From: Jiangella aurantiaca
GTDB taxonomy: Bacteria > Actinomycetota > Actinomycetes > Jiangellales > Jiangellaceae
NCBI RefSeq assembly: GCF_004349105.1
Contig: NZ_SMLB01000020.1
Coordinates: forward strand, 1 to 64,000
Reading direction: 5' to 3'
Length of the DNA stretch: 64,000 nt
Shown here: positions 1 through 64,000 of the stretch, one piece after another
Numbering within the stretch: position 1 is the stretch's first letter
Layout of the letters: the number at the start of each line of letters is the position of its first letter
Translations under genes and position numbers: made by a program
The notes under the pieces: generated by a model
What the model saw: only the letters and a program-made list of their open reading frames with translations
The model's database searches: none
Told to the model about the DNA's origin: nothing

Positions 1-16
1 GGGCGGGGGAGGGCCG

Positions 17-727
17 GTGACGGACGAGCTCGAGCCCCAAGGCCGACCGCGAGGTCCCAAGCAACCGCGAGGCCCTCAAGGGAACAGGATCACCGTGCTG
101 CTGGTCGACGACGAGCCGTTGGTGCGGGCCGGGCTGCGAGCCATCATCGACGCCGAGCCCGACCTGCGTGTCGTCGACGAGGCGGCCGACGGCGCCGAGG
201 TAGGACCGCTGGTGAGCCGGTCCCGCCCGGACGTCGTGCTGATGGACGTGCGGATGCCCGCCGTCGACGGCATCCAGGCGACCCGCCTGCTCAGCCGCCG
301 CGACGACCCCCCGCGTATCCTCGTCGTCACCACGTTCGAGAACGACGACTACGTGTACGAGGCGCTGCGGGCCGGTGCGCACGGGTTCCTGCTCAAGCGG
401 GCCCGGCCGGAGCAGATCGTGCAGGCGGTCCGGACGGTGGCCCGCGGCGACTCGCTGCTGTTCCCGGCCGCCATCCGCAGCCTCGCCGCGTCGCACGGCA
501 CGAACGGCAGCGACGCGCTGGCCGGTGCCGGGCTGAGCGAACGCGAGGCCGAGGTGCTGCGGCTGATGGCGGCCGGCCTGTCCAACGCCGAGATCGCCGC
601 CGAACTGGTCGTCGGCGTCGAGACGGTGAAGACGCACGTCGGCAACGTGCTCACCAAGCTCGGCGTCCGCGACCGCACCCAGGCCGTCATCGCCGCCTAC
701 GAGTCCGGCTTCATCAGCCCCCGCTGA
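17..727 (+). CDS. NarL/FixJ-family response regulator
   Basis: DNA-binding response regulator of 236 residues that would receive phosphate from a DesK/NarX-type sensor kinase and control transcription. The receiver domain spans about residues 24-145, with acidic pair D31/D32, phospho-acceptor D77 in LMDVRMP, switch T105 and conserved K127. A LuxR-type HTH follows at about 170-230 (LSEREAEVLRLMAAGLSNAEIA, then VKTHVGNVLTKL). The GTG start at 17 contains a TGA at 18-20 in another frame, so the gene probably overlaps the stop of a sensor kinase lying just outside the window. Odd point: residues 7-22 (Pro/Gly/Arg-rich) are encoded by a 50-bp dispersed repeat. A GTG at 95 is an alternative start but would cut into the first beta strand of the receiver. 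Confidence 0.9.
   Translation: MTDELEPQGRPRGPKQPRGPQGNRITVLLVDDEPLVRAGLRAIIDAEPDLRVVDEAADGAEVGPLVSRSRPDVVLMDVRMPAVDGIQATRLLSRRDDPPRILVVTTFENDDYVYEALRAGAHGFLLKRARPEQIVQAVRTVARGDSLLFPAAIRSLAASHGTNGSDALAGAGLSEREAEVLRLMAAGLSNAEIAAELVVGVETVKTHVGNVLTKLGVRDRTQAVIAAYESGFISPR
35..84 (+). repeat. 50-bp dispersed repeat, copy 1 (in coding sequence)
   Basis: This segment matches 59501-59550 at 44 of 50 positions, with a 22-base identical core. It contains GACC-GCGA-GGTC and CC-GCGA-GG, small hairpins capped by a GNRA-type tetraloop, in the manner of a REP element. Here it is translated in frame as the Pro/Gly/Arg-rich N-terminus of the response regulator; the second copy is intergenic. Confidence 0.7.
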
Positions 728-838
728 CCCTTCCTCCCACACCCAAGTTGATCTTGGAGTAACCGGGGTATTCATCGGACATATCACCCAGCAACTCCAC
801 GGTTACTCCAAGATCAACTTTGGCGGGTGAGGGAAGGG
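728..838. repeat. Dispersed stem-loop element, family 1 copy 1
   Basis: Starts directly after the stop codon at 727. Perfect 21-bp inverted arms (745-765 and 800-820) begin AAGTTGATCTTGGAG on the left. Imperfect pairing extends outward to CCCTTCC at 728 and GGAAGGG at 838. The 34-nt loop carries ATCGGACATATCACCC (774-789). Arm start and loop core recur at 44592-44663, so this is a repeat family and not a one-off terminator, although a hairpin this strong after a stop codon could also terminate transcription. Confidence 0.8.
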
Positions 839-914
839 CGGTCCCTCGGGTGGGGGATACGGTTCACCGGATGGCGGGAGGCCCGGACCGCCGTCCGCGG
901 GCGATCGTCGACGT

Positions 915-2015
915 ATGAACCAGACGACGATGACGGCGCCGGCTCCGGCGATCCCGGTCCGCCGTGGTGTGCTGCGGCGCTGGCCGGAGTGGGCGCCGTG
1001 GGCTGCGACCCTGTGGGCGCTCGGCTACGGGCTGACGGCGCTGGGCTGGACGCTCACCGGCGTCGGCTACCCGATCGATCCAGCGGATCCCAACAGCGCG
1101 ATGGCCCTGCTCGGCGACGTGCCGGCCGACGTCGGCGCGCCGTTGTTCGCCGCGGTCGCGCTGGCCGCCGCCGGCACTGGCGCCGTCATGGCACGTGACC
1201 GGCGCGGCGCCCGGGCGCCGCGTTGGTGGCGGCGGTTCGCGGTGGGGTTCGGCGGGACGCTGGCGGCGGTCCTGCTGGTGGTGGTGCCGACCACCCGGCT
1301 GCTGGCGTTGGTGGGCTACCTGCCGGTGATCGTCTTCCGCGCACCCTTCGATGCGGAGATCCGGGCCGATGTCGCCGCGGCGCTGGGCGTCGACCACGTG
1401 CACCAGGTGGTCGCGCTCGTCGGTGGGTTCCTCTGGGCGGCCGCGACCGTCGCCTATGCGCGGCGGACCGCGGGGAGCTGCGCCCGGTGTGGCCGGTCGG
1501 ACCGGACGTCACGGGTGGCGACGGTGCGGCGCTGGGGCCGGGTCGCCGTGTACGTCGCGGCCGCGATCCCGGCGCTCTACGCGGCGACGCGGTGGGTGTG
1601 GGTCGCCGGCGTGCCGATGGGCATGGATGAGCAGCAGTACGCCGAGGCCCGGGCCGGCGGCTCGCTCTGGGCCGGCGCCTGGCTGGCCTCGTTCGCGCTG
1701 GTCGGGACGGTGCTGACGCTCGGCCTGGTGCAGGGCTGGGGTGAGGTGTTCCCCCGCTGGGTGCCGGTGCTGCGCGGCCGGCGGGTTCCCGTCGGGCTGG
1801 CCGTCGCCCCGGCGTCGGTGGTGGCGGTGCTCGCGACGTCGGGCGGGCTGGGGCTGATCAAGGTCGGCCTCGCCGAGGACCTGATCATCTCGGCGGAGTG
1901 GGCCGCCGTCGGGCCGGCGCTGCTGTGGCCGCTGTGGGGGGTCACGCTGGGCTGGGGGACGCTCGCGTACTGGCTGCGCCGCCGCGGCCGGTGCGCCGAC
2001 TGCGGCGCCCGCTGA
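915..2015 (+). CDS. Polytopic membrane protein of unknown function
   Basis: I do not recognise a named family. The 366-residue product has about eight hydrophobic segments, the first at residues 25-47 (WAPWAATLWALGYGLTALGW) and the last near 325-350. Two CxxC pairs lie in soluble parts: CARCGRS near residue 192 in the middle loop and CADCGAR at the extreme C-terminus; they could bind metal or form disulfides. It is co-oriented with the response regulator upstream but separated by a long stem-loop, so it probably has its own promoter in 839-914. An ATG at 930 is a possible alternative start. A role as target of the adjacent two-component system is inference from position only. Confidence 0.75.
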   Translation: MNQTTMTAPAPAIPVRRGVLRRWPEWAPWAATLWALGYGLTALGWTLTGVGYPIDPADPNSAMALLGDVPADVGAPLFAAVALAAAGTGAVMARDRRGARAPRWWRRFAVGFGGTLAAVLLVVVPTTRLLALVGYLPVIVFRAPFDAEIRADVAAALGVDHVHQVVALVGGFLWAAATVAYARRTAGSCARCGRSDRTSRVATVRRWGRVAVYVAAAIPALYAATRWVWVAGVPMGMDEQQYAEARAGGSLWAGAWLASFALVGTVLTLGLVQGWGEVFPRWVPVLRGRRVPVGLAVAPASVVAVLATSGGLGLIKVGLAEDLIISAEWAAVGPALLWPLWGVTLGWGTLAYWLRRRGRCADCGAR

Positions 2016-2033
2016 CCGGCCTACGATCGTGGC

Positions 2034-2339
2034 ATGCTCATCGCCTTCTCCGTCGCACCGTCCGGCACCGGCGAGTCCGTGTCCGAAGCGGTCGCCGACG
2101 CCGTCGCCGTCGTCCGCGAGTCCGGGCTGCCGAACAGCACCGACTCGATGTTCACCACCATCGAGGGCGAGTGGGACGAGTGCATGGACGTCGTCAAACG
2201 CGCCTGCGAGGCGGTCGGCCGGCACGGCAACCGGGTCAGCCTGGTGCTCAAGGCCGACATCCGGCCCGGCCACACCGGTGAGATGACCGGCAAGGTCGAG
2301 CGCCTGGAGGCCGCGCTGGCCCGCAAGCACGAGCAGTAG
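2034..2339 (+). CDS. MTH1187/YkoF-like thiamine-binding protein (DUF77)
   Basis: Small 101-residue protein of the DUF77/PF01910 family (MTH1187, YqgV), a ferredoxin-like alpha/beta fold that binds hydroxymethylpyrimidine- or thiamine-like ligands. Family marks are the start LIAFSVAPSGTGESVSEAVA, the central STDSMFTTIEGEWDECMDVV and the strand RVSLVLKADIRPGHTGEM. The usual family length is about 100 residues, so it is complete. It begins 18 bases after the membrane-protein gene and may be translated from the same message. It converges on the ABC1-kinase gene with only four bases between the two stops. Confidence 0.88.
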   Translation: MLIAFSVAPSGTGESVSEAVADAVAVVRESGLPNSTDSMFTTIEGEWDECMDVVKRACEAVGRHGNRVSLVLKADIRPGHTGEMTGKVERLEAALARKHEQ

Positions 2340-2343
2340 CCGC

Positions 2344-4326
2344 TCAGCCGCGACGGAAGATCTGCGCCAGCACCCGCAGCGCGAGGATCGCGCTGATCAC
2401 CAGCATGTTGTAGCCGATCAGCTCGTACAGGCCGACGGAGTCGGTGAGCTGCGGCCCGCCATCGGTGCCGATCAGCAGCACCGCCATGATGCCGGTCGTG
2501 GCGGCCAGGAACGTCAGCAGCACCTCGTGCAGCATCGTGGTGAGCACGGCGCGGTCGCGCTCGTCGGCCAGCAGCCGGACGTTGAGGCCCAGCCGTCCGT
2601 GCTCGGCGGCGCTGGCGATGCGCTCGACGCGGCGCGGCAGCCGGCGCAGGATCGGCAGCAGCGCCGCCAATTCGTCGGCGACCGCCTGCTTGAGGTGCTC
2701 CGGCCCGTACTGCTCCTCGACATAGCCGCTGGCCAGCGCGCGGGCGCCGCCGATCAGGTCGAACCTCGGCGTGAGCCGGGTCAGCGTGCCCTCGGCCGTC
2801 GCGAGCGCCCGGAAGACCGCGGCGATCTCGGGCGGGATGGCCAGGCCGTGGTCGGCGACCACCCGGAACAGGTCGCCGAACATCCGCACGCCGGTGCTGG
2901 GCGCCCCGGACGTGTGCTTGGCCATGAACCGGCCGATGTCGCGCTCCAGCTGCTGCTCGTCGATCTCGTCGGGGCGCGGCACCAGCTCGAGCAGCGCGTC
3001 GCTGACGGCGAGCGGGTCACCGTGGTCGACGCCGACGAGCAGCCGCTGCAGGGCGTCGCGCAGCGCGCCGTCCAACCGGCCGACGGAGCCGAAGTCGAGC
3101 AGGCCGAGCCGGCCGTCGTCGAGCAGGAAGATGTTCCCGCCGTGCGGGTCGGCGTGGAAGATGCCGTCGAGGACGATCTGCCGCAGCAGGCAGTCCAGCA
3201 GCGTCGTCGCCAACGCGTCGCGGTCGAGGTCACGCCGCCGGATGACAGCGTCGGCGCGGTTGAGCGGCGTGCCCTGCAGCCGGTCCATCACGAGCACCCG
3301 CTCGGTGCACAGCGCGAGGTGCGGCTCGGGCAGGACGACGTCGGGCTGCCGGCTCGGCGCCGTCGCCACGGCGGTGATGTTCTCCGCCTCGATGCGGTAG
3401 TCCAGCTCCTCACGGATCGCCTCGGCCAGGCCGGCGGCCAGCGGGCGGACGGCCATGCGGCGGCCCCACCGGGTGCCGGACTCCAGCCGGGCGGCGAGCC
3501 GCGCGGCGATGTCGAGGTCGCGTTCGACCACCGGCCGGATGCCGGGCCGCTGGACCTTGACCACGACCTCGGCGCCGCTGTGCAGGCGGGCGAGGTGCAC
3601 CTGGCCGACGGACGCTGCCGCCAGTGGCTCGCGGTCGAACTCGGCGAAGACGTCCTCGACCGGGGCGTTCAGCTCAGCCACCAGCACGCGTTCGACGTCC
3701 GGCCAGGGCACCGGAGCGGCGTCGTCCTGCAGCCGGGCCAACTCGTCGGCCACCTCGGCCGGCAGCACGTCGCGGCGTGTCGCCAGGATCTGGCCGAGCT
3801 TGACGAACGTGACGCCGCCGGCGTTGAGCGTGTTCGTCAGCGCCCGGCCCAGCTGCGCCCGGCCCGACGGCGCGTCCAGGGCGCGGTCGCGGGTGCCGCG
3901 CAGGTACGACCCGAGGCCGTGCCGCATCGCGATGCCGACGATCTGCCAGTACCGCCGGGCCCGCCGCAGCCGGCCGAGCAACCCACGGCCCCACACCAGC
4001 GCCGGTGGCAGCGACCCCATCGGCACGAACGCCTCGATGATGACGAGCAGCACCATCGACGCGAGGATCGTCAGCACGCCGGCGAGCAGCGCGAACCAGA
4101 ACGCGACCGGGCCGTCGCTCTGGTCGGCGAGCCCGCGCGGCGACAGGGTGAACTGGTCGAGCAGCGCGTACATGATCAGCGGGCCGACGAACAGCGCGAA
4201 CGCACCGGTCAGCAGCAGCCGGAACAGCCCGAGCCGGACGCCGAGCAGCCGCTGGGCGATCAGCCCGAAGACCAGCGCGGTCAGGACCGAGAAGGTCGCG
4301 ACGATCGGGAACGTGAGTATTTCCAT
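2344..4326 (-). CDS. ABC1/UbiB-family atypical protein kinase
   Basis: 660-residue membrane-associated member of the ABC1 (AarF/UbiB/ADCK) family. Two hydrophobic pairs at the N-terminus (about residues 5-60 and 75-108) precede the kinase-like core; two more lie near the C-terminus (about 600-655). Diagnostic motifs are KLGQILATR (the KxGQ element), ASVGQVHLARL, VVKVQRPG, EELDYRIEAEN, FHADPHGGNIF and LLDFGSVGR, covering the ATP-binding and metal-binding residues of the family. Bacterial homologues are tied to quinone or other lipid biosynthesis, but the substrate cannot be read here. Downstream of and co-oriented with the subtilase gene, with a 17-bp palindrome in the gap. Confidence 0.92.
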   Translation of the reverse strand: MEILTFPIVATFSVLTALVFGLIAQRLLGVRLGLFRLLLTGAFALFVGPLIMYALLDQFTLSPRGLADQSDGPVAFWFALLAGVLTILASMVLLVIIEAFVPMGSLPPALVWGRGLLGRLRRARRYWQIVGIAMRHGLGSYLRGTRDRALDAPSGRAQLGRALTNTLNAGGVTFVKLGQILATRRDVLPAEVADELARLQDDAAPVPWPDVERVLVAELNAPVEDVFAEFDREPLAAASVGQVHLARLHSGAEVVVKVQRPGIRPVVERDLDIAARLAARLESGTRWGRRMAVRPLAAGLAEAIREELDYRIEAENITAVATAPSRQPDVVLPEPHLALCTERVLVMDRLQGTPLNRADAVIRRRDLDRDALATTLLDCLLRQIVLDGIFHADPHGGNIFLLDDGRLGLLDFGSVGRLDGALRDALQRLLVGVDHGDPLAVSDALLELVPRPDEIDEQQLERDIGRFMAKHTSGAPSTGVRMFGDLFRVVADHGLAIPPEIAAVFRALATAEGTLTRLTPRFDLIGGARALASGYVEEQYGPEHLKQAVADELAALLPILRRLPRRVERIASAAEHGRLGLNVRLLADERDRAVLTTMLHEVLLTFLAATTGIMAVLLIGTDGGPQLTDSVGLYELIGYNMLVISAILALRVLAQIFRRG

Positions 4327-4354
4327 GGCGGGTCGGGCCCCTCGGGGTTGCGCT

Positions 4355-4371
4355 CACTGTCCGCGACAGTG
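4355..4371. promoter_or_regulatory. Perfect palindrome upstream of the ABC1 kinase gene
   Basis: CACTGTC-CGC-GACAGTG, a perfect 7-bp inverted repeat with a 3-base centre, lies 29 bases before the ATG of the kinase gene. The short centre favours a dimeric-repressor operator (TetR-like spacing); a weak hairpin ending the upstream subtilase transcript is the alternative. No T-run follows. Confidence 0.4.
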
Positions 4372-4406
4372 TCGCAGGCGAATCCCGAGCGGCCTGGCAT
4401 CCGGCC

Positions 4407-7400
4407 TCAGACGACGCCGTAGAGCCGCTGCGTCCACTGGGTCACGCCGACGCCGTTAGCGTCTGTCAGCTCCACCTTGAACGAGACGTGACCGCCGGCG
4501 GCCGGCCGGTTGTCGACCGTCGCGACGACGGTGTCGCCGTCGAGTGCCGCGGGCACCTCCGTCCACGTCTGGCCGTCGTCGTAGGAGACCCAGGCGGCTA
4601 CCGCGGTGAGCGCGCCCCGCGCGTACGACGGTGTCGCCTCGACGCCGACCTCGACGCGGTAGCCGTTCACCGCCGCCGCCCGGTTCTGGGCATCGACGTC
4701 GAGGTCGTAGGCGGGGAACAGCAGCGGCAGCGCGCCGCCGTCCTCCCGCGCCGACGACGTGAACCGCCAGCTGGTCTGCGTGAACAGCGGTGAGGTCCAG
4801 GTCGAGAAGCTGCGGTCGAACCGGACGAGGTCGTAGACCAGCTCGAACTCGGTCTCGGCGGCCGGCACGTCCCACTGGCCCTGGCCGTAGAACCCCCACC
4901 GGCCCAGCGACTGGCCGTCGGCGAACAGCTCGGTGCTGCCGAGGTCGTTCAGGCCGTTCCACGCGTAGTGGCCGGGCTGGCTGTCGGCCCACGCCGGGAG
5001 GTTCGCCCAGATGACGTTCCCGGCCCGGCCGGTCGGGTCGTACCGGCCATGGGCACCGCCCGGGATTGCGGGCCGCAGGCCGGCGCCGTACCAGGTCTCC
5101 GCGGTGCGGCTGCCCGGCTCCAGCGGCCGGGTCGCCGACGACATCGGCGTGCCCCAGTACCACTGCGTGCCGTCGGGGTGCACCACGGTCTGCCGCACCG
5201 GCACGTCGGCGGTCACGTACGCCGTCCGGGTACCGGGCGCCGGGAACTGCACGACGTCGCCGAGCGGGACGTAGGCCTCGCGCTGGGTGCTGTATGCGTC
5301 GACGTACTGCGTGTACCGGTCGGGTGCGCCAGGTGTGTGGTAGGTCGAGTCGATGCGGGCCAGCCGGTCTCGCTGGACGCGGTGGTTGACGTCGCGCGTC
5401 GTGATCGTGCCCCTGTGCGGGTAGACCAGGTGGTAGTCGGCCGGCTCGGCCGCGCCGTCCGGCGTCGTGTAGAGCCACGACTCCGTGACGTCGAAGTCGC
5501 CTCGGCTCACGTCCGACATGCGGCCCAGGTACAGCGTCCGCAGGTCGTCGCGGAAGTACCTGGTGTTGGAGAGGATCCAATTGTCGACGATGCGCGCGTA
5601 CGACACGCTGCCGCTGTGCAGCCGCAGCGGCTCGTCGGTGCGGACCCGCACCGGCAGCGCGCGGCGGGCGTCGAGCGTGACGGTCCGGTTGCGGATCAGC
5701 TCGAGCTCCGGTTCGGCCAGGAACGCCGCCTCGGTGACCTGGAACGTCTCCGGGTCGGTGGTGGCGACGGTCGCGGCGATGGAGTACGTCCCGGCGCGCA
5801 GCCGCAGCGTGACGTCGGTGCCCTCGAGGCCGATCCGCTGCGCCGCGATGCTGTCCAGGTCGAACACGTCCAGCGTGCTGAGGCCGCTGGCCGGCATGCC
5901 GTCGCGGCCGAGCACACGGAACGTGACGTCGACATGCTGCGGCTCGACGTAGGCACCGATCGGGGTGACGACGGTCGCGTCGCCGGCCCGCGCGACCAGC
6001 CGGAGGCTGACGGCGCCGTAGTGCCCGTAGTCGAGATCGGACGGGTCGAACGTGACGGGGAGTGCGGCGGTGCCGCCGGCCGGGACGGTCAGCTCGGTGG
6101 CGCCGAGGACGGTCGCCGCCGCCGGCAGCTCGGCGCCGTTCTCGCCGCGGGCGTCCAGCGCGAACGTCAGCGTCACGTCGGCGGTGCCGGTGTTCGTGTA
6201 GACGACGCCGGTGGTGACGGCCTCGGACGGGTCGTGCGGCCAGGCCAGCGTGCCGAGGTCGACGGTGCCCGGCCCGCTCAGGTGGGCGGCCGCGGCCGTG
6301 GCGACGTCGAGGATGCCGGCGCCCTGCTCGTAGACGTCGACGTCGCTGCCGGCGCGCACCGTGCTCTGCAGTGCGGCCTTCACCTGCTCGCCGGTCCAGT
6401 CCGGGTGCGCCTGCCGGACCACGGCGGCCGCGCCGGCTACGTGTGGCGTGGCCATCGATGTGCCGCTGAGGTCCGTGTACGCGGCGTCGCCGCGGCCGCC
6501 GGCGCGGGCGGCGGTGATGCCCACGCCCGGCGCGGCGATGTCCGGCTTGACGGCGTGCGTCACCGGCACCGGGCCACGGCCGGAGAAGCTCGCCGTCGCG
6601 TCGGTGAGATCGACGGCGGCGACGGTGAGCGCGCTGGCGGCGCAGCCGGGGCTGGTGACGGTCTCGGCCGGCCCGCCGAGGTTGCCGGCCGCGATGACGA
6701 ACAGCGTGTCCGACGCCGCCGACAGCGCGTCGACCGCCTGCGCCATCGGGTCGTCGCAGGCGCCCAGCTCGGTGTTGCCCAGGCTCATGTTGACGACGTC
6801 GGCGCCCTGGGCCACGGCCCACTCCATCCCGGCGATGATCCACGACAGCTCGCCGAAGCCGTCGTCGCCGAGCACCTTGCCGACCAGGAGGTCCGCGCCC
6901 GGCGCGACGCCCCGGTGGCTGCCGCCGGACGCGGCGCCGGAACCGAGCACCGTCGACGCGACGTGGGTGCCGTGGCCGTCGTGGTCGGTGACGTCGGGGC
7001 TGGTGGTGAAGTTCTCGGCGGCGACGACGGCTTCAGCGAGGTCCGGGTGCTCCGCGTCGATGCCGGTGTCGAGGACGGCGACCGTGCTGCCGGTGCCGTC
7101 GAGCCCGGCCGCCCAGGCCTCCGGCGCGCCGACGTACGGGACACTCTCGTCCAGCACCGGCGCGACCCTCGCGTCCAGCCAGATCTTCTCGACCTGCCGG
7201 CCGAACGTCGTCCTCTGCGGCACGACGGCGTTCCAGACGGCCTCGGTGGCGGCCTTGGCCGCATCGATCGCGTCGGCGCCGATCGACGGCAGGCTGGTGG
7301 TCCGTTCGGTGCCAGTGGGGAGGGCGGCGCCGCGGGAGGCTGCGTCGCCGCCGGCATAGGTGACGATCAGCGGGATGCTGCTGGTGGAGGCGTCGTCCAA

Positions 7401-7760
7401 GCCCTGTTCGACCAGCCCGGTGACGTTGAAGAGCTGGCGGTCGACGCGGTTCTCGGCCAGCGCCTGCTCGGCCGACGCCGGGATGACGTAGACGCCGTCG
7501 CCCTCCGTGCGCACGTCGTAGCCGCCGGGGTCGTCGGACTGCACCCGCACGGCCGGCGTCCCGCCTCGTCCGTACGTCAGCACGGCGACGTCGCCGGTGA
7601 TCAGCGTGACGGTGCGGACGCCGCCGGCCTCGACGCCGTCGGGGATCTGCGGCAACGGCGTCACCGGCAGGTCGTCCGCGGGCGCGGCGGTCTGGCTGGT
7701 GAGGGGGAGCGCGGCCAGCGCGAACGTCAGCGCGGCGGCGATGCGGCGGAGGGGAGGCAC
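4407..7760 (-). CDS. Secreted S8-family subtilisin-like serine protease
   Basis: Large extracellular subtilase of about 1117 residues. From the GTG at 7760 the N-terminus is a signal peptide (LRRIAAALTFALAALPLTSQ). A propeptide-like region follows to about residue 200. The catalytic triad is D231 (VLDTGID), H263 (GHGTHVAS) and S435 (SGTSMATPHVAG), with oxyanion-hole Asn in IAAGN. The ~600-residue C-terminal extension is beta-rich and ends in YDDGQTWTEVPAALDGD, typical of cell-exported subtilases of actinomycetes. An ATG at 7826 in the same frame would put 22 unlikely residues before the signal peptide. The regulator gene read divergently, with the palindrome at 7829-7844 between them, suggests local control. 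Confidence 0.93.
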   Translation of the reverse strand: MPPLRRIAAALTFALAALPLTSQTAAPADDLPVTPLPQIPDGVEAGGVRTVTLITGDVAVLTYGRGGTPAVRVQSDDPGGYDVRTEGDGVYVIPASAEQALAENRVDRQLFNVTGLVEQGLDDASTSSIPLIVTYAGGDAASRGAALPTGTERTTSLPSIGADAIDAAKAATEAVWNAVVPQRTTFGRQVEKIWLDARVAPVLDESVPYVGAPEAWAAGLDGTGSTVAVLDTGIDAEHPDLAEAVVAAENFTTSPDVTDHDGHGTHVASTVLGSGAASGGSHRGVAPGADLLVGKVLGDDGFGELSWIIAGMEWAVAQGADVVNMSLGNTELGACDDPMAQAVDALSAASDTLFVIAAGNLGGPAETVTSPGCAASALTVAAVDLTDATASFSGRGPVPVTHAVKPDIAAPGVGITAARAGGRGDAAYTDLSGTSMATPHVAGAAAVVRQAHPDWTGEQVKAALQSTVRAGSDVDVYEQGAGILDVATAAAAHLSGPGTVDLGTLAWPHDPSEAVTTGVVYTNTGTADVTLTFALDARGENGAELPAAATVLGATELTVPAGGTAALPVTFDPSDLDYGHYGAVSLRLVARAGDATVVTPIGAYVEPQHVDVTFRVLGRDGMPASGLSTLDVFDLDSIAAQRIGLEGTDVTLRLRAGTYSIAATVATTDPETFQVTEAAFLAEPELELIRNRTVTLDARRALPVRVRTDEPLRLHSGSVSYARIVDNWILSNTRYFRDDLRTLYLGRMSDVSRGDFDVTESWLYTTPDGAAEPADYHLVYPHRGTITTRDVNHRVQRDRLARIDSTYHTPGAPDRYTQYVDAYSTQREAYVPLGDVVQFPAPGTRTAYVTADVPVRQTVVHPDGTQWYWGTPMSSATRPLEPGSRTAETWYGAGLRPAIPGGAHGRYDPTGRAGNVIWANLPAWADSQPGHYAWNGLNDLGSTELFADGQSLGRWGFYGQGQWDVPAAETEFELVYDLVRFDRSFSTWTSPLFTQTSWRFTSSAREDGGALPLLFPAYDLDVDAQNRAAAVNGYRVEVGVEATPSYARGALTAVAAWVSYDDGQTWTEVPAALDGDTVVATVDNRPAAGGHVSFKVELTDANGVGVTQWTQRLYGVV

Positions 7761-7828
7761 GGTACGGCCCCGCTTTCGTGAGGAGACAGACCATTCGTAA
7801 ATCTGCCACGATCCGGGACAATGCAATG

Positions 7829-7844
7829 TGACGCGAATGCGTCA
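7829..7844. promoter_or_regulatory. Candidate operator between subtilase and its regulator
   Basis: TGACGC-GAAT-GCGTCA is a perfect 6-bp inverted repeat with a 4-base centre in the divergent intergenic region, 45 bases before the regulator start and 69 bases before the subtilase start. Its position fits a site through which the adjacent helix-turn-helix protein acts on one or both genes. Confidence 0.5.
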
Positions 7845-7888
7845 TGGCCGGTATCCGCCAGCGACGACACGCGGGCAGAGGAGGCATC

Positions 7889-8866
7889 GTGTTCGATGTG
7901 CTCGGGCTGGGTGAGGTGGAGGAGTCCGCCTATCGCGCGCTGGTCGCGGTGCCGTCCGCCGACGTCGCCGCGCTGGCCGCGCGGCTGGGCGTCCGGCCCG
8001 GCGAGGCGGCGACGGCGCTGGCGTCGCTGGAGCGCCGTGGGCTCGCCGCCCGGTCCAGCGCCAGCCCGGAGCACTACGTCGCCTCGCCGCCGTCCGTCGC
8101 GCTCGCCGCCCTCGTCGTCGACCGGCAGGAGGAGCTGCGCCGCGCCGAGGTCGAGATCGCCGCGCTGACGGAGGCGTACCGGCGCACCGAGTCCGATCGC
8201 AGCGTCGGCGACGTGGTCGACGTCGTTTACGGCGCGCAGGCGGTGGCGCAGCGGTTCATGCAGTTGCAGGCGTCGGCCCGGTCCGAGGTGCTGGGGCTGA
8301 CGAAGGCCGAGGTCGTCGCGATCTCCGGCGAGGAGAACACCGCCGAGGAGGCCGCCGTCCAGCGCGGCGTCCGGTTCCGCGTCGTCCTCGAGCGGGCGGC
8401 GTTCGACCGGCCCGGCTTCGCGGCCGCCGCCGAGGCCGCGCTGGCCGACGGCGAGGAGGTGCGGGTCGCGCCGGAGGTGCCGATCCGGCTGCTCGTGGTC
8501 GACCGGCAGCTCGCCCTGGTGCCGCTGGTGTCCGGCGAGTCGCGGGCGATCGGCGCGCTGCTCGTGCACCGGAGCGGGCTGCTGGACGCGTTGATGGCCC
8601 TGTTCGCGAAGGTGTGGGACGAGGCAGTGCCGCTGGTGCTCGGCGCCGGTGGGGCGCTGGCCGAGCGGCCGCCGTCGGGGCTCACCGCGCTGGACGCCCG
8701 GATCTTCGGGCTGCTGCTGGCCGGGCTGACCGACCAGGCGATCGCGAACATGCTGGACATGTCGCTGCGGACGGTGCAGCGCCGGGTGCGCGCGCTCATG
8801 GACGCCGCCGGCGCCGACACGCGGCTGCAGCTGGGCTTCCAGGCCGCGAAGCGCGGCTGGGCCTGA
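7889..8866 (+). CDS. TrmB/LuxR-like helix-turn-helix regulator
   Basis: Transcriptional regulator of about 325 residues. An N-terminal TrmB-like winged helix covers about residues 1-75 (EVEESAYRALVAVPSADVAA ... LERRGLAARSS). A middle effector region follows, with a PLD/TrmB-like sensor core (VYGAQAVAQRFMQLQASARS). A C-terminal LuxR-like HTH ends the protein (LTDQAIANMLDMSLRTVQRR). The GTG at 7889 is preferred because AGAGGAGG lies six bases before it; an ATG at 7844 in frame lies inside the palindrome. It is divergent from the subtilase, and actinomycetes often pair this regulator type with S8 peptidases, so it is probably that gene's regulator. Confidence 0.85.
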   Translation: MFDVLGLGEVEESAYRALVAVPSADVAALAARLGVRPGEAATALASLERRGLAARSSASPEHYVASPPSVALAALVVDRQEELRRAEVEIAALTEAYRRTESDRSVGDVVDVVYGAQAVAQRFMQLQASARSEVLGLTKAEVVAISGEENTAEEAAVQRGVRFRVVLERAAFDRPGFAAAAEAALADGEEVRVAPEVPIRLLVVDRQLALVPLVSGESRAIGALLVHRSGLLDALMALFAKVWDEAVPLVLGAGGALAERPPSGLTALDARIFGLLLAGLTDQAIANMLDMSLRTVQRRVRALMDAAGADTRLQLGFQAAKRGWA

Positions 8867-8992
8867 CCCCGGAAGTCAGGCTCGTCGGCCCGGTCCATGG
8901 GCGAGTTGACGTGCCGTCCGCGGAGTTCACGTGCGTCGGGGTCGCAACCTTCGCCGTCCCCCTGCTGCCTGTGGACAGCGATGATCATCAAG

Positions 8993-9050
8993 GATCGCGT
9001 ACATCACCAGGATCACCCGAGCCTCAACACGATTACAGGCGTGGTGATGC
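8993..9050 (+). repeat. 58-bp dispersed intergenic repeat, family 2 copy 1
   Basis: Matches the reverse complement of 45110-45167 at 54 of 58 positions. It begins GATCGCGTACATCACCAGG and ends GTGGTGATGC; CATCACC near the left end can pair with GGTGATG at the right, giving a stem-loop. It lies in the 254-base gap between two convergent genes, with nothing coding visible around it. The preceding 100 bases hold two imperfect GAGTTNACGTGC copies 20 bases apart (8903 and 8923). Confidence 0.75.
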
Positions 9051-9120
9051 ACCAGAAAACCTCATGATTAGGCCGCGCGGCCAAGGGAATGGGCATCGGA
9101 TCACTGGCGGAGTATCGAGG

Positions 9121-10458
9121 TCAGCGAACGGCGCCGGTGACCATCCAGGTGTCCTGGCGCTCGCGCAGCGCGAGCGTGACCAGCCGCACCAGCATCCAGA
9201 CGCCGATGGCGCCCCACAGCCACATCAAGCCGGCTCGCCCGGTCACGTCCGAGACCGCCACCGCCCAGGCGGCTGGCAGGAACGCCGCCACCGAGAGCAC
9301 CGACGCCCACGCCAGGTACCGTCCGTCGCCGGCGCCGATCAGCACGCCGTCGAGCACGAACACCCAGCCGGCGATCGGCTGCATCGCCGCGGCCACGACC
9401 AGCGCGGCGAACAGCAGCGTCCGCACCTCGGCGTCCGGTGTGAACAGCCGGGCGTAGCCGTTGCCGACCGCCAGCAGGACGAGAGCGAGCGCGAACCCGG
9501 ACAGCACCCCCCACTGGACCATGCGCCGCGTGATCGACCGCGCGCCGTCCGCGTCGCCGGCGCCGAGCGCACGGCCGACCAGCGCCTGGGCCGCGATCGC
9601 GACCGCGTCGAGGATCAGCGCCAGCAGCGTCCACGTCGTGAAGGCCACCTGGTGCGCGGCCAGCTCGGCCGTCCCCAGCCCGGCCGCCACCACGGTGATG
9701 ACGATGAGAGCGACCCGCATCGCGACCGTCCGCACGATCAGCGGTATGCCGGCGCCGAACGCCTGCGCGACGCCGCGAGCGTCCGGCCGGACGCTCACCC
9801 CGTCGCGCCGGGCGCCGCGCACCACGACCCGGACGAAGACTGCGGCCATGCCGGTCTGGGCGAGGACCGTGCCCAGCGCCGAGCCGCCGATGCCCAGGTC
9901 GAGCCCGTACACCAGCACGACGTTGAGGGCGACGTTAGCCACGGCCCCGGTCACCGCGACGTACAGCGGGGTCTTCGTGTCCTGCAGGCCGCGCAGCACG
10001 CCGGTGGCGGCGAGGACGAGCAGCATCGACGGGATGCCGAGGAAGCTGATGCGCAGATACGTCTCGGCGTGCCCGGCCACGTCGTCGCCGGGCCCGAACA
10101 GCGACACCACCCAGGGCGTCAGCGGCCAGCCGGCCGCCAGGGTGGCGACGCCGATCAGGACGGCCAGCCAGCAGCCGTCGATGCCGGAGCGCAGGGCGCC
10201 CGCGTGGTCGCCCGCGCCCAGCATCCGGGCCACCGCCGCCGTCGTCCCGTAGGCGAGGAAGATCGACACATTCACCAGCGTCGCGAGCACCGTCGACGCG
10301 ATGCCCAGCCCGGCCAGCTCGGGCGTGCCGAGGTGGCCGATGATGGCGGAGTCGGTGAGCAGGAACAGCGGCTCGGCGACCAGCGCGCCCAGGGCGGGCA
10401 GCGCGAGCCGCAGGATCTCGCCGTCGGCCGGGTGCCGGCGGAACGGATGTCGCTTCAT
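9121..10458 (-). CDS. MATE-family efflux transporter (DinF-like)
   Basis: 445-residue inner-membrane multidrug/sodium-or-proton antiporter of the MATE superfamily. Twelve hydrophobic segments are visible in two related halves. Family marks include PALGALVAEPLFLLTDSAIIGHLGTPELAGLGIA in the first half and LGTAELAAHQVAFTTWTLLALILDAVAIAAQALVG in the second. The ATG at 10458 gives the expected short basic N-terminus (MKRHPFRRHPADGEILRLALP); ATGs at 10491 and 10545 are also in frame but add unlikely residues. In Streptomyces a MATE gene sits between rplI and dnaB, and the dnaB neighbour here fits that conserved order. No substrate can be inferred. Confidence 0.92.
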   Translation of the reverse strand: MKRHPFRRHPADGEILRLALPALGALVAEPLFLLTDSAIIGHLGTPELAGLGIASTVLATLVNVSIFLAYGTTAAVARMLGAGDHAGALRSGIDGCWLAVLIGVATLAAGWPLTPWVVSLFGPGDDVAGHAETYLRISFLGIPSMLLVLAATGVLRGLQDTKTPLYVAVTGAVANVALNVVLVYGLDLGIGGSALGTVLAQTGMAAVFVRVVVRGARRDGVSVRPDARGVAQAFGAGIPLIVRTVAMRVALIVITVVAAGLGTAELAAHQVAFTTWTLLALILDAVAIAAQALVGRALGAGDADGARSITRRMVQWGVLSGFALALVLLAVGNGYARLFTPDAEVRTLLFAALVVAAAMQPIAGWVFVLDGVLIGAGDGRYLAWASVLSVAAFLPAAWAVAVSDVTGRAGLMWLWGAIGVWMLVRLVTLALRERQDTWMVTGAVR

Positions 10459-10528
10459 GGCAGCACCGACGGTAGGGGTGACACCTGTCATCGCGTGACG
10501 GGCGTCTCGCCATCTGAGAATCTTGGCC

Positions 10529-10693
10529 TGTGGATCTCCGTCCACACCCCGTGGATGACGAATTTCGGGGGTGAACTGGGGCGACGTCCGGGTTGTGAAC
10601 AGCTCGCCGGGTCGCCGTCCCCAGGGTTGTCCACAGTTGGGGATGATCGTTTACGGGGCGCCTCCACAGGCCGTCCACAGCGCCTGTGGATCA
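10529..10693. promoter_or_regulatory. Cluster of DnaA-box-like 9-mers upstream of dnaB
   Basis: Within 165 bases of the MATE-dnaB gap there are about seven copies of the TTRTCCACA motif on both strands. TTGTCCACA at 10627-10635 is a perfect actinobacterial DnaA box. The complement at 10685-10693 (TGATCCACA) matches 8 of 9. Those at 10529-10537, 10538-10546, 10593-10601 and 10671-10679, and the complement around 10551, match 7 of 9. The whole gap 10459-10824 holds no gene I can support. Confidence 0.55.
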
Positions 10694-10824
10694 CGGGCTT
10701 GGCGACGCGCCAAGGCGGGCCGTAGGTTCGCGACACAGCAGTCGGGGAGTGCTTGCCTGGCGAGGAATGTCGGTGGCGGCTGTTAGAACGTATGTATGGA
10801 CCAGCCGGTGCCTGAGGGGGTCGC

Positions 10825-13467
10825 GTGAGCGTCGCTGAGCTGCCCGATCGCCGGGAGGAGGCGCCTGCTGACTACGGCCGTACGCCGCCGCAGGACGTCG
10901 CCGCCGAGCAGTCGGTGCTCGGGGGCATGCTGCTGTCCAAGGACGCCATCGCCGACGTCGTCGAGATCATCCGCGGCAACGACTTCTACCGTCCGGCGCA
11001 CGAGGCCGTCTACGAGGCGATCATCGACCTCTACGGCCGCGGCGAGCCCGCTGACGCCGTCACCGTCGCCGCCCAGCTGCAGAAGCGCGGCGAGCTCGGC
11101 CGGGTCGGCGGCGCGCCGTACCTGCACACCCTGGTCTCCTCCGTGCCGTCGGCCGCCAACGCCGGGTTCTACGCCGAGATCGTGCGCGAGCGGGCCATCC
11201 TGCGCCGCCTCGTCGAGGCCGGCACCCGCATCGTCCAACTCGGCTACAGCGACGACGGCGACGCAGACGCCATCGTCGACCGCGCCCAGGCCGAGGTCTA
11301 CGCCGTCACCGAGAAGCGGGCCTCCGAGGACTACCACCCACTCTCGGAGATCATGGAGGGCACGCTCGACGAGATCGAGGCCATCGGCTCCCGCGGCGGC
11401 CAGATGGTCGGCGTCCCCACCGGCTTCACCGACCTCGACTCGCTTACGAACGGCCTTCACCCTGGTCAGCTGGTGATCCTGGCCGCTCGACCGGCCGTCG
11501 GCAAGTCGACGCTCGGCCTCGATCTTGCTCGGGCGGCGTCCATCAAGAATGGGCTGACCTCGGTCATCTTCTCGCTGGAGATGGGCCGCAACGAGATCAC
11601 CATGCGGCTGCTCTCCGCCGAGGCCAAGGTCCCGCTGCACCACATGCGCTCCGGCCAGATGACCGACGACGACTGGAACCGCATCGCCCGTAGCACCGGC
11701 GAAGTCTCCAGCGCGCCGCTGTTCATCGACGACTCGCCGAACATGACGATGATGGAGATCCGGGCCAAGTGCCGGCGGCTCAAGCAGCGCAGCGATCTCA
11801 GGCTCGTCATCATCGACTACCTGCAGCTGATGACCAGCGGCAAGCGCGTCGAGAGCCGTCAGCAGGAGGTCGCGGAGTTCTCCCGGGCGCTGAAGCTGCT
11901 GGCGAAGGAGCTCGAGGTCCCGGTGATCGCGATGAGCCAGCTGAACCGTGGTCCGGAACAAAGGCAGGACAAGAAACCGATGCTGTCCGACCTGCGCGAG
12001 TCCGGCTGCCTCCCGGCATCGACCCGGATCATGCGGGCCGACACCGGTGCGGAGATCACCATCGGGGAGCTGCTCGCGTCGGGGGCGCGCGACGTCCCGG
12101 TCTGGAGTCTCGACGACAGCCTCCGGTACGTCCCGCGCACCATGACGCACGCGTTCCCGAGCGGTCGCAAAGAGACGTTCCGGCTCCGGCTCGCCTCGGG
12201 CAAGCAGATCGACGCGACGGCGAATCACCCGTTCCTGACCTACGACGGGTGGCGGCCGTTGGGCGAGCTCCCGGTGGGCGCCCGGCTGGCCGTGCCGCGG
12301 CACGTGCCTGCACCGCTGGTGACCCAGCAGTGGGCCGACGCCGAGGTGGTGATGCTCGCGCACCTCATCGGCGACGGCTCGTTCATACGGCGCCAGCCGA
12401 TCCGCTACGCGTCAGTCGACGAGGAGAACCTGGTGGCGGTCACCGAGGCGGCGCGGCACTTCGGCATCACCGCCATCCGTGACGACTACGCGGCCGCGCG
12501 GGTGACGACGCTGCGGATGCCTGCGCCCTACCGGCTGGCCCGTGGCCGTCGGAACCCGATCGCCGCCTGGCTCGACGGGCTCGGGCTGTTCGGACTGCGC
12601 TCATATGAGACGTTCGTTCCCGACGCGGTCTTCAGCCTGCCGAAGGCGCAGATCACGATGTTCCTGCGCCACCTGTGGGCCACCGACGGCTCCGTGACGG
12701 TGAACCGCAACGGCCGATCCGGGCGCATCTACTTCGCCTCCACCAGCCGGCGCCTCCTGGACGGCGTCTCGCGGCTGCTGTTGCGCTACGGCATCTCGAC
12801 CCGCCTCCGTACCGTGACGCCCAAGGCGGGCTACCGGCCGCAGTACACACTCGACGTCTCCGGTCGCGACGAGCAGCTGCGGTTCCTGCGCGAGATCGGC
12901 TGCCACGGTGCCCGGTCGGCGGGATGCGCCCGCCTGCTGGCCGCACTGGAGGCCGGTACCTCGAACGCCAACGTCGACACCGTGCCGCGCGAAGTCTGGC
13001 AGGACGTTCGCACGATCCTGGCCGAGCAGGGCATGTCGCAGCACGCGTTCGCTGCCGCCATGAACACCAAGTTCGGCGGCAGCGCGATGTGGAAGCATGC
13101 GCCCAGCCGGGAACGCCTGAGCCGGGTGGCCGCGATCCTCGGCAGCGCCGAGCTGGAGATGTACGCCACCAACGACCTCCTCTGGGACGAGGTCGTCGCC
13201 ATCGAGCCGCTCGGCGAACAGGACGTCTACGACGCGACGGTCATGGGTACCCACAACTTCATCGCCGACGGCGTCGCGACTCACAACAGCATCGAGCAGG
13301 ACGCCGACATGGTGATCCTGCTGCACCGCGAGGACGCCTACGAGAAGGAGTCGCCGCGCGCTGGCGAGGCCGACTTCATCGTCGCCAAGCACCGTAACGG
13401 CCCCACTGCCACCATCACGGTCGCCTTCCAGGGCCACTACAGCCGCTTCGTCGACATGGCTCAGTAA
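10825..13467 (+). CDS. dnaB: Replicative DNA helicase DnaB, with intein
   Basis: Ring helicase that unwinds the replication fork. The 880-codon gene gives a mature product of about 453 residues after protein splicing. The N-terminal DnaB domain (about 20-125: QDVAAEQSVLGGMLLSKDAI) is followed by the RecA-like domain with Walker A ARPAVGKST (K227) and Walker B LVIIDYLQLM. The arginine-rich C-terminal motif is seen in FIVAKHRNGPT. The sequence breaks after DLRESG and resumes as SIEQDADMVILLHR; the 427 residues between are an intein. The start at 10825 reads GTG. DnaA-box-like sites lie upstream. Function is essential, so splicing must be efficient. Confidence 0.97.
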   Translation: MSVAELPDRREEAPADYGRTPPQDVAAEQSVLGGMLLSKDAIADVVEIIRGNDFYRPAHEAVYEAIIDLYGRGEPADAVTVAAQLQKRGELGRVGGAPYLHTLVSSVPSAANAGFYAEIVRERAILRRLVEAGTRIVQLGYSDDGDADAIVDRAQAEVYAVTEKRASEDYHPLSEIMEGTLDEIEAIGSRGGQMVGVPTGFTDLDSLTNGLHPGQLVILAARPAVGKSTLGLDLARAASIKNGLTSVIFSLEMGRNEITMRLLSAEAKVPLHHMRSGQMTDDDWNRIARSTGEVSSAPLFIDDSPNMTMMEIRAKCRRLKQRSDLRLVIIDYLQLMTSGKRVESRQQEVAEFSRALKLLAKELEVPVIAMSQLNRGPEQRQDKKPMLSDLRESGCLPASTRIMRADTGAEITIGELLASGARDVPVWSLDDSLRYVPRTMTHAFPSGRKETFRLRLASGKQIDATANHPFLTYDGWRPLGELPVGARLAVPRHVPAPLVTQQWADAEVVMLAHLIGDGSFIRRQPIRYASVDEENLVAVTEAARHFGITAIRDDYAAARVTTLRMPAPYRLARGRRNPIAAWLDGLGLFGLRSYETFVPDAVFSLPKAQITMFLRHLWATDGSVTVNRNGRSGRIYFASTSRRLLDGVSRLLLRYGISTRLRTVTPKAGYRPQYTLDVSGRDEQLRFLREIGCHGARSAGCARLLAALEAGTSNANVDTVPREVWQDVRTILAEQGMSQHAFAAAMNTKFGGSAMWKHAPSRERLSRVAAILGSAELEMYATNDLLWDEVVAIEPLGEQDVYDATVMGTHNFIADGVATHNSIEQDADMVILLHREDAYEKESPRAGEADFIVAKHRNGPTATITVAFQGHYSRFVDMAQ
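12007..13287 (+). mobile_element. DnaB intein with LAGLIDADG homing endonuclease
   Basis: 427-residue intein inserted at RESG/SIEQD, the same point as the Synechocystis DnaB intein. Splicing residues: Cys1 (CLPASTRIM), block B TANHPFLT with the Thr-x-x-His, C-terminal VATHN with the penultimate His and terminal Asn, and Ser+1 of the extein. Two LAGLIDADG-type helices are present (LAHLIGDGSF and LRHLWATDGSV), both with the catalytic acidic residue, so the endonuclease looks intact. A basic helical insert (QGMSQHAFAAAMNTKFGGSA) may contact DNA. The reading frame is open throughout. Confidence 0.95.
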
Positions 13468-13513
13468 CACCGCGACTAGCTCATGCCGCTGTGCGCCGGT
13501 GTGGTCGGCTGGT

Positions 13514-13798
13514 CTACGGGCAGTGGGTGGCGTCGTCGCCGTCGATCTCCCCGAGGAACGCTCCGAAGTCACCGATGTGGGCGTCCTCTCCAAGGATCAG
13601 ACGAGTGACATTGCCCAGGCCCAGACGAGGCTCCTCCTGCGAGGACGCATGGTCACCGAGATCGTGGTGAGCCACCGCTCGCTGCGCCGTGACCACCCCT
13701 AGGCAGTTCGGGTTCGCCGGCGTGTCAGCGGCGGCGACCGCGGGGAGCGAGACGAGGGCAACTCCGCCCAGCGCGAGCGCGGCACTGATCAATCGCAT
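13514..13798 (-). CDS. Small secreted protein of unknown function
   Basis: 94-residue exported protein. The ATG at 13798 is preceded by GAGGAGG at good spacing. It opens a signal peptide (MRLISAALALGGVALVSLPA) with a probable cut after AVAAA. The mature part holds two cysteines (NPNCLGVV and the terminal THCP) that could form one disulfide, and the motif EPRLGLGNVTRLILGEDAHI. I recall similar short secreted proteins annotated as hypothetical in other actinomycetes; no function is known to me. It converges on dnaB. Confidence 0.75.
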   Translation of the reverse strand: MRLISAALALGGVALVSLPAVAAADTPANPNCLGVVTAQRAVAHHDLGDHASSQEEPRLGLGNVTRLILGEDAHIGDFGAFLGEIDGDDATHCP

Positions 13799-13958
13799 GG
13801 CTTCGGCCTCCTCAGCTACTGTTTCAGTGGCGGTGGGCGCGGCGCGACCAGCTGCCACCGCACACCCGTCAACGACCCGCCGAACGTAAGGGCGGCGGCG
13901 TCCAAGGTGCGAACGATTCGGTTCTCGCCGAATCGATGTGGTCACAGGGGTGCGAGAC

Positions 13959-14912
13959 ATGCTGCGGCTTCGGATGAGCGTCGAGGACATCGCCCGTACT
14001 CGGCTCGCGGCGCCAGGCCTCTGCGAACTGCCAGTCAGCATGCAGGCGCTACAACTGGTCGGACATCCCTATCGACGAATGTGGCGCTCGGCGACGGGCA
14101 GGCTCCCCCGTCAGGCGGGCCGATTGTGGGAGCTCGTCCCGGCGCGGGGAGACGTCCCCCTGTTCCTGGCACCGGAGATGGTGGACGACCTCGAGGAGGC
14201 GATCGACATCGTGCAGTCGACGCCCGCGGCACGGATCCGGGCCGAGGTGACTGTGGGGCGGGGAACCCGGCCGTCCGCGTGGGTCGAGGACCTCTGCCGG
14301 GGCCGGACACAGGCGCGGCACGAGCTGGGAGTAGCGATGCGCGCGTATCACGACCGGGTCATGGCGCCGCTGTCGTCGGTCCACACCCGCGTAGTGACGG
14401 CCGAGCTGAGCCACCGCACCCGCCAGATCGCGGCAGAGGGCATCGCCACCATGCTGAACAGCCTGCATCCGGCGATTCGGTGGCGCGCAGGCGTCCTCGA
14501 GGTCGCCGGTCCGATGAATGCTGACGTCGATCTGTCGGGCCGCGGACTTCGGGTGATGCCTTCCGTGTGGCCCCGCCCTGGGGTCGCTCTGGACTGGAGC
14601 CAACCCACGCTCGTCTATCCGATTCCCTATGCCATCTGGCTGGCCGAGACGAACGCCGGTTACGACGGCGCGAGGGCCGCACTCGGAGGCACGCGCGCCA
14701 CCGTGCTGCAGACACTGGTCGACGAGCACACCACGACGTCGTTGGCCCGTGCTGTGGCGCTCAGCCCGTCATCGGCTTCAGCACACGCCTCGGCGCTGCG
14801 CCGCGCCGGCCTGGTCGTCAGCCAGCGTCGGGGAAAGGCGATGGTGCACTCGCTCACGCCGTTGGGGCTGGACGTCGTCACAGCGTCCAGGGGCGGGGAC
14901 GTTCCAGGGTGA
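13959..14912 (+). CDS. ArsR-like winged-helix regulator
   Basis: About 317 residues with a C-terminal winged helix (residues ~235-305: GTRATVLQTLVDEHTTTSLA, then LSPSSASAHASALRRAGLVV and a basic wing). The N-terminal two thirds (LRLRMSVEDIARTRLAAPGL onward) match the architecture of actinobacterial ArsR-type regulators with a long sensory domain. The ATG at 13959 follows AGGGGTGC; an in-frame start at 13938 is the alternative. It is divergent from the small secreted-protein gene with 160 bases between them. Its 3' end overlaps the convergent XRE regulator gene by 35 bases. Targets are unknown. Confidence 0.8.
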   Translation: MLRLRMSVEDIARTRLAAPGLCELPVSMQALQLVGHPYRRMWRSATGRLPRQAGRLWELVPARGDVPLFLAPEMVDDLEEAIDIVQSTPAARIRAEVTVGRGTRPSAWVEDLCRGRTQARHELGVAMRAYHDRVMAPLSSVHTRVVTAELSHRTRQIAAEGIATMLNSLHPAIRWRAGVLEVAGPMNADVDLSGRGLRVMPSVWPRPGVALDWSQPTLVYPIPYAIWLAETNAGYDGARAALGGTRATVLQTLVDEHTTTSLARAVALSPSSASAHASALRRAGLVVSQRRGKAMVHSLTPLGLDVVTASRGGDVPG

Positions 14913-15741
14913 AGTCCTGGGTGCCGATCACGCGCACGAGCTCCAGCTTCTCGGCGGCGTCGGTGCCTTCGACGGGGAAGAAGGCCAGCAGCTTGACGTC
15001 CTCGTCGGGGGTGAGCAGCACCTCGCAGTGCAGGCGGACCAGCCCGGCCTCGGGGTGCAGCAGGTTCTTGATATCGGAGCGGCGCACCGTGACGTCGTGG
15101 CGTTCCCAGAGCGAGCGGAACTCGGCGCTCCGGTCGAGTAGGTCGTGCACCAGTTCGGTGACGTCGCGGTCGCCGGCGCGGCGCGAGTAGGTCGAGCGCA
15201 GGTCGCTCACGGCGACCGCGGACAGGCGTGCCCAGTCCTCCTCCGGGAATCGGTCGCGGACCGCTGGATCGGTGAACCAGCGCCAGATGGTGTTGCTCTC
15301 GCGACCCGGGCGGGCGTCCTTCTCGCCCATGAGGGCCGCGAGGAGGGCGTTCCTCCACACCACCTCGCCGATGTCGGTGTAGATGCAGACGGGGACGTCG
15401 TCGAGGCGGCTGGCGAGGTTGATCAGTCCCGGGCTGATGTGGCGCCCGGCCCGCCGCGGCGGCGCGGACAGGCCGGCCAGATGGAACAGGTGGTCGCGCT
15501 GGTCGAGGTCACACCGCAACGCACGGGCGAGCGCTCCCACGACGGCCGCGGACGGCGCGGAGCCGCGGGCCTGCTCCAGCCGTGAATAGTGGTCGGTGGA
15601 GACGCCGGCCAGCTGCGCCACCTCCTCGCGCCGCAGGCCAGGCGTACGACGGCGGACGCCTTCGGGCAGGCCGACGTCGGCCGGGCGCAGCACTTCGCGT
15701 CGGCGGCGGAGGAAGTCGGCGAGTCCGGGGCGATCGATCAC
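14878..15741 (-). CDS. XRE-family regulator with MmyB-like ligand domain
   Basis: 287 residues from the GTG at 15741. The HTH lies at about residues 37-60 (LRREEVAQLAGVSTDHYSRL). The MmyB-like domain follows from about 105 to the end (CIYTDIGEVVWRNALLAALMG ... LHCEVLLTPDEDVKLLAFFP), a PAS-like ligand-binding module typical of these actinobacterial regulators. It is divergent from the aldo/keto reductase; the 101-base gap holds an 11-bp inverted repeat suited to a dimeric repressor. Such pairs usually mean the regulator controls the oxidoreductase. Its 3' end overlaps the ArsR-like gene on the other strand. Confidence 0.88.
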   Translation of the reverse strand: MIDRPGLADFLRRRREVLRPADVGLPEGVRRRTPGLRREEVAQLAGVSTDHYSRLEQARGSAPSAAVVGALARALRCDLDQRDHLFHLAGLSAPPRRAGRHISPGLINLASRLDDVPVCIYTDIGEVVWRNALLAALMGEKDARPGRESNTIWRWFTDPAVRDRFPEEDWARLSAVAVSDLRSTYSRRAGDRDVTELVHDLLDRSAEFRSLWERHDVTVRRSDIKNLLHPEAGLVRLHCEVLLTPDEDVKLLAFFPVEGTDAAEKLELVRVIGTQDFTLERPRPWTL

Positions 15742-15769
15742 GCCTCCATGGTGCGGCCCGGCCGCGACA

Positions 15770-15798
15770 GTATCCAGGGAGAGCGAGTCCCTGGATAC
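15770..15798. promoter_or_regulatory. Candidate operator between XRE regulator and reductase
   Basis: GTATCCAGGGA (15770-15780) and its exact complement TCCCTGGATAC (15788-15798) form a perfect 11-bp inverted repeat with a 7-base centre. It sits midway between the two divergent starts, so a single bound dimer could control both. Confidence 0.55.
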
Positions 15799-15842
15799 GT
15801 TGCGCCTGCACACGTGGCTCGGACGCGCCGACGCTGGATCGC

Positions 15843-16835
15843 ATGACGACAGCAACACTCGACACCCGCATCCTCGGCCGCACCGGACCCGCTGTCACCT
15901 CGCCCGGCATGGGCTGCATGGGCCTGTCCGGCGCCTACGGCCGCACGGACGACGACCAGAGCGTCCGGGTCATCCACAGCTACCTCGACGCCGGCGGCAC
16001 GCTGCTCGACACCGGCGACTTCTACGGCGCGGGCCACAACGAACAGCTGATCGCCCGGGCCCTGCGCCACCGCAACCGGGACGATGTCGTGCTCTCGGTG
16101 AAATTCGGCGCGGTCCTCGCCCCGGGCCGCTTTCCGGCCGGCTTCGACGGCCGGCCGGCCGCCGTCAGGAACTCGCTCACGTACTCGCTGCAGCGTCTCG
16201 GCACCGACCACGTCGACATCTACCGTCCCGCCCGGTTGGACCGCAGCGTGCCGATCGAGGACACCGTCGGCGCGATCGCCGAGCTGGTGGACATGGGCTA
16301 CGTCCGCCACATCGGGCTGAGCGAGGTCGGCGCCGAGACGATCCGCCGCGCCGGGGCGGTCGCGCCCATCAGCGACCTGCAGATCGAGTACTCCCTGCTC
16401 AGCCGCGGCATCGAGGACGAGATCCTGGCCACCTGCCGGGAGCTCGGCATCGGCATCACCGCCTACGGTGTGCTCTCCCGCGGCCTGATCGGCGGCAGCG
16501 GCTCGAACGACGGTGGCCGCGCAATCCAGCCGCGCTTCCAGGGCGCCAACCGTGAGCACAACGACGCGCTCGTCGCCCGGCTCCAGGGAATGGCCGACGC
16601 GAAGGGCTCGTCGCTGGCGCAGCTGGCTATCGCGTGGGTCGCGGCCCAGGGCGACGACATCGTCCCGGTCGTCGGGCCGCGCCGCGCTGAGCAGGTGGCG
16701 TCGATGATCGGTAGCACCGGAATCACGCTGGACGGCGACGACCTCGCCCGCATCGACGCGCTGATCCCGCCGGGCGCGGCCCGCGGCGATCGCTACCCGG
16801 CGCAGTTCATGGCCGACCTCGACAGCGAGCGGTGA
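15843..16835 (+). CDS. Aldo/keto reductase
   Basis: 330-residue NADPH-dependent oxidoreductase of the aldo/keto reductase superfamily (AKR13-like barrel). Visible catalytic residues are D56 and Y61 in LLDTGDFYGAGHNE and K87 in LSVKFG. The NADP site is near the C-terminus (VPVVGPRRAEQVASM). The fourth tetrad residue, the His of the usual HRxD motif, is replaced: IYRPARLDRSVPIED puts Ala130 there. I believe the YRPARLD form recurs in a subfamily, so it need not mean inactivity. Likely regulated by the divergent XRE protein. Substrate unknown. Confidence 0.9.
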   Translation: MTTATLDTRILGRTGPAVTSPGMGCMGLSGAYGRTDDDQSVRVIHSYLDAGGTLLDTGDFYGAGHNEQLIARALRHRNRDDVVLSVKFGAVLAPGRFPAGFDGRPAAVRNSLTYSLQRLGTDHVDIYRPARLDRSVPIEDTVGAIAELVDMGYVRHIGLSEVGAETIRRAGAVAPISDLQIEYSLLSRGIEDEILATCRELGIGITAYGVLSRGLIGGSGSNDGGRAIQPRFQGANREHNDALVARLQGMADAKGSSLAQLAIAWVAAQGDDIVPVVGPRRAEQVASMIGSTGITLDGDDLARIDALIPPGAARGDRYPAQFMADLDSER

Positions 16836-16954
16836 GATCCCCGACCTCATCATGCCAACCACTCGAGAAGGTCACCACTGTCACGATCTCGGTCGGACTC
16901 GCCACGGCGGCCTTGTCGATATGGCGGTACCGAGGTTGTGTCCGACCGGCGCTC

Positions 16955-16960
16955 TACACT
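16955..16960 (+). promoter_or_regulatory. Candidate -10 element for the restriction operon
   Basis: TACACT lies eleven bases before the ATG at 16971. With no ribosome binding site between them, the hsdR message would be nearly leaderless. I do not see a convincing -35 hexamer at standard spacing, so the assignment is weak. Confidence 0.3.
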
Positions 16961-16970
16961 CGTGAGCACT

Positions 16971-19790
16971 ATGACCAGCCCGGACGCCGCCGATCGCCTG
17001 CCGGCCGAAGCACGTGCCCGCGTGCTCATCGACGCTCAGCTCGAGGGCGCGGGATGGCGGGTTCAGGATGGCAAGAACCTTAACCTGTTCGCCGGTGACG
17101 GCATCGCGGTGCGCGAGGTTGTAATGGCGGCGGGACACGGTCGCGTGGACTACCTGCTGTACGTGGACAAGAAGGTGGTCGGGGTCATCGAGGCCAAGCC
17201 GGTGGGAACCACGCTCTCCGGTGTGGAGTGGCAGTCGGCCATGTACGCGGGCGGGCTGCCTGAGCGCCACCAGAAGCGTGCACACGTGGTGGGTGATCGG
17301 CTGCCCTTCGTCTTCGAGGCGTCGGGTACGGAGACGCACTTCACCAACGGATACGACCCGGAACCACGGGCCCGGAGGATCTTTAGCTTCCCCAAGCCGT
17401 CGACGCTGTCACGCATCCTGCGTGACGCTGACGCGGACCCGGCTTGGCCGACCTGGCGGGGCAAGATCCGCGTCATGCCGCCGCTGGATGTCGAGCGGTT
17501 GCGGCCCGCGCAGATCGACGCGATCACGAACACTGAGCGGTCGTTGGCCGAGCAGCGATTTGACCGGTCACTGGTACAGATGGCCACCGGTGCAGGCAAG
17601 ACCCATGCGGCGGTCACGCTGTCCTACCGACTGCTGAAGCATGCGGGATTCAAGCGGATCTTGTTCCTGGTCGACCGGAACAACCTGGCCGACCAGACTG
17701 CAGGGGAGTTCTCGAACTACTCGACCCCGGACGATGGGCGCCGGTTCACCGAGATCTTCTCGGTGCAGAAGCTCGCGGCGGCTGGCATGCTGGCCAGCTC
17801 GGATGTGGTGATCTCCACTATTCAGCGGGTCTACTCGGTGCTGCGTGGCAACGATGCTCCCGAAGGTGACGATCCGCAGCTCGATGACTGGGTGCCCGAT
17901 GAGCCAGTGACCGTGCAGTACAGCCCACACATGCCGCCGGAGTCGTTCGACTTGGTGATCGTGGACGAGGCGCACCGCTCGATCTACGGGGTGTGGCGCG
18001 GCGTGCTGGAGTACTTCGATGCGCACGTCGTCGGGTTGACCGCCACCCCTGGTAAGCAGACGTTCGCGTTCTTCCAGCAGAACCTGGTCTCGGAGTACAC
18101 GTACACCGAGTCCGTTGCGGACGGGGTGAACGTCGACTTCGACATCTACCGGATCAAGACCGAGATCTCAGAGAGCGGGGCGACGATCGAGGCAGGCACG
18201 CACGTGCCCAAGGTCGACCGCCGTACCCGGGCCCAGCGCATCGAGGCGATCGACGAGACGCTGGACTACAAGAAATCCCAGCTGGACCGTGCGGTGACAA
18301 ACGTCAATCAGATCCGTTTGGTGCTGGAGACATTCCGGGACCGTTTGCTCACGGAGATCTTCCCTGGTCGCACGACGGTGCCCAAGACGCTGATCTTCTG
18401 CAAGGACGACGCCCACGCGGAGGAGGTCGTCACCCAAGTACGCCAGGTGTTCGGCAAGGGCAACGACTTCGCCGCCAAGATCACCTATCAGGCGAAGGAT
18501 CCCAAGGGACAGCTGCAGGCCTTCCGGACCTCCGCCACGCTGCGTATCGCCGTGACGGTTGACATGATTGCGACCGGCACGGACGTGAAGCCACTCGAGT
18601 GCGTGTTCTTCCTTCGCGACGTGCGCAGCGCTCAATACTTCGAGCAGATGAAGGGTCGTGGTGCGCGCTCGATCGCGCCGGCGGACTTCCAGGCCGTTAC
18701 CCCTGATTTGAGCCCGAGTGCTCGGGCGAAGACCCGATTCGTAATCGTGGACGCCGTCGGCGTGACCGATCACGACTTCGTCGAGCCACCGCTCAACCGC
18801 GAGAGATCCATCTCTCTGGAGCAGTTGCTGAAAAAGGCCGCGAGCCTGACCATCACCGAGAGTGAGGCCGCCACTCTTGCCTCGCGCCTGTCGGCTCTTG
18901 AGCTGCAACTCATCCCGACCGAGCGCACCGAACTCGACACCGTCGCAGGGCAAAGCCTGAAGGTGATCGTGCGTTGTTTGGTCGATGGCGTTGACCCCGA
19001 GCTGCAGGCCCAGGCAGTCGCCCGCGCGTGCGCAGAGCAGAGTGTCGATGAATCGCCAGAGCTCCGCCAGAAGGTCGTCGAGGAGCTCATCGAGGCCGCC
19101 ATCGAACCACTCGCCTCGAATCCCGAGCTCCGGACCCGAATCATGGAGCTGCGCCGCCAGCATGACCTGATCATCGACGAGATCAACCCCGACCAGCTCC
19201 TGGACGCCTACGGCGTCGTCGACGACGACAAGGCTCATGCGGTCATCAACTCCTGGCGGGCGTATCTCGACGACCACCGCGACGAGATCACTGCCATTCA
19301 GGTACTTCAGGAGTCCCGGACCGGCGGGGCGAAGCGCTCAGGTGTGACCTTCGAGCAGGTGAAGGAGTTGGCCGACCGGATCGCCCGGCCTCCGCATCGG
19401 TGGACGCCTGAACTCATTTGGGCGGCGTACGAGCAGGTCGAGGTGGGACGTGTGCGTCACAACCCGAAGGCGCAGGTCACCGACCTGGTTTCCCTCCTGC
19501 GGTTTACGCTCCATGCCGACGACGAGTTGGTCCCGTACGCGGAGAAGGTCAGGGAGCGCTACGCGGGCTGGCTGGCCCAGCAGGAACAGGCTGGAGTCGT
19601 ATTCAGCGCGCAACAAAGGTGGTGGCTCGACAATATGGCGACGGTGATCGCTTCCTCCGCCGGCCTCGATGCCGACGATCTCGACGAAGCGCCCTTCACG
19701 GAGCGGGGCGGCATCGACGGCGTCCTCCGCGACCTCGGCGACGCCGCCGGCGACCTGCTCGACGCCCTAAACCAGGAGCTGACCGCGTGA
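16971..19790 (+). CDS. hsdR: Type I restriction endonuclease, R subunit
   Basis: Motor and nuclease subunit of a type I restriction-modification complex, about 939 residues. The N-terminal nuclease core is visible as VDYLLYVDKKVVGVIEAKPVG (D...ExK). Helicase motifs follow: Walker A ATGAGKTH (K210), DEAH box VIVDEAHRSIYG, GLTATP, and the motif VI region FEQMKGRGAR. The C-terminal part is the helical domain seen in EcoEI-type R subunits. The ATG at 16971 is chosen over 16938, which adds only non-conserved residues. First gene of the operon; its TGA overlaps the GTG of hsdS. Codon use is visibly less GC-biased than in neighbouring chromosomal genes. Confidence 0.93.
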   Translation: MTSPDAADRLPAEARARVLIDAQLEGAGWRVQDGKNLNLFAGDGIAVREVVMAAGHGRVDYLLYVDKKVVGVIEAKPVGTTLSGVEWQSAMYAGGLPERHQKRAHVVGDRLPFVFEASGTETHFTNGYDPEPRARRIFSFPKPSTLSRILRDADADPAWPTWRGKIRVMPPLDVERLRPAQIDAITNTERSLAEQRFDRSLVQMATGAGKTHAAVTLSYRLLKHAGFKRILFLVDRNNLADQTAGEFSNYSTPDDGRRFTEIFSVQKLAAAGMLASSDVVISTIQRVYSVLRGNDAPEGDDPQLDDWVPDEPVTVQYSPHMPPESFDLVIVDEAHRSIYGVWRGVLEYFDAHVVGLTATPGKQTFAFFQQNLVSEYTYTESVADGVNVDFDIYRIKTEISESGATIEAGTHVPKVDRRTRAQRIEAIDETLDYKKSQLDRAVTNVNQIRLVLETFRDRLLTEIFPGRTTVPKTLIFCKDDAHAEEVVTQVRQVFGKGNDFAAKITYQAKDPKGQLQAFRTSATLRIAVTVDMIATGTDVKPLECVFFLRDVRSAQYFEQMKGRGARSIAPADFQAVTPDLSPSARAKTRFVIVDAVGVTDHDFVEPPLNRERSISLEQLLKKAASLTITESEAATLASRLSALELQLIPTERTELDTVAGQSLKVIVRCLVDGVDPELQAQAVARACAEQSVDESPELRQKVVEELIEAAIEPLASNPELRTRIMELRRQHDLIIDEINPDQLLDAYGVVDDDKAHAVINSWRAYLDDHRDEITAIQVLQESRTGGAKRSGVTFEQVKELADRIARPPHRWTPELIWAAYEQVEVGRVRHNPKAQVTDLVSLLRFTLHADDELVPYAEKVRERYAGWLAQQEQAGVVFSAQQRWWLDNMATVIASSAGLDADDLDEAPFTERGGIDGVLRDLGDAAGDLLDALNQELTA

Positions 19791-21061
19791 GTCCGTGGCC
19801 CATCGTCACGCTCGACGACGTCAAAGCGCCCGGACCGGGATCGATCACGGATGGCCCGTTCGGGTCCAACCTGAAGAGTTCCCACTACGTTGAGGACGGG
19901 CCCCAGGTGGTACGTCTGCAGAACATTGGTGATGGCGTGTACGTGGACTCGCCAGCTCACATTACGTGGGAGCACTTCGAAAACTTGCGGAAGCACGAGG
20001 TCGTTTCCGGAGACTTGGTTGTTGCGTCCCTTGGGGAGGCGTTGCCGCGCGCCTGCCTAATGCCCGCGCATGTCGGGCCAGCCATCGTTAAGGCTGACTG
20101 CATCCGAGTACGACTCTCCGATTCGGTAGACCCCAGATGGGTACTTTACGCGCTGCAAAGACCCGAAGCCCGGCAATGGGCAGAGGGCCTCCTGCACGGG
20201 CTCGGCAGGCCTCGTCTCGGGCTTAAAAACATCCGTGCCATCCCAATCCCGTTGCCTGACCTGCCGGAGCAGCGGCGGATCGTCGAGGTGCTGGAGGACC
20301 ACCTATCCCGCCTCGACGCCGGCATAAGGAATGCTCAACTTGCAGGGCGTCGGCTATCTTCGCTGCGTCAGGCATGGCGGCAGGCTGTGTTGGACGCAGT
20401 CCGTGCCAACGATGTGAGCCTAGCCGACCTGGTCGATCGAGTCGAGGCCGGAAAGTCCTTCGGAGGCTCTGCGCCGTCGGCCGGACCTGACGAGTGGGGG
20501 ATTATCAAGGTCAGCGCGATGACATGGGGCGAATTCCGACCGGAAGAGAACAAGCGGATACCGGCTGAGAAGGCTGACCCTCGCTATGAGGTGAAGGCAG
20601 GCGACTTACTTGTGAGCCGTGCGAATACGGCCGCGTACGTCGGCGCTAGCGTTCTTGTCCGTGAGACCCGACCCCGCCTTCTGCTTAGCGACAAGAGTCT
20701 CAGGCTGGTGCCGAAGGCCGGTGTCTCCGCCGCGTGGCTTCATGAGGTGCTTCAGTCGCCGAGATCCCGACGCCAAATCTCGGGCATTGCCACCGGCACC
20801 AAGGACTCAATGCGCAACATCTCGCAAAAGGCACTCCTCTCGATCAAGGTGCCCGGCATAGTTTCCGATCAACAGTCCGAAGTTGTCGCTTCTTTTTCTC
20901 GGGCGGCGGAGTCGATCAGCGCACTTGAGTCGTCCCTGGAGCACACCGTCCGCCGGTCAGCCTGGCTCCGACGCGCTCTTCTCACAGCTGCCTTCTCTGG
21001 GCGTCTGACTGCTACGACGTTCGATGTGGACCGTGAAGAGCTGATGGAAGTGATGGCCTGA
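19787..21061 (+). CDS. hsdS: Type I restriction-modification specificity subunit
   Basis: 424-residue DNA-recognition subunit. Two target-recognition domains are separated by conserved helices: the first TRD spans about residues 1-165 and the spacer helix region reads IPLPDLPEQRRIVEVLEDHL. The second TRD spans about 210-370, followed by a second helical repeat (SDQQSEVVASFSRAAESISA) and a tail ALLTAAFSGRLT typical of HsdS. The GTG at 19787 overlaps the hsdR stop. The stop at 21059-21061 overlaps the next ATG by one base, so translation is probably coupled. The recognised bipartite site cannot be read from sequence. Confidence 0.92.
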   Translation: MSPWPIVTLDDVKAPGPGSITDGPFGSNLKSSHYVEDGPQVVRLQNIGDGVYVDSPAHITWEHFENLRKHEVVSGDLVVASLGEALPRACLMPAHVGPAIVKADCIRVRLSDSVDPRWVLYALQRPEARQWAEGLLHGLGRPRLGLKNIRAIPIPLPDLPEQRRIVEVLEDHLSRLDAGIRNAQLAGRRLSSLRQAWRQAVLDAVRANDVSLADLVDRVEAGKSFGGSAPSAGPDEWGIIKVSAMTWGEFRPEENKRIPAEKADPRYEVKAGDLLVSRANTAAYVGASVLVRETRPRLLLSDKSLRLVPKAGVSAAWLHEVLQSPRSRRQISGIATGTKDSMRNISQKALLSIKVPGIVSDQQSEVVASFSRAAESISALESSLEHTVRRSAWLRRALLTAAFSGRLTATTFDVDREELMEVMA

Positions 21062-21993
21062 TGGCTGGCAAGCAGGTCCGGCTGTTCCTGGTTGACGGCA
21101 CGCCGGGTGGGTTGATGACCGCTGAGATCATGAACTGGACTGGGCATGTCCTGAAGGGCAAGCGCGAGAAGCTCGGCGAAATCCGAGGCCGCGCGGAGGC
21201 AAAGAAGGTCGGTGTCTATATTCTGCTCGGCGAGGATGAAGCGACTGGTGGCCGACGGGCTTACATCGGGCAGAGCGACGACGTCGCGAACCGGCTCACC
21301 CACCACGATGCCAAGAAGGATTTCTGGGATGAGGTCGTCGTCATCACGTCGAAGGACAACAACCTCACGACTGCCCACGTGCGTTACCTGGAGTCGCGGC
21401 TGATCCGACTGGCGAAGTCGATCGGGCGAGTGCCGCTGTCCAACGGGAACGAGCCATCGGGTGGTGCTGATCTGCCCGAGGCCGACGCGTCAGACATGGA
21501 CTACTTCATCGATCAGGTGCGGATCCTCCTGCCGGTTCTGGGCGTCGACATCTTCCGCGGCCGTGATCGGCAACTCACCTTGCGTGATACTAGAGATCAG
21601 AAGGCGATCCCAAAGCCGGACGACGGGGTAGTGAGTCCGACCTTCCGTTTCACTAACAAGGCTGGGGTGGACGCCAATGCTCAGCAGATCGATGGCGAGT
21701 TCACCGTTCTTGCTGGTTCCGTGATCCGGGCGGAGATGCACAAGCCTGCGCGTGGGTCGCACAGCACACTCAGGCATTATGTGGCTCGCAGTGCTGTCCA
21801 CGAGAAGGTCGTTGCCGATGCTGTCGTGAACCCCGGCGGTACGACCGTTACCCTGACCCGGGATTACGTTTTCACGTCGCCATCGGCGGCAGCCGCTGTC
21901 GTGCAGGGACATGGCACCGCAAACGGGCGCACCGCATGGGTGACCGAGGACGGCACCAGGTTTGGCGAGTGGGAGGACCGCGGCGTTGAGTGA
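21061..21993 (+). CDS. GIY-YIG nuclease-fold protein with DUF4357-like tail
   Basis: 310 residues. The GIY-YIG domain covers about residues 45-130: VGVYILL (GVY in place of GIY), then AYIGQSDDVANRL with the catalytic Arg, and YLESRLIRLA with the metal-binding Glu, so the active-site set looks intact. The C-terminal 120 residues (TFRFTNKAGVDANAQQIDGE ... SPSAAAAVVQGHGTANGRTAW) resemble DUF4357. It is translationally coupled to hsdS and sits between hsdS and hsdM. This nuclease type often accompanies type I systems, but its job is not established; a second effector or a regulator of restriction are possibilities. Confidence 0.85.
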   Translation: MAGKQVRLFLVDGTPGGLMTAEIMNWTGHVLKGKREKLGEIRGRAEAKKVGVYILLGEDEATGGRRAYIGQSDDVANRLTHHDAKKDFWDEVVVITSKDNNLTTAHVRYLESRLIRLAKSIGRVPLSNGNEPSGGADLPEADASDMDYFIDQVRILLPVLGVDIFRGRDRQLTLRDTRDQKAIPKPDDGVVSPTFRFTNKAGVDANAQQIDGEFTVLAGSVIRAEMHKPARGSHSTLRHYVARSAVHEKVVADAVVNPGGTTVTLTRDYVFTSPSAAAAVVQGHGTANGRTAWVTEDGTRFGEWEDRGVE

Positions 21994-22053
21994 CGCGTAA
22001 TGCCCACCGGAATCTGGGAGGCTGCGGCCTCGCGAACGGAAGGAAGTAGCGCT

Positions 22054-23532
22054 GTGACGGACGCTCGGCGCCTGGTCGACAAGCTCTGGTCGTACGCGAA
22101 CGTGCTGCGCGACGACGGCGTCGGCGTCATCGAGTACACCGAACAACTGACGTATCTACTATTCCTTAAAATGGCACACGAGCGCGCCAACAGGAAGCTC
22201 AGGCCGGAGCAGATCGTGCCCGAGGACTACTCGTGGTGGCGGCTGCTAGACGCCGACGGTGCGGCACTGGAGACGGAGTACACGCTGATCCTGCAGGGGC
22301 TGGGGCGCCAGCCGGGCACGCTGGGCACGATCTTCCGCAAGGCGCAGAACCGCGTGCAGGATCCCGCCAAGCTCAAGCGGCTGATCCATGACCTGATCGA
22401 CAAGGAGAACTGGTCGCAGTCCGGCACCGATATCAACGGTGACGCGTACGAATCGCTGCTCGCCAAGGGCGCCTCGGACAAGGGTTCCGGGGCGGGCCAG
22501 TACTTCACGCCGCGGTCGATCATCTCCGCAATGGTCGACGTCGTGCGGCCCACGGTGAGAGATTCGGTTGTCGACCCGGCGTGCGGCACCGGCGGTTTCC
22601 TCCTGATGGCGCACGAGTACGCCTCCCGTGACGCCGGATCGATGACGCCGCCGGAGCGGGACCATCTGCGCGATACGTTTGTGCATGGCGTCGAGCTTGT
22701 GGATGGCACCGCTCGACTGGCGGCGATGAACCTGCTGCTACACGGCATCGGAGACGCCAACGGCGCATCGCTGATCGAGGTCAAAGACGCACTGATCGCC
22801 GACCCTGGCCGACGATGGTCTGTGGTACTCGCCAACCCGCCGTTCGGCACCAAGTCCTCGATCACGATGGTCGGCGCTGACGGCAAGGAGGTCCGCGAGG
22901 AGCGCGAGATCGAACGTCAGGACTTCGTCGTCACGACGAGCAACAAGCAGCTCAACTTCCTGCAGCACATCATGACGATCCTGGATATCAACGGACGAGC
23001 GGCTGTGGTGCTGCCGGACAACGTGCTGTTCGAGGGCGGCGCCGGGGAGACGCTGCGCCGACGGCTCTTGAACGACTTCGACCTGCATACCCTGCTGCGC
23101 CTGCCGACGGGCGTGTTCTACGCCCAGGGTGTCAAGGCCAACGTGCTGTTCTTCGACAAGAGGCCAGCCTCAGAATCGCCGTGGACAAGCAAGCTCTGGG
23201 TGTACGACCTACGCACCAACCAGCACTTCACGCTGAAGCAGAATCCGCTGACACGTGCGCACCTCGACGACTTCCTAGATTGCGCCGCCCCGGGGAAGCC
23301 GCGCGACGAGCGCGTGGAGACCGAACGGTTCAAAGCATTCGCCTACGACGATCTGATCGCCCGCGACAAGGTCAACCTTGACATCACGTGGCTGCGCGAC
23401 GAGTCCCTCGAGGACCTCGACAACCTCCCAGCACCAAACATCATCGCTCGTGAGATCGTCGAGGACCTGACCGCCGCGCTGGAAGAGTTCGCTGCGGTGG
23501 CCGCTGCGCTGGAGAACCCCGACGAACCCTGA
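22054..23532 (+). CDS. hsdM: Type I restriction-modification DNA methyltransferase subunit
   Basis: N6-adenine methyltransferase subunit of about 492 residues. The N-terminal helical domain (ARRLVDKLWSYANVLRDDGV) precedes the catalytic core with SAM motif I VVDPACGTGGFLL and motif IV ANPPFG. The linker SDKGSGAGQYFTPRSIISAMV is the usual HsdM signature. The GTG at 22054 follows GGAAGGAAG and is preferred; the upstream ATG at 22000 adds 18 residues of no family character. Being last after hsdR, hsdS and the GIY-YIG gene is unusual, since hsdM normally leads hsdS. Confidence 0.93.
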   Translation: MTDARRLVDKLWSYANVLRDDGVGVIEYTEQLTYLLFLKMAHERANRKLRPEQIVPEDYSWWRLLDADGAALETEYTLILQGLGRQPGTLGTIFRKAQNRVQDPAKLKRLIHDLIDKENWSQSGTDINGDAYESLLAKGASDKGSGAGQYFTPRSIISAMVDVVRPTVRDSVVDPACGTGGFLLMAHEYASRDAGSMTPPERDHLRDTFVHGVELVDGTARLAAMNLLLHGIGDANGASLIEVKDALIADPGRRWSVVLANPPFGTKSSITMVGADGKEVREEREIERQDFVVTTSNKQLNFLQHIMTILDINGRAAVVLPDNVLFEGGAGETLRRRLLNDFDLHTLLRLPTGVFYAQGVKANVLFFDKRPASESPWTSKLWVYDLRTNQHFTLKQNPLTRAHLDDFLDCAAPGKPRDERVETERFKAFAYDDLIARDKVNLDITWLRDESLEDLDNLPAPNIIAREIVEDLTAALEEFAAVAAALENPDEP

Positions 23533-23612
23533 TATACGGCCTCGTTGGTAGGCAGACGAGTAGAGCCCCCGCCTACCCGTGCGTGCGCCGGTCCGACCTC
23601 GGCGCGGTGAGT

Positions 23613-23661
23613 TATGCCAAACTTCTCACGGGCCGTCTGGAGGGATGAGAAGTTTGGCATA
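23613..23661. promoter_or_regulatory. 16-bp perfect palindrome before the AlbA_2 gene
   Basis: TATGCCAAACTTCTCA (23613-23628) and its exact complement at 23646-23661 flank a 17-base loop. The arms are AT-rich against the background. The element lies 81 bases after hsdM and 37 bases before the preferred start of the next gene. It may be an operator for that gene's winged-helix product or a terminator of the restriction operon; no T-run follows, which favours the operator. Confidence 0.55.
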
Positions 23662-23698
23662 TCCGATCTTCCACGAGCGTGGGCCCGGCAGTCTGCCC

Positions 23699-25288
23699 AT
23701 GCTGATGAGCTTCCAGGAGTTCGCGGGCGCGTTCCCTGCTGAGGGTGCCTACATCGAGTTCAAGCAAGGTGTCTCTGCTGACCGCGTCGCTGAGGCGATC
23801 ACGGCCTTCTCCAACACTGACGGGGGCGTCCTGCTTGCAGGTGTGAGCGACGACGGAGTGCCGCTGGGGATCTCGACGGACGGTGAGATGCAGGCAAGGA
23901 TCCACCGGCTGGTCAGTACGATTCATGATCCGGGCCGCTACGAGATACACGAACTGCTCGTCGGGGACAAGCGCGTCCTAGTCATCGCCGTCAGCAAACG
24001 GCGCGAGGGGTTTACGCAGCTGCGCGACGGGCGAATCCTGGTTCGTCGCGGAGCTATGAACACCGCGCTGTTCGGGACGGAGCTGAGCAGGTTCGTGGCT
24101 GAGCATGCCCTGTCCCGCTTCGAGACCACCGAACTCGACGTCAAACTCGCCGATGCAGACTCGGAGCTCGTCGAACGGCTGAGTTTTGCTTACGGATGGA
24201 ATCCCGAGAACGTGGCTGAGCGTCTGGTCGACCAGGGGCTGGTCAGCGGATATGGCGACTCCGCCCGCCTCACTGTTGCTGGCGCGCTCTATCTGCTGCG
24301 TCGACCGGCCGACGTCCTCGGCAAGTCCTATGTTGAGGTGTTCCGCTACCGCGACATCAGCGACGTCTACGACAGACGCTTCGAGATCGATGGTCCACTC
24401 GACCAGCAGGTCGCACGAACGACGACGGCGCTGATGGACGAACTAGGCTCGGACGTCGTCGTCCTGGGCCTGCACCGACACGAGCTTCCCCGAGTTCCCG
24501 AAGCCGTACTTCGTGAGGCCATTGCGAATGCGATCGCCCACCGGACCTATGAGAACTCTCGACAGCCCGTCCGGGTCGAGATCCGCCCCGACCGCATCGT
24601 CGTCCGCTCCCCGGGCGGTCTGCCGGAGCCAGTAACGCTCGCCAATATCCGCGAGCAGAACGCAGCCCGCAACGTCCACGTCATCAAGGTTCTACGTCGG
24701 TTTCGACTCGCCGAGGATGCCGGCATGGGAGTCGACGTCATGCAGGACTCCATGGAGGCGGCGCTCCTCGAGCCGCCGGAGTTCACGGCTGATGATGCGC
24801 ACGTACAGGTGATCCTCTGGTTGCGAAGCACCGTTACCGCACGTGAACGTGCCTGGATCGCGGAGGTCGAGCAGAGAGGTCACCTCCGTAAGCATGACAG
24901 GGTCCTACTGTTGCATGCTGCACGCGGCGTGGTGCTCACGAACACGTCTGCCCGTGCACTGTTGGGCGTGGATAGTGTGCATGCCAGGGCGGCACTCCAT
25001 CGTCTCCGGAATCAGGGATACCTCCGTCAGACAGGGCAGCGAGGCGGCGCTGCCTATCTTCTTGCAAAGGAGCTCGGACCACCGGCAGGACTGCAACTTG
25101 CAGATGACGAGTTGCGCGCCCTGGTTCGTTCGATGACACAGGAAGGGCCGGTGACGAACGAAGCGGTCAGGGAGCGCACCGGGCTCGAACGTGATCGCGT
25201 GTTGGCGCTCCTCACCTCGATGGTGGAGTCTGGTGAAATCGAACGGCACGGGCAGCGACGCGGCACGTACTACACGGCGCGTTCCTGA
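23699..25288 (+). CDS. AlbA_2 (Schlafen-like) and GHKL-ATPase regulator protein
   Basis: About 529 residues in the COG2865 architecture. The AlbA_2 putative DNA-binding domain is at about 15-125 (EGAYIEFKQGVSADRVAEAI ... GGVLLAGVSDDGVPLG). A GHKL-type ATPase-like segment follows at about 290-375 (N-box VLREAIANAIAHRTYENS, G-box RSPGGLP). The C-terminus holds winged helices (about 385-525). An ATG at 23645 is in frame but would place the palindrome's right arm inside the gene with a poorly spaced GGAGG. Adjacency to a type I restriction operon suggests a defence-associated regulator or effector. The function is not established. Confidence 0.8.
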   Translation: MLMSFQEFAGAFPAEGAYIEFKQGVSADRVAEAITAFSNTDGGVLLAGVSDDGVPLGISTDGEMQARIHRLVSTIHDPGRYEIHELLVGDKRVLVIAVSKRREGFTQLRDGRILVRRGAMNTALFGTELSRFVAEHALSRFETTELDVKLADADSELVERLSFAYGWNPENVAERLVDQGLVSGYGDSARLTVAGALYLLRRPADVLGKSYVEVFRYRDISDVYDRRFEIDGPLDQQVARTTTALMDELGSDVVVLGLHRHELPRVPEAVLREAIANAIAHRTYENSRQPVRVEIRPDRIVVRSPGGLPEPVTLANIREQNAARNVHVIKVLRRFRLAEDAGMGVDVMQDSMEAALLEPPEFTADDAHVQVILWLRSTVTARERAWIAEVEQRGHLRKHDRVLLLHAARGVVLTNTSARALLGVDSVHARAALHRLRNQGYLRQTGQRGGAAYLLAKELGPPAGLQLADDELRALVRSMTQEGPVTNEAVRERTGLERDRVLALLTSMVESGEIERHGQRRGTYYTARS

Positions 25289-25377
25289 CCGTTCATGAAG
25301 CTGCTGAGGGAGGACGCGCGTTGCGGCTGACGCCCAAGGGCGCCAATTCCTGGCATCTCGACAGAGGATTTGGCCGG

Positions 25378-26337
25378 CTACTCCTCGCCCGCGGCGTCGA
25401 CGAGGCGCTGGCCGACGACGCGAGCGGTGTGCTGGAGCTCGACGCACTTGAGGATGCGGAACGGGACCGGCAGCCTGGCCAGCTGCTCGGCGTACCACCA
25501 GGGGTTGCTGGTGCTGCCGGTCAACCTCGTCGTCTCGGCGTCGAGCGCCTCGAGCGTCCCGAGCATGGGCGGCACGCACGGCCGCACCTTCTCCAGCGGC
25601 CCCTCGATGATCACCTCGGTGTCGAACTCCCAGCCCTTCGCCAGATGCGCCTCGAGTTCGGCGACGGCGTCCAGCTCGGGCGGCGGCGAGAACGACGCCG
25701 CCAGCACGGACACCGACGTGACGCGGTCGATGCGGTAGGCGCGCCGCGCGGCGGAGCCGGGCGACCAGCACAGCAGGTACCAGCGGCCGTGCCGGACGAC
25801 GACGGCCCAGGGCTCGACGTCGGCGGACCATTCGGAGCCGGCCTCGGACCGGTAGCCGAGGTGCACCATGCGGCGGTCCGCGCAGGCCTGGACCAGCGCC
25901 GTCGCGAGCTCCGGCGAGGGGCGGGCGGCCGCGCGGTCCGGCGCCGGTGCCGTCGTGCGGCGGACCGCCTCGGCCTGCTCGGCGATCGGCTCGGGCAGCG
26001 CGCGGAGCAGCTTGCCCAGCGCGCTGCCCACGGGGTCCGTGGCGTCGGAGGCGTCGTGGTGACCGTCGAGGACGGCCATGACCAGGCCGAGCACCTCGGC
26101 GGCGCTGAACAGCAGCGGCGGCAGCCGGACGCCGCGGCCGAGCCGGTACCCGCCGTATGGCCCGCGGATCGACTCGATCGGCAGACCGGCCTCGCGCAGG
26201 ATGCCGACGTAGCGGCGGGCGGCCCGCTCGGTGACGCCGAGCTTGTCAGCGAGCCGGTCGGCCGTGATGCCGGGCGCACCCTGGATCAGCTCGAGCGTCA
26301 GCAGCGCCCGCGCCGTCGGGCTCGCATCGACCGGCAC
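25378..26337 (-). CDS. YafY-family WYL-domain regulator
   Basis: 319-residue transcriptional regulator. The N-terminal HTH_11 winged helix covers about residues 1-62 (ARALLTLELIQGAPGITADR ... YVGILREAGLPIESIRG). The WYL domain lies at about 140-215, with RYLVCWS-like WYLLCWSPGSAARRAYRIDR, a ligand- or nucleic-acid-sensing beta barrel. The C-terminal WCX-like extension ends the protein. It is divergent from the DinB-like gene and probably controls it; the 59-base gap holds paired TCCGGA hexamers. Normal GC use resumes here after the restriction block. Confidence 0.9.
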   Translation of the reverse strand: MPVDASPTARALLTLELIQGAPGITADRLADKLGVTERAARRYVGILREAGLPIESIRGPYGGYRLGRGVRLPPLLFSAAEVLGLVMAVLDGHHDASDATDPVGSALGKLLRALPEPIAEQAEAVRRTTAPAPDRAAARPSPELATALVQACADRRMVHLGYRSEAGSEWSADVEPWAVVVRHGRWYLLCWSPGSAARRAYRIDRVTSVSVLAASFSPPPELDAVAELEAHLAKGWEFDTEVIIEGPLEKVRPCVPPMLGTLEALDAETTRLTGSTSNPWWYAEQLARLPVPFRILKCVELQHTARVVGQRLVDAAGEE

Positions 26338-26353
26338 GACAACTCTCCCGCAA

Positions 26354-26374
26354 TCCGGAAGCAGAACGTCCGGA
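26354..26374. promoter_or_regulatory. Paired TCCGGA hexamers in divergent promoter
   Basis: Two TCCGGA palindromic hexamers (26354-26359 and 26369-26374) are separated by nine bases, centred between the WYL regulator and the DinB-like gene. The 15-base periodicity could suit a regulator dimer, but short palindromic hexamers arise often in GC-rich DNA. Confidence 0.25.
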
Positions 26375-26396
26375 ACAAACTCTAGCGTGCCTTTCC

Positions 26397-26954
26397 ATGG
26401 ACCTACAGGACATGACCGTGATCGAGGAGTCGAAGGCGGGCGACGAGGTCGAGATGCTGATGTTCGCCCTCGATCGCGCCCGGGCGCAGTTCACCTGGAA
26501 GTGCGGTGGCCTGGACGTGGACGCTCTCAGCAAGCGGCTGCCGCCGTCGACCATGACGCTCGGCGGGCTGCTCAAGCACGTCGCGCTCTGCGAGGACCTG
26601 CGCATCGCCGAGTACCTCACCGGCGACCCCATGCCCGAGCCGTGGAAGCAGGAGAACTTCGAGGCCGACCCCGAGTGGGACTGGCACTCGGCCGCCGACG
26701 ACACGCCCGAAGAGCTGTACACGCTCTGGCGCGCCTCGGTGGAACGCTCCCGCGCCGCGTGGGCCAGAGTGCTGGCGACCGGCGGCCTCGACCAGCCGTC
26801 GATCTTCACGACGGAGACCGGCGACCACCCGAACCTCCGGCGGGTCCTCGTGGACGCGGTCGAGCACTACATCCGCCACACCGGGCACGCCGATCTGCTC
26901 CGCGAGAACATCGACGGCCTCGTGGGCGAGGACCCGCCGCAGCCGAAGCCGTGA
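26397..26954 (+). CDS. DinB/DUF664-family protein
   Basis: 185 residues with the four-helix DinB-like fold of DUF664 (mini-circle-protein family). The putative metal-binding histidines are seen in LGGLLKHVALCEDLRI (about residue 62) and VEHYIRHTGHADLLRE (about 160-168). Relatives include thiol-dependent transferases such as mycothiol- or bacillithiol-dependent enzymes, but the substrate is unknown. Its TGA overlaps the GTG of the following acetyltransferase gene, so the two are probably co-translated. Confidence 0.85.
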   Translation: MDLQDMTVIEESKAGDEVEMLMFALDRARAQFTWKCGGLDVDALSKRLPPSTMTLGGLLKHVALCEDLRIAEYLTGDPMPEPWKQENFEADPEWDWHSAADDTPEELYTLWRASVERSRAAWARVLATGGLDQPSIFTTETGDHPNLRRVLVDAVEHYIRHTGHADLLRENIDGLVGEDPPQPKP

Positions 26955-27586
26955 CCGCGAAGGAACCGATCCGCGCCGACCAGGTGACGGTCGTCCCGGC
27001 CAACCAGGCGTCGTGGCACGACCTGACGCTGGTCTTCGGGACGGCCGACTACGCGGCGCGGTGCCGCTGCCAGCGGTTCAAGATCGACGGCTGGTTCTGG
27101 CGCGACACCACGTTCGACGAGCGCGTCGAGCTACAGCAGGAGCAGACCCACTGCGACGAGCCGGACGCGGAGCGGACCAGCGGGCTGGTCGCCTACGTCG
27201 ACGGCGACCCGGCCGGCTGGGTCGCCGTCGAGCCACGTACAGCCTACCCGAAGCTGATCACGGGCAGCAGCCCGGTGCCCTGGAAAGGCCGCGACGAGGA
27301 CCGCGACGACGCCAGCGTCTGGGCCGTCACCTGCACTATCGTCCGCCGCGGCTACCGCGGCCGCGGCCTGACCTACCACCTCGCCGCGGCCACCGTCGGC
27401 TACGCGCGCGACCGCGGCGCCCGGGCGCTGGAGGCGTACTCGATGATCACCGAGGCGGGTAAGGAGATCACCTGGGGCGAGCTGCATGTCGGCGCCCGGC
27501 AGGTGTTCGAGGAGGCCGGGCTCACGCAGGTCAGCCACCCCAGCAAGCGCCGCGCCGTGATGCGGATCGACTTCGCGCCCGGCTGA
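26951..27586 (+). CDS. GNAT-family N-acetyltransferase
   Basis: 211 residues starting at a GTG that overlaps the previous stop (GTGA). The acetyl-CoA binding loop reads CTIVRRGYRGRGLTYHLAAA (motif A, R/Q-x-x-G-x-G/A form), followed by the alpha helix and the strand ALEAYSM. The N-terminal part carries CRCQRFKIDGWFWRD, a Cys-rich opening shared by a subgroup of actinobacterial acetyltransferases. The acceptor substrate is unknown. A compact hairpin begins two bases after the stop. Confidence 0.85.
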   Translation: MTAKEPIRADQVTVVPANQASWHDLTLVFGTADYAARCRCQRFKIDGWFWRDTTFDERVELQQEQTHCDEPDAERTSGLVAYVDGDPAGWVAVEPRTAYPKLITGSSPVPWKGRDEDRDDASVWAVTCTIVRRGYRGRGLTYHLAAATVGYARDRGARALEAYSMITEAGKEITWGELHVGARQVFEEAGLTQVSHPSKRRAVMRIDFAPG

Positions 27587-27587
27587 G

Positions 27588-27605
27588 CGCGAAGCTTTCT
27601 TCGCG
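27588..27605 (+). terminator. Compact hairpin after the acetyltransferase gene
   Basis: CGCGAAG-CTTT-CTTCGCG, a perfect 7-bp stem with a 4-base loop beginning two bases after the TGA at 27584-27586. No T-run follows, as is common for actinobacterial terminators. Confidence 0.5.
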
Positions 27606-27610
27606 AGGTG

Positions 27611-27637
27611 TGTCGGATCGCGGATGTCCCGTTCGTC
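27611..27637 (+). promoter_or_regulatory. Candidate ECF42-type promoter for the DGPF gene
   Basis: TGTCGG at 27611-27616 and CGTC at 27634-27637 are 17 bases apart, about 50 bases upstream of the YciI/DGPF gene. As I recall, ECF42 sigma factors recognise a TGTCGA-type -35 with a short CG(A/T)C -10 before their DGPF partner genes. The match supports autoregulation but is not decisive. Confidence 0.4.
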
Positions 27638-27684
27638 GTGCGGGCGTACCGCGAAGATGACCCCATCCAGCGAAGGAGAGTCCC

Positions 27685-28026
27685 ATGAAGTACCTGCTGT
27701 TCGTTGCCTGTGACCCGGACCACACCGAGGCCGACGTCGCGGCCGCCCCCGACATCGACGAGTGGCTCGAGTACGTCAACGGCAAGGGCCTGCGGATCAC
27801 CGGCGACCGGCTGCGTCCGGTCAGCGACGCGACGACATTGCGGGTGCGGGGTGGCGAGCTGCTGGTCACCGACGGCCCGTTCGCCGAGACCACGGAATGG
27901 ATCGCGGGCTTCGACATCCTCGAGTGTGAGGACCTCGACCAGGCGATCGAGGTCGCGGCGAAGCACCCGATGGCGTACACCGGCCGGCTCGAGCTCAGGC
28001 CGTTCTGGCCGCTCGACGACGAATGA
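27685..28026 (+). CDS. YciI-like DGPF-motif protein, ECF42 partner
   Basis: 113 residues of the YciI/DGPF family (PF03795), a small ferredoxin-like fold. The namesake motif is LVTDGPFAETTEWIAGFDIL at about residues 60-79, followed by the conserved HPMAYTG. GGAG lies upstream of the ATG at good spacing. DGPF genes are the hallmark neighbours of ECF42 sigma factors; the stop here overlaps the ATG of the sigma gene (ATGA), so the two form one translational unit. The biochemical role of DGPF proteins is unclear; they may act as sensors or targets. Confidence 0.9.
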   Translation: MKYLLFVACDPDHTEADVAAAPDIDEWLEYVNGKGLRITGDRLRPVSDATTLRVRGGELLVTDGPFAETTEWIAGFDILECEDLDQAIEVAAKHPMAYTGRLELRPFWPLDDE

Positions 28027-29270
28027 CGGACGCCCGCGCAGCGGCGGCCGTCGCCGACGCGGTGGCCGCGCAACGGCTGCGTATCGTCGCCTCGCTGATC
28101 CAGGTCACCGGCGACTGGGACCTGGCCGAGGACTGCCTCCAGGACGCCGTCGAACGGGCGCTGGAACGCTGGCCCGTCGACGGCATCCCGGACAACCCCA
28201 GCGCGTGGCTGACGACGACCGCCCGGCGGCGCGCGATCGATGTGCTACGCCGTCGGCAGAAGGAGCGGACGAAGCTGCGGGAGGCGCAGGCGTTGGCCGA
28301 GCTCGCCCGCGACCTCACCGGCGACGATCCCGGCCCGTACGGCGACGACCGGCTGAAGCTGCTGTTCACCTGCTGCCACCCGGCGTTGCCGATGGCCGGC
28401 CGCGTGGCGCTGACGCTGAAGTCGGTGGCCGGGCTGTCGACACGGCAGATCGCCCGGGCGTTCCTGGTCAGCGAGGCGACGATGGGCCAGCGGCTGCTGC
28501 GTACGAAGAACAAGATCGAGCACGCCGGCATCGGCTTCCGGGTGCCCGCGCCGCACCGGCTGGCCGAGCGCACGGCCGCCGTCCTCGCCGTCGTCTACCT
28601 GATCTTCACCGAGGGCTATGCGCCGACCGAGGGCGAGCCGTTCCGCGACGACCTCGCCGCCGAGGCGGTGCAGCTGGCCGGGCTGGTCGCGCAGCTGCTC
28701 CCAGACGACGACGAGGCGCTCGGCCTGCACGCCCTGCTGCTCCTGCAAAACGCCCGCCGGGCCGCCCGAGCCGACGCCGGCGGCGAGCTGGTCACGCTGG
28801 AGGACCAGGACCGCGCACGGTGGGACCACGATCAGATCGATGCCGGGCTGGCCGCGCTCGCCGCCGCCCGGGCGACCGGCCGGCCGCCGGGCTACTACCG
28901 GCTGCAGGCCGAGATCGCCGGGCTGCACGCGACCGCCGCCGACGCGGGCGCGACCGACTGGGCCCGCATCGTCATCGCCTATGACGCGCTGCTGGCGCTG
29001 CGCCCGTCGCCGGTGATCGCGCTGAACCGGGCGGTCGCGGTCGGCTTCCGCGACGGTCCGGAGGCCGGGCTGGCCGCCGTCGACGAGCGCGGAGACGAGC
29101 TGGCGGACTACCCGCTGCTGCCCGCCGTCCGCGCCGACCTGCTGCGCCGGGCCGGACGGCGACGCGAATCGGCCGCCGCCTACCGCGAGGCCGTCGCCGT
29201 CGCCCGCACCGAGCCCGAGCGGCGCTACCTCGAGCGCCGCCTCGGCGACGTGGCCGCCGATCGGCCGTAG
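28023..29270 (+). CDS. ECF42-type RNA polymerase sigma factor
   Basis: 415 residues, far longer than a basic ECF sigma factor (about 180). Region 2 lies at about residues 8-78 (LIQVTGDWDLAEDCLQDAVE), region 4 at about 115-165 (SVAGLSTRQIARAFLVSEAT). A ~240-residue C-terminal extension follows (IFTEGYAPTEGEPFRDDLAA, then repeated helical pairs of TPR-like type), the DUF6596 part that defines this group and is needed for activity in studied members. No anti-sigma gene is nearby, as expected for the group. Confidence 0.93.
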   Translation: MTDARAAAAVADAVAAQRLRIVASLIQVTGDWDLAEDCLQDAVERALERWPVDGIPDNPSAWLTTTARRRAIDVLRRRQKERTKLREAQALAELARDLTGDDPGPYGDDRLKLLFTCCHPALPMAGRVALTLKSVAGLSTRQIARAFLVSEATMGQRLLRTKNKIEHAGIGFRVPAPHRLAERTAAVLAVVYLIFTEGYAPTEGEPFRDDLAAEAVQLAGLVAQLLPDDDEALGLHALLLLQNARRAARADAGGELVTLEDQDRARWDHDQIDAGLAALAAARATGRPPGYYRLQAEIAGLHATAADAGATDWARIVIAYDALLALRPSPVIALNRAVAVGFRDGPEAGLAAVDERGDELADYPLLPAVRADLLRRAGRRRESAAAYREAVAVARTEPERRYLERRLGDVAADRP

Positions 29271-29369
29271 TCGCCGGTCGTCCTTTCGTCAGCGCATTAT
29301 GAGACTGTCATTCCGGGCCGTTCAGCCGTATTCTGGAGCGAAGTCGCCGATTGCCCGAGGAGACGTACA

Positions 29370-30242
29370 TTGCGCTTCGCCACGATCGATATCGATGGCC
29401 ACGAGCAAGCCGCTGTCGCTTGCCATGACAACCAATGGGCGCCATTGGATCGGCTCGATCCGGCATTGTCCGGCGACCTGCTCGTGCTCATCGAGCAGCA
29501 GCGCGGCGCGGACGAGCTGAAGGAATTGGCGGATCGTGCCGAGGCGCTACCGGACGATCGGCTCATCCCGGCGGTCGATGCCGTCTATCGGGCGCCGTAC
29601 CGGCGGCCGTACAAAGTCTGGGGCATCGGACTCAACTACGGCGACCACGCCGCCGACTTGCATGAGGAGACGCCCGAGCAACCCGCGTCGTTCATCAAGG
29701 GTCACCACACCATCATCGGCCCAGGAGACGACATCGTCATCCCGCGGCAGAGCGCGCGCACCACGGCTGAGGCCGAGCTCGGCTTGGTCATCGGCCGCAC
29801 GACAACCGAGGTCAGCAGGGCCGATGCCATCGATCACGTCTTCGGTGTGTGCGCCGTGCTGGACCAGACGGCCGAGGACATCCTCGCCCTCAACCCGCGC
29901 TACCTCACCCGGTCGAAGAACTTCCCGACGTTCTTCTCCTTCGGCCCGGAAATCGTCACGATGGACGAGTTCCTGGACGGTCGCGAGCTGAGCGACGTCG
30001 AGATATCCACATACGTGGACGGTAGGCCGGTGCGGCGGAATGTCGTGGCGAACATGACCCATCGACCAGCCGAATTGATCAGTTTTCACAGTCAGATGAT
30101 GCCGTTCTTTCCCGGCGATCTCATCTCCACCGGAACACCCGGTGCCGGTGTCATTCAGCCCGGCGTTGTGGCTGAGGCTCGGGTCGACGGTTTGCTTCCG
30201 TTGCTGAATCCGGTCCGCGCCCAGAATTCCGGGCGCTCGTGA
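29370..30242 (+). CDS. Fumarylacetoacetate hydrolase (FAH) family enzyme
   Basis: 290 residues. The catalytic FAH domain spans about 68-288: VWGIGLNYGDHAADLHEETP, the metal-binding acidic cluster in AEAELGLVIGR, LDQTAEDILALNPRYLTRSK, and the closing ISTGTPGAGV. The start is a TTG at 29370 behind GAGGAG. Family members cleave or hydrate 2-oxo acids. Here the gene leads an operon with a lactonase and a uronate dehydrogenase homologue, so action on a deoxy-keto-sugar acid from uronate breakdown is likely. The exact reaction cannot be set from sequence. Confidence 0.82.
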   Translation: MRFATIDIDGHEQAAVACHDNQWAPLDRLDPALSGDLLVLIEQQRGADELKELADRAEALPDDRLIPAVDAVYRAPYRRPYKVWGIGLNYGDHAADLHEETPEQPASFIKGHHTIIGPGDDIVIPRQSARTTAEAELGLVIGRTTTEVSRADAIDHVFGVCAVLDQTAEDILALNPRYLTRSKNFPTFFSFGPEIVTMDEFLDGRELSDVEISTYVDGRPVRRNVVANMTHRPAELISFHSQMMPFFPGDLISTGTPGAGVIQPGVVAEARVDGLLPLLNPVRAQNSGRS

Positions 30243-31159
30243 TCGCCTCGCTTTCCGTTCCGAGAATCCATCCGTTGCGGGTTGCCGGGCGAGTTCCGGC
30301 CACGATGGAGGTGGCCGGACGCATTTCGCCCTGGGCGCGGATGGAGCGCGGCGTCGACGCGCCGTTGTGCTTTCTCGAGGGTCCCGTTCCCGACGGCGCC
30401 GGCGGGCTCTACCTGGTCGACGTGGCGTGGGGACGGATCCTCCGCATGACGGCGGACGGAGAGTTCTCGGTGCTGCTGGAGTACGACGGAGCACCGAACG
30501 GGCTGGCGTGGCTGAACGACGACACGTTGGCCGTGGCGGACTTCCGGCGCGGTCTGGTCGTGGTCGAGGAGGTGCGCAGCGCGGCGCCGCGGTTGCGGGT
30601 GCTGCTCGACGGCGACGACGGCCGGGCCTTTCGCGGACTGAACGATCTCGTCGTCGGCTCCGACGGCTCGATCTACGTGACGGACCAGGGCGACACCGGG
30701 CTGCACGACCCATCGGGCAAGCTCTATCGGTTCCATCCCGACGGCCGGCTCGAGACCGTGCTGGATGCCATACCCAGCCCCAACGGGCTGGCGCTCGACG
30801 AGGCGCGCGGCGCGATCTACCTGGCTGTGACCCGCGACAACGCGATCTGGCGGGTGCCGTATGGGCCGGCCGGACCCAGAAAGGTCGGCCGGTTCGTCCA
30901 GCTGTCGGGCGGGATCGGCCCGGACGGGATCGCCCTGGCGGACGACGGGACGCTGCTCGTCGCGCATCTCGGCATGGGTGTCGTGTGGGTGTACGACGAG
31001 CGAGGCATACCCAGGGTCGCGTTGGAGGCGCCTGGTGGGCGGGCGACGACGAACGTCTGCATCGACCGCACCGGGCAGGTCTATGTCACCGAGTCCGACA
31101 CCAGCTCGATCTTGACGGTCGACCTCGCGGTCGCTGTCGCCGAGGAGGAGGGCCGATGA
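30239..31159 (+). CDS. SMP-30/gluconolactonase-like lactonase
   Basis: 306 residues predicted as a six-bladed beta propeller of the SMP-30/LRE family, which opens sugar-acid lactones. Family marks are CFLEGPVPDGAGGLYLVD (Glu metal ligand), the Asn in APNGLAWL, FRGLNDLVVGSDGSIYVTDQ, SPNGLALDE (Asn) and GGIGPDGIALAD (Asp). The GTG start overlaps the previous stop and the TGA overlaps the ATG of the dehydrogenase gene. The likely step is hydrolysis of the aldarolactone made by the uronate dehydrogenase next door. This is inference from family and context. Confidence 0.85.
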   Translation: MIASLSVPRIHPLRVAGRVPATMEVAGRISPWARMERGVDAPLCFLEGPVPDGAGGLYLVDVAWGRILRMTADGEFSVLLEYDGAPNGLAWLNDDTLAVADFRRGLVVVEEVRSAAPRLRVLLDGDDGRAFRGLNDLVVGSDGSIYVTDQGDTGLHDPSGKLYRFHPDGRLETVLDAIPSPNGLALDEARGAIYLAVTRDNAIWRVPYGPAGPRKVGRFVQLSGGIGPDGIALADDGTLLVAHLGMGVVWVYDERGIPRVALEAPGGRATTNVCIDRTGQVYVTESDTSSILTVDLAVAVAEEEGR

Positions 31160-31935
31160 CGAGCGTTCTCTACACCGGAGCCGCCGGCCGCATGGGAACG
31201 GTGCTTCGCGCGGGCCTGGCCGGTGAGTTCGAGCGCGTGGTCCTCTTCGTGCGCGAGGAGGTGCCCGTGCTCCACGCGCACGAGGAAATCGTCAATGGCC
31301 GGCTCAGCGATCTCGACGCCATGACTGAGGCGATGCGCGGCGTGGATGTCATGATCCATCTCGCGGCGGTCGCCGACGAGGCTCCGTGGGCCGACATCCT
31401 GGAGAGCAACATCGAGGGCACCTACGCCGTCTTCGAGGCGGCGCGGCGGGCCGGGGTGCGCAGAGTCGTGTATGCCAGTTCGCATCACGCCATCGGCTTC
31501 TATCCGGTGACTCAGCGCGTCGGCCCGGCCGATCCGGTGCGGCCGGACAGCTACTACGGGGTCAGCAAGGTCTTCGGTGAGGCTCTGGCGCGGCTGTACC
31601 ACGACAAGTGGGGTCTGGAGGTGGTCAGCCTGCGCATCGGCTGCTTCCGGCCGGAGCCGGAGGACGTCCGCCAGCTCAGCGCGTGGTTGAGTCACCGCGA
31701 CGGAGTGGAGCTGCTCCGGCGTTCGGTGCTGGCTGCCGGCGTCGGGTTCGCGGTCGTCTACGGAGTCTCGGCCAACACGCGCGGCTGGTGGGACAACGAC
31801 GACGCGGCCGTCATCGGCTACGTTCCCCGCGACGACGCGGAGGCGTTCGCCGGCCGGTTCACGCCGGACGATCCCGCGCCGATTGTGCAGGGCGGTGCGT
31901 TCGCCGATCCGTCCTACCGCGGTGGCGTGTGGTGA
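31156..31935 (+). CDS. Uronate dehydrogenase homologue (SDR family)
   Basis: 259-residue NAD-dependent short-chain dehydrogenase. The nucleotide-binding motif is TGAAGRMG at residues 7-14. The catalytic set is S108/S109 in YASSHHAIGFY, Y134 and K138 in RPDSYYGVSK. The order SSxHxIGFY, RPDSYYGxSK and a later RGWWDND matches characterised uronate dehydrogenases, which oxidise D-glucuronate or D-galacturonate to the aldarolactone. It is the third gene of the FAH-lactonase-dehydrogenase operon (ATGA overlap). It converges on the Gfo/Idh gene. Confidence 0.82.
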   Translation: MTSVLYTGAAGRMGTVLRAGLAGEFERVVLFVREEVPVLHAHEEIVNGRLSDLDAMTEAMRGVDVMIHLAAVADEAPWADILESNIEGTYAVFEAARRAGVRRVVYASSHHAIGFYPVTQRVGPADPVRPDSYYGVSKVFGEALARLYHDKWGLEVVSLRIGCFRPEPEDVRQLSAWLSHRDGVELLRRSVLAAGVGFAVVYGVSANTRGWWDNDDAAVIGYVPRDDAEAFAGRFTPDDPAPIVQGGAFADPSYRGGVW

Positions 31936-32046
31936 CGCCCGCCGGCGGGGACCAGGAGGGCCCGGCAGACCGGCGATGAGAGGGGGCCGGAGGTCTCCTC
32001 GATGTCGTCGGTGCGGGGCGTCGAGCCAGGGCGACCGTTGCTGGGG

Positions 32047-33270
32047 CTATGGCCGGCCCGACGACATCGGATGACTAGCCGGCGGGGCGCCGAAGTCGTC
32101 GATCCGCAGCCGCTCGCCGTCGCGGCGGGCCGACTCGTGGGCGACGATCCCGGGCAGCGTGTAGCGGGCCGCCGCCCAGGCGTTGACCGGTGGCAGCGCG
32201 CCCGTCGCCACCGAGCGGGCGAAGTCGTCGACGAGGAACTGGTGGCTCCCTTCGTGCCCGTTCGACGCACCGGCGAATGCCTCCGGCAACCGGGCGTGAT
32301 CGTGGATCTTGGCGTGCCCGGACACGAACGCCGCGACGAGATCCGGGTCCAGCCCGGCGAGCTCCGGCGCGTCCGCCGGCAGCGTCGGGCGCGTCTCCAG
32401 CAGCTCGGAGACATCGGTGACGCCCGTCTTGTCCTGCCACACGCTGACGGTGGCCAGCTGCTCGAAGCTCCCTTCGGTGCCGAAGAAGCGGAACCGGGAC
32501 TCGCGCAGGTAGGACGGATAGCCCACCCGCCGCATCTCGTTCGTCCGCATCGCGCCACCGTCGGCCAGCTCGAACAGCGCCGTCGCGTTCGACACGTCGT
32601 TGTCGAACATGCTGACGTCGCGATCGAACACGCCGTCACCACGCGTGTCCGGAACACCGATGCAGCTCACGCTCACCGCATGCGTGGGTATGGCGCCCAG
32701 CACACCACCCACCGCATGCGTCGGGTACAGCATCGGCGGATAGCTCGCCGTCGCCTTCCAGCCGTCGCCACCGCTGTACTGGTACGCCTCGTAGAACCCG
32801 AGGTCCATGTCGTGGACGTAGTCGCCCTCGGCGTAGAAGACGCGACCGAACGCCCCGTCCGCCAGCTTCTGCCGGGCGAACACCGTCGCCGGGTTGTAGT
32901 AGCTGGTCTCGCCCATCATGTAGGTGAGGCCGGTGGCGCGCACGGCGTCGATGATCTCGGCGATCTCCTCGGCGGTGACGGCCATCGGCACCGCCGAGAA
33001 CACGTGTTTCCCCGCGTTCAACGCCCGCACGACGAGTGGCCCGTGAGTCCACCGTTGCGTGAAGATGGCGACCGCGTCGACGGGGGAGCGGAGCAGCTCG
33101 TCATACGTCGCCATGGTCCCGGCAAGGCCGGCCACCTCGGCCAGGCGCTTGGCCCGCTCTGGGATCAGGTCGGTCGCATAGACCTCTGAGATCTCCGGGT
33201 GCAGCCGGAACAGGCGCGCCAACGATCCGGCGAACTGTCCAGAGCCGAGGATTCCGAGCGAGAAGGGCAT
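32047..33270 (-). CDS. Gfo/Idh/MocA-family oxidoreductase
   Basis: 407 residues. The N-terminal Rossmann domain reads LGILGSGQFAGSLARLFRLH. The usual EKP catalytic/cofactor segment is altered: HVFSAVPMAV stands where AGKHVxxEKP is expected. The substrate domain follows (YYNPATVFARQKLADGAFGR, then HDMDLGFYEAYQYSGGDGWK). The missing Lys means an atypical mechanism or substrate. It is the distal gene of the minus-strand arm (dehydratase, GH16-like, Gfo/Idh) of the uronate locus. Action on a sugar or glycoside is likely, the substrate unknown. Confidence 0.85.
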   Translation of the reverse strand: MPFSLGILGSGQFAGSLARLFRLHPEISEVYATDLIPERAKRLAEVAGLAGTMATYDELLRSPVDAVAIFTQRWTHGPLVVRALNAGKHVFSAVPMAVTAEEIAEIIDAVRATGLTYMMGETSYYNPATVFARQKLADGAFGRVFYAEGDYVHDMDLGFYEAYQYSGGDGWKATASYPPMLYPTHAVGGVLGAIPTHAVSVSCIGVPDTRGDGVFDRDVSMFDNDVSNATALFELADGGAMRTNEMRRVGYPSYLRESRFRFFGTEGSFEQLATVSVWQDKTGVTDVSELLETRPTLPADAPELAGLDPDLVAAFVSGHAKIHDHARLPEAFAGASNGHEGSHQFLVDDFARSVATGALPPVNAWAAARYTLPGIVAHESARRDGERLRIDDFGAPPASHPMSSGRP

Positions 33271-33338
33271 CGAATACCGTCCAGTCTCTTGTCGGGAACG
33301 CGGTCGCGGTCAGTGGGATCGATGGCGCGCCCGGCCCG

Positions 33339-34421
33339 TCAGGCGCTCATGTAGATCCGGCTGTAATCCCACTCGTAGTACTTACCCTGCAGCTCCGACG
33401 CGGGCAGTGGGTGGTTGACGGACGCCACCTTCGTGTGGCCCCAGCCGCCGTCGAAGATGAAGCTCATGTTGATCGGCTCGGCGCCCTGGGCTCCACCCAC
33501 CGTCCAGTGGATGACGCCCCATTGCACGAGGATCCCGTCCACGTAGATCTCGTAGGTGTCGTCGGCTTTGTAGAGGCATTGCCAGACGTGGTACTGGCTG
33601 CCGTCGAACGAGGTGATGCCGCGCGAGGCCATCGCCGCGCCCCAGTCGGCGTGGTAATAGACGGAGTTCGTTCCGCCGATCACCCCGCTGTGCCAGTAGC
33701 GGCCGTCGTAGTTGGTGTAGCCCCCGCCGTTGTCGTATCCGAACGACTCGACGACGTCGATCTCCGCGCCGCGCTGCCAGATGTTGCCGCACGTCCAGAT
33801 CGCGAACCAGAAGTACGGCGGCGTGACGTAGCGGACCCGTGTCTCCCAGAGCAGGTCGCGGCCGAGCAGCGATCCGCCGTTCGGAGCGGTCCACTTGGCC
33901 TGGAAGGACCCCGAGCCGGCATTGTGCTGGGTCGGGCTGACCGTCGTCGCGCCGTTCAGAGGCACCAGATACGTGCGCATCGAGTAGGGGTGGAAGGTGC
34001 GGACGGGGTTGTTCGGGTCCTGGATCGGCTGCCCGGGCAGGGCGTTGGCGGCATCCGGTGCCACGATGACAGCACCGTAGTTGGTGCCGTTCCCGATCGT
34101 GCCGAACTGGTCGTGGTACTGGAACTGCTGGTTCATGGAACTGATGCCGGTGATCGTTCCCGCGTGGCCGAAGTCCCAGTTCTTCACCAGGACCATGTCG
34201 GCCGCGGCCACTCTGAACGCCGGGCCCGGTCCCGTCGCGGGCCGCTCGAGCGATCCGCCTCCGATGGTGGGCTTGATGCGGCCGCGCCGGCGGTCGACGC
34301 CGGCGGCTGCCGCCGGTGCCCCGAGCATGGCGGCGCCCGCACCGGCCGCCGCAAGACCCAGCAGGCGGCGACGTCCGAGAACCGGTGAACGGTGGGTGTC
34401 CGGGTGCTGGTGGGGTGTCAT
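33339..34421 (-). CDS. Secreted GH16-like glycoside hydrolase with Tat signal
   Basis: 360 residues. A twin-arginine signal (LGRRRLLGLAAAG at about 16-28, hydrophobic run to 40) directs export. The catalytic motif of GH16 is present: E220-I-D222-V-V-E225 in GAEIDVVESFG, the bulged ExDxxE form found in laminarinases, agarases and carrageenases. Flanking strands FQAKWTAPNG, LLWETRVRYVTPPYFWFAIW and YHVWQCLYKADDTYEIYVDG fit the beta-sandwich. It is preceded by GAGGAGGAA at good spacing. It would cut a polysaccharide outside the cell to feed the importer. The polymer is not identifiable. Confidence 0.72.
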   Translation of the reverse strand: MTPHQHPDTHRSPVLGRRRLLGLAAAGAGAAMLGAPAAAAGVDRRRGRIKPTIGGGSLERPATGPGPAFRVAAADMVLVKNWDFGHAGTITGISSMNQQFQYHDQFGTIGNGTNYGAVIVAPDAANALPGQPIQDPNNPVRTFHPYSMRTYLVPLNGATTVSPTQHNAGSGSFQAKWTAPNGGSLLGRDLLWETRVRYVTPPYFWFAIWTCGNIWQRGAEIDVVESFGYDNGGGYTNYDGRYWHSGVIGGTNSVYYHADWGAAMASRGITSFDGSQYHVWQCLYKADDTYEIYVDGILVQWGVIHWTVGGAQGAEPINMSFIFDGGWGHTKVASVNHPLPASELQGKYYEWDYSRIYMSA

Positions 34422-34518
34422 GATTCCTCCTCCTCGAGGAACTTCCGTTCATCTGGACCGCGATCAGCAGACGAATCCCCCGCAGCTCGCCATGACGACG
34501 ACGCGAATACCTGCGCCG

Positions 34519-35655
34519 CTAAACGGTGGTGGAGATCCGGCGCCAGGGCTCGACCAGGTAGCCGCTCAACGATTCCTCGGCATAGTCGAAGCCCAGCCCG
34601 GGCCGGTCGTGAAGGTGCAGCACACCGCGGTCGACGGGCAGTTGGCGATCGATGATCAGCCGGAAGTTCGCGACATCCGCGGTGGGGAAGTACTCGACGT
34701 AGCGCGTGTTCGGAAGGGCACCGACCAGCGGTGCGTGAAGGTCATGGAACCAGTGCGGCGACACGGTGATGCCATAGGAGTCCGCCATCGTCGCGATCTT
34801 GCGGAACTCGGTGATGCCGCCGCAGACCGCGGCGTCGGTCTGCAGGATGACGGCGGCGGCAGCGTCCATCGCCGACTTGAACCGCCACCGACCGGCCTCG
34901 ATCTCGCCCGTCGCCACCAGAACGGACGTCGACTGCGCCAGCCGTGCGTGGCTGCTCAGGTCGTCGGGGCCGAAGGGCTCCTCGATCCAGTACGGGTCGT
35001 ACGGCTCCCACGCCCGCAACGCGCGGACGGCCTCGGCCAGGTCACGGAACGCGTTGTTGGCGTCGAGCATCACCAGGACGTCCGGGCCGACCGCCTCGCG
35101 GACGGCGGCCAGCCGCTTGGCGTCCTCTCCGGGGTCCAGCCGGCCGACCTTCATCTTGACGGCGCGGAAGCCGGCCTCGACGTATCCGAGCATCTCCTCC
35201 GCGAGATCGTCCGGGCCCTTGCCGTCGAGGTAGTAGCCGCCGCTGGCATAGGCGGGTACCTGGTCGGCGCGTCCGCCCAGGTACTTGTGCAGGGGGAGCC
35301 CCGCGGCCCGCGCGTTGCGGTCCCAGAGCGCGATGTCGAGCGCGGACAGGGCGCGCATCACCGAGCCGGCTCGACCATGGAGGAGGCTCTCCTGGTACAT
35401 CCGCGCCCAGCTGTCCTCGACGTGATGGGCGTCGGAGCCGATGAGCACCGGTCCGAGCAGATCGGTGACGGCCGACGTCGCGAGGTTGCCGGCGCGGTGC
35501 CCCGGATAGCAGAAGCCGATCCCGCTGACGCCGTCGTCACCGGTCACCCGGACCAACGTGTAGCACCGGTCGCTCACCGTCCGGCCGGAGAACGCCACCG
35601 GCCTGGGAAGCGGCACGACCGCCGTTGCCGCCTCGATGTGGCTGATCAAAGTCAC
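34519..35655 (-). CDS. Mandelate racemase/enolase-superfamily dehydratase
   Basis: 378 residues. The capping domain covers the first ~120 residues (VSGIGFCYPGHRAGNLATSA). The barrel carries the expected residues: KxK base in AVKMKVG, metal ligands Asp in VMLDANNA, Glu in WIEEPFG and Glu in VATGEIEAG, and the catalytic His in VSPHWFHDLHAPL. Members of this group dehydrate sugar acids such as glucarate, galactarate or aldonates. With the uronate dehydrogenase and lactonase in the same locus, aldarate dehydration is the natural reading. First gene of the minus arm, with LysR box A upstream. Confidence 0.85.
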   Translation of the reverse strand: MTLISHIEAATAVVPLPRPVAFSGRTVSDRCYTLVRVTGDDGVSGIGFCYPGHRAGNLATSAVTDLLGPVLIGSDAHHVEDSWARMYQESLLHGRAGSVMRALSALDIALWDRNARAAGLPLHKYLGGRADQVPAYASGGYYLDGKGPDDLAEEMLGYVEAGFRAVKMKVGRLDPGEDAKRLAAVREAVGPDVLVMLDANNAFRDLAEAVRALRAWEPYDPYWIEEPFGPDDLSSHARLAQSTSVLVATGEIEAGRWRFKSAMDAAAAVILQTDAAVCGGITEFRKIATMADSYGITVSPHWFHDLHAPLVGALPNTRYVEYFPTADVANFRLIIDRQLPVDRGVLHLHDRPGLGFDYAEESLSGYLVEPWRRISTTV

Positions 35656-35766
35656 GCGACGTCCCCTTCACAGGTCAGTTCGGAACGGGCCGGGGCTCGC
35701 CTTCGAGCTGCCGTCTTCAGATGATTCGGCGGCCCAACTTCCTGACATCGTGGATCAGCGACATGG

Positions 35767-35813
35767 TCAAGTCCAGGCGATAATAGTGATACTGATCATC
35801 AGGAATCCTGATG
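35767..35813. promoter_or_regulatory. LysR-locus operator/promoter element, copy A
   Basis: 47-base element matching the reverse complement of 36754-36800 at 37 positions. Shared blocks are TCAAGTCCAG, GTGAT, the palindrome CTGATCATCAG (35792-35802) and TGATG. It contains TGAT...ATCA in the T-N11-A form of LysR sites. It lies 111 bases before the dehydratase gene (minus) and 16 bases before lysR (plus), so it can serve the divergent pair. Confidence 0.72.
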
Positions 35814-35829
35814 GAAGGGTGGGACGCCG

Positions 35830-36741
35830 ATGGAGCTGCACTGGGTGACGACCTTCCTGGCGATCGTCGACAATCGGGGGTTCGGCAGAGCGGCGGAACT
35901 GCTGCACTGCTCACAGCCGACCGTCAGCAACCACGTCGCGGCGCTCGAGCGTGAGCTCGGCGCGTCGCTGCTGCACCGCAATCGCCGCCCGGTCGAACTG
36001 ACGCAGGCGGGGATGGCCTTCCTGCCGCACGCGCGCGCTCTGGCCCGCGAGGTCGAGGCGGCCCGAGGCAGCGTGGCGGAGGTTCTCGGGCTGCGACGGG
36101 GAACGGTCACGCTCGGCGCCTACGCCAGCGCGACGGCCGGCTACGTCCCCGATCTGCTCGAGAGCTTCCACGCGCAGTATCCGGGCGTCACCGTCCAGCT
36201 GCTGGAAGCGCGGGCCGACGACCTCGCCCGGGCCGCCCTGTCCGGCCAGATCGAGCTGATGCTGCGGCCGACGACGCCGCCCCTCTCCGAGGCGACGTTC
36301 AGCAGCAAGCCGCTGTGGCGGGAGCGCTACCAAGTCGTGCTCCACCCGGCGCATCCGCTGGCCGAACAGGCCGGTGCACTGCCGTTGGAGGCGTTGGCCG
36401 AGCACGAACTGATCATGACCGGCCACGGCGAGCTGGCCAGTCCCGATCATCCGCTCTGGCATCACCTCGGGCGCTATCCCGAGCTCGCCTACGAGGTCAC
36501 CCAGCCCCAGTCGTTGATCGAACTGGTGCGGCACGGACTGGGCGTCGGCGTCACGAACGAACTCTCGCTCAACGTCTCGGCCACCGACGGCCTGGACATC
36601 CGCGACATCGACTCCGCCGTCGCGTACCGGGACGTCGCCGTGTGGTGGCTGCGCGGCCGGACGCACTCACCGGCGGCCAGGGCGCTGCTGGCCTTCATCC
36701 GGGAGAGTCCGCGTCCGCCGGGCCTGACCCGCCTCGACTAG
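35830..36741 (+). CDS. LysR-family transcriptional regulator of the uronate locus
   Basis: 303 residues. The N-terminal winged HTH lies at residues 1-60 (FLAIVDNRGFGRAAELLHCS, QPTVSNHVAALERELG). The effector-binding periplasmic-protein-like domain spans about 90-295 (VTLGAYASATAGYVPDLLES onward). It sits between the divergent catabolic and transport arms, and an inverted pair of 47-base elements brackets the gene. Copy A also covers its own promoter region, so negative autoregulation, usual for LysR proteins, is likely. The inducer is presumably a uronate or pathway intermediate, inferred from context. Confidence 0.92.
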   Translation: MELHWVTTFLAIVDNRGFGRAAELLHCSQPTVSNHVAALERELGASLLHRNRRPVELTQAGMAFLPHARALAREVEAARGSVAEVLGLRRGTVTLGAYASATAGYVPDLLESFHAQYPGVTVQLLEARADDLARAALSGQIELMLRPTTPPLSEATFSSKPLWRERYQVVLHPAHPLAEQAGALPLEALAEHELIMTGHGELASPDHPLWHHLGRYPELAYEVTQPQSLIELVRHGLGVGVTNELSLNVSATDGLDIRDIDSAVAYRDVAVWWLRGRTHSPAARALLAFIRESPRPPGLTRLD

Positions 36742-36753
36742 CGCCGTGACTCG

Positions 36754-36800
36754 CATCAAGAACTCTGATGATCAGCATCACGAACATTGTCTGGACTTGA
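36754..36800. promoter_or_regulatory. LysR-locus operator/promoter element, copy B
   Basis: Inverted partner of 35767-35813 (37 of 47 identical), with CTGATGATCAG at 36765-36775. In the direction of the transporter gene it reads as copy A reads toward the dehydratase gene. It is 114 bases before the chosen ATG at 36915, proper for a LysR-activated promoter. Confidence 0.72.
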
Positions 36801-36914
36801 ACGTGTCGCCGTAACACCATGGCAACACTCGACTCAGCCGGCACTCCCGCCGTCAGCGGCGTCACCGGGACGGTCGACGTCACGACATTCGGCCAGATCT
36901 GGAAGGAGTCGCTG

Positions 36915-38897
36915 ATGAAGCCACGCGAGCGCGTCGCCGGCGCGGGGTTGGAGATCTCCAGGCGTCAGTTGTTGCAGGCCGGTGGAGCCACCATCCTGGT
37001 CACGGCGGTGGCGGCGTGCTCCGGTGGCGACGACGGAGAGCCGCGCGGCGGTATGTCGGCGCCGTCGGACCAGCCGCTGGAGGCGCCGATGCTCTCGGAG
37101 CGGGTCACCGCTGGCGAGCTGCCACCACTGGCCGAGCGGCTGCCCGAACGGCCGCTCGTGGTCGAGCCGGTGGAGCAGATCGGCGTGTACGGAGGCCAGT
37201 GGAGGACCGCCATCCTCGGCGCGGCCGACTCGGCGTGGCTCGATCGCACGATCGGCTACGACCAGCTGATGCGGTGGGACATGGACTTCACCGTTCCACA
37301 GCCGAACGTCGCCGAGTCCGTCGAGGCCACCGACGACGGCCGCCGCTTCACGGTCACGCTCCGTGCGGGCATGAAGTGGTCCGACGGCGCCCCGCTCACC
37401 GCTGACGACGTCGTCTTCTGGTACAACGACGTCCTGCTGAACGAGAGCTATCCGACCATCGTCGTTCCCACGGAACTGACCACCGCCGACGGCACTCCGG
37501 CGGTCGTGAGCAAAGCCGACCAGTACACCGTCGTGATGGAGTTCGCGGCCCCGAACGGCCTGCTCGAGCAGTACCTCGCCTCGGGCGGCTCCTTCGTGGC
37601 CGGCCCACGACACTATCTGGAGCAGTTCCATCCGACCTACAACCCCGACGTCGCCCAGCTCGCGGCGGACGAAGGACATGCCGACTGGGTCGCGCTGTTC
37701 GACGCGAAGGCCGACGTATGGGGCAACCCGGAGCGTCCGGTGCTGACACCCTGGGTGGTCGTACAGCCGCTGGGCGACGGTCAGCGGGTGATGGCCGAAC
37801 GCAATCCCTACTACTGGAAGGTCGACCCCGACGGCCGCCAGCTGCCGTACATCGACCGCGTGGTCTTCGACATCGTGAACGACGAGCAGACCATCCTGCT
37901 GCGTGCCACGAACGGCGAGCTCGACATGCACATGCGGCACATCAACAACCTCACGAACAAGCCGGTGCTCGCGCAGAACCGCGAGACCGGCGGCTACGAC
38001 TTCCACGATCTGGTCCGTTCGACGATGAACCAGATGATGATCTCGTTGAACCTGACCCACAAGGACCCGGCCCTGCGTGAGGTCTTCCAGAGCAAGGACT
38101 TCCGGATCGGCCTGTCGCACGCGATCGACCGGGAAGAGCTCATCGCCGCGGTGTACCAGGACCAGGGCGAGCCGTGGCAGATCGCGCCGCGCAAGGAGGC
38201 CGAGTTCTACGACGAAGAGCTGGCGAAGCAGTACACCGAGTACGACCCCGACGAGGCGAACCGCCGGTTGGACCGGGCCGGTTACAGCCAACGCGACGGC
38301 GACGGTTTCCGGCTCCGGCCCGACGGGGAACGCATTCGCTTCTCGGTCGAGGTGTCCAACCATGAGCCGGCATGGATCGACTCGCTCGAACTGATCAAGG
38401 TGTATTGGGCGGAGGTCGGCATCGACATGCGGACCGAGAGCGAAGACCGATCACTGCTGCTCACCCGCAAAGAAGCCAACGAGCACGACGCCGCCGTCTG
38501 GTTCGGCAGCGCCGGCCTGAAGGACGCGATGCTGGACCCGCGGTGCTACTTCCCGTCGAACAACATCTTCTCCGATTACGCGATCCCCTGGGCGAACTGG
38601 TTCGTCGGTAAGGCGGAGGTGAGCGAGGAGCCGCCCGAGCCGGTGAAGGAGCAGATGTCGCTCTACCGGGACCTGATCGAGTCCATCGACCGGGATCGGC
38701 AGACGGAGATCTTCCGCGAGATCCTCCGCATCGCCAAGGAGGAGTTCTACGCGATCGGCACGGTGTTGCCCGTCGGGGACTACTGCATCGTGAAGAACAC
38801 CTTCAAGAACGTGCCGAGTTCGCTCATCGAGACCGGCACGCAGTATCCGAGTCCTGGGCCCACCAATCCGGAGCAGTACTTCATCGCCGACTCCTGA
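36915..38897 (+). CDS. ABC transporter substrate-binding lipoprotein (SBP family 5)
   Basis: 660-residue extracellular solute-binding protein of the peptide/nickel/oligosaccharide type (SBP_bac_5). The ATG at 36915 follows GGAAGGAG. The N-terminus combines a twin-arginine-like ISRRQLL, a hydrophobic run and the lipobox VAAC with Cys35, so it is exported and lipid-anchored. The core has the family start GGQWRTAILGAADSAWLDRT, then FTVTLRAGMKWSDGAPLTAD and later DFRIGLSHAIDREELI. An upstream in-frame ATG at 36819 overlaps the promoter region and is rejected. It begins the importer operon; oligosaccharide rather than peptide uptake is suggested by context. Confidence 0.92.
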   Translation: MKPRERVAGAGLEISRRQLLQAGGATILVTAVAACSGGDDGEPRGGMSAPSDQPLEAPMLSERVTAGELPPLAERLPERPLVVEPVEQIGVYGGQWRTAILGAADSAWLDRTIGYDQLMRWDMDFTVPQPNVAESVEATDDGRRFTVTLRAGMKWSDGAPLTADDVVFWYNDVLLNESYPTIVVPTELTTADGTPAVVSKADQYTVVMEFAAPNGLLEQYLASGGSFVAGPRHYLEQFHPTYNPDVAQLAADEGHADWVALFDAKADVWGNPERPVLTPWVVVQPLGDGQRVMAERNPYYWKVDPDGRQLPYIDRVVFDIVNDEQTILLRATNGELDMHMRHINNLTNKPVLAQNRETGGYDFHDLVRSTMNQMMISLNLTHKDPALREVFQSKDFRIGLSHAIDREELIAAVYQDQGEPWQIAPRKEAEFYDEELAKQYTEYDPDEANRRLDRAGYSQRDGDGFRLRPDGERIRFSVEVSNHEPAWIDSLELIKVYWAEVGIDMRTESEDRSLLLTRKEANEHDAAVWFGSAGLKDAMLDPRCYFPSNNIFSDYAIPWANWFVGKAEVSEEPPEPVKEQMSLYRDLIESIDRDRQTEIFREILRIAKEEFYAIGTVLPVGDYCIVKNTFKNVPSSLIETGTQYPSPGPTNPEQYFIADS

Positions 38898-38961
38898 CCA
38901 CCGACGTCGGGCCGCACCTCGCTACATTGTCCTGCCGTTGCCGCGTTCGGAGCTGAGGCTG

Positions 38962-40275
38962 ATGAGGGACTCGATTCTGGAACCCCACGCGTTGAACCTG
39001 GCGCGCGGCCAGTTCGGTACGTGTTTCAACGGTCAGACGTTCCAGATCGACGCGGTGGTCACGTTCGGCGGCTGGCAGTACGCGACCTACGTCGACCACA
39101 AGCGGCGGGTCTGCGTGGCGCGCCGAGAACTCCCGGACGGGCCGTGGCAGAGCGTCCCGTTCGACGACTACACGATCGACCACGCCGATGTGCACAACGT
39201 GCCGGTGATCGGCATCTGCCCGGCCGACGGCACCATTCACCTGGCCTTCGACCACCACGTGAGCCCGCTGCACTACCGCGTCTCCGAGCTCGGGGCGGCG
39301 ACGTCGCCGGCGCGGGCCGACTGGTCGGCCGGCCTGTTCGGTGCCACGACGTCCGAGCTGATCCCTGGCCACACCCTCGATCGCCTGACCTACCCCAACT
39401 TCGTCACGACACCCGGCGGCGGCCTGCTGCTGTACTACCGCATCGGCGGGAGCGGCGACGGCGACAGCCATCTCGCGCGGTACCGTCCCGAGCGCGGTGG
39501 CTGGTCGGTCGACGGCGAGTTCGTCAGCCGCCGTGGACGATTCGGCGACAGCCCCTCGCGTTCGGCCTACCACAACGGCTTCGACTTCGGCCCCGGCGGC
39601 CGCCTGCACACCACGTGGCTGTGGCGGGAGGACCCTGGGCTGCTCAGCAACCACGACCTGCAATACGCCTACAGCGACGACGAGGGCCGCACCTGGCGGA
39701 ACAACGACGGCGCCTCGATCGGCGTCACCGGGCGAGCACCCATGCATCTCGCCTCGCCCCGGGTCACCGTGCGGGCTCTTCCGCACGGATGGGGACTGAT
39801 GAACCAGGTGACGCAGACGGTCGACAGCCGCGGCCGGGTCCACGTCGTGCTGTGGCAGCGGTCTCTCGACGAGCCGACTGCGTCCACGGATCTGAGCACC
39901 TGGCGTTACGTGCACTACTGGCGTGACGACGAGGGCCGCTGGCGGCACCAGGAGCTGCCGTTCGCCGGCCGCAAGCCGTCGCTCGTCGCCGATGCCGACG
40001 ACAACCTCGTGCTGGTCTTCACCAAGCCCGACCGGCCCGATTACCACGGTCTCGACACCGGCGGACCGCTGCACGTCGCCACCGCCGCGGCGGCGGACGG
40101 CTGGGAGACCTGGCATGCGGTCCAACGGTCCGAGGTCGCGTTCGTCGGCGAGCCGCGCATCGACGAACACCGCTGGCGGGACGAGCAGGTGCTGTCCGTG
40201 TACGCTCAGCGGGCCCCGGGACGAGCGGGCGAGCCCAGCGAGTTGCACGTCATCGACCTGGAGCAGCGATGCTGA
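38962..40275 (+). CDS. BNR_4-repeat protein, possible polysaccharide lyase
   Basis: About 437 residues with BNR/Asp-box-like blades of a beta propeller (SDDEGRTWRNNDG near 240) and the BNR_4 features FDHHVSPLHYRVS, LTYPNFVTTPGGGLLLYYRIGG and YHNGFDFGPGGRLH. BNR_4 proteins include propeller lyases acting on rhamnose-glucuronate polymers such as ulvan (PL24/25-like), in which His and Tyr catalyse beta elimination. The paired His and Tyr are present, but I cannot confirm the active site. No signal peptide is visible, so it may act in the cytoplasm on imported oligosaccharides. The start is uncertain; a TTG at 38938 is in frame. Confidence 0.7.
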   Translation: MRDSILEPHALNLARGQFGTCFNGQTFQIDAVVTFGGWQYATYVDHKRRVCVARRELPDGPWQSVPFDDYTIDHADVHNVPVIGICPADGTIHLAFDHHVSPLHYRVSELGAATSPARADWSAGLFGATTSELIPGHTLDRLTYPNFVTTPGGGLLLYYRIGGSGDGDSHLARYRPERGGWSVDGEFVSRRGRFGDSPSRSAYHNGFDFGPGGRLHTTWLWREDPGLLSNHDLQYAYSDDEGRTWRNNDGASIGVTGRAPMHLASPRVTVRALPHGWGLMNQVTQTVDSRGRVHVVLWQRSLDEPTASTDLSTWRYVHYWRDDEGRWRHQELPFAGRKPSLVADADDNLVLVFTKPDRPDYHGLDTGGPLHVATAAAADGWETWHAVQRSEVAFVGEPRIDEHRWRDEQVLSVYAQRAPGRAGEPSELHVIDLEQRC

Positions 40276-41210
40276 GCTTCCTGGGCCGCCGGCTGCTGTA
40301 CATGGTCCCGACGCTCTTCCTGATCTCGGTCGTGTCGTTCGCCATCATCCAGCTGCCTCCGGGCGACTACCTGACCGCGCTGACCTCCGAGATGGAGGCG
40401 CAGGGCGAGACGGTCGACAACGTGCAGCTGGAAGCGTTGCGAGCCCGCTACGGACTCGGTGAGCCGTTCCACGTCCAGTACTGGAAGTGGATCTCCGGGA
40501 TCGTCTCCGACCTCGACTTCGGCCAGTCCTTCGAGTGGGGGCGCCCGGTATCGACGCTGCTCGCCGACCGGCTGCCCCTGACCGTGGCGCTGGCCGGAGC
40601 GACCCTGTTGTTCACCTGGCTGGTGGCGCTGCCCATCGGCATCTACTCGGCCGTGAAGCAGTACTCGATCGGTGACTACCTGGCCACGACGCTCGGTCTG
40701 CTCGGCCTGGCCACGCCCAACTTCCTGCTGGCGCTGCTGCTGATGTGGATCGCCTTCAGCACCTTCGGGCTGTCGGTCGGCCGGCCCAACGCGGTCACGC
40801 TCGCCATCGCCGTCGTCGTCCTGGGCACCGCCGGCACGGCCGGACTGATCCGCATCCTGCGGGCGAACCTGCTCGACGAGCTGCGCAAGCCGTACGTCGT
40901 CGCCGCGCGCGCCCAGGGACTGCCCGAGAGGCGGCTGCTCGTCAAGTATCCGCTGCGCGTGGCCATGAACCCGTTCTTCTCCACCATCGGCTGGCTGCTG
41001 CCCGGCCTGGTGGGCGGCGAGGTGATCGTCGCGACGGTGATCAACCTCGACACGGTCGGGCCGTTGCTGCTGGGTGCGCTGCAGAGCCAGGACATGTATC
41101 TCGCGGGGTCGATCATCCTGATCCTGAGCGCGCTGACCGTGATCGGGACGTTGATCTCCGACATCGCCCTGGCCTGGCTCGACCCCCGAGTCCGTCTCCG
41201 GTACCGGTAG
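40269..41210 (+). CDS. ABC transporter permease (DppB-like)
   Basis: 313 residues with six membrane segments and the family start FLGRRLLYMVPTLFLISVVS, which sits before a large external loop. The inner-membrane coupling loop is seen as IRILRANLLDELRKPYVVAARAQGLPERRLL (EAA-type motif, about residues 197-227). It overlaps the end of the BNR_4 gene by seven bases and precedes the DppC-like permease by ten, so the importer genes form one operon. Confidence 0.93.
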   Translation: MLSFLGRRLLYMVPTLFLISVVSFAIIQLPPGDYLTALTSEMEAQGETVDNVQLEALRARYGLGEPFHVQYWKWISGIVSDLDFGQSFEWGRPVSTLLADRLPLTVALAGATLLFTWLVALPIGIYSAVKQYSIGDYLATTLGLLGLATPNFLLALLLMWIAFSTFGLSVGRPNAVTLAIAVVVLGTAGTAGLIRILRANLLDELRKPYVVAARAQGLPERRLLVKYPLRVAMNPFFSTIGWLLPGLVGGEVIVATVINLDTVGPLLLGALQSQDMYLAGSIILILSALTVIGTLISDIALAWLDPRVRLRYR

Positions 41211-41220
41211 GTGACGCGGA

Positions 41221-42399
41221 ATGCTGCAGCCCGACTCCCCGCCCGAGCGGCCCGGTGTGGCCGCCGATCCGGCTCCCGACGGTGCGCACCTCGCCGTGGA
41301 GCCGGAGGCGGTCTCGGTCGCGTCCCAGTGGAAGCTGATGTGGTGGCGGTTCCGCCGGCACCGGCTGGCCATGGCCGGGCTGATCGTGACCGCGCTGTTC
41401 TACTTCGTCGCCGTCTTCGCGGACTTCCTGGCACCGTACGGGTCGGGCACCTTCGAGTCCGAGCACACGTACGCGCCGCCCCAGACTCTTCGGATCGTGG
41501 ACACCAGCGGTGACGGCTGGGACTGGGGGCTCTACGTCCACGGGTATCGCGCCGAGCGCGATCCGGAGACGCTGGAGCTGAGGTACGCCGTCGACGAGGC
41601 GACGCGGATCCCGGTGCGGCTGTTCGCCGAGGGTGAGACCTACCGGCTGTTCGGCCTGTTCGAGACCGACATCCACCTGTTCGGGACAGCCGACCCCGAC
41701 GCGCCGCCGGTCCATCTGCTGGGAGCGGACCGGCTGGGCCGCGACCAGCTGTCCCGCATCATCCACGGAACGCGTATCTCGATGTCCGTCGGCCTGATCG
41801 GTGTGTCGGTGGCGTTCGTGCTCGGCATCCTCCTCGGCGGCGTGTCCGGTTACGTCGGCGGGAAGACCGACACCGTCATCCAGCGGGTGGTGGAGTTCTT
41901 CATGTCGCTGCCGACCTTGCCGTTGTGGCTCGGCCTGGCGGCCGCGGTACCCCGCGACTGGGGGCCGTTGACGCGATACTTCGCGATCACGGTGGTGCTG
42001 TCGTTCGTCGCCTGGACCGGCCTGGCGCGCGAGGTGCGCGGCCGGTTCCTGTCGCTGCGCGAGGAGGACTTCGTCACGGCCGCGAAGCTCGACGGCGTTG
42101 GTCGGCCCGGCGTCATCTTCCGGCACATGCTGCCCTCCTTCACCAGCCACCTGATCGCCACGCTGACGCTGTCCATCCCGGCGATGATCCTCGCGGAGAC
42201 GGCGCTGTCCTTCCTCGGCCTCGGCCTCCAGGCGCCGGTCGTCTCGTGGGGTGTGTTGCTGCAGGAGGCGCAGCAGATCCGCGTGATCTCGACCGCGCCA
42301 TGGCTGCTGCTCCCGGGTCTCGCGGTCGTGACCGCCGTCCTGGCACTCAACTTCCTCGGGGACGGCCTGCGCGACGCGGCCGACCCGTACCGACGATGA
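41221..42399 (+). CDS. ABC transporter permease (DppC-like)
   Basis: 392 residues, longer than the usual ~300. After a 35-residue cytoplasmic start (QWKLMWWRFRRHRLAMAGLI) and a first membrane helix comes an extended external segment of about 110 residues, then the five-helix permease core (SVGLIGVSVAFVLGILLGGV). The EAA motif lies in REEDFVTAAKLDGVGRPGVI. The long external insert is found in a subset of DppC-like permeases linked to sugar uptake loci and may contact the binding protein. Pairs with the upstream permease. Confidence 0.92.
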   Translation: MLQPDSPPERPGVAADPAPDGAHLAVEPEAVSVASQWKLMWWRFRRHRLAMAGLIVTALFYFVAVFADFLAPYGSGTFESEHTYAPPQTLRIVDTSGDGWDWGLYVHGYRAERDPETLELRYAVDEATRIPVRLFAEGETYRLFGLFETDIHLFGTADPDAPPVHLLGADRLGRDQLSRIIHGTRISMSVGLIGVSVAFVLGILLGGVSGYVGGKTDTVIQRVVEFFMSLPTLPLWLGLAAAVPRDWGPLTRYFAITVVLSFVAWTGLAREVRGRFLSLREEDFVTAAKLDGVGRPGVIFRHMLPSFTSHLIATLTLSIPAMILAETALSFLGLGLQAPVVSWGVLLQEAQQIRVISTAPWLLLPGLAVVTAVLALNFLGDGLRDAADPYRR

Positions 42400-42409
42400 G
42401 GGGACCGAC

Positions 42410-44572
42410 ATGACGTCGCACGTGAGGGCAACGCCGACGATCGCCGACGCCCACGTTCCCGAGTCGGACCTGTTGGTCATCGACGAGCTGGCGACCCACT
42501 TCCACACGGACGAGGGCGTGGTCAAGGCCGTCGACGGCGTCAGCCTGACGGTGCCGCACGGCAAGACGGTGTGTGTGGTGGGCGAATCCGGCTGCGGGAA
42601 GTCGGTCACGGCGCGGTCGGTGCTCGGGCTGGTCGACCCACCGGGACGGATCGAGAGCGGCCACATCTGGTGGCGGCCCAGCCCGCCCACGGAGCCGCTC
42701 GACCTCGCCGCTCTGGATCCTCGTGCAGCGGCGATGCGACGGGTCCGCGGCGGGCAGATCGGCATGGTGTTCCAGGAGCCGATGGCGTCGCTGTCGCCCA
42801 TGTACACCATCGGCAACCAGCTGACGCAGGCGATGCGATTGCATCTGCCGCTGTCCGCAGCCGAGGCGCGGGAGCGAGCCATCGCGCAGCTCGCCCGCGT
42901 CGGCATCCCGCAGCCGGAGAAGCGGTTCGACGCCTACCCGTTCCAGCTCTCCGGCGGCATGTGCCAACGGGCGATGATCGCCATCGCGCTGGCCTGTGAC
43001 CCGGGCCTGCTGATCGCCGACGAGCCGACGACGGCGCTGGACGTCACCACTCAGGCGCGGATCCTCGACCTCCTCCGGGAGCTGAAGGACCAGACCGGCA
43101 TGGCGATGATCTTCGTCACGCACGACCTCGGGGTGGTCGCCGAGATCGCCGACGAGGTCGCCGTCATGTACCTGGGCCGGGTCGTGGAGCGCGGCAGTGT
43201 CTTCGACATCTTCGATCGGCCGCAGCATCCGTACACGGTCGCCCTGCTGGAGTCGATGCCCACGGCGGGCCTCTCGGCCGGCGGGCGGCTCAACGCGATC
43301 TCCGGAATGGTGCCGCACCCGGGCAACCGGCCGGCCGGCTGCGCCTTCCACCCACGCTGCCCCAGCATGATCCCCGGTCTGTGCGACACCATCTCGCCGC
43401 CCGAGCTGACTCTCGGCGACCGGCGAAGCGCGGCCTGCCACCTCCTGGACGCCGAGGTGGCGGCACCGCCGCCGCCGTCCCGTGTCCCCGCGGCAGTGGT
43501 GGCGCCGGCCGTCACGCGCGCCGTCCCGGCGCCCGCGGCGCCCGCGCCGGCGCCGAGCGGCGAGCCGTTGCTGTCGGTGCAGGGTCTGCGGATGTACTTC
43601 CCGGTCAAGAAGGGCATTCTGGGTCGCACCGTGGGACACGTCCGCGCCGTCGACGACGTGGACCTGGAGATCCGGCAGGGCGAGACCGTGGGACTGGTCG
43701 GTGAGTCAGGCTGCGGCAAGACCACTCTTGGCCGGTGCATCGCCAGGGCGCTCGACCCGACCGGCGGGCGGATTCTCTACCGCGACGCCGAGGGCGGGCC
43801 CGCCGTCGACCTGGCCCAGCTCACCAGCGCCCAGCTGCGTCCGTATCGCGGGCAGGTCAGGGTGATCTTCCAGGACCCGTTCGGGTCACTCAACCCGCGC
43901 AAGACCCTCCTCCAGCTCATCGGTGAACCCCTCACGAGGATCCGCCGCGCCGACACGAGCGATTCGAGCATCCAGGATCAGGTCGCGGACATGCTGCGCC
44001 GGGTCGGCCTGCGCCCGGAGTACATGCGCCGCTATCCCCATGCCTTCTCCGGTGGCGAACGCCAGCGCGTCAGCATCGCCCGCGCCCTGATCACCCGCCC
44101 GCGGCTGGTCGTCGCCGACGAGGCCGTCTCCGCGCTCGACGTCTCGGTCCGCGCGCAGATCCTCAACCTGCTCCGGGATCTGCAGGACGAGTACCGGCTC
44201 ACCTATCTGTTCATCTCGCACGACCTCTCCGTCGTCGAGAGTCTCTGCGACCGCGTCGCGGTGATGTACCTGGGCAAGATCGTCGAACAGGCCGGCACCC
44301 GGTCGCTGTTCACCGAGCCGGGTCATCCCTACACCGCCGCCCTCTTGTCCGCCGTCCCGCAGCCCGACCCGCACCGTCGGAGCCAGGGTGCGCGGATCCG
44401 GCTCGCGGACGACCTCCCCGATCCGGCCGACCCGCCGCCCGGGTGCCCGTTCCACACCCGCTGCCCGCACCGGGACTCCTCCATCTGCGCCGTGGACGTG
44501 CCCCAGCCACGGCGGCTCGGCGCCGGTCACCTGGCCGCCTGCCACTACGCCGGCGACCTCGTCCTGAAATGA
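42410..44572 (+). CDS. Fused ABC transporter ATPase (DppD-DppF type)
   Basis: 720 residues carrying two complete nucleotide-binding domains in one chain. Domain 1: Walker A GESGCGKS (K64), signature [12 protein letters not shown], Walker [13 protein letters not shown], and its C-terminal oligopeptide-type tail ending in CAFHPRCPS. Domain 2: Walker [12 protein letters not shown] (K437), signature [15 protein letters not shown], Walker [13 protein letters not shown], tail CPFHTRCPH. An Ala/Pro-rich linker joins them (about residues 355-385). Usually these are separate DppD and DppF proteins. The Cys-rich tails often bind an iron-sulfur cluster. It ends the importer operon; a long stem-loop repeat follows. 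Confidence 0.94.
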
Positions 44573-44591
44573 GCCTCGCCGCCCAGCTGCT

Positions 44592-44663
44592 GTTGATCTT
44601 GGAGTTGTTCGGCCATCTATCGGACATTTCACCCCAAAATGGCCGAACAACTCCAAGATCAAC
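44592..44663. repeat. Dispersed stem-loop element, family 1 copy 2
   Basis: Perfect 24-bp arms (44592-44615 and 44640-44663) start GTTGATCTTGGAGT and flank a 24-base loop with ATCGGACATTTCACCC (44619-44634). The loop core differs by one base from copy 1 at 774-789 and the first 14 arm bases are shared. It begins 20 bases after the ABC ATPase stop, again at a gene's 3' end. Confidence 0.8.
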
Positions 44664-44762
44664 GCGGTGGCGTTGGGGGTATCAGCGACGGGCAGCGTCC
44701 CCACAACCGGATCTGGGGTTCACCCACGCACGGAAGCAGTAGAGGAGCCTGAAATGAGGCTG

Positions 44763-45242
44763 CCCGACCCGATCCGTGGGTCGATCATGTCTTGATCACC
44801 GAGTTGCCGGATCGGTTGAACGCGCGCCTTGGTGGCCGGGGTTCGCCGGAGTTTCGCCGCGTTGGCCGGGGGTTTGCGACGTTGGTCGTCCCCCTGCTGC
44901 CCATTCTCTTCGCCGCGCACGCGCGCCTCAAGCGGACCTATGGGGCGCTTCGCGCCGAGGCGGACCGCTTGACCCGCGCGCACGCGGCCGAAGAACGGGC
45001 AGCTATCAGGGGACGGGGGAGTCTGGCGACGGCGCGACGTTTGGCCGGCGCTGGTGTCCACGGTGTGAGATTTCACGGCGATTCGGGAGCCATCACCAGG
45101 ACTTCTCCCGCATCACCACGCCTGCAATCGTGTTGAGGCTCCCGTAATCCTGGTGATGTACGCGATCGTTGCGGACTTGAGGCGCGCGTTCGCGGCACAC
45201 CCGGCGAACCGCGGACCTCGCCAACCCACGGATCGGGTCGGG
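44763..45242. repeat. 480-bp non-coding segment with 19-bp terminal inverted repeats
   Basis: CCCGACCCGATCCGTGGGT at 44763-44781 is the exact complement of 45224-45242. Outside them lie near-identical direct repeats of 12 bases (44747-44758 and 45245-45256, 10 of 12 alike), as a decayed target duplication would look. Each terminal repeat also folds on its own (GACCC...GGGTC). An open frame at 44792-45136 exists but shows no domain, so I treat the segment as a MITE-like or REP-type island. The gap 44573-45307 holds no supported gene. Confidence 0.5.
45110..45167 (-). repeat. 58-bp dispersed intergenic repeat, family 2 copy 2
   Basis: Inverted copy of 8993-9050, 54 of 58 identical, lying inside the 480-bp island. 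Additional CATCACCAGG (45091) and CCTGGTGATG (45149) can pair, giving a wider stem. Confidence 0.75.
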
Positions 45243-45261
45243 GAGTCTGAAACGAGCGCGT

Positions 45262-45294
45262 GGAAGGGGCGGATCCGAGGGACCCGCCCCTTCC
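45262..45294 (-). terminator. Hairpin terminator of the MMPL gene
   Basis: GGAAGGGGCGG (45262-45272) and its exact complement (45284-45294) form an 11-bp GC-rich stem with an 11-base loop, 13 bases past the MMPL stop on the minus strand. Confidence 0.75.
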
Positions 45295-45307
45295 GTTCGG
45301 CCCGACG

Positions 45308-47413
45308 TCAGCGCACCAGCACCGGCTCACGCTCGCCGTCCGGTCCCGTCGGCTCGGTGGCCGAGGGCGCCTCGACGGACTCGGTGAGCGCCAGCCGCTC
45401 GTGCACCCGGCGCAGCGGCCGGGGGAGCCACCAGTTGCGCGAGCCCAGCAGCGTCATCGTCGCCGGGACCAGGAGCATCCGGACCACGGCGGCGTCCAGC
45501 GCGATCGCCAGCACCAGCCCGAGCCCGATCGCCTTGATCGGCGCGAACCCACCGAAGACGAACCCGGCGAAGACCACTCCGATGATCAGCGCGGCCGCGG
45601 TGACGATGCCGCCGGTGCGCTGCAGGCCGGCCACGACCGAGCCGTGCGCGCCGTCGCCTGCCAGCCAGCGCTCGCGGATCCGCGACAGCAGGAACACCTC
45701 GTAGTCGACGGAGAGTCCGAACGCGATCGCGCCGACCAGGATCGGGACGGTGAGGTGCAGATAGCCCAGGCCGTCGGCGCCGACCAGACCGGCGAGGTGA
45801 CCCTGCTGGAACACCCACACGACCATGCCGAGCGCGGCGCCGATGCTCAGCAGGTTGGTGAGGATCGCCTTGACCGGCAGCAGGATCGAGCCGGTGAACG
45901 CGAACAGCAGTGCCAGTGTGCCGATCGCCACCAGCCCGATCGCCCAAGGCAGCCGGTCGGCCAGCATCGCCTGGTAGTCGACCAGCACCGCGGTGTCGCC
46001 GCCGACCTGGACCTCATAGGGGAGCGACATCGAGCGGATGGCCCGGACGGCGTCCTGCGCGGCCGCGCCCTCGGCGTCGCCGGCTGGGGTGGCGGCCAGC
46101 CCGGTGAGGTCGTCGGTCAACGGCACGACCTCGACCGACGCGATGCCGGGCAGGTCCTCGACGGCGGAGCGCAGGCCCTCGACCGAGCCGGTCGGCGCCG
46201 ATGCCACGATCTCGATGTCGCCGGTCCACCGCGCCTGCTCGGGGAAGTGGGTGCCCAGCTGCGTCCACAGCTCGCGGGTGTCCGTCGACGTCGGCAGCAT
46301 CCGCGGGTCGCCCTGCGAGATGTGCATGTCCGCGACCGGCACCGCCAGCGTGACCAGCGCGGCCGCCGTGGTGACCAGCGTGAGGACCGGCCGCTTCTGC
46401 ACGCCGCGGGCGACCCGGGCGAACACGCCATCACCGGACCGCTCGCGCGTCGGCGAGATCCGGTGGCCGAACTTCGCCAGCAGCGCCGGCAGCAGCGTCA
46501 GCGCGGCGACCATGTCGGCCAGCACGACGGCGGACCCGGCCAGCCCCATCGAGCGCAGGAACGGGTCGTTGAAGACCACCAGCCCGGCCAGCGCGACGGC
46601 CACTGTGAGCCCGGAGAACACGACCGTCCGCCCGGCCGTCGTCGCCGTCCGCAGCACGGCCTCTCGCACGTCGGGCACCGTCCGCCGCTCCTCCTTGAAC
46701 CGGCTCACCATCAGCAGCGCGTAGTCGACCGCCAGCCCGACGGCCAGCATCGTCGTGATCTGTATCGAGTACACCGACACGTCGGTGACCTGACTGAACG
46801 CGAACAGGATCCCGAACGTCGCCCCGACGCCGACGCCGGCCACCAGCAGCGGCAGCCCGGCCGCGAGCAGCCCGCCGAACACGACCAGCAGCAGGATCAG
46901 CACGACCGGCATGGTCAGCATCTCCGCGCGGGCGACGTCCTCCTGGGCGGTCTCGGAGAACTCGACGTCGGACAGCGGGCCGCCGGCGACGACGACGGAC
47001 GCCGCGTCGATCGACTCCAGCCGCTCGGCGGCGGCCGCCGCCTCGCCCTCGCCGTCGTCCTCCAGCCCGGGCGTGAGCGCGATCTCGACGAGGACCGCGT
47101 CGCCTCCGTCCGACGGCAGCGGCGGCGAGACCGACGCGATCCCGGGCAGCGTCGCGACGTCGGCGAGCCCGGCCTCCAGCGCTCCGGCAGAAGCGCCCGT
47201 GACGACGGCAGTGAAGGTGTCCGGCTGCGGCGCGGCGTCGTCCACGCGCTCCTCGGCCTGGGCGGACTCGCTGCCCGGGACGATGCCGGTGTCAGAGGTG
47301 AGGCGGTCGAACACGCCGGTGCCGATGCCGAACCCGGCGGCGACGACGGCGACCCAGGCGAGGATGACGATCAGGGGCCGCCTGACGGCGAACCCGGTGA
47401 TGCTGCGCAACAT
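45308..47413 (-). CDS. MMPL-family RND transporter
   Basis: 701-residue inner-membrane exporter of the MMPL branch of the RND superfamily. Two repeats each hold a hydrophobic helix, a soluble loop and a five-helix bundle; GLAVDYALLMVSRFKEERR in the first half and GLSVDYEVFLLSRIRERW in the second are the paired signatures with the Asp-Tyr proton-relay residues. It lies downstream of and co-oriented with a histidine-kinase/response-regulator pair, with 115 bases between, so it is the obvious target. Substrates of this group are lipids or hydrophobic toxins; the actual one is unknown. Confidence 0.93.
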   Translation of the reverse strand: MLRSITGFAVRRPLIVILAWVAVVAAGFGIGTGVFDRLTSDTGIVPGSESAQAEERVDDAAPQPDTFTAVVTGASAGALEAGLADVATLPGIASVSPPLPSDGGDAVLVEIALTPGLEDDGEGEAAAAAERLESIDAASVVVAGGPLSDVEFSETAQEDVARAEMLTMPVVLILLLVVFGGLLAAGLPLLVAGVGVGATFGILFAFSQVTDVSVYSIQITTMLAVGLAVDYALLMVSRFKEERRTVPDVREAVLRTATTAGRTVVFSGLTVAVALAGLVVFNDPFLRSMGLAGSAVVLADMVAALTLLPALLAKFGHRISPTRERSGDGVFARVARGVQKRPVLTLVTTAAALVTLAVPVADMHISQGDPRMLPTSTDTRELWTQLGTHFPEQARWTGDIEIVASAPTGSVEGLRSAVEDLPGIASVEVVPLTDDLTGLAATPAGDAEGAAAQDAVRAIRSMSLPYEVQVGGDTAVLVDYQAMLADRLPWAIGLVAIGTLALLFAFTGSILLPVKAILTNLLSIGAALGMVVWVFQQGHLAGLVGADGLGYLHLTVPILVGAIAFGLSVDYEVFLLSRIRERWLAGDGAHGSVVAGLQRTGGIVTAAALIIGVVFAGFVFGGFAPIKAIGLGLVLAIALDAAVVRMLLVPATMTLLGSRNWWLPRPLRRVHERLALTESVEAPSATEPTGPDGEREPVLVR

Positions 47414-47528
47414 GGCGGCCTCCTTGGGGCTCCGATGGACTGTGTCGATCGTGGCCCTCGGACCCCTGCCGGCGGATCGCCGTGAAGAGCGGATTCGGGC
47501 CCCGCTCGCAGGAGCGGCGGCCTCCCTC

Positions 47529-48218
47529 TCAGGAGTGAGACGCGCCCGGTGTGACCAGGCCGGTCTCGTACGCGAGCACGACCGCCTGGACGCGGTCGCG
47601 CAGGCCCAGCTTGCTGAGCATGCTGCTCACGTGCGTCTTCACGGTGTGCTCGGTGACGAACAGCTCCGCCGCGATCTCGGCGTTGGACAGCCCGCGCGCG
47701 ACCTGGCGCAGCGTCTCCGCCTCGCGCGCGGTCAGCACGTCCAGCCGGCCGTCGGCGGCGCCCTGGCCGGCGCCCGGCGGGCCGCCACCCCGGCCCACGA
47801 CGTCCGCGATCAGCCGCCGGGTGACGGACGGCGCCAGCAGCGCCTCGCCGGACGCGACGACGCGCACCGCCTCGACCAGTTCGTCGCGGCGCATGTCCTT
47901 GAGCAGGAACCCGCTGGCACCGGCCCGCAGCGCGTCGTAGACGTACTCGTCGAGGTCGAACGTGGTGAGCACGAGCACCCGGGCGTCGGTCTCGCGGCAG
48001 ATCGTGGTGGTCGCCTCGATGCCGTCCATGTTCGGCATCCGGATGTCCATGAGCACGACGTCCGGCCGCAGCTCCCGGGCGGCGGCGACCGCCTGCGCGC
48101 CGTCCTCGGCCTCGCCGACGACGGCGATGTCGGGCTGCACGTCGAGGATCATCGCGAAGCCGCCGCGCACCAGCGCCTGGTCGTCGGCGATCAGCACGCG
48201 GATGGTCGGCTCGGGCAC
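47529..48218 (-). CDS. NarL/FixJ-family response regulator
   Basis: 229 residues from the GTG at 48218, six bases past the kinase stop. The receiver domain has the acidic pair in VLIADDQALVRGG, phospho-Asp in VVLMDIRMPNMDG, the Thr of LTTFDLDEYVYDAL and Lys of GFLLKDMRRDE. The LuxR HTH is LTAREAETLRQVARGLSNAE followed by TVKTHVSSMLSKLGLRDRVQ. It works with the adjacent DesK-type kinase and probably regulates the MMPL gene downstream. The two-component pair is separate from the one at position 17. Confidence 0.93.
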   Translation of the reverse strand: MPEPTIRVLIADDQALVRGGFAMILDVQPDIAVVGEAEDGAQAVAAARELRPDVVLMDIRMPNMDGIEATTTICRETDARVLVLTTFDLDEYVYDALRAGASGFLLKDMRRDELVEAVRVVASGEALLAPSVTRRLIADVVGRGGGPPGAGQGAADGRLDVLTAREAETLRQVARGLSNAEIAAELFVTEHTVKTHVSSMLSKLGLRDRVQAVVLAYETGLVTPGASHS

Positions 48219-48223
48219 GCCCT

Positions 48224-49444
48224 CTAGTTTTCCATTCCCTCGTGTGGCTCGCCGCCGCCTCGGACCTGGGGGTCGGCCCTGGGGCAATCGAAAGGTACGG
48301 AGGCGGTCACGCGGAAGCCCGCGCCACCGGGTCCCGGCCCGGTCTCGAGCGTCCCGCCGGCCGCGGCGACCCGCTCGCGCATCCCGATCAGGCCGTGCCC
48401 GCTTCCGTCGGCCGACGGTGTCGGGGGCGCGCTCGGCGGGCCGGCGCCATCGTCGGCGACCTCGATGCGCAGCGCGTCGCCCGACCAGGTCAAGCGGACG
48501 TCCACCCGGCCGGCCCCGGCGTGCTTGACGGTGTTGGTGAGCGACTCCTGGACGATCCGGTACGCCGTCGCCGCGACGTCCGCCGGGACCGGCCGCGGCG
48601 CGCCGTCCTCGGCGAGCGTCGCCGCCAGCCCCGCGTCGTTGACCCGCTGGACCAGGCCCGGGAGGGCGCCGAGGCCGGGTTGCGGCGCACGGTCGCCGCC
48701 GCCGTCGTCCGCCGCACGCAGCACGCCGAGCACGCGGCGCAGCTGGGCCAGCGCGTCGCGGGCGGTGACGGAGATGGTGTCGAACATCTGCTCCGCGCGG
48801 TCGGGGTCGTGCCGGACGGCGACCGGCCCGGCCTCCGCCTGGACTACGACGAGGCTCATCGAGTGGGCGAGGATGTCGTGCATCTCGCGGGCGATCCGCT
48901 CGCGCTCCCGCGTCGCGGCGGTCTCCTGCTCCTGGGTCAGCCGCAGCGCGCGTTCCTCCAACATGGCGATGCGGTCGCGGCGGGCCCGGGCCGCGGTGCC
49001 CAGCGCGTAGGCGACCGCGAACATGATGCCGATCATGCCGAGGTTCAGCGCCTCGTCACGCGGGACGATGATCGAGATGGAGATGCCGAGGACCGTGGCC
49101 GCAACGGCGATCAGCCGCTTCAGCGGCGGCGATAGTGCGGCGAACGTGTAGGTGGCGACCAGCTGTGCCGCCGGGACGTCGGCCAGGATGTCCGCGCTGG
49201 CCAGCACCGTCGTCGAGATGCCGGTGATGGCGGCGACGGCGAACGGGTGCTGCCGCCGCCACAGCAGCGGCAGCGCGTTGACCGACGCCGCCAGCGGCAC
49301 CCACCAGTACAGCTTGTCCGCCACGCCCGCGTTGAAGATCACGTAGAGCGCGCAGGCCGCGGCCACGACGGCGTCGACGGCGACCGGTGGCAGGCCGCGC
49401 GCCCACGCGGCCAGCCGCTCGCCGTACTCGCTCAGTCGCGCCAC
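48224..49444 (-). CDS. DesK/NarX-type sensor histidine kinase
   Basis: About 406 residues from the GTG at 49444. Four to six N-terminal membrane helices (about 15-150) act as sensor. The HisKA_3 dimerisation segment holds the phospho-acceptor His in ERERIAREMHDILAHSMSLV. The HATPase domain carries N-box RIVQESLTNTVKHAG and G-box VADDGAG and GHGLIGMRERV. The upstream in-frame ATG at 49609 is rejected because its extra residues overlap the hen1 remnant region. Partner of the response regulator, with which it shares an operon ahead of the MMPL gene. Confidence 0.92.
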   Translation of the reverse strand: MARLSEYGERLAAWARGLPPVAVDAVVAAACALYVIFNAGVADKLYWWVPLAASVNALPLLWRRQHPFAVAAITGISTTVLASADILADVPAAQLVATYTFAALSPPLKRLIAVAATVLGISISIIVPRDEALNLGMIGIMFAVAYALGTAARARRDRIAMLEERALRLTQEQETAATRERERIAREMHDILAHSMSLVVVQAEAGPVAVRHDPDRAEQMFDTISVTARDALAQLRRVLGVLRAADDGGGDRAPQPGLGALPGLVQRVNDAGLAATLAEDGAPRPVPADVAATAYRIVQESLTNTVKHAGAGRVDVRLTWSGDALRIEVADDGAGPPSAPPTPSADGSGHGLIGMRERVAAAGGTLETGPGPGGAGFRVTASVPFDCPRADPQVRGGGEPHEGMEN

Positions 49445-49543
49445 GCGAACAGTATCGGCGCGGCATGGCGTCGGCGTCCTCACTCCCAGGAGCGAGATGG
49501 CGGTGGCAGCCGACCGCGCGGTCTGGCCGGTGACAATGGTCCG

Positions 49544-49651
49544 GTGCTGCTGACCCTGACCTCGGCCGTCGCCTACGCCAGCGACCTCCGCTATCTCCTG
49601 CACAAGCATCCCGAGCGCGTGCAGAGCTTCCAGCTGAGCGTCGGCGTCGTT
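49544..49651 (+). pseudogene. Remnant of hen1 (3' RNA 2'-O-methyltransferase), 5' end only
   Basis: The frame from the GTG at 49544 reads LLTLTSAVAYASDLRYLLHK then HPERVQSFQLSVG, which is the N-terminus of bacterial Hen1 (ATDLGFLLHKHP...VQSF). After about 35 codons the similarity ends in low-complexity reading, and no methyltransferase domain follows. Full Hen1 proteins have about 450 residues and pair with a polynucleotide kinase-phosphatase gene, which is absent here. So a deletion removed almost the whole gene. Confidence 0.7.
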
Positions 49652-49683
49652 GGGCCGGGTCTTCGGCTCGGCGGGTCGCCACC

Positions 49684-49833
49684 GTGCACGGCTACACCGT
49701 CGCCTACGCGCCGGTGGGCGAGCCCGACCCCGTCGCCGGCCCGCCGACCCAGCTCGCGACCTTCCCGATCGGAGACGCCGGCATGAGCGTCATCGCGATC
49801 CCGCAGTTCTGCCTGGTAGATCCAGGCCGATAA
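49684..49833 (+). other. Short orphan reading frame, possible 3' gene fragment
   Basis: A 49-codon frame (GTG at 49684) reads HGYTVAYAPVGEPDPVAGPP and ends with a normal TAA. It looks protein-like but I recognise no family. Its position directly after the hen1 remnant suggests the tail of another gene joined by the same deletion. Whether it is translated is unknown. Confidence 0.3.
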
Positions 49834-49841
49834 AAGGTTGC

Positions 49842-49860
49842 CGTGGACATAGTGTCCACG
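49842..49860. promoter_or_regulatory. MarR-type operator
   Basis: CGTGGACA-TAG-TGTCCACG is a perfect 8-bp inverted repeat with a 3-base centre, 14 bases before the MarR gene's ATG, where binding would block transcription or translation of the gene. Confidence 0.6.
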
Positions 49861-49874
49861 TACAGTTTTTCGTG

Positions 49875-50339
49875 ATGAAGAAGAATCCGACCGCGGGCTA
49901 CCTGGTCTGGCGGCTCGCGACCAAGTGGGGCGCGCTGCTTGACCGGGCGCTCGCTCCGTACGGGCTCACCCAGGCGCAGTTCTCGGTGCTCGGCACGCTC
50001 TACGGCGTCACCCGGGCCGGCGGGCAGCCCAGCCAGCGGGAACTGTCCGACCACACCGGCCTCGACCCCGTCTTCGTCTCCAAGCTGGTGCGCACGCTCG
50101 AGGGCAACGGCCTGGTGCGCCGCACCACCGACCCGTCCGACTCCCGCGCCGTCCGGCTGACCCTCACCGACCGCGGCGTCGAGGCCGCCGAATCCGCCAT
50201 CGACCGGGTCATGACGCTGCAGAACCAGCTCGCCGAGCCGCTCGGCGGGCCCGACAGCGAACAGACCCGCCAGCTGGTGGCCACCCTCACCACGCTGCTC
50301 GACGCGCCGCCACCGCCCGACCCCGGGAGGAACCCGTGA
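49875..50339 (+). CDS. MarR-family transcriptional regulator
   Basis: 154 residues with a winged helix (about 50-115: GGQPSQRELSDHTGLDPVFV, SKLVRTLEGNGLVRRTTDPS, then the wing DSRAVRLTLTDRG) between dimerisation helices. A palindrome directly upstream suggests autorepression. The stop overlaps the GTG of a second, shorter MarR-like gene (GTGA). The unusual point is two MarR-like proteins in one translational unit. Target genes other than itself are not evident. Confidence 0.9.
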   Translation: MKKNPTAGYLVWRLATKWGALLDRALAPYGLTQAQFSVLGTLYGVTRAGGQPSQRELSDHTGLDPVFVSKLVRTLEGNGLVRRTTDPSDSRAVRLTLTDRGVEAAESAIDRVMTLQNQLAEPLGGPDSEQTRQLVATLTTLLDAPPPPDPGRNP

Positions 50340-50770
50340 TCATCGCCCCGCTCACCGGTGTCGACATCGGCGTCGCCGCCAAGGCCGTCCACGCCCTGCT
50401 CGCCGTCGTCCTCGACACCAAGGGCATCACGCTCGCCGAATGGGTCGCGCTGCGCACCCTCGGGACGGCGCCCGACCGGGTGTCCCAGCCGTCCCTGCGC
50501 GACGGCCTCGTCCTCGCCCTCGGCGTCGACGCCACCGAGGCGACGGCCGTGCTCTGCTCCCTGGAGGAGCGCGGCCTCCTGGCGTACGACACGTACGAGC
50601 AGATCGGGCTGACCGCGGCCGGCCGGATCCAGTACGACGAGCTCCAAGCCGCCGTCGTCGCGGTGACCGCGGAGCTGTACGCCGGCATCGACGCGAGCGA
50701 GCTGGCCACGACCCGCCGGGTGCTCGCAACCGTCACGGCGCGGGCGGCGGAGCTGAGGTCGCAGCTGTGA
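50336..50770 (+). CDS. MarR-like winged-helix protein
   Basis: 144 residues, coupled to the MarR gene by a GTGA overlap. The order of helices resembles MarR (LLAVVLDTKGITLAEWVALR, GVDATEATAVLCSLEERGLL, then a wing QIGLTAAGRIQYDEL). The recognition helix region has no typical polar pattern and the wing is short, so DNA binding is uncertain. It could be a heterodimer partner or modulator of the upstream MarR protein. Confidence 0.75.
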   Translation: MIIAPLTGVDIGVAAKAVHALLAVVLDTKGITLAEWVALRTLGTAPDRVSQPSLRDGLVLALGVDATEATAVLCSLEERGLLAYDTYEQIGLTAAGRIQYDELQAAVVAVTAELYAGIDASELATTRRVLATVTARAAELRSQL

Positions 50771-50928
50771 CGGCGACCCGGCGCCCGCACGCCGCCGGAC
50801 TCCCGGCGTGCACGTGCCCACCCCTCGGGATCCCGCGCCATCGACGAACCACGCGCACGCCGGGGTTTCCCGAGCCGGGCCGGCGACAGCAGGACCCACG
50901 AGTCCGCAGTCGGTGGAACCCCTGACGA

Positions 50929-51411
50929 TCACGAAAGCGGAAGCCGCCGGGAGCGGTCCGACGCCGGCCATACGTAGGGGAGATCCGCCGGGACGTCGGC
51001 GAAGAACCGTCCGTAGCGTTCCGGGTCCTTGCGCAGCAGCGCCGAGCGGTGGCTGCGATGGAAGTGCTCGTCGCCCAGCCATGGGGGCAGCTCGGCGGCC
51101 GCGGCCAGCTCCGGTTGCGCCCGTACATGCCGGATCCCGGTCGCCGCGGCGAGCTCGGAGGTGAGGGTCGTCGCACAGGTGTCGCTGTGGCCGAGCGTGC
51201 ACCACGCGGCGCAGACGGCCAGGCCGTAGCGGGTCAGCGCCTCCTCGTAGCCGGCCCACATCGCCGCCGCGGGATGGTGCCGCCAGCCGTAGCCCGGGCG
51301 GACGAGCGCGCGCAGCACCTGCAGGGCCTCTACCCGTTGCTTGCCCAGACGCCGCTGGTCCAGTACCGCGGCGCTGGCGCTGAACTCGGGGTACGGCAGG
51401 AACGTCTGCAT
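50929..51411 (-). CDS. MSMEG_6728-like protein (pyrimidine-dimer-glycosylase family)
   Basis: 160 residues of the PF03013 (Pyr_excise) group. Family marks are the start MQTFLPYPEFSASAAVLDQR, RLGKQRVEALQVLRALVRPG, HHPAAAMWAGYEEALTRYG and HRSALLRKDPERYGRFF. Phage T4 endonuclease V shares this fold and attacks UV-made thymine dimers; actinomycete members are uncharacterised, so repair activity is inference. It is divergent from the MFS exporter gene. Confidence 0.85.
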   Translation of the reverse strand: MQTFLPYPEFSASAAVLDQRRLGKQRVEALQVLRALVRPGYGWRHHPAAAMWAGYEEALTRYGLAVCAAWCTLGHSDTCATTLTSELAAATGIRHVRAQPELAAAAELPPWLGDEHFHRSHRSALLRKDPERYGRFFADVPADLPYVWPASDRSRRLPLS

Positions 51412-51441
51412 GCGCGTCTCGTACCCGATCCTGCCGGCGAC

Positions 51442-51463
51442 TTGACCTCAACAATGGTTGAGG
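51442..51463 (+). promoter_or_regulatory. SoxR/MerR-like promoter of the MFS gene
   Basis: TTGACC (51442-51447) overlaps CCTCAAC-AATG-GTTGAGG, a perfect 7-bp inverted repeat (51446-51452 and 51457-51463). A palindrome between the -35 and -10 elements, of the CCTCAA...TTGAGG form, is the layout of SoxR and related MerR-family promoters. No MerR gene lies in the window. Confidence 0.5.
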
Positions 51464-51479
51464 ATGTCTGCTGGAGTCC

Positions 51480-52970
51480 GTGACTTCCGAATCCTCTCGC
51501 CGGGCGTGGGCCGGGCTGGCCGTGCTCTGCGTCGTCGCGCTGCTGGCGTCGCTGGAGCTGACCGTCACCCACCTCGCGCTGCCGGCCATCGACTCCGATC
51601 TGCGGCCGTCCGGTACCCAGCTGCTCTGGATCGTCGACGTGTACGCGTTCCTGCTGGCCGGGTCGATGCTGGCGCTGGGCGCGGTCGGAGACCGGATCGG
51701 CCGGAGGCGGCTGCTGATGCTCGGCGCCGGGGCGTACGGCGTCCTGTCGGTGGTCGCCGCCTACGCGCCCAGCGCCGAGACGCTGATCGCGGCGCGGGCG
51801 CTGCTCGGCGTGGCCGGGGCGACGCTTATGCCGTCGACGCTGTCGTTGACGGCGACGATGTTCCGCGACGCGCGGCGGCGGGCCGTCGCCGTCGGGATCG
51901 TGATCGCCAGCGTCTCCGGCGGCACGGCGATCGGGCCGCTCGTCGGCGGCGCGCTGCTGGAGCGGTTCTGGTGGGGCTCGGTGTTCCTGCTCGGCGTCCC
52001 GGTGATGGTGCTGATCCTCGCCCTCGGCCCGGTGCTGCTGCCGGAGCACCGCAACACCGCCGCGGCGAGAATCGACGTCGTGAGCGTGCTGCTGTCCTTG
52101 GGTGCGGTACTGCCGCTGGTGTGGGGGCTGAAGGAGATCGCCGTCGACGGTGCCGGCTGGGCGTCCGCCGCGGCGGTCGTCGCCGGGCTCGTGGTCGGGA
52201 CGGTGTTCGTCGTGCGGCAGCAGGGACTGGCCGACCCGGTGGTCGACGTGCGGTTGTTCCGGGACCCGGCGTTCTCGGTGGCTGTCGCGACGCTGTCGAT
52301 CGGCATCTTCGTGCTCTGGGGCGCGAACTACTACCTCGCTCAGTACCTGCAGCTGGTCCAGGACCTGTCGCCGTTGCGCGCGGGGCTCTGGACCGCGCCG
52401 TCGGCGTTCGGGGTGATCGCCGGGTCGCTGCTGGCCCCGCGGCTGGTCCGCCGGGTGCGCCCCGGCGTGGTGATCGGTGCCGGCCTGACGGTGTCGGCGG
52501 CGGGCTTCGTGCTGCTCACCCAGCTGACGGCGACCTCAGGGCTGGGACTGGTGGTGGCCGGTTCAGTGACGGTGTCGGCGGGGCTCGGCCCGATGATGGC
52601 GCTGGCCACCGACCAGGTCGTTGGCGCGGCCCCACCGGAACGGGCCGGCGCCGCCGCGGCGCTGTCATCGATGGCGCCGCAACTGGGCGGCGCGCTGGGC
52701 ATCGCCGTCCTGGGCAGTGTGGTGGCGGCGGTCTACCGCGGCGCCGGCACCGGCGCGGACACGCTGGGCGCGGCCGTCGCGGCGGCCGAGGAGCTGCCGG
52801 CGTCCGGCGCCGAGGCCGTGCTCCCAGCAGCGCGGGAGGCGTTCACCGACGGTATCGTGGTGGCCGCGACGGTGAGCGCGGTGCTGGCCGCGGTGCTGGC
52901 GGTCCTCGTCGTCGCACTCTCCCGGCGATCGGCCGGGGACCGCGGGCGGACTCCTCAGGCCTCCGTATGA
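51480..52970 (+). CDS. DHA2-type MFS drug exporter
   Basis: 496 residues with 14 hydrophobic segments, as in the EmrB/QacA/SmvA group. Motif A is GAVGDRIGRRRLLMLGA at about residue 62, preceded by LQLLWIVDVYAFLLAGSMLA-like segment 2; motif C-like Gly-rich stretch ISGGTAIGPLVGGALLERFW-like follows near 150. The GTG at 51480 leaves only a short or absent leader after the SoxR-like promoter. A likely cationic-drug or redox-active-compound exporter driven by protons. Its expression may answer to such compounds through a MerR-family sensor encoded elsewhere. Confidence 0.92.
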   Translation: MTSESSRRAWAGLAVLCVVALLASLELTVTHLALPAIDSDLRPSGTQLLWIVDVYAFLLAGSMLALGAVGDRIGRRRLLMLGAGAYGVLSVVAAYAPSAETLIAARALLGVAGATLMPSTLSLTATMFRDARRRAVAVGIVIASVSGGTAIGPLVGGALLERFWWGSVFLLGVPVMVLILALGPVLLPEHRNTAAARIDVVSVLLSLGAVLPLVWGLKEIAVDGAGWASAAAVVAGLVVGTVFVVRQQGLADPVVDVRLFRDPAFSVAVATLSIGIFVLWGANYYLAQYLQLVQDLSPLRAGLWTAPSAFGVIAGSLLAPRLVRRVRPGVVIGAGLTVSAAGFVLLTQLTATSGLGLVVAGSVTVSAGLGPMMALATDQVVGAAPPERAGAAAALSSMAPQLGGALGIAVLGSVVAAVYRGAGTGADTLGAAVAAAEELPASGAEAVLPAAREAFTDGIVVAATVSAVLAAVLAVLVVALSRRSAGDRGRTPQASV

Positions 52971-53656
52971 CCGGCCGGCGACACCGCGGTGCGGCGGGCG
53001 GCGGCGTAGGCGGGCTCCCGCAACCGGGCGAGCACCGGTGGCCAGCGCAGTCCCGGCAGCAGGTGACGCACCGGATCGAAGCGCACCGGATCGTCCACCG
53101 GCGAGCCGGGACGCCGGCTCAGTTCGAGGCTGCCGAACGGGCGCCAGGGCCCGGTCGGCGTCGCGGCGAGGAGCCGGAACGCCATCACGTTCTCGGGCGG
53201 CGTCAGCGGCCTCGGCACCGGCACCGCCGCCAGGAGCACGTGGCCGCGAGGTGCCTGGTACGGCATCAGCGAGCCGTACGGCGCCCGGATCCGACGCGTG
53301 GGCCGCAGCGCGAAGCGCGTCCAGCGGCCCAGGCCGGTCGTGGCGAGCAGCACATCGTGCCGCCGGCCGTCCATGCCGGTGAAACTCACGGCCAGCCCGT
53401 GGACGTCCGGGAGCGGTTCGGGCAGACCGGCCGCCCTGGACAGCCGGGCGATGCCCCGGTCCTCGCCCGCGTCGTCCAGCCACGACGACCCCCACCGCCG
53501 CGGCGAGCCGGTGCGCCGGACGACCGCGCCGTAGACGTGCCCGTCCGGATGCACGGGCTTGCCCCCTCGCAGCGCCGCCATGCCTCCGAACAGCGCGCCC
53601 AGCGCCGCCCCCGCCGGCTCGGCCAGACGCGTGACCGGCACGATCCGCCCCGCCAT
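52955..53656 (-). CDS. Conserved protein of unknown function
   Basis: 233 residues, no family I recognise with certainty. Conserved-looking segments are HPDGHVYGAVVRRTGSPRRW, LPDVHGLAVSFTGMDGRRHD and VLLATTGLGRWTRFALRPTR. The order of His and Arg residues faintly recalls catalase-like folds, but this is only a hunch. It follows the gene at 53661-54122 by four bases on the same strand, so the pair is an operon. It overlaps the convergent MFS gene by 16 bases. Confidence 0.65.
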   Translation of the reverse strand: MAGRIVPVTRLAEPAGAALGALFGGMAALRGGKPVHPDGHVYGAVVRRTGSPRRWGSSWLDDAGEDRGIARLSRAAGLPEPLPDVHGLAVSFTGMDGRRHDVLLATTGLGRWTRFALRPTRRIRAPYGSLMPYQAPRGHVLLAAVPVPRPLTPPENVMAFRLLAATPTGPWRPFGSLELSRRPGSPVDDPVRFDPVRHLLPGLRWPPVLARLREPAYAAARRTAVSPAGHTEA

Positions 53657-53660
53657 GTCG

Positions 53661-54122
53661 TCAGCCCGGTGGCGGCGGACCGGCGGCCGGCTCGTCGGGT
53701 GTCGCCTCGTGCCCGCTGCGCCCGGGACTGCGCCGGCGCTGCTTGAGCCACGCCTCGTAGAGATGCCGCCGGCCGCCCACGAGCTCCCGCCCGGCCCGCT
53801 CGAAATCGCGGAAAGGCTCGTAGTAGGTGTCCTCGTAGTCCTGGATGACCTGGAACGACCAGCGGCCGGGCAGCACGTTGCGACCCAGCAGGTCCGTCTC
53901 CAGCCGCGCGGCCAGCTCGGAATGCCCGGCCTGCCGGAGCTTCGCGATGGCGCTCTCGACCTTGAAGTCCGCGGACCCGGTGAGCTGGTGGAAGGCGTAC
54001 AGGTGGCCGCGGGCCACCTCGACCGTTTCCAGCGCCTCGGTCAGTTCGCCGACCGCGACCACTGTCGCGGGGTCCACGTGGCGGGGGCCGGCGCGGTCAG
54101 GTGGGAGCGAAGTCGCACTCAT
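53661..54122 (-). CDS. Conserved actinobacterial protein of unknown function
   Basis: 153 residues, mostly helical, without membrane segment or signal. Conserved-looking parts are EVARGHLYAFHQLTGSADFK, AARLETDLLGRNVLPGRWSF and QDYEDTYYEPFRDFERAGRE. I recall similar proteins annotated as hypothetical throughout actinomycetes. The Pro/Gly-rich tail is probably disordered. It is the first gene of a two-gene operon and divergent from the DUF885 gene; the 83-base gap shows no clear operator. Confidence 0.7.
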   Translation of the reverse strand: MSATSLPPDRAGPRHVDPATVVAVGELTEALETVEVARGHLYAFHQLTGSADFKVESAIAKLRQAGHSELAARLETDLLGRNVLPGRWSFQVIQDYEDTYYEPFRDFERAGRELVGGRRHLYEAWLKQRRRSPGRSGHEATPDEPAAGPPPPG

Positions 54123-54205
54123 CCTGCGGCCATACCCCGACAGCGTCGAACGATGTCGGCCCGCCGGGATACGGTCGTCCCACGAGCCGACCAGTGGGAG
54201 TCCGC

Positions 54206-55879
54206 ATGACCATCGCCCAGCTCGCCGACGAGCTCATCGACGCCCTGTTCGACGCGGCCCCGCTCGAAGCATCGCTGCTGGGCTTCCGCGACCGCGAGGA
54301 CCGGCTGACCGACTACACCGAGGCGGGCGAGGCGGCGGTCGACGCCCGGCTGGCCGGCATCGCGGCGCGCGCCGAGGCCGTCGACCCAGCCGGGCTCGAC
54401 GCCGCCGACCGCATCACCCGGGCGGTCATCCTGCAGCAGATCGAGACCGAGCGCGACCGGCTGGCCGTGCGCGGCGTCGAGTACACCGTCACCGACTCGT
54501 TCTTCGCGCCCGCGCCCGCCACGCTCTCGTTCCTGCCGATGATCGGCATCACCGAACCCGCACACGCCGACGGCTACCTCGCGCGGCTGGCCGGGTTGCC
54601 GGCGCTGCTCGACGCCATCGCCGAGCGGCACAGCGCCGGCATCGCCGCCGGCCGGCTGCCCGTGCGCCGGCTGGCCGAGGCCACCGTCGAGCACTTCACC
54701 CGCTACCTCGCCGGCCCCGACGACGACCCACTCCGCCGGCCCGAGCCGGCTCCCGGCAGCGGCGTCGACGCCGCTGGGTTCCGGGCCGAGCGCGACCGCC
54801 TGCTCGCCGAGGTCGTCCACCCCGCGGTCGGGCGCTACCGCGACGCCGTCGCCGCCGACGTCGCCCCGCACGGCCGGCCCGACGACCGCGGCGGGCTGTG
54901 CTGGCTGCCGGGCGGCGACGAGTTCTACGCCAAGCTCACCAAGGGTCACACCACGACCACCCGCACGCCCGACGAGCTGCACCAGATCGGTCTCGACGTG
55001 CTGGCCGGGCTCACCGAGGAGTACGCGGCCGTCGGCGGCCGGGTCTTCGGCACCGGCGAGCTGAGCGAGATCCTGCGGCGGCTGCGCACCGATCCCGCCC
55101 TGCGCTGGCGCGACGCCGACGAGCTGCTGAGGGCCGCGCGCTCGGCCATCCGGCGGGCCGAGCAGGTCGCGCCGCAATGGTTCGGCCGGCTGCCGTCGCA
55201 GAGCTGCGTCGTCGAGGCGGTGCCCGCGGCCGAGGCGCCCGGCGCTCCCGGTGCCTACTACATGCAGCCGGCCATGGACGGCAGCCGTCCCGGCACCTAC
55301 TACGCGAACACGTACGAGGCGGAGAAGCGCGACCGCTACAGCGCAGAGTCCGTCGCGTTCCACGAGGGCGTGCCCGGCCACCACTTCCAGCTCACCATCG
55401 CTCAGGAGCTCACCGACCTGCCGCTGCTGCGCCGGCTCGCCTCCGTCACCGCGTTCGACGAGGGCTGGGGCCTCTACGCCGAGCGGCTGGCCGACGAGAT
55501 GGGTCTGTACTCCGACGACATCGCCAGGCTGGGCATGCTCAGCGAGGACTCCATGCGGGCCTGCCGGCTGGTCGTCGACACTGGGCTGCACGCCAAGGGC
55601 TGGAGCCGGCAGCAGGCCGTCGACTTCATCGTCGCCAACACCGCCACCAGCCGGGTCGAGATCGAGACCGAGGTCGACCGCTACATCTCCGCGCCCGGTC
55701 AGGCGCTGGCGTACATGGTCGGCCGGCTGGAGATCCAGCGCATCCGCGCCGAGGCCGCAGCGGCGCTGGGCGACCGGTTCGACGTCAAGGCCTTTCACGA
55801 CGTCGTCATCGGCAACGGCCCGCTGCCGATGGGCGTTCTCGACGAGGTCGTCCGCACCTGGGCCGTGCGGCAGGGCTGA
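54206..55879 (+). CDS. DUF885-family metallopeptidase-like protein
   Basis: 557 residues of the DUF885 family, predicted zinc-dependent hydrolases distantly related to M32-type carboxypeptidases. The signature SVAFHEGVPGHHFQLTIAQE lies near residue 392 (HE-x-x-x-HH), with the later Glu in FDEGWGLYAERLADEMG completing the metal site. No signal peptide is visible, so it is likely cytoplasmic. The ATG at 54206 follows GGGAG; the in-frame ATG at 54101 reaches into the divergent gene. Three bases separate it from the AlkZ-like gene. Confidence 0.88.
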   Translation: MTIAQLADELIDALFDAAPLEASLLGFRDREDRLTDYTEAGEAAVDARLAGIAARAEAVDPAGLDAADRITRAVILQQIETERDRLAVRGVEYTVTDSFFAPAPATLSFLPMIGITEPAHADGYLARLAGLPALLDAIAERHSAGIAAGRLPVRRLAEATVEHFTRYLAGPDDDPLRRPEPAPGSGVDAAGFRAERDRLLAEVVHPAVGRYRDAVAADVAPHGRPDDRGGLCWLPGGDEFYAKLTKGHTTTTRTPDELHQIGLDVLAGLTEEYAAVGGRVFGTGELSEILRRLRTDPALRWRDADELLRAARSAIRRAEQVAPQWFGRLPSQSCVVEAVPAAEAPGAPGAYYMQPAMDGSRPGTYYANTYEAEKRDRYSAESVAFHEGVPGHHFQLTIAQELTDLPLLRRLASVTAFDEGWGLYAERLADEMGLYSDDIARLGMLSEDSMRACRLVVDTGLHAKGWSRQQAVDFIVANTATSRVEIETEVDRYISAPGQALAYMVGRLEIQRIRAEAAAALGDRFDVKAFHDVVIGNGPLPMGVLDEVVRTWAVRQG

Positions 55880-55882
55880 GGC

Positions 55883-56983
55883 GTGGACGGCCTCCAGCTC
55901 GCGCGCCGCCGCGCCGGCACCGTCGGGCTGGGTGTCGCGCAGCCGGCCCCGTTCACCGGAGCCGCGGACGTGGTCGGCTGGTTCGGCGCCCTGCAGTCGC
56001 AGGACTACCACCCGGCCAAGTGGGCGGTCGCCCAGCGGCTCGGCCCCGGCATCACCGACACCGACCTCGACCGCGCCTTCGACGACGGCGTCATCCTGCG
56101 CACCCACGTGCTGCGCCCGACGTGGCACTTCGTCACGCCGGCCGACATCCGCTGGCTACTGGAGCTGACCGCGCCGCGGGTGCACGCGCTGAACGCCTAC
56201 GCCTACCGGGTGACCGACCTCGACGCCGGGGTCTTGCGCCGCGCCACCGACCTGATCGCCGAAGCGCTCGCGGGCGGGAACCACCTGACCCGTACCGAGG
56301 TCGCGACAATGCTGAACCGCAACGGCATCACGGCCTTGCGCGTCCGGCTCGGCTACATCCTCATCCACGCCGAACTCGAGCGGGTGATCTGCAGCGGCCC
56401 GCTCAAGGGCAAGCAGCACACCTACGCTCTGCTCGACGAGCGCGCGCCGCAGGCGGCGAGCCTGGACCGCGAGGTGGCGCTGGCCGAGTTGGTCCGCAGG
56501 TTCTTCACCAGCCACGGCCCGGCGACGGAGAAGGACCTGTCGTGGTGGTCCAGTCTCACCCGCGCCGACATCGCCACCGGGCTGGCGCTCGCCGGCGACG
56601 CGCTCGAGAGCACCGAGGTCGACGGCCTCACCTACTGGTCCGCGCCGGGCGACCCTCCGTCGCCGCCCCCGTCGCCGTCGGTGCGGCTGCTTCAGGCCTA
56701 CGACGAGTACATCGTCGGCTACACCCGGAGCAAGCACCTGCTCGACCTCAGTGGCCTGGTGGCCGCGGCGTCGGACAAGCTCGCCCTGCCCAACGGCGTC
56801 ATCACGGTCGACACCCAGGTGGCCGGCCGGTGGAAGCGCACCGTCCGGAAGGACGAGGTGATCGTCGATGCCGTGCTGTACCGGCCGTTCGACGTCGCCG
56901 AGTCGCGGTCGTTACAGGACGCGGCCGACGAACTGGGCGGGTTCCTGGGAGCACGCGCTGTCGTCGCGGTGAGCGTGCTGTGA
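55883..56983 (+). CDS. AlkZ-like winged-helix DNA glycosylase family protein
   Basis: 366 residues of the HTH_42 (AlkZ/YcaQ) family. The catalytic QxQ motif is present as Q38-S-Q40 in GALQSQDYHPAKWAVAQRL. Further family segments are LRTHVLRPTWHFVTPADIRW, ATEKDLSWWSSLTRADI and AYDEYIVGYTRSK. AlkZ of Streptomyces sahachiroi unhooks DNA interstrand crosslinks made by its own antibiotic, and YcaQ acts on mustard adducts. A general crosslink or alkylation repair role is likely here, as no toxin cluster is nearby. The stop overlaps the GTG of the acetyltransferase. Confidence 0.88.
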   Translation: MDGLQLARRRAGTVGLGVAQPAPFTGAADVVGWFGALQSQDYHPAKWAVAQRLGPGITDTDLDRAFDDGVILRTHVLRPTWHFVTPADIRWLLELTAPRVHALNAYAYRVTDLDAGVLRRATDLIAEALAGGNHLTRTEVATMLNRNGITALRVRLGYILIHAELERVICSGPLKGKQHTYALLDERAPQAASLDREVALAELVRRFFTSHGPATEKDLSWWSSLTRADIATGLALAGDALESTEVDGLTYWSAPGDPPSPPPSPSVRLLQAYDEYIVGYTRSKHLLDLSGLVAAASDKLALPNGVITVDTQVAGRWKRTVRKDEVIVDAVLYRPFDVAESRSLQDAADELGGFLGARAVVAVSVL

Positions 56984-57486
56984 GCGCCGGTCTCATCGCG
57001 ACCGACCGGTTCGAGCTCGTCCCGCTCACCGTGGACGATGCGGCCGACATGGTCGAGGTGCTGAGCGACCCCGCGCTCTACACGTTCATCGGAGGTACGC
57101 CGCCGTCGCTGCCGGAGCTGCGGTCGCGGTATTCCCGGCTGGTCGCCGGCCGGTCGCCCGATGGACGGCAGGAGTGGCTCAACTGGATCATTCGCCGCAC
57201 GCCCGACGGCCGCGCCGTCGGCACCGTCCAGGCGACCGTCACCGACGAGGGCCGGCAGGCGGAGATCGCCTGGGTCGTCGGCGCCGCGTTCCACGGGCAG
57301 GGCTACGCCACCGCGGCGGCCGTCGCCCTGGTCGCATGGCTCGACGAGCGCGGGGTGCGGACCATCACCGCGCACGTGCACCCCGAGCATCAGGCGTCCA
57401 TGACCGTCGCCGAGCGCGCCGGCCTTCGGCCGACGGAACGGTTCGACGACGGTGAGCGGCTCTGGATCCGGCCCGTCGTAGGGTGA
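56980..57486 (+). CDS. GNAT-family N-acetyltransferase
   Basis: 168 residues of the RimJ/RimL-like branch (Acetyltransf_3). The start IATDRFELVPLTVDDAADMV, the acetyl-CoA motif WVVGAAFHGQGYATAAAVAL and the closing HVHPEHQASMTVAERAGLRP are typical. Translationally coupled to the AlkZ-like gene by a GTGA overlap and followed four bases later by a HAD hydrolase gene, so it belongs to a four-gene run from 54206. Acceptor unknown. Confidence 0.88.
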   Translation: MSAGLIATDRFELVPLTVDDAADMVEVLSDPALYTFIGGTPPSLPELRSRYSRLVAGRSPDGRQEWLNWIIRRTPDGRAVGTVQATVTDEGRQAEIAWVVGAAFHGQGYATAAAVALVAWLDERGVRTITAHVHPEHQASMTVAERAGLRPTERFDDGERLWIRPVVG

Positions 57487-57490
57487 CGAC

Positions 57491-58180
57491 GTGGCTGAGC
57501 TCGCGGCTGTGGTGTTCGACCTCGACGACACGCTCTTCGACCATTCCGGCTCCGCCGCCCGCGGCTTCGGCACCTGGCTGGCTACGTTCCACGGCCCGGC
57601 CACCCCGGACCTGACCGCGGCTTGGTTCGAGCTGCAGGACCTGCACTTCGCCGCTTGGCGCGACGGCCTGGTCAGCATGGCCGAGCAGCGCCGCCGCCGC
57701 ATCGGCGGACTGTTGGAACTGCTTGACCGGCCGCCGCCGGACCCGCCGGGGCTGGACGCGCTGTGGGGCGACTACTTCACCGCCTACCGTTCCGGCTGGC
57801 AGCGCTTCGACGACGCCGAGGTGGCGCTGGATCTGGTGGCCGCGGCCGGGCTGCGCACCGGCATCCTCACCAACGGCCCCGACGAACTGCAGCACGACAA
57901 GCTCGCCGTCATCGGCCTGACCGGCCGGGTCGGTCCGGTCCTCACCGCCGAGTCGCTGGGCCGCGCCAAGCCCGACTCCCGCGCCTACGCTGGCCTGTGC
58001 GCCGCGCTCGGCCTCGACCCCGCGACCATCCTCTACGTCGGCGACGACTACGAGCTGGACGTCGTCGGCGCCCGCGCGGCCGGGCTGCGCGCCGTCCACC
58101 TCGACCGGCACGGCACCGGACCGGCCGGCGAACGCGACCGCATCGCGTCGCTGCACGGCCTGGCTGCGCACGTCGCCTAG
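57491..58180 (+). CDS. HAD-superfamily hydrolase
   Basis: 229 residues with all HAD motifs: I is FDLDDTLFDHS (nucleophile and acid Asp), II is GILTNGPDELQ, III the Lys in LGRAKPDSRAYAG, IV is YVGDDYELDVVGARAAG. The helical C1 cap at about 20-90 suggests a phosphatase of small phosphorylated metabolites. It follows the GNAT gene by four bases; the decayed MFS gene begins four bases after it. Confidence 0.92.
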   Translation: MAELAAVVFDLDDTLFDHSGSAARGFGTWLATFHGPATPDLTAAWFELQDLHFAAWRDGLVSMAEQRRRRIGGLLELLDRPPPDPPGLDALWGDYFTAYRSGWQRFDDAEVALDLVAAAGLRTGILTNGPDELQHDKLAVIGLTGRVGPVLTAESLGRAKPDSRAYAGLCAALGLDPATILYVGDDYELDVVGARAAGLRAVHLDRHGTGPAGERDRIASLHGLAAHVA

Positions 58181-58184
58181 GGCC

Positions 58185-58782
58185 GTGGCCGCCGGAACGG
58201 CGTCCTGGCGCGGCCAGTTCCTCCGCTACTTCACCGGCCGCGGCCTGTCGCTGGCCGGCAGCACCCTGGCGACGGTCGTGCTGGCGTTCGCCGTGCTCGA
58301 CGCGGGCGGCGACGCGTTCGCCGTCGGCCTGGTGCTGACGACGTCGGTGCTGACCCACACTCTTCGCGCTGCGCTGGCGGCCGCGCCGGCTCATGCTCGC
58401 GACGGTGAGCGTCCTGCTGGCCTGGCCGCTGCCACTGGCGGTGCTGGCGCTGGACGTGCACCTGGCCTGGGTGCTGGTGCCGATGGCGGTCAGCGGGCTG
58501 GCCCTCGACCTGTCCATCGTGTTCTACGAGACCGCGCGGCAGCAGCACGTGCCGGAGCACTTGATCGGCCGGGTGTCGTCGATCGGGTTGCTCGGCGAGC
58601 TTGTGCTCGTGCCGGTCGGCTACCTGCTCGGCGGCTCGATGGCCGACCGGCTCGGCTCGGCTCCCGTGCTGCGGGGCTGCGTCGCCGGCCTGGTCGGCTG
58701 CACGGCCGCGCTATTCGCCGTCCGCGACATCCGCACGCTGACGTGGCGATCCGAGCCGGAAGGGCACAAGGCGGAACGGTGA
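58185..58782 (+). pseudogene. Decayed MFS transporter gene (internal deletion and frameshift)
   Basis: The first frame from 58185 gives a normal MFS opening (QFLRYFTGRGLSLAGSTLAT, then VLDAGGDAFAVGLVLTTSVL) until about 58355. The similarity then moves to another frame, which from about 58350 to 58782 reads PRRLMLATVSVLLAWPLPLA and FYETARQQHVPEHLIGRVSS up to the end of a transporter. Together only about 195 codons remain of a usual ~410. So roughly half the gene is lost and the frame is shifted at the joint. Confidence 0.8.
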
Positions 58783-58863
58783 CGACGTCGACGGCCGCGG
58801 CGCCTACTCTCATATGGTGCCGGACGGGTTCACGTGGCGCCGCCGCGCAGCCATACTGGCGCG

Positions 58864-59496
58864 ATGATCCGGGCCGCCGCGGTGCTTGTCGCCCTGCTGC
58901 TCGTCGCGTGCACGGGTGACCACGGCGGCCACGCCGCGACGCCGTCGGGAACGCCGTCGGCGACCACGCGGGAGCGGAACGAGCAGCTGCGGGCCGAGCT
59001 GCTGGAGATGATGGAGCAGGATCAGGCCGAACGGTCCGGCGAGGTCGCCGGGGAGTGGAACGACCAGGAGCGCACGGACCGGCTGGCCGAGATCATCGAG
59101 GAGCACGGCTGGCCCGGATCGGACCTCGTCGGCACCGACGGCGCCAGCGCGGCCTGGGTGATCGCCCAGCACTCCGACCTCGACCCGGAGTTCCAGCGGC
59201 AGGCGCTGGAGCTGATGCGGCCCGCCGCCGAAGCCGGCCTGGCCGACCCCGGCGAGCTGGCCTACCTGGAGGACCGTGTCGCGCTGAATTCCGGCGGCGA
59301 ACAGGTCTACGGCACCCAGATCGGCTGCGTGGACGGCGTGCCACAGCCCGCGCCGCTCTCCGACCCGGAGACGGTCGACGAGCGGCGGGCCGAGGCCGGA
59401 CTGGAGCCGCTGGCCGACTACCTGGCCACGCTCGAGGAGGCCTGCGCCGCCGAGGCCGCGGCGAGTGCCAGCGCCAGTCCGACCCCCTTCGGCTGA
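58864..59496 (+). CDS. DUF6624-like lipoprotein
   Basis: 210-residue exported lipoprotein. The N-terminus AAAVLVALLLVACTGDHGG has a clear lipobox (LVAC). The mature part has the DUF6624 features RNEQLRAELLEMMEQDQAER, HGWPGSDLVGTDGASAAWVI and QHSDLDPEFQRQALELMRPA, then ALNSGGEQVYGTQIGC. The ATG at 58864 is chosen because it starts the signal peptide directly. It converges on the beta-propeller lipoprotein gene, and both stops lie in one inverted repeat. Function unknown. Confidence 0.85.
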   Translation: MIRAAAVLVALLLVACTGDHGGHAATPSGTPSATTRERNEQLRAELLEMMEQDQAERSGEVAGEWNDQERTDRLAEIIEEHGWPGSDLVGTDGASAAWVIAQHSDLDPEFQRQALELMRPAAEAGLADPGELAYLEDRVALNSGGEQVYGTQIGCVDGVPQPAPLSDPETVDERRAEAGLEPLADYLATLEEACAAEAAASASASPTPFG

Positions 59497-59571
59497 CTAG
59501 CCCCAGAGCCGACCGCGAGGTCCCAAGCAGCGGCGAGTCCCACAAGGGAAAGGAAACCAGTCAGCCGAAGG
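59486..59571. terminator. Inverted repeat holding both stop codons of convergent genes
   Basis: CCTTCGGCTGACT (59486-59498) and its exact complement (59559-59571) flank 60 bases. The TGA of the plus gene (59494-59496) and of the minus gene (59563-59561) are both in the stem, and both proteins end Phe-Gly. The stem can serve either direction. The loop contains copy 2 of the 50-bp repeat. Confidence 0.6.
59501..59550 (+). repeat. 50-bp dispersed repeat, copy 2 (intergenic)
   Basis: Partner of positions 35-84 (44 of 50 identical; core GCCGACCGCGAGGTCCCAAG). It lies between two convergent stop codons in the loop of a 13-bp inverted repeat and is not translated. Confidence 0.7.
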
Positions 59572-61486
59572 CCAGCCAGCCGCGCGGCTGTAGGTCGTCC
59601 AGCCCATTGGCCTGTACGCCGTCCTGCCAGACGGTGTAGAGCGTGTCGCCCACGACGATCGTGCGGCGCAGCTGCGTCCAGCCCTCGCGCGGCGCCTCGG
59701 TGCGGGTGACCTGCCCCTGCTCGGTCACGGTGTCGTCGCCGAGCCGGACGACGAGCGCGCTCGGCCCCGTCATCGTCTCGAGCGGCACGAACACCTGGCC
59801 GGTGTCGGGCCAGAACAGGAACGCCTGCGGGTCCCACTCCGTCTGCGACCACGCGTTCGGGACGACGTGCCCGTCCAGCTTGGCCGGCGCGCTGGGGTCG
59901 GCGACGTCGAACAGCGAGACCTGGGCACCGACGGTCTGCCCTTGGGCCGAGGCCTCCTGGCCAACCCCGATGAGCCGGTCGTCGCCGCCGTCATGCAGGT
60001 AGGACGAGTACCCGGTGATCTTCAGCTCGCCGGTGACCGCCGGGTGCGCCGGGTCGGAGAGGTCGAGGACGTAGAGCGGGTCGACCTGCCGGAACGTGAC
60101 GACGTAACCGGTGTCGCCGAAGTAGCGAACGGCGTAGATCTGCTCGCCCTTGCCCAGGCCGCCGACCTGCCCCAGCTGGACGAGCTCGTCGTCGCCCTCC
60201 TCGAGCGTGTAGAGCCGGCTCTCGCTGGTGTCGGTGGTGCCGGTCCACGAGTCGATGGTCGTCGCGACCCGCAGCACGCCCTCGTGCTCGGACATCGCGT
60301 ACCGGCCGATGATGCGGCCCTCGACCTCGCCGGAGGCCAGGTACCGCGCCGGGACGTTGCCGGTGATGTCGAACGCGTGGATGCCGGTCGTCACTTCACC
60401 GGGCGCGGGCATCGGCCGGATCGAGCGGTCGTCCGGGGCGAACGGGTCGCCCCACCGGGTCGTCGCGACGTAGAGGCGGTCCTGGCTGGCGTAGACGGTG
60501 TCGCCGTCGGTCAGCACGCCGACCGTGCCGTCGGCGCTGAGTCCGTCCGCCGGGTCGAACGTCAGCACGCTGAGCGTGGAGTAGCCGGCGAACTCGTCGG
60601 GCCGGCTCAGCTGCTCGCAGCCGACCAACTGGCCGGTCACCGGCTCGGCGTCACCACTGGTGAACGTGTACGACGGGAGCCAGTCGCCGATGGTGGACTC
60701 CTCGACGATGGCGCGGTTGCGCTCGGTGAGCTCCTCCTCCGGCCGGTTCCAGTCCTCCTCCGTCATCGGGAACGCGAGGGTGGGGTAGGAGCTGACGACC
60801 AGCCGGACGGTCTCGTCGACCATGCGGGCGTCGAGGTAGTTGCCGTCGACCTCGAGCCGCGACTCGACCACCGGTGCCGCGGGGTCGGAGATGTCGACCA
60901 GGAGCACCGCGGTGGTCGACGGTGGCCCGCCGGGGTAGTCGCTGGCCGCGGTGTCGTAGGCGATCATCGTGTTCTGCCTGACCAGCACGACCACGCGGTC
61001 GCCGGCCAGGAACACCGTGGCGTCGGCGTACTGCTGCTCGGTGCCCTCGACCAGCTCGAGCCGGCCGAGCTCGCGCGGCGCGGTGCCGGTGACGTCGATG
61101 ATGCGCAGGTCGCCGCTGGCGGCGGTGACCAGCAGCCGCCCGTCGGTCTTGGCCACGTCGGGCTCGTCGACGCCGGCCTCCTGCACGTTCGTGGTGGAGT
61201 GCGCCGGGGCCTGCGGTCCGGCCGCGCCGCTGTCCTCGGCCGCGAACGACTCCGCGCCATCGGCACGCGCCGCTCCGTCCGTCGCGTAAAACATCATGTC
61301 GTTGCCACTCAGCCCCCACGGCCCGACCCGGTCGCGTGCCTCCGTCTTCAGGTGATCCAGGACGTCTTCGCAAGCGTCGAAGGACGTCAGCCCCATGACG
61401 GCGATCGCACCGTCTTCGTCGTCAGCACCGAACGAGCAACCGGCGAGCATGCCCAAAGAGACAAGGCCGGCAAACCACCGCCTCAT
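59561..61486 (-). CDS. Beta-propeller lipoprotein (PF09826 type)
   Basis: 641 residues. The signal peptide RRWFAGLVSLGMLAGCSFG ends in a lipobox (LAGC, Cys16), so it is lipid-anchored outside. The core has repeated propeller blades: TNVQEAGVDEPDVAKTDGRL, then RLVVSSYPTLAFPM, GVLRVATTIDSWTGT, YAVRYFGDTGYVVTFRQVDP and QAFLFWPDTGQVFVPLET. These match the beta-propeller domain family found in bacteria and archaea of saline habitats. The role is unknown; substrate or metal binding at the cell surface is possible. Convergent with the DUF6624 gene. Confidence 0.88.
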   Translation of the reverse strand: MRRWFAGLVSLGMLAGCSFGADDEDGAIAVMGLTSFDACEDVLDHLKTEARDRVGPWGLSGNDMMFYATDGAARADGAESFAAEDSGAAGPQAPAHSTTNVQEAGVDEPDVAKTDGRLLVTAASGDLRIIDVTGTAPRELGRLELVEGTEQQYADATVFLAGDRVVVLVRQNTMIAYDTAASDYPGGPPSTTAVLLVDISDPAAPVVESRLEVDGNYLDARMVDETVRLVVSSYPTLAFPMTEEDWNRPEEELTERNRAIVEESTIGDWLPSYTFTSGDAEPVTGQLVGCEQLSRPDEFAGYSTLSVLTFDPADGLSADGTVGVLTDGDTVYASQDRLYVATTRWGDPFAPDDRSIRPMPAPGEVTTGIHAFDITGNVPARYLASGEVEGRIIGRYAMSEHEGVLRVATTIDSWTGTTDTSESRLYTLEEGDDELVQLGQVGGLGKGEQIYAVRYFGDTGYVVTFRQVDPLYVLDLSDPAHPAVTGELKITGYSSYLHDGGDDRLIGVGQEASAQGQTVGAQVSLFDVADPSAPAKLDGHVVPNAWSQTEWDPQAFLFWPDTGQVFVPLETMTGPSALVVRLGDDTVTEQGQVTRTEAPREGWTQLRRTIVVGDTLYTVWQDGVQANGLDDLQPRGWLAFG

Positions 61487-61534
61487 GTCCGATTCGACGG
61501 CGCCGGTCAGTCGCCGGTTCCGTGACCGTCCAGG

Positions 61535-62785
61535 TCAACCTAGGTAACGGTGGAGGAAGGCATTGCCGAACCGGCCGTCCGGGTCGTACTCGCCGCGCAG
61601 GCGGCGGAAGTCCGCCAGCCGCGGATACCGCTCGCGCACCTGCGCGGGATCGACGGTGAACAGCTTGCCCCAGTGCGGCCGGGCGTCGTACGGGGCCAGC
61701 GCGCGCTCGATCTCCGCCAGCACCGGCCGGACGCCCTCTGGGTCCTTCGTCCAGGTGAAATGGAGACCGGCGACGCCGCGTCCGTACGACGAGCTGAGCC
61801 AGAGGTCGTCGCCGGCGACCGTGCGCACCTCGCAGACCTGCAGCACCGGCGCGATCCGGTCGGCCAGCTTCGCGACCGCGCCGAACGCCTCGACCGCGTG
61901 GTCGCGCGCGACCAGGAACTCCGACTGCAGCTCCTCGCCGCTGCTCGGAGTGAACCCGAGCCTGAAGTGCGGCAGCCGGTCGTACCACGGGCCGGCCACG
62001 CCGAGCTGCTCGGTGCAGTTGAGGGCCGGCATGCCGGGGACCGGGTTGCGGGGTCCGTCGGCCAGCCGGGCGCCCATCCAGGCCGGGTCCGGCGTCCAGC
62101 CGTCGCCGTCCTCCACCCGGTGCTTGACCCAGCTTCGCGTGGTGCCGGCCCAGTCGGTGAAGACGCTGACGCTGTATGCGGCCGCGAAGATCTCGTCGAA
62201 CCGCTCTGCGACGGTGTCGAGCGGGAGGTCGTCGTAGACCACCTGCCGCACGTCGAACGCGGGCACGACGTCGAGCGTCACCGCCACGACGACGCCGAGC
62301 CCGCCCAGCGCCACGACCGCGCCGGCGAAGTCCGGCTCATCGCGGCGCAGCGTGACCAGTTCGCCGTCGGCCCGCACCAGCTGCAGCCCGGCCACCGCCG
62401 TCGCGAGGTTGCCGTTGCCGTCGCCGGACCCGTGCGTGGCCGTCGCGACCGCCCCGGCCACCGAGATGTGCGGCAGCGAGCCGAGGTTGTGCAGCGCCCA
62501 GCCCTGCCGGTGCAGCTCCTCGGCGAGGTCGCCGTAGCGCAGCCCGGCCGCGACGGTCACCGTGCGGGCCGCGGCGTCGACCTCGACCCGTGGCGGCAGC
62601 TCGGCGACCGACACCAGCTCGCCGGTGGTGTCGGCGACGTCGCTGAACGAGTGCCGGCTGCCCAGAGCCCGGATTCGCCGGGTGCGTGCGACGAGGTCCT
62701 GTAGCTCCTCGACGGACGACGGCGTGTGGACCCGCGTCGCCCCATAGGTGAGGTTGCCTGCCCAGTTCGTCCGTTCCGCGCTCAC
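61535..62785 (-). CDS. Alditol oxidase (AldO-like, FAD-dependent)
   Basis: 416 residues. It oxidises the C1 hydroxyl of alditols such as xylitol or sorbitol to the aldose with H2O2 release, by similarity to Streptomyces AldO. The FAD domain holds LGSRHSFSDV with H45, the residue that carries covalent FAD in AldO, and SLPHISVAGAVATATHGSGD. The substrate domain has AAYSVSVFTDWAG, NCTEQLGVAGPWYDRLPHFR and the end motif RPHWGKLFTVDPAQ and YPRLADF. GTG at 62785 (SAERTNWAGNLTYGA) is chosen over the upstream ATG at 62851, which lies in the divergent gene. No transporter lies next to it. Confidence 0.88.
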   Translation of the reverse strand: MSAERTNWAGNLTYGATRVHTPSSVEELQDLVARTRRIRALGSRHSFSDVADTTGELVSVAELPPRVEVDAAARTVTVAAGLRYGDLAEELHRQGWALHNLGSLPHISVAGAVATATHGSGDGNGNLATAVAGLQLVRADGELVTLRRDEPDFAGAVVALGGLGVVVAVTLDVVPAFDVRQVVYDDLPLDTVAERFDEIFAAAYSVSVFTDWAGTTRSWVKHRVEDGDGWTPDPAWMGARLADGPRNPVPGMPALNCTEQLGVAGPWYDRLPHFRLGFTPSSGEELQSEFLVARDHAVEAFGAVAKLADRIAPVLQVCEVRTVAGDDLWLSSSYGRGVAGLHFTWTKDPEGVRPVLAEIERALAPYDARPHWGKLFTVDPAQVRERYPRLADFRRLRGEYDPDGRFGNAFLHRYLG

Positions 62786-62840
62786 AGCGAGCAGCGTACG
62801 GCCCGGGTCGCGGCGGCGCGGCGGCGGCCGGTCGAGCAAG

Positions 62841-63512
62841 ATGGACCGCATGAGGCCCTGGCTGCAGCAGTGGATGGACGACCTCGTGAACGAGCGCTAC
62901 GTCGAGGCCGACGAGAACGTCCACTTCACCGAGAACCTGGCCGAGACGGTCATCGCGGAGTACTCCCTCCCCGGTCAGCTGGTGCTCGACCCGTTCGCCG
63001 GGTTCGGCACCACTCTGGTCGTCGCGGAGCGCATGGGCCGGTCCGGCCTCGGCCTCGAGCTGCTGCCGGACCGCGCGGACATGATCCGCCGCCGGCTCGG
63101 TGGCGCCGGCGAGGTCATCACCGGCGACGCTCGCAAGGTCGGGGTGCTCGTGGACCGGCCGGTCGACCTGTGCCTGACGTCGCCGCCGTACATGACGCTG
63201 CGCAACCACCCGGAGAACCCGCTCAACGCCTACGAGACCCTCGACGGCGACTACCAGACCTACCTCGGCGAACTGGATCAGATCTTCGCGCAGGTCGCCG
63301 GGCTGCTGCGGCCGTGGGGCCATCTCGTCCTCAACGTCGGCAACATGATCGACGACGGCGTCGCCACCACCCTCGCCTGGGACGTCGGCCGGATCGCCCG
63401 GCGGCACCTGACCTTTCGGCAGGAGACGTTCCTGTGCTGGGACGAGCAGCCGGAGTGGCTCACCGGCGACTACTGCCTGATCTTCCAGCGAACGGAGGAC
63501 GAGAACCGCTAG
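62841..63512 (+). CDS. Orphan TSPPY-class DNA methyltransferase
   Basis: 223 residues. SAM motif I is LDPFAGFGTTLVVAE (residues ~49-63) and the catalytic motif IV is LTSPPYMTLRN (113-117). The order motif IV after I is not as in classic beta-class enzymes, where IV precedes I, so it resembles the small bipartite or alpha/gamma-like arrangement. TSPPY suggests N4-cytosine or N6-adenine methylation. No restriction gene is adjacent. No target-recognition domain is evident, so it may act on RNA or serve as a regulatory DNA methylase. An ATG at 62850 is also possible. Confidence 0.75.
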   Translation: MDRMRPWLQQWMDDLVNERYVEADENVHFTENLAETVIAEYSLPGQLVLDPFAGFGTTLVVAERMGRSGLGLELLPDRADMIRRRLGGAGEVITGDARKVGVLVDRPVDLCLTSPPYMTLRNHPENPLNAYETLDGDYQTYLGELDQIFAQVAGLLRPWGHLVLNVGNMIDDGVATTLAWDVGRIARRHLTFRQETFLCWDEQPEWLTGDYCLIFQRTEDENR

Positions 63513-63552
63513 AGCATGCCCTGGTTGTGGTGTCATTCGAGGAGCCTGCCGG

Positions 63553-64000
63553 TCAGAACGGCGGCGGCTCAGGATCGGGCGGGCCCGACGCGCCGACCCC
63601 GGCAGCGACCCGTGCCGATGCGCTCAGGACCGGCCCGATGGCCTCGGGTTCGACGCGGTAGTGGTGGCCGGCGGGGATGGTCCACCAGGGGGTGCCGTGC
63701 GGGTCGGTGGTGATGGTGAACCCGTGCCAGGTCTTGGCGCGGTGGTGACCGGCGTGCAGCGCCCAGGTGTTGGCGGGGCCGGTGCTGCCGCCGTGGGCGT
63801 AGGGCACCCGGTGGTCGATCTCGGCCTCGGTGGCCGGGCGGTGGCAGGTGGGGAAGCGGCAGGTCCGGTCCCGGGTGACGACGTGGGCGGCGAGGTCGGC
63901 GGGCGGGGTGTAGGTGGTGCGCCCGTACTCGAGTAGCCGCCCGTCGGCGGGTCGGTGAGCAGCCGGCGCAGGGTGGCGTCGGCGGTGATGCGGCGCACCG
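63553..64000 (-). pseudogene. HNH endonuclease (DUF222/HNH type), 3' part with frameshift
   Basis: The C-terminal part of an actinobacterial DUF222-HNH protein, cut by the window end. The HNH core reads CRFPTCHRP, EIDHRVPYAHGGSTGPANTW and HAGHHRAKTW, with the zinc Cys pair and catalytic His. Upstream, the frame that reads LRRLLTDP shifts to the one that reads ADGRLLEYGRTTYTPPADLA at the G-run 63949-63951; one extra G would restore the canonical order. Either the gene is inactive or there is a base-call error in the homopolymer. These genes are multi-copy in many actinomycetes. Confidence 0.7.

What the first reader, a model, noticed from the sequence alone, without database searches (positions are those of the whole stretch)
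35..84. Dispersed 50-bp repeat captured in frame at the N-terminus of a response regulator
Positions 35-84 and 59501-59550 agree at 44 of 50 bases. In the first place the repeat is translated into a Pro/Gly/Arg-rich lead before the receiver domain; in the second it is intergenic. The GCGA-capped mini-hairpins point to a REP-like element. A mobile repeat that rewrote a protein's N-terminus, and perhaps its start codon, is uncommon to catch.
Basis: seen in the sequence. Interest (0 to 1): 0.6.

Follow-up and report, generated by a model that had tools for sequence, protein, structure and literature searches.

The report
Mobile repeat captured inside protein genes
A 60-base mobile repeat, present in over a hundred copies in this bacterium (genus Jiangella), often lands next to stop codons but has also slipped in frame into working genes, here adding a 20-residue floppy stretch near the start of a response regulator.

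Summary
In detail: 35-84 and 59501-59550 agree at 44/50. The insertion reading is supported by empty-site comparison. The genus is Jiangella. In 9 of 12 Jiangella genomes the regulator begins MTDEITVLLVDDEP or the like; in three (window, G009, G011) exactly 60 bp (window 29-88) follows codon 4. The start codon was not rewritten: in 11 of 11 relatives the upstream gene's TGA overlaps it. AlphaFold gives residues 1-21 pLDDT<50. The repeat is a genus-restricted family: 139 model hits here, 2-58 in the other 11. Its 5' end tends to be CTAG; 26 of 60 copies not wholly inside an ORF follow a same-strand stop codon directly, 20 of them TAG. Two more in-frame insertions were proven inside conserved proteins: an E1 dehydrogenase (57 bp) and a helicase-like protein (60 bp, other strand). 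'REP-like' is only partly right: the tag is CTAG, not GTAG; folding is no better than shuffles; no Y1/RAYT transposase was found in any of 12 genomes, so the mobilising enzyme is unknown. Closest parallels: Rickettsia palindromic elements and intragenic REPs.

The parts
17..727 (+). NarL/LuxR-type response regulator, 236 aa, GTG start; receiver residues 27-139, GerE 173-226
   Evidence: ORF; PF00072, PF00196; first strand at residues 25-30
29..88 (+). 60-bp in-frame insert (residues 5-24, LEPQGRPRGPKQPRGPQGNR), absent from 9 of 12 Jiangella orthologues
33..93 (+). profile match to the dispersed repeat (E 2e-13)
59497..59560 (+). intergenic copy, CTAG...CCAG, filling the gap between two convergent stop codons; empty in 5 of 5 relatives compared
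48224..48287 (-). third copy, at a histidine kinase/response regulator junction, read as a C-terminal extension of the kinase; empty in G004, G008, G010, filled in G001, G007
48224..49444 (-). histidine kinase ORF whose last codons come from the third copy (...DCPRADPQVRGGGEPHEGMEN*)
   Evidence: HisKA_3, HATPase_c

Best explanation
Window 29-88 is one copy of a non-autonomous, genus-restricted mobile repeat of about 60 bp. Shown: it is dispersed; its sites are filled in some species and empty in close relatives; in this genome it favours the 3' side of CTAG (TTAG, GTAG and CGAG are also seen), a word that here is rare and lies mostly at stop codons or between genes. Apart from the terminal TAG its consensus can be read through in all six frames, so a copy whose length is a multiple of three can persist inside a gene. 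In the regulator it follows codon 4 and would be translated as a disordered 20-residue stretch. Inferred: a transposase acting in trans moves it, without a clear target duplication; the stretch is close to neutral for the protein.
For: Empty/filled orthologues of the regulator; upstream TGA overlapping the regulator start in 11 of 11 relatives. 47 core copies with <=3 mismatches, reversed-pattern control 0. 139 model hits here and 58, 34, 31, 23, 18, 17, 16, 2, 2, 2, 2 in the 11 others. Filled and empty states at five further sites at gene ends. In-frame insertions inside an E1 dehydrogenase and a helicase-like protein. Open frames. In this genome 26 of 60 copies not wholly inside an ORF have a same-strand stop within 12 nt of the core and 0 at 13-60 nt; 20 of 26 are TAG against 49 of 337 stops sampled, P 1.7e-12. 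CTAG 135 observed against 1960 expected in 739 kb, 37 of 135 inside genes; CTAG at the 5' side of 27 of 73 copies, against 5 at the 3' side and 0 in eight shifted controls. Insert divergence 25-30% without codon-position bias against 7-11% downstream with third-position bias. Residues 1-21 pLDDT<50.
Against: No mobilising enzyme was found: PF01797 in 0 of 12 genomes; IS110 does not track copy number. The stop-codon habit is weaker in the other genomes sampled: G011 7 of 21 within 12 nt and 4 at 13-60, G009 3 of 16 and 1. The regulator site has CGAG, not CTAG, with extra bases on the left and fewer on the right than the consensus. Its presence pattern needs three changes on the species tree. 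My gene scoring alone preferred a start at 95, after the insert. Translation of the stretch is inferred, not measured.
Confidence: 0.85

Rival explanations
1. The Pro/Gly/Arg leader is an old feature of this regulator family and the likeness to the other repeat is coincidence.
For: Three Jiangella genomes share a leader at the same place.
Against: 9 of 12 Jiangella orthologues lack it, as do the five other-genus orthologues printed (three more gave no anchor). The leader matches a family with 139 model hits in this genome.
Confidence: 0.01
2. The repeat is untranslated leader; translation starts downstream, for example at GTG 95, and no protein was altered.
For: AGGA lies a few bases before GTG 95, and gene scoring alone preferred the start at 95.
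Against: In 11 of 11 relatives, including nine without insert, the start codon overlaps the upstream gene's TGA, and the window has the same GTGA at 17-20. A start at 95 (residue 27) would cut into the first strand (residues 25-30). The insert is open and 60 bp in all three genomes.
Confidence: 0.07
3. One ancestral insertion at this regulator, followed by repeated precise losses, explains the three filled genomes, rather than recurrent insertion at one target.
For: All three inserts are 60 bp with the same offset at both ends. The G009 and G011 copies are each other's rank 2 and rank 1 match among 126 other copies.
Against: Parsimony gives 3 changes, each filled genome having an empty sister. 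The window copy is not close to the other two (from its side ranks 76 and 31 of 126; from theirs 87 and 18). Insert divergence of 15, 18 and 18 of 60 exceeds third-position divergence downstream of 45, 32 and 40 of 200.
Confidence: 0.4
4. The repeat is a classical MITE of a DDE transposase with short terminal inverted repeats and a target duplication.
For: The ends CTAGCCCC and CTGGTTCC (reverse complement) pair imperfectly; at one site CTAGTGC and CCAGTGC flank the copy.
Against: At the three sites whose junctions I could read best (coaX-like, yqeY-like, helicase-like; names recalled) no duplication of 4 bases or more is seen. No full-length relative was seen, but no search over DDE families was made.
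Confidence: 0.25
5. The repeat is a conserved regulatory RNA or terminator spread by duplication rather than a selfish element.
For: The core consensus is the same in three species. There is an excess of copies between inverted flanks (P 0.002).
Against: Sites are filled in some species and empty in close relatives, copies occur inside genes on either strand, the proposed hairpins show no covariation and no Rfam family reaches its threshold. A first flank test gave P 0.17.
Confidence: 0.1

Closest known systems
Rickettsia palindromic elements (RPE)
   Same: Short dispersed repeats inserted in frame into many unrelated protein genes (PMC10969869 and PMC2229807, passages).
   Different: The review gives about 150 bp and a conserved peptide, in intracellular Rickettsia. 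This one is about 60 bp, in a high-GC actinobacterium (free-living: recalled), and different genes use different frames or the other strand.
GTAG REP elements with RAYT transposases
   Same: Size, copy number, gene-boundary positions; termini that supply TAG stops, and copies inside ORFs, are reported for GTAG REPs (PMC3733652, passages).
   Different: Tag is CTAG; no Y1 transposase found in 12 genomes; no folding signal above shuffles.
CGTC REP elements
   Same: A REP superfamily reported to lack a dedicated transposase and to occur inside genes (PMC3733652, passages).
   Different: Terminal CGTC is not seen at either end of the consensus here.
Bacterial MITEs (Correia/NEMIS, ERIC, YPAL)
   Same: Small non-autonomous repeats with open frames fused to genes (PMC2229807, passages).
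   Different: Given there as about 100-200 bp, these three with target duplications; here about 60 bp and no clear duplication.

Membership tests
GTAG REP / RAYT system | GTAG or GTGG tetranucleotide at the foot | tested here: not met
   5' tag is CTAG (27 of 73 copies exact; consensus)
GTAG REP / RAYT system | resident Y1 (IS200/IS605-like) transposase | tested here: not met
   PF01797: 0 of 12 genomes; 5 of 14 control genomes ring
GTAG REP / RAYT system | stable hairpin | tested here: inconclusive
   z -0.27 to -1.26; 0 of 12 pairs compensatory; in 127 copies one weak interior pair, none of the proposed hairpin pairs, among the top 25
GTAG REP / RAYT system | short, high-copy, mostly extragenic | tested here: met
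   139 hits; 60 of 73 copies not wholly inside a called ORF
Rickettsia palindromic element | in-frame insertion in several unrelated proteins | tested here: met
   three proven against orthologues: regulator, E1 dehydrogenase and helicase-like protein
Rickettsia palindromic element | one conserved encoded peptide/frame | tested here: not met
   regulator GRPRGP.., E1 ADREVPGGGESHEG, helicase-like antisense
Rickettsia palindromic element | length of about 150 bp | tested here: not met
   inserts 60, 57, 60 bp
CGTC REP | terminal CGTC | tested here: not met
   consensus ends CTAG and YCAG
MITE | terminal inverted repeats | tested here: inconclusive
   imperfect 8-bp end pairing in the fold of the consensus's reverse complement
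MITE | target-site duplication | tested here: inconclusive
   none of 4 bases or more at the three best readable sites; one CTAGTGC/CCAGTGC pair; the other sites cannot be read cleanly
NarL/LuxR response regulator | receiver plus GerE domain | tested here: met
   PF00072 and PF00196

The most novel reading that the evidence does not exclude
Jiangella carries a still active, stop-codon-seeking miniature element moved by an enzyme outside the known REP transposases; it inserts into, or leaves, the same codon of the same regulator more than once with single-base precision, using the scarcity of CTAG in coding DNA as its way to avoid genes.
Probability: 0.3. Interest if true: 0.7.

Novelty: new member of a known kind. 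Interest (0 to 1): 0.5.

Why it matters
Repeats that write peptides into working proteins are best known from Rickettsia, where reduced genomes make tolerance easy to explain (recalled). Here the same happens in an actinobacterium of 6.6 Mb, with filled and empty orthologues in 12 genomes, so age, precision, frame use and fitness cost can be measured. The missing transposase makes it a clean case for finding what else can move REP-like elements.

Tried and rejected
RAYT/Y1 transposase as the resident mover: none found. IS110: considered because AG/CT flanks the element; hits in 8 of 12 genomes but none in G002 and G006, which have 31 and 18 copies, and no element match at E<=0.01 in 27 IS110 loci. 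DDE transposases were not searched. Rfam: nothing over threshold in 12 sources, 97 kb. RNA structure: no support. Element in viral contigs (exact 21-nt pattern), phages and plasmids (E<=1e-5): none. An exact 42-nt pattern in named genome contigs found nothing, with the warning that near records may be left out. Flank pairing was tested twice: duplex energy, 59 copies, P 0.17; ungapped Watson-Crick runs, 126 copies, P 0.002. The second measure was chosen after seeing the first, so it is only suggestive. In one search several 'inside an ORF' cases looked, by eye, like start-codon over-extensions of my own simple gene caller (genes resembling lysS, DeoR, haemoglobin and NUDIX, names recalled from sequence); I do not count them as captures, but the 13 of 73 may include such cases. 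Likely captures not compared with orthologues: an NB-ARC/BTAD regulator, an aminotransferase and an acyltransferase (internal), and C-terminal extensions of ResB, Sua5, ADP-ribosylglycohydrolase, alpha/beta hydrolase and GntR/FCD genes. In two solved-structure searches the printed best alignments did not cover the insert.

Full report
What was claimed and what is there. Positions 35-84 and 59501-59550 agree at 44 of 50 bases; the next best place on the + strand reaches 29 of 50. The shared 19-nt core has two matches against 0.07 expected. A profile from 27 copies finds three copies in the window: 33-93 (+), 48224-48287 (-), 59497-59562 (+).

The genome and the family. The window is the start of contig C15 of a 6.62-Mb assembly. 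In this genome 47 copies lie within 3 mismatches of a 41-nt core, with none for the reversed pattern. A sequence model gives 139 hits at E<=0.01 here and 58, 34, 31, 23, 18, 17, 16, 2, 2, 2 and 2 in the other 11 Jiangella genomes. At most 150 candidates per genome were scored, so 139 may be an undercount; in G005 and G010 the best hits are near E 0.001, probably chance. A consensus search at E<=0.001 found it in 10 of 12 Jiangella genomes, 0 of 10 genomes of other genera of the family, and 1 of 18 more distant genomes, there only a 23-base match. In 739 kb of contigs C14, C25 and C15 there are 11 copies; these contigs were picked for length or for the window and were already known to hold copies, so this is not a blind sample. 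Seventy-three copies of this genome are at median 82% identical over 50 nt, yet the core consensus of three species is the same: old copies decay while a common source sequence seems to persist.

The response regulator. In 9 of 12 Jiangella genomes the protein starts, for example, MTDEITVLLVDDEP, MTDVITVLLVDDEP, MTGQITVLLVDDEP or MTTTVLLVDDEP. In the window genome, G009 and G011 exactly 60 bp lies between GTGACGGACGAG and ATC, coding LEPQGRPRGPKQPRGPQGNR, TQAQSRPRGPMRRQVPQGDE and PQLHGRPRGPMRPRVPQGTT. Of eight orthologues of other genera tried, five gave a readable start and none has such a leader. In an alignment with 20 further sequences (two of them Jiangella) similarity begins at about residue 25; most of those stretches were cut at the match, so that alignment does not show their own N-termini. 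The start codon is old: in 11 of 11 relatives, with or without insert, the TGA of the upstream gene overlaps the regulator's start codon; that gene, checked in G002 only, is a histidine kinase. The window itself begins only 16 bp before this codon. The predicted structure has residues 1-21 below pLDDT 50 and the first receiver strand at 25-30; Pfam places the receiver at 27-139. The inserts differ by 15, 18 and 18 of 60 with no codon-position bias, against 7-11% and strong third-position bias downstream. Frame and length are kept; the peptide is not conserved as such.

Filled and empty sites. Eight sites were compared: three in 12 genomes, two in 12, the regulator in 12, and two window sites in 6 genomes. 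Where junctions read cleanly, filled sites show CTAG, GTAG or CGAG, then the repeat, then the flank, and empty sites the same word followed by the flank, without a target duplication of four or more bases. One site shows CTAGTGC and CCAGTGC at the two ends. At 48224 (TTAG in G004 and G010) the left junction has decayed, and at 59497 and in the E1 gene the exact target cannot be read. On the tree presence needs one change at four sites, two at three and three at the regulator. So some sites are either hit repeatedly or emptied precisely; I cannot decide. For the regulator the G009 and G011 copies are near each other's best match among 126 others, the window copy is not.

Why it sits where it sits. 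Of 73 copies examined in this genome, 13 lie wholly inside an ORF called by my simple gene caller. Of the other 60, 26 have a same-strand stop codon within 12 nt of the repeat core and none at 13-60 nt. In G011 the figures are 7 and 4 of 21, in G009 3 and 1 of 16, a weaker pattern. Twenty of the 26 stops are TAG; TAG is 49 of 337 stops in a sample (P 1.7e-12). CTAG lies at the 5' side of 27 of 73 copies, at the 3' side of 5, and in none of eight shifted controls. CTAG occurs 135 times in 739 kb where base composition predicts 1960; 37 are inside genes, 33 at stop codons and 65 between genes. A repeat that inserts behind CTAG therefore lands mostly on gene ends. The copy at 59497-59560 is the clearest case: it starts right after one stop codon and ends right before the opposite one, at the centre of CCTTCGGCTGA...TCAGCCGAAGG. 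That some copies lie between inverted flanks is suggested by one of two tests (P 0.002; P 0.17).

Inside genes. Apart from the terminal TAG the consensus has no stop in any of six frames. Against orthologues, a 57-bp copy lies inside an E1 dehydrogenase in this genome alone of 12, just before the conserved VVVCSFGDAS segment, and a 60-bp copy in reverse orientation lies inside a helicase-like protein in this genome and G002, 2 of 12 (domains). At 48224-48287 the repeat took the place of a kinase stop codon (read as TAG in G004 and G010) and extends the kinase. Further likely captures are listed in Tried and rejected; they were not compared with orthologues.

How it moves. No Y1 transposase of the REP/IS200 type was found in any of 12 genomes, while the same search rings in 5 of 14 controls. 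IS110 elements do not follow copy number. DDE families were not searched. A four-base word at each end recalls the single-strand elements described in PMC6006769 (passages), but the enzyme is unknown.

Prior work. In-frame RPE insertions, REPs inside genes and REPs that give TAG stops to neighbours are published (PMC10969869, PMC2229807, PMC3733652: passages only). Searches of the open library for this in Jiangella, actinobacteria or with CTAG (listings only) showed no title or abstract start describing this family; subscription papers are not held. I therefore file it as a new family of a known kind, with a CTAG tag and no known transposase as its distinguishing points.

Noticed in passing
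window 745-765 and 800-820: A perfect 21-bp inverted repeat (AAGTTGATCTTGGAGTAACCG) with a 34-base loop lies just after the regulator stop codon (read); perhaps a terminator or another repeated palindrome.
   Followed up: no
window 59486-59496 and 59561-59571: The intergenic copy sits at the exact centre of a perfect palindrome formed by the ends of two convergent genes; relative G007 has CTAG at that centre.
   Followed up: partly
L262:13102-13221: Two head-to-tail copies, 98% identical over 50 nt, by a lysyl-tRNA synthetase-like gene (name recalled from sequence).
   Followed up: partly
L378:1607-1667: A copy in reverse orientation is read in frame inside the NB-ARC region of a BTAD regulator; not compared with orthologues.
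   Followed up: partly
contigs C14, C25, C15 of the window's genome: CTAG is about 14-fold rarer than base composition predicts (135 against 1960 in 739 kb).
   Followed up: partly
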